A stretch of DNA of 10,649 nucleotides from Gammaproteobacteria bacterium. Lineage in GTDB: Bacteria; Pseudomonadota; Gammaproteobacteria; J113. Within the stretch, counting starts at the first letter, position 1. Every line of letters begins with the position of its first letter. A program made the translations under genes and the position numbers. Location: assembly GCA_003694425.1 (NCBI GenBank), contig RFJX01000140.1:1-10649 (forward strand). The letters run 5' to 3'. Under the pieces are notes generated by a model. That model did not search any database and was not told where the DNA came from. It was given only the letters and a program-made list of their open reading frames with translations. Of the stretch, positions 1 to 10,649 are shown piece by piece.

Positions 1-1
1 C

Positions 2-2248
2 TACAGCAAGGCGGTCAGCGTGCCACAGGTCGTCTCCACCGCCGGTGACAATGTTCAGCTGGACGACCGCATCTACTCGCCGCCGCCGACGATCACCAGA
101 GGCGGCGACATCGCCGCGGGCAAGCCGGTGACCATCTCCGCCACTATGGTCGACGGCTATACGGCCTACCAGTGGGAGATCGCCGAACGTACGACAACGA
201 TCACGCCCGAAGGCGGGGAGGGGGGGCTTGCCCCCTGGCGGATCGATGTCTATACCGGGTGGAACATCCTCGATACCAGCGTGGTGGCGAGCGGCACCCA
301 CTCGATCCACCTGGTGATGCCGGAATTCAAGCCGCAGATCATCACCCTGTTGCGTCACTTCCGGCCGACGGCCGCAAGCAGGCTCCAGTTCTTCTCCCGG
401 CTGGGCTGGGCCTCGACCGTTCAGACGGCGCGGGTGCAGGTGAGCGAGGATGATGGCGCAAGCTGGATCGATCTGTGGAGCCAGAACGGCACGGGCAGTG
501 CCGGTGAGGCGGCATTCACCCTGCGACAGGTCGATCTCTCCGCGTATGCCGGCAGGCGGATCATGCTCCGCTTTGCCTATGATCCCTACACCTCGGGCAG
601 TTATTTCCCGCAGACCGATGTCGGTGTGGGCTGGTACATCGACGACATCACCCTGACCAACGCCGAGGAGCTGATCAACGCCCGGACGGTGCAGACGCCC
701 GGCGATCGCTACACATGGACGCCGACGGCCACCGGCAGCTTCACCCTGCGCGCCCGCGCCCGGGTGGCCGGGGGTGGGTTCACCCGCTGGGGCACAGGCA
801 GGGATCTGGTGGTGGCGCAACAGCCCGGCGGCAACGGCGTCATCTCCGGTGTGGTCATGAGCAACAGCGCCACGCCAGGGGATCTCTACGCACTGGTCGC
901 CACGGATGCCGGATTGCAGCATATCGTTGCGATGGCCCCGGTCGATCCGACGAGCGGCGGCTACCGCGTGACGGGCCTGATCGATGGCGCCTACCATTTG
1001 GCTGCGATCGTCGATGTGAACCGCAACGGAGCCTACGACGCGGGGGAGCCGATGGCGCGGCTGCCGGCGAAGGTGACGATCTCCGGCGGCAATGCGGTGT
1101 CGGCGGCCGATTTGACCGTCGAGCGCTATCGGGTTCACGCCTGGAGCGGCCACGGCCAGGCGCCGGCGTCTGCCGGCTCGGGCCACCCGTGGAACAACAA
1201 TCCCTACTGGGTGCAGCTCGAGGTGGACGATCCCTATCAATGGGCGGACTCGGTGGTGGTCACCGGGGATGGGATCGGGAGCAGCCTGATGTTGGTGTAT
1301 GATCCCTACCAGGGGCGGTGGAGTTCCTCTCCGCAGCCGGGGAATGTCCTGTTCGGTCAGAGTGCGCCGACGGTTCCGCTGCATTACAACTTCGTGATCA
1401 CCGATGCCTACGGCCAGCACACCATCGGCGACTCGGTTGGTTTCTTCGTGCAGAATATGGTTACCGGTGTGCTGCCCGCCGACGGCAGCGTGGTGTCGGC
1501 CACACCGCAGTTCTCCTGGACGGGGGTGGCGGATGCGGGGGCAAGCTACGGGATTGCACTGCGCGACGGCTACGGCCAGACGGTGTGGAGCGTATCCGGC
1601 CTGACGCAGAACGGCTACGCCTACACCGGACCGGCATTGACCAGTGGCGCGCGCTACGACTACATCGTGTCGGTTTGTCTGCCCGATGGTCTGGACTGCA
1701 ACTTGTCGGAGGTTGCGCAGCGCTTCACCTATCAGCCCGGTGGCGGATCGGTGGGTCAGCGCTACACGCTGCAGGCGGGCTGGAACCTGATCAGCTTCCC
1801 GATGGATCCGGGGCCGAACGGCATCGCCGATTTCATCGCGGCGGTGCGGCAGGCCGGTGGCGCGGTGGCCTCCATCTGGGCCTACGATCCGACCAGGGCG
1901 GGGAGTCCGTGGCGCAGCTTCGTGGTCGCAGCGCCGGCGGTGGCCGATTTGACCTCCATCCAAGCGGGGGTGGGCTACTGGGTACGGTTGACGCGCGGGG
2001 CGAGCGTCACCCTGAGCGGGTCCAAGCCGGCAACAAACGCCCCCGTGCTGCACTCGGGCTGGAACCTGATCGGGGTGGACGCGCCGGTCGGTGACCTCTC
2101 CACCTGGCTGGGCGGGCTGGGGGCGTCGTCGGTGTGGAGCTTCGACGGACGGTGGTGGAGCAGCTACCGGCAGGGGGTGCCGGTCTTTCTCAACAGTCTG
2201 CAGCGGCTCGATGCCGGGGTCGGCTATTATCTCTGGCTCGCGCCCTGA
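2..2248 (+). CDS. 3' part of a large secreted multidomain protein with MAM-like, Ig-like, Fn3-like domains and a GWNLI-type C-terminal domain
   Basis: The reading frame is open from the left edge to the TGA at 2246-2248, and no ribosome-binding site or signal peptide precedes the first GTG (20), so the 5' end is missing. Residues are numbered from that GTG. Residues 75-215 resemble a MAM-like jelly-roll as found beside bacterial secreted peptidases: VQVSEDDGASW, then VDLSAYAGRRIMLRF, ending GWYIDDITL. Residues 225-266 look Ig-like. Residues 274-367 resemble a carboxypeptidase-regulatory/SdrD-B-like fold with an acidic DVNRNGAYDAGE loop. Residues 368-480 are unassigned and carry DPY and DAYG motifs. 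Residues 486-570 look fibronectin-III-like, with Cys553 and Cys560 able to form a disulfide. Residues 582-742 are the CTD shared with the convergent protease. No catalytic motif is visible; an enzymatic domain could lie upstream of the window. Function is unknown; an extracellular adhesion or substrate-binding role is inference. Coding status is secure, domain names are by pattern only. Confidence 0.9.
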   Translation, partial: YSKAVSVPQVVSTAGDNVQLDDRIYSPPPTITRGGDIAAGKPVTISATMVDGYTAYQWEIAERTTTITPEGGEGGLAPWRIDVYTGWNILDTSVVASGTHSIHLVMPEFKPQIITLLRHFRPTAASRLQFFSRLGWASTVQTARVQVSEDDGASWIDLWSQNGTGSAGEAAFTLRQVDLSAYAGRRIMLRFAYDPYTSGSYFPQTDVGVGWYIDDITLTNAEELINARTVQTPGDRYTWTPTATGSFTLRARARVAGGGFTRWGTGRDLVVAQQPGGNGVISGVVMSNSATPGDLYALVATDAGLQHIVAMAPVDPTSGGYRVTGLIDGAYHLAAIVDVNRNGAYDAGEPMARLPAKVTISGGNAVSAADLTVERYRVHAWSGHGQAPASAGSGHPWNNNPYWVQLEVDDPYQWADSVVVTGDGIGSSLMLVYDPYQGRWSSSPQPGNVLFGQSAPTVPLHYNFVITDAYGQHTIGDSVGFFVQNMVTGVLPADGSVVSATPQFSWTGVADAGASYGIALRDGYGQTVWSVSGLTQNGYAYTGPALTSGARYDYIVSVCLPDGLDCNLSEVAQRFTYQPGGGSVGQRYTLQAGWNLISFPMDPGPNGIADFIAAVRQAGGAVASIWAYDPTRAGSPWRSFVVAAPAVADLTSIQAGVGYWVRLTRGASVTLSGSKPATNAPVLHSGWNLIGVDAPVGDLSTWLGGLGASSVWSFDGRWWSSYRQGVPVFLNSLQRLDAGVGYYLWLAP
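1763..2245 (+). other. C-terminal domain of the plus-strand protein: two GWNLI half-modules
   Basis: This codes for residues 582-742 (numbered from GTG 20), about 161 residues. Module A starts at YTLQAGWNLISFP, passes an SIWAYD element and ends at VGYWVRL. Module B starts at GWNLIGVDAPVGDLS, passes SVWSFDGRWW and ends at LDAGVGYYLWLAP. The two modules share the order GWNLI, a Trp-rich S-[IV]-W strand, then [AG]-G-V-G-Y, so they look like an ancient internal duplication. The protease encoded opposite ends with the same two modules. There is no hydrophobic helix plus basic tail as in PEP-CTERM or GlyGly-CTERM signals. Being at the very C-terminus of two unrelated exported proteins suggests a sorting, anchoring or surface-binding role, which is inference. 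Confidence 0.75.
1776..1887 (+). repeat. Left arm of 112-bp inverted repeat (111/112 identical)
   Basis: The reverse complement of 2665-2776 matches this segment base for base except at 1869 (C here, A in the partner sense strand), which turns Ala into Asp. The arm codes for the first part of CTD module A, from GWNLISFPMDPGP to SIWAYD. Identity ends abruptly on both sides. Confidence 0.97.
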
Positions 2249-2312
2249 TGGAAACGGTGCGCGGATCCACACGCAACCGGAGGAGAACCGCTCCCATGCT
2301 GAACCCTGCTGA
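2249..2312. other. Convergent intergenic gap between the two GWNLI-domain genes
   Basis: These 64 bases separate two stop codons facing each other. I see no convincing intrinsic terminator. An imperfect 18-base hairpin (TGCG...CGCA, 2258-2275) lacks a T-run. A perfect 10-base palindrome GCTGATCAGC (2308-2317) overlaps the protease stop codon but has no loop. Without a strong terminator, transcripts from both genes could run into each other and overlap as antisense across the inverted repeat. Confidence 0.5.
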
Positions 2313-5300
2313 TCAGCGATAGACCCAGTAGCCGGCGCCGGGCTGCAGCGCGCGCAGGCTGTTGAGGTAGGAGGGTGAGCCGGCGACCACGCTCTGCCAC
2401 GCCCCATGCCGAAACCCCCAGACGGATTGGCCGCCGTTGGTGGTCAGCCATCCCGACAGGTCGCCCACCGGCGCGTCCACGCCGATCAGGTTCCAGCCGG
2501 GCAGCAGCGTCGGGCTGGTTGCGGCGGGGCTGCCGCGCATGGTGATGGTGATGCCCGCGCCCGCGCGCAGTTTGACCCAGTAGCCGACATTCGGTGCAAA
2601 CGCGGTCAGGCTGGAGAGGGTCGGCATCGAGACAAGGTGGCTCCGCCACCGTTTCCCCGCCGTGTCGTAGGCCCAGATGGAGTCCACCGCGCCACCGGCC
2701 TGCCGCACCGCCGCGATGAAATCGGCGATGCCGTTCGGCCCCGGATCCATCGGGAAGCTGATCAGGTTCCAGCCCGGATCGAGGGTGTACGATTGCACGA
2801 CGGCTGGCGGTGGCGTCCCCATCTGCAACACGAGCGGCGATCCGCCGGCGGCCGGTGCGGAGAGATCCTGCCCCGGCCAGGAGTAGATCTCGCGGTTTGC
2901 CGTGCCGGCATGGATGTCGAGCGTTGCGTAGCGGTCGAAATCGAGGGTGAACGAGGCGCTGCCGTAGCTGTCGGCGAACATCGCCATGCTGATGGTGCCG
3001 TTGCCGGCGCGGCCATACAGCCAGTGGCCGGCGGCAGGCTGGCCGTAGCGGTCCTGCAGCGTGATCCGGGCGGCGGCGTGGTTGGCGCTCTCACCGCTCC
3101 TTGCCCCCACCCGGTAGGCCATCAGACGCTGTTCGTAGTTGAACAGCGGGGCGCCGTAGGTGTCCTCGGCTGCTTCGCGGGCAAAGATGTCGCCGATCCC
3201 CTTGCCGTAGTATGTCTGCCATCGGTTTCGGTAGAGTGCGGTTCCGTAGCTGTCGAACACGGTTTCATATCCGATCAGCCGCACGAGGCCGGCCCTGGGA
3301 TCGCCGGCCCGCCCGTTCCACTGCCGGTCCCAGTCGGCGGAAAAATCGGGATGGGCGGGGTCGGCAAGGTTGTGGCCGGCGCCGGAGTAGTCGTCGCAGC
3401 TGATCACCTCGAGCATCGATCCCTGCCAGATCACCGCGCCATAGGCATCGCGCATCACCATCGCCAGCCGGCTCGAGTAGCTGCCTCCTGCCTGGATGGA
3501 GGGGGGCAGCAGCGGCGCGGGGGTGGTCAGTTGGCCGAAGTCGGGCTGGGCGGGGGTGGCGAAGCCGTAGTAGTCGATGGTGCTGGCCTGGTTGCCCAGG
3601 GCCGGATTGTCGATGCGCCGGGAGCCGAACCGGATCCAGCCGGTGGCGTCGTTGCGGAAATAGCGCAGCGAGCCGTCGCCGAAGAGGGTGGTGTTCGCCT
3701 GAATCCCGCCCTGAACCGTGTTCGCGGCGCCGGCAAAGGCGCGAAACCATACCGGCAGTGGACGTGCAGGATCGGATCCATCGATCGCCCGGTAGGCGCG
3801 GAAATCCCCGGTGGTCATGACCGGGTGGTAGTCGGTCAACAGATAGCTTGCCCCCTGTTGGCGCAGTGGGTCATCGGGGTAGGCGTCGATGACGGTTCCG
3901 GACTGCAGCGAGGCGTTGATCTGCTCGGCCGTGGCGCTCGCCAGCCAGCCGTCGGCGGCGCCGTCGCCGTCGCGGTCGCTGGCGACGGCGGGATCCTGGG
4001 CAAAGGCGTCCTGGGCGTCGGGTACGCCGTCACCGTCGGTGTCCGCGATGGTGTAGCCGGCCTGGATGGTGAAGGGGGTGTTGGCCAGGCCGGAGGCGTT
4101 GGTCACCACCGCATAGTAGAGCCTCGATGTCGGCGCGGCCACGGAGATCGATTCGTTGCCGCCGGGGCTGCCGCTGATCATGACATAGGGGTCGTTGGGA
4201 TCGATCCAGGTGCTGCCAGAGACCATGCCGAAGACCGGGATGCGATCCGGGCGCAGGATCAGGTCGATATCGGCGCCCGCCGTGGTGGTGACGGTGAGAT
4301 TGCGGGCGCCGGCCGGCAGCCAGATGTGGAACAGCTGGGCGTCGTCCTGTGCATCCTGCTGGATGGTGCGGCTGTAACGGATGCCGTTGGCCAGAGCGTT
4401 GGTCTCCAGCCGGAAGGTGCGGCGCGTCTGGTAGCCGCCGGCGGCGGTGATATCGAGCCACAGCGTGATCGGGTGGGAGGTTGCCATGGCCTCGATCCGG
4501 ATGCGGAAGGGGGTGGCCGGGGCGCCGTAGCCGTCGGTGGGCAGCTCGGGGTAGGCCGCCCGGCTGTTGACGATGCGCACCGCCGGGTCGCTGCTGCCAA
4601 GCGTGGCGGTGATGGCGCCAGCTTGCTGCCAACCGTTCTCCAGGGTGATGGAGAGATCGAGCGTTTCACCCGGGTCGGGCAGGCCGTCGCCATCCCCGAC
4701 CACCTCGCGAACGGTTACACCGCGAATCACCAGAACCGGCTGCGCCACCCCGCGCAGGGCGTTGTCGGCGTTGACCCGGCCATCGGTGGCCAGCAGCCCT
4801 GGGGGGGAGGCGAGCGGATCGACCCCCGCCATGATGCGCCCGCGCAGTTCGCTGAAGGTGGCGGAGGGATAGCGGGATTTGATCAGCGCGGCCACCCCGG
4901 CGACCAGCGGCGCCGAGAACGAGGTTCCCTGGATGAAGTCGTAATCGGTGGCGCCGCCGTTGCCGATCGGGTCGGTGGCGGCCATGGTGGTGAGGATCGA
5001 TTCCCCCGGTGCGGCCACATCGACGCTGAATGCGCCGTATTGGCTCCATCCGGTCAGGGCGCCCTGGTTGTCGCTGGCCGCCACGCTGAGGATGTTGGGA
5101 TTGGGCAGCCCCGAGGGATAGTCGTGCACCAGCTCGTTGTTGTTGCCGTCGTTGCCGGCTGCGACGACGAGGAGGATCCCTGCCTGCTGCAGCTGGGCGA
5201 CTGCCGCCTGCTCGGTCTGCGAGAAGCTGGAGCCGCCGAAGCTGGCGTTGACGATGTCGGCGCCGTTGGTGATGGCGTAATCCAGGGCGGCGACCTCACC

Positions 5301-6386
5301 GGCGACATCATAGGCGAACTTGAGCGGCATGATCGACACCTGCCACGCCACGCCGCTGATGCCGGTGGCGTTGTTGCCCACCGCGCCGATGGCGCCGGCC
5401 ACCGCGGTGCCGTGTCCTTCCGCAAATCCCGGATCGGGGGAGGGGTCGTTGTCGTTGTTGGTGAAGTCCCAGCCGTGGATATCGTCGATGTAGCCGTTGC
5501 CGTCATCGTCGAACCCGTTGCCGGCGATCTCGCCCGGGTTGCTCCAGATGTTGGCGTAGAGGTCGGGATGGTGGATGTCGACTGCGTCGTCGAGCACCGC
5601 CACCACCACTTGCCTGCTGCCGGTGGTGAGATCCCATGCGGCGGCCAGCGCCATATCCTCGCCGGGGGCACCGGGGGTGAACCCGGCGGGGTCGGGGACG
5701 GTCTGGCCGCTGTTGTGCAGCGCCCATTGCTGGCCGAACCTCGGGTCGTCGGGGAGCAGGCGCGGGTGGCGCAGGTAGTTGGGTTCGGCGTATTCCACCA
5801 GTCCGCTGGCCTGCAGTGTGCGGATGGTGGCGGCCAGACGCGCCTCGTCCACGCCGTCCAGCTGCCAGGTGTGGATGCGGGGCAACTGCCGGATCATCCG
5901 CAGCCCCAGCCGGTGGAGCAGGGCGCGCCGCTGTGCGGGACGGGCAGAAGGGAGGAAGCGCACCAGCAGTTGGCCGGGCACATGGTCGGCTGCGGCCGGT
6001 TTGCGGGCCGGGGGCCGGTTTTGCTGGCTGCCGGAGGCCAGCAGGTGGAGCTCGGTCGGCAGGGTGCTGCCGGTGTCCGTTCCGCTCCAGCGTAGCGCGG
6101 CGTTGTGCTCCCGGGTCAAACGGCGCAGCGCCCGGGCAGCGCTGACCGGAGCGGGGTCTGCCGGTGCGAGATCGACGCCGGGATCCACCACCACCCGCAC
6201 GCCGTGATGCCGCAGCAGCTCGATCAGCGGCGATGCGGCGGGCGCCGCCGGCTGCTGTACTGCGGCGGGGGCGCTGGCGCTCCACAAGATGGCGGCCATC
6301 CAGCAGCACGCGATGATCAGCTGTCGTATGATCCACCCCCGATTCGGGATCGTCAGACCGCGGCTCGACAGCGCAGCGGCCTCCAC
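2313..6386 (-). CDS. Secreted subtilisin-family (S8) serine protease with I9-like propeptide, accessory beta-sandwich domains and GWNLI C-terminal domain
   Basis: Numbering is from GTG at 6386 (1357 residues). The frame stays open to GTG 6488, but those 34 codons use many rare triplets (AGG, AGA, CTA, ATA) and contain a likely promoter, so I prefer the later start. A hydrophobic segment (23-35) followed by A-P-A (39-41) is a Sec signal peptide. Residues 52-121 form an extra domain with ALRRLTREHNAALRW. Residues 136-206 look like an inhibitor_I9 or fervidolysin-type propeptide ending YAEPNY. The catalytic domain (about 220-545) has Asp266 (VVAVLDD), His325 (GHGTAVAG), oxyanion Asn412 (AAGND) and Ser489 (GTSFSAP), so it should be active. 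A calcium-type loop FDDDGNGYIDD lies between Asp and His. After it come a beta-sandwich with DGDGLPDPGE (about 555-660), a PPC-like domain (660-778), a thrombospondin-3-like DTDGDG pair (782-812), an unassigned region, Ig-like segments with DRYGQP (about 1110-1165), and the CTD (1200-1357). Far longer than a plain subtilisin. Natural substrate unknown. Confidence 0.93.
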   Translation of the reverse strand: MEAAALSSRGLTIPNRGWIIRQLIIACCWMAAILWSASAPAAVQQPAAPAASPLIELLRHHGVRVVVDPGVDLAPADPAPVSAARALRRLTREHNAALRWSGTDTGSTLPTELHLLASGSQQNRPPARKPAAADHVPGQLLVRFLPSARPAQRRALLHRLGLRMIRQLPRIHTWQLDGVDEARLAATIRTLQASGLVEYAEPNYLRHPRLLPDDPRFGQQWALHNSGQTVPDPAGFTPGAPGEDMALAAAWDLTTGSRQVVVAVLDDAVDIHHPDLYANIWSNPGEIAGNGFDDDGNGYIDDIHGWDFTNNDNDPSPDPGFAEGHGTAVAGAIGAVGNNATGISGVAWQVSIMPLKFAYDVAGEVAALDYAITNGADIVNASFGGSSFSQTEQAAVAQLQQAGILLVVAAGNDGNNNELVHDYPSGLPNPNILSVAASDNQGALTGWSQYGAFSVDVAAPGESILTTMAATDPIGNGGATDYDFIQGTSFSAPLVAGVAALIKSRYPSATFSELRGRIMAGVDPLASPPGLLATDGRVNADNALRGVAQPVLVIRGVTVREVVGDGDGLPDPGETLDLSITLENGWQQAGAITATLGSSDPAVRIVNSRAAYPELPTDGYGAPATPFRIRIEAMATSHPITLWLDITAAGGYQTRRTFRLETNALANGIRYSRTIQQDAQDDAQLFHIWLPAGARNLTVTTTAGADIDLILRPDRIPVFGMVSGSTWIDPNDPYVMISGSPGGNESISVAAPTSRLYYAVVTNASGLANTPFTIQAGYTIADTDGDGVPDAQDAFAQDPAVASDRDGDGAADGWLASATAEQINASLQSGTVIDAYPDDPLRQQGASYLLTDYHPVMTTGDFRAYRAIDGSDPARPLPVWFRAFAGAANTVQGGIQANTTLFGDGSLRYFRNDATGWIRFGSRRIDNPALGNQASTIDYYGFATPAQPDFGQLTTPAPLLPPSIQAGGSYSSRLAMVMRDAYGAVIWQGSMLEVISCDDYSGAGHNLADPAHPDFSADWDRQWNGRAGDPRAGLVRLIGYETVFDSYGTALYRNRWQTYYGKGIGDIFAREAAEDTYGAPLFNYEQRLMAYRVGARSGESANHAAARITLQDRYGQPAAGHWLYGRAGNGTISMAMFADSYGSASFTLDFDRYATLDIHAGTANREIYSWPGQDLSAPAAGGSPLVLQMGTPPPAVVQSYTLDPGWNLISFPMDPGPNGIADFIAAVRQAGGAVDSIWAYDTAGKRWRSHLVSMPTLSSLTAFAPNVGYWVKLRAGAGITITMRGSPAATSPTLLPGWNLIGVDAPVGDLSGWLTTNGGQSVWGFRHGAWQSVVAGSPSYLNSLRALQPGAGYWVYR
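2316..2789 (-). other. C-terminal domain of the protease: two GWNLI half-modules
   Basis: This codes for residues 1200-1357 (from GTG 6386). Module A runs from YTLDPGWNLISFP through SIWAYD to VGYWVKL. Module B runs from GWNLIGVDAPVGDLS through SVWGFRHGAW to PGAGYWVYR at the extreme C-terminus. It aligns end to end with the CTD of the facing plus-strand gene. In module B the shared residues GWNLIGVDAPVGDLS are encoded with five synonymous differences in 15 codons, whereas in module A 35 of 36 codons are identical. Confidence 0.78.
2665..2776 (-). repeat. Right arm of 112-bp inverted repeat (111/112 identical)
   Basis: Partner of 1776-1887 in opposite orientation, with 777 bases between the arms. 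It codes for the same stretch of CTD module A in the same reading frame relative to its gene. The single mismatch makes Asp1235 here where the plus-strand protein has Ala617. Confidence 0.97.
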
Positions 6387-6393
6387 CCCGCTG

Positions 6394-6422
6394 ATTCTAC
6401 GGCATCCGGATAGGGTTGTCCA
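6394..6422 (-). promoter_or_regulatory. Candidate sigma-70 promoter of the protease gene
   Basis: Reading the minus strand, TGGACA (6422-6417) and TAGAAT (6399-6394) are separated by exactly 17 bases; each hexamer differs from the sigma-70 consensus at one position. It lies between the stop of the upstream FG-GAP gene (6485) and the protease signal peptide. A start of transcription is expected near 6387-6386, which falls on the in-frame GTG at 6386, so the message could be leaderless or nearly so. No clear Shine-Dalgarno sequence is visible before either GTG 6488 or GTG 6386. The 98-base gap (6387-6484) shows nothing else convincing, including no terminator for the upstream gene. Confidence 0.55.
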
Positions 6423-6484
6423 TATCGGGCGAGGTACGGCCAGGGGCCATGCTCCGCGCCTGTCGCATCCGATCGGGGCGCCGT

Positions 6485-9400
6485 TCACCTGCCGGGGATG
6501 AGGAGGGCAGCGCCCTGGCTGGTTCCCTGCAGATAGTTTGGCCAGATCAAGAGGATGTCCGCCTTGCCGTCGTTGTTGATATCACCCGCGGGCAGCGCCA
6601 AGGCAGTGGAGAGGAAGCTGTTCGGACGGCCGCCGTTGAGGCGGAAGAGCAGTCGGCCGTCCCGACCGGAGTAGACGCCGACCTCGCCTGCATCCACACC
6701 GGCATAGGGATCGTCCACGCCGGATGCGGCGATCGCCACATCGGTGAAGCCGTCGCCGTTCACATCGCCCACTTGCGCGATGAATCCACCCATGTTGTCG
6801 CCGGCGGCATTGCCGCTGAAGCGGTACAACTCGCCGCCACTCATTCCGGAAACCACCGACGCCCGGCCGGCATCGGTGCCGGCGTTCGTATCCGCCCATG
6901 GAGATCCGACTGCGAAATCCGCCACGCCGTCGTTGTTCCAGTCGAATAGCGGATAGGCGTTGCGAAGCCCTTCCCCTTGGCTTGTGCCGCGGGCCGCCAC
7001 ATAGAGCAGGGCGCCGTCGGCGCCGGAGCGCACCTCCACCCGCCCGGCATCAGTGTAGGGATCATCGGCCCCCTGCACGCCCACCGCCAGATCGCCAACA
7101 CCGTCGCCGTTGACATCGCCGATGTTCGTCAGCGCATAACCGGAAGCATCGCCCGCCTTCTGGCCGTAGGCGTTCCACAGCAGAGAGCCGTCTGCACCCG
7201 AGCGCATCTGCACTTCGCCGGCGTTCGCCCCATAGGCGTCGGAGCCCGGGATCCCCAGTGCCACATCCGCTTGGCCGTCGCCGTTGACGTCACCGGCGAC
7301 AGCGATGATACCGCCAAGAGCATCGTATCCTGCCGCTCCGCGGGCCTGCCACAGAATATGGCCGTCCACACCGGAGAGCAGTTGCACTTCGCCGGCATCG
7401 GCGCCTGCAAAGGGATCATCCGTTCCCGTTGCCCCGATGGCGAGATCGGTGTAGCCGTCGCCGTTGACATCGCCGACATCCGCTACCACGTCCTGGCCCC
7501 AGCGGTCGGATATCCAACCACCCCAACTGGCCTTTGTGGCATGGCCCGTGGCCCGCCACAGCAGTGTGCCGTCGGCTCCGGAGAAGAGGTGGAGCCTGCC
7601 GGCTTTGGTGCCGGCATAGGGATCGCTGGCGAAAGGCGCCGTGGCCGCCAACTCCCGCACTCCGTCGCCGTCGATGTCGCGGACGGCGATCAGCCGCCAA
7701 CCCAGGGCGTCGTGCGTCGCCTGGCCGTAGGCATCCCACAACAAGCCGCCGTCCACGCCGGAGCGCACCTCCACCCGGCCGGCGTGGGTGTAGAGATCGC
7801 TGGCACCGGGAAACCCGAGCGCGAAGTCGGTGACGCCGTCGCCGTTGACATCACCCAGCACTACCGCCTGTGTTGCGGGAGATGGATCGCGCACCATGTA
7901 CAGTGGCGAGACGAAGGCGGCATCGGCCGGCGCCCCGGCAAAGGCGTATTCCAGCAGATCACTGGCGCCGTCGCCGTCCGTATCCACGAGCAGGGGATTG
8001 CTGCCGAGGGCCACCTCCGCCCCGTCGCTCAGGCCGTCGCCGTCGGTGTCGGAGTTCAGCGGATCGGTGCCGGTGTCGGTCGCGGAGACGAAGGTGCCTC
8101 TGTTCGTCTCCACGCCGTCCTTCAGGCCGTCGCGATCCGTGTCGGGATTCAGCGGATCGGTGTCGACACCCCAGTCGTAGGCGTGGGGATCGGCGCCGCC
8201 GGCGATCTCCACCGAATCCGTCAGGCCGTCGCCGTCGGTGTCCGCCCTGGTCGGGTCGAGATCGTAGCCGGCGTCATACGTGTAGGGATCGAGCCAGCTT
8301 GCATAGGCGATCTCCATGCTCGTGGTAAGACCATCGCCGTCGTGATCCGTCTGCGCGATCAGGGGATCGGTGCCGATCGCCTTCTCGGCACCGTCGGAGA
8401 CGTGGTCGCCGTCGGTGTCGGGATTCAACGGATCGGTGTCCACGCCGGCGTCGAAGGCGTAGGGATCGGCGCCGCCGGCCACCTCCGCACCATCGCTCAG
8501 GCCGTCGCCGTCGGTGTCGGCCAGATAGGCCCTGGTGCCGAGCATCTTCTCCAGCGCATTGGAAAGGCCGTCGCCGTCCGTGTCCGGATTCAGCGGATCA
8601 TCGCCCAGCAGATATACGTGCCAGCCGTCCTTCAGTCCGTCGCCGTTCGTGTCATCGCTGTAGGGATCGGTGCCGATCGCCTGCTCGTAGCTGTCCAGCA
8701 GACCGTCGGCGTCGCTGTCGCCCACAAGCCTGGGCGCGAACAGGAAGCTACGTCCCTGCAGATTGTATGCCGCGCCGTACACATCCGTAAGGCTTGTATG
8801 GGCGTATCCGGTGCCGGCGCTGATGCCGGAGCCTGCATCCACATTGTCGCCCTGATCGAACTTGATATAGCGCAACAGGATGTAGCCGTTGGGGTAGAGC
8901 ACGGCCTGGAAGTGGTTGACCATGTTGGAATCTTCGTCGTAGTTGGTCTCCACCGACCAGTCGGCCACCAGCCGCTGCGGCATGCCCTTCGCCTGCAACC
9001 TGCCGCCATCGCCGTAGTAATAGGAGGTCAGGTCATCGTTCCAGACGCTGATCACCGGCGGGTTGCCGACAACCCCATTGGCAAGCGTGAAGCGCGAGGC
9101 GGAGGCCGCCCCCGCCCCCAGCCACAGGTTGCCGTTGGTGTCGATGCCCACCGCATACACGTCCCTGCCGTAGAAGGGGAAGGGGAACGGCATGGCGTAG
9201 AGATCCGCCGTCACATTGTCGCCGCTTGCTGCGGCCTGTGGCGCATCCAGCACCTCGGCGGAGGAGAAGAGGCGGTAGGCGCTGACATCCAGGAGATCAT
9301 AACCGTGGATGGCCCCCACGTGCGCCGGATTGCTGTAGGGGTCGGCGGGATCGGTGCCCGCGCGCAGCTCAAGGGGATCGGGAGTGCCGTCGCCGTCCGT

Positions 9401-10648
9401 ATCCCATACCGCGGCCTTCGGATCCAGGCCCCATGCCAGCTCCACGGAATCACGCACGCCGTCGCCGTCGCTGTCCGCCCGTGTTGGATCGGTGCCGAGG
9501 GTTGCCTCCGCCCCATCCTTCAGCCCGTCGCCGTCCGTATCAGGGTTGCGCGGATCGCTGCCTGCCTGCAACTCATCCTTGTCGTTCAATCCGTCGCCGT
9601 CGGTGTCCGTCTTGGCGGGATCGCTGCCGCCGAAGAGTTCGTCGCGGTCGCTGATGCCGTCGCCGTCGGTATCCCCGCGGCCCCAGCCGGCGGGAAGGAA
9701 TGCCTGTTGGGACGCGATGTCCCCCTTCATCAACGCCGGTGGATGAACACCCGGCCATGCTCCGGCGTGATAGACATAACTGTAGCCGTCATTTGCGGTG
9801 TAGGCGATCCAGCGGGAATCGGGGGAGAACGAAAATCGCTGGTATATGGATCCGTCCGGGGGGGATTCGATGGCGGCGACGGTTCCGGCAAGCGGCCCGC
9901 CATCCATGGGCAGGACGCCGGCCTTCACAACAGGGGAAAATGTGACATTCACATACTCTGCCCCCCCCGTGCCACGAGAAAAATAACCCGAGCCCGATGT
10001 GTGGAAAACACCGGGTTCCGGATGGCCGAGGAACGACACCGCTTCGTACCGCGGAAATCCCCATAGATCCGTCCAGGTATGCAGCTCGACGCGGGCGCCG
10101 TCTAAACCATATGGCATCCATAAACCGACGCCAGGAAGCCAGTACCCTGAAGATCCATTCCCCGGATACCACGCAGAAGGATCGGTATCGCAATAATACG
10201 CCCATACCTGGTAACCTTCCAAGGCAGTTTGGATGTTGCCTGCCTTCCATACCCCCTGCCCGCCGGGGCATACGGGAAAGCGGGACTCGCTTGGCGGTAC
10301 GGTTTCGTTGCGCACCAAGTAACGACCACTATGCGCGCTCTTCGACCAATGATCCGTAAGCCCATTGCCGACCTTCACCACCCGGTTGCGATGCAACGTG
10401 CGATCTCCGCCGCCGGCAATGGAAACGGCGTGAACCTCCGTACTGTACCACTGCCACTCCAAGGCAGGGCCTCCCCAGGCATAACTCGTCCCCGACCAGG
10501 TGCTCAGGCTCGCATCCCAACCATAGGGGTCGAACAGATAGGCTACCTCGGTGCCGTCGGGGGAGACCATGGGCGCTTTGCCCTTCGCCAGTGTGGAGAG
10601 GGTATAGGGGTCACCCTGTAGCATGGGCCCGAAATCCAGGGCCATGAT
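6485..10648 (-). CDS. 3' part of a giant calcium-binding exported protein: TolB/WD40-like region, thrombospondin-3 arrays, nidogen-like sandwich, FG-GAP propeller
   Basis: The frame is open to the right edge and the first ATG (10645, residue 1 here) has no visible signal peptide, so the true start probably lies outside. Residues 1-300 contain two TolB/WD40-like signatures (VSPDGTEVAYLFD near 27 and FSPDSRWIAYTAND near 273), suggesting the end of a propeller. Residues 325-437 hold five thrombospondin type 3 loops (DTDGDG type) about 22 residues apart. Residues 445-640 resemble a nidogen-like or related sandwich domain: FPFPFYGRDVYAVGIDTNG, later WNDDL and FQAVLYPNGYILLRY. Residues 641-897 hold ten more type 3 loops. 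Residues 928-1386 hold eight FG-GAP motifs (GDVNGDGxxDxAxG) about 58-69 apart, consistent with a complete integrin-alpha-like propeller. It ends LLIPGR and lacks the GWNLI CTD of its neighbours. Role is probably adhesion or surface structure stabilised by calcium; this is inference. No catalytic residues are recognisable. Confidence 0.92.
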   Translation of the reverse strand: MMALDFGPMLQGDPYTLSTLAKGKAPMVSPDGTEVAYLFDPYGWDASLSTWSGTSYAWGGPALEWQWYSTEVHAVSIAGGGDRTLHRNRVVKVGNGLTDHWSKSAHSGRYLVRNETVPPSESRFPVCPGGQGVWKAGNIQTALEGYQVWAYYCDTDPSAWYPGNGSSGYWLPGVGLWMPYGLDGARVELHTWTDLWGFPRYEAVSFLGHPEPGVFHTSGSGYFSRGTGGAEYVNVTFSPVVKAGVLPMDGGPLAGTVAAIESPPDGSIYQRFSFSPDSRWIAYTANDGYSYVYHAGAWPGVHPPALMKGDIASQQAFLPAGWGRGDTDGDGISDRDELFGGSDPAKTDTDGDGLNDKDELQAGSDPRNPDTDGDGLKDGAEATLGTDPTRADSDGDGVRDSVELAWGLDPKAAVWDTDGDGTPDPLELRAGTDPADPYSNPAHVGAIHGYDLLDVSAYRLFSSAEVLDAPQAAASGDNVTADLYAMPFPFPFYGRDVYAVGIDTNGNLWLGAGAASASRFTLANGVVGNPPVISVWNDDLTSYYYGDGGRLQAKGMPQRLVADWSVETNYDEDSNMVNHFQAVLYPNGYILLRYIKFDQGDNVDAGSGISAGTGYAHTSLTDVYGAAYNLQGRSFLFAPRLVGDSDADGLLDSYEQAIGTDPYSDDTNGDGLKDGWHVYLLGDDPLNPDTDGDGLSNALEKMLGTRAYLADTDGDGLSDGAEVAGGADPYAFDAGVDTDPLNPDTDGDHVSDGAEKAIGTDPLIAQTDHDGDGLTTSMEIAYASWLDPYTYDAGYDLDPTRADTDGDGLTDSVEIAGGADPHAYDWGVDTDPLNPDTDRDGLKDGVETNRGTFVSATDTGTDPLNSDTDGDGLSDGAEVALGSNPLLVDTDGDGASDLLEYAFAGAPADAAFVSPLYMVRDPSPATQAVVLGDVNGDGVTDFALGFPGASDLYTHAGRVEVRSGVDGGLLWDAYGQATHDALGWRLIAVRDIDGDGVRELAATAPFASDPYAGTKAGRLHLFSGADGTLLWRATGHATKASWGGWISDRWGQDVVADVGDVNGDGYTDLAIGATGTDDPFAGADAGEVQLLSGVDGHILWQARGAAGYDALGGIIAVAGDVNGDGQADVALGIPGSDAYGANAGEVQMRSGADGSLLWNAYGQKAGDASGYALTNIGDVNGDGVGDLAVGVQGADDPYTDAGRVEVRSGADGALLYVAARGTSQGEGLRNAYPLFDWNNDGVADFAVGSPWADTNAGTDAGRASVVSGMSGGELYRFSGNAAGDNMGGFIAQVGDVNGDGFTDVAIAASGVDDPYAGVDAGEVGVYSGRDGRLLFRLNGGRPNSFLSTALALPAGDINNDGKADILLIWPNYLQGTSQGAALLIPGR
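6488..7864 (-). repeat. Eight FG-GAP (integrin-alpha-like) propeller repeats
   Basis: Calcium-loop motifs of the DxNxDG type start near residues 931, 989, 1058, 1118, 1177, 1235, 1293 and 1354 of the protein (numbered from ATG 10645). Most blades then carry an AG-[RE]-x-x-x-x-SG strand and a DG-x-L-[LFY] strand. The second blade has RDIDGDG, the sixth DWNNDG and the last DINNDG, so these are the most divergent. A seven-bladed closed propeller plus one overlapping strand, as in integrin alpha chains, is the likely fold. Confidence 0.85.
7955..8725 (-). repeat. Thrombospondin type 3 repeat array B, ten calcium loops
   Basis: Loops start near residues 643, 665, 688, 710, 743, 767, 802, 835, 867 and 889 and read DTDGDG or variants (DSDADG, DTNGDG, DHDGDG, DTDRDG). 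Spacing alternates between about 22-24 and 32-35 residues. The longer units carry an insertion such as GGADPYAFDAGVDTDPLNP or GGADPHAYDWGVDTDPLNP. On the plus strand the array shows as recurring GCCGTCGCCGTCGGTGTC-like words. Confidence 0.85.
9335..9673 (-). repeat. Thrombospondin type 3 repeat array A, five calcium loops
   Basis: Loops begin at residues 325, 347, 369, 391 and 415 (DTDGDG four times, DSDGDG once) with a regular 22-residue period, the last 24. Each is followed by an acidic helix-like DELxxGSDP or GAExxLGTDP segment. The array joins the TolB/WD40-like region to the nidogen-like sandwich domain (about 8726-9313). Confidence 0.85.
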
Positions 10649-10649
10649 C

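Follow-up and report, generated by a model that had tools for sequence, protein, structure and literature searches.

A near-identical 112-base inverted repeat inside two convergent paralogous domains suggests recent recombination between its arms

Two convergent genes of a gammaproteobacterial genome share a block of 112 bases within C-terminal domains that are otherwise well diverged, and inside that block not a single synonymous difference separates them. We consider it likely that this identity goes back to recombination in the recent past, in which one arm of an already existing inverted repeat was copied one way onto the other, by gene conversion or template switching. As far as a single genome allows testing, the locus displays the features of an ectopic gene-conversion tract: silent-site identity inside diverged paralogues, and another paralogue that was not homogenised.

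The inverted repeat and the genes that carry it

The window (the whole stretch of DNA that was analysed, 10,649 nucleotides) is the entire contig C235 of a source genome of 2.08 Mb that consists of 301 contigs and is 76% complete. The relevant features are:

2..2248, forward strand: gene 1, encoding a large protein, 5' end cut by the contig edge
1776..1887, forward strand: arm 1, within the C-terminal domain of gene 1 (GWNLISF...SIWAY)
1888..2248, forward strand: tail of gene 1 past the block (remainder of module A, module B, stop)
1888..2664, no strand: spacer of 777 bases, made up of the two diverged tails with their stop codons and the 64-base intergenic gap
2027..2110, forward strand: module B stretch, 75% match to 2445-2528 on the reverse strand
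2055..2071, forward strand: the 17-base word CGGGCTGGAACCTGATC (GWNLI), which also forms the block's left edge, at 1776 (forward) and 2760-2776 (reverse)
2313..6488, reverse strand: gene 2, open frame of 1391 amino acids, subtilase (PF00082) with a Fervidolysin-like prodomain
2313..2664, reverse strand: tail of gene 2 past the block (remainder of module A, module B, stop)
2665..2776, reverse strand: arm 2, within the C-terminal domain of gene 2, equal to arm 1 at 111 of 112 bases in sense orientation

The two genes face each other across the intergenic gap (2249-2312) and carry at their C-termini a two-module domain with a GWNLI word in each module. Since they are convergent and end in paralogous domains, their 3' ends constitute an old, diverged inverted repeat. 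Gene 1 is without a Pfam match above the cut-off. The subtilase encoded by gene 2 is probably secreted; its database protein (P0006) is given as 1328 amino acids, versus the 1391 of the open frame. The large protein that adjoins the subtilase (6485-10645, reverse strand) contains ten bacterial TSP3 and eight FG-GAP stretches.

The same C-terminal domain also ends a third large protein, encoded on contig C15 (gene 3), which is the one other clear paralogue in the genome (three further matches, at E 0.04-0.15, are weak and were left out), and it is found on other protein bodies in P0002, P0003 and P0007. The domains of these three jgi proteins are 82-89% identical, although similarity between their bodies is confined to scattered and repeated pieces. 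Elsewhere, the domain family yielded 27 matches at E 1e-6, in six of the nine other genomes searched; a Methanomassiliicoccales genome (G369) holds 14 domain-family matches (L041, L044, L048 and L052 among them), three of which lie within 7 kb. The structure model of the domain has a mean pLDDT of 82 and a pTM of 0.57. None of the 156 Foldseek matches obtained with this model had an E of 0.001 or less and no PDB sequence matched the domain at E 1, and therefore the fold gives no function for it.

No orthologue of gene 1 or gene 2 was found in searches of proteins, named contigs, and genomes of relatives and of the class. The first and second protein searches, which scored the 7,999 and 7,995 candidates that shared most words, returned the window's own protein together with four others (24-47% identity over about half of the query) and with 25 others (28-47% over 40-47%), respectively, and a third search gave three matches (27-40%). 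The first of these covered proteins of about 411-1309 amino acids only, and could thus have overlooked a longer full-length orthologue of the truncated gene 1. Matches to ten named genome contigs were at 28-34%. Two of 56 genomes of relatives matched (the source genome itself and, weakly, G033), as did two of 369 genomes of the class (again the source genome, and weakly G239); at the DNA level 15 of the 369 genomes had a match, the 14 others over 22-57 bases only.

Divergence inside and outside the block

The first-pass annotation had described the repeat as a sharply bounded block of 36 complete codons, 35 of them identical including third positions, and recounting bears this out at 1776-1887 (forward) and 2665-2776 (reverse): 111 of 112 bases agree, the longest perfect run is 93 bases, synonymous changes are zero, and the only differing codon results from the mismatch at 1869/2683 (Ala in gene 1, Asp in gene 2). 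The five synonymous differences that it reported for the 15 codons of the conserved module B stretch GWNLIGVDAPVGDLS were likewise recovered. Its statement that the sequence after SIWAYD is barely alignable was too strong: 116 codons align past the block, and the whole C-terminal domains of genes 1 and 2 are 60% identical at the protein level (96/159).

The comparison of synonymous divergence that the annotation had proposed came out as it expected. By the Nei-Gojobori method, dS is 0 within the block (36 codons, 26.0 synonymous sites) and 0.93 in the 116 codons that can be aligned beyond it; divergence is already high in the seven codons before the block, where about three quarters of the synonymous sites differ. 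When three segments with free edges were fitted, the change points fell exactly at 1776 and 1887, with identities of 99.1% inside and 57.8% outside, and none of 300 codon shuffles reached the gain of this fit. The module B stretch (2027-2110/2445-2528) represents ordinary paralogous divergence adjoining the block.

Chance is excluded as the origin of the identity. None of 20,000 column shuffles produced a run of 112 with one mismatch (the longest was 43), and a run of 32 identical silent codons was reached in two of 200,000 silent-codon shuffles; identical silent codons number 32/32 in the block versus 26/51 after it (Fisher p 2.6e-7). Codon bias alone was rejected for the block, with a log10 P of about -10 over the 35 same-residue codons when usage is taken from the window's genes and codons are treated as independent. 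Past the block, 32 of the 57 same-residue codons are identical versus 28.1 expected from the codon usage of the window's genes, and therefore codon usage explains the flank.

Gene 3 served as the control. Over the block its dS is 1.71 to gene 1 and 1.81 to gene 2, and because it differs from both, a shared nucleic-acid constraint fails to account for their identity. The first-pass annotation had offered recombination between the arms or a DNA- or RNA-level constraint as explanations; the contrast in dS, the exact edges and the diverged gene 3 speak for the former, whereas the gene 3 values speak against the latter. In a three-sequence run test the pair of genes 1 and 2 gave a strong signal (0/20,000), genes 1 and 3 were not flagged (12,020/20,000) and genes 2 and 3 gave a weaker signal (a run of 9 informative sites in 11/20,000 shuffles). 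Silent-codon identity with gene 3 was also raised within the block (10/17 and 10/18, versus 11/44 and 12/50 after it; p 0.018 and 0.020, which are not independent). We read these signals as mild conservation around the GWNL.SFPMD motif, which falls far short of producing 32/32.

The age of the block can be bounded. With no change over 26 synonymous sites, dS could be as high as about 0.115 (Poisson, 95%), which is still some eight times lower than in the tails, and it is within this limit that the transfer is called recent.

How the block may have come to be shared

The copying that we favour would have started from the inverted repeat that the convergent paralogous domains form by descent. 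A stretch of one copy, 112 bases or more in length, would have been pasted over the other in the fairly recent past, one way, either by gene conversion or by a polymerase that switched template between the arms. The 17-base GWNLI word shared at the left edge may mark the start or end point of this transfer; the word recurs at 2055-2071, and strand invasion or template switching could have begun from it. Between the two tails no perfect match exceeds 17 bases, which is short for a RecA-type strand exchange; this and the identity of only 58% between the copies outside the block count against the proposal. RecA is encoded in the genome. A Chi site of the E. coli motif occurs once in the window (at 8965), and none is near the arms. 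Gene 3 has Asp at the arm mismatch, as does gene 2, which at this one site hints that the older state is that of gene 2. That the transfer went one way is likewise our inference, as gene conversion, template switching and crossover inversion leave the same footprint in one sequence.

The last of these routes leads to the strongest alternative, namely that the arms bound an invertible segment, in which recombination flips the 777-base spacer, swaps the C-terminal tails in frame and, when repeated, keeps the arms identical. Both arms lie in the same codon phase and a flip of the spacer therefore keeps both frames. As in spnIII, long inverted repeats occur in frame within paralogous coding sequence, and the pneumococcal hsdS inverted repeats, of 85 and 333 bases, are described in PMC6620402 as recombining without RecA; in yeast, template switching between inverted repeats results in homogenised arms as well as an inverted spacer, according to PMC8604942. 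However, swapping in frame is what homology entails and cannot count as independent evidence. The protein searches returned no protein with swapped tails, with the provisos that no second sample of the organism was found and that the first search was limited to about 411-1309 amino acids while gene 1 is cut. No recombinase family matched in the three large frames of the contig, which ends inside gene 1 with the far side out of view, and the recombinases of the 76%-complete genome comprise two of the tyrosine and none of the serine type. Compared with site-specific invertons, whose repeats are given as 10-40 nucleotides in PMC11892184, the arms are longer, at 112 bases. The contig is unbroken through both arms, which would imply one dominant orientation. 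Taken together, an invertible segment seems to us rather unlikely, and the particular form in which a recombinase-free switch exchanges the tails of the subtilase and its neighbour by spacer flips, and so keeps the arms identical, would be an improbable one.

Recombination between the arms, as a one-way copy, also has to be weighed against an artefact in the assembly of a fragmented metagenome genome. The number of contigs and the incompleteness of the genome make this conceivable, and ends that look like fold-backs exist elsewhere (contig C5, and C233 with C245). Exact overlaps between contig ends reach 99 bases in one pair and another pair shares a 98-base end, and therefore the assembly word was probably about 99; the perfect run of 93 bases is just shorter. 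On the other hand, the arms are at least 1775 bases away from the contig ends and retain a mismatch. Both lie in long open frames that run on into separate, diverged tails with stop codons of their own, whereas a fold-back would have copied the flanks too. An artefact is for these reasons very hard to believe. A perfect 112-base repeat would probably break the contig, and the mismatch may therefore be the reason why the block is visible at all; the assembly would conceal any perfect repeats of this kind at other places in the genome.

We inspected the repeat background in 81 of the 301 contigs, including the window (531,719 bases). Ten of these read as N, and in the 506,838 readable bases of the other 71 no other such repeat was found away from contig ends. 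When one copy was required to lie over 150 bases away from any contig end, shared 60-mers were limited to the window's own and those of a single pair, L135/L146 (positions 1-216 of each, on contigs C233 and C245), an inverted match of 216 bases at 98% that starts at both contig ends. With the threshold at 50 bases and 95% identity, the list grew by an inverted match of 60 bases (L079/L097), a direct repeat of 85 bases close to the end of C15, and matches at contig ends. Contig C5 (L072, 1-165) has a near-perfect terminal palindrome of 165 bases (97.6%), probably an assembly fold-back or repeat end. The ends of L070, L071, L099, L100 and L141 have a sequence of 76-98 bases in common, seemingly a repeat that breaks the assembly; three of these ends also match L119 exactly over 42-44 bases.

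As to the block itself, the search for further copies suggested by the first-pass annotation found two in all in the 76%-complete genome, the next match being 29 bases at 86%; a mobile or repeated element was rejected on that copy number, on the lack of any exact match of a 40-base word of the block among viral contigs and on the lack of an Rfam match at the gathering cut-off. In a pairwise DNA search of the 27 domain loci, L010-L019, L020 and the window, in which the window pair was reported as a single longer match of 76%, no pair of copies at 95% or more was found beyond the window block and overlapping pieces of the same contig. L045 and L049 share a 74-base reverse match (80%).

The constraint at the DNA or RNA level (a binding site, a structure or codon selection), for which the identity of every third position and the somewhat more frequent silent identity with gene 3 might be cited, is exceedingly improbable given the block dS of 1.7-1.8 to gene 3, the lack of any Rfam family at the gathering cut-off in the window and the fact that the two mRNAs would not pair with each other because both carry the block in the same sense.

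Relation to known systems and significance

Several systems with related repeats are known. Near-identical inverted arms in coding sequence have likewise been attributed to the copying of one arm from the other (PMC8604942); those arms are short (at least 7 bases, spacers up to 70) and the events were placed on a strain tree, whereas here 112 bases and a 777-base spacer involve two genes of one genome. The pneumococcal spnIII hsdS genes (PMC6620402) also have long inverted repeats between related gene copies, of which a flip would swap gene parts, but there the inversion was measured and the system has its own recombinase gene, creX, while the present locus has shown no inversion and its contig no recognised recombinase. 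In invertons (PMC11892184) inverted repeats similarly flank a segment that overlaps genes, but these repeats are bound by an invertase, and no invertase was recognised near the much longer arms described here. The coding palindromes of Nematomorpha mitochondria (PMC6649704) are also long inverted repeats within protein-coding sequence; they are numerous, perfect and up to 284 bp long in mitochondrial genes, in contrast to the one pair in two paralogous bacterial genes. A search of open-licence papers brought up none whose title or abstract opening describes such a bacterial case. The mechanism is already known and the locus is a clean, well-bounded new example of it.

The locus also singles out an in-frame inverted repeat with a short spacer, and whether it flips could be read directly from sequencing reads. 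More generally, it suggests patching at the DNA level between neighbours that share a C-terminal domain on different protein bodies, and such patching would mislead trees and selection tests on these domains.
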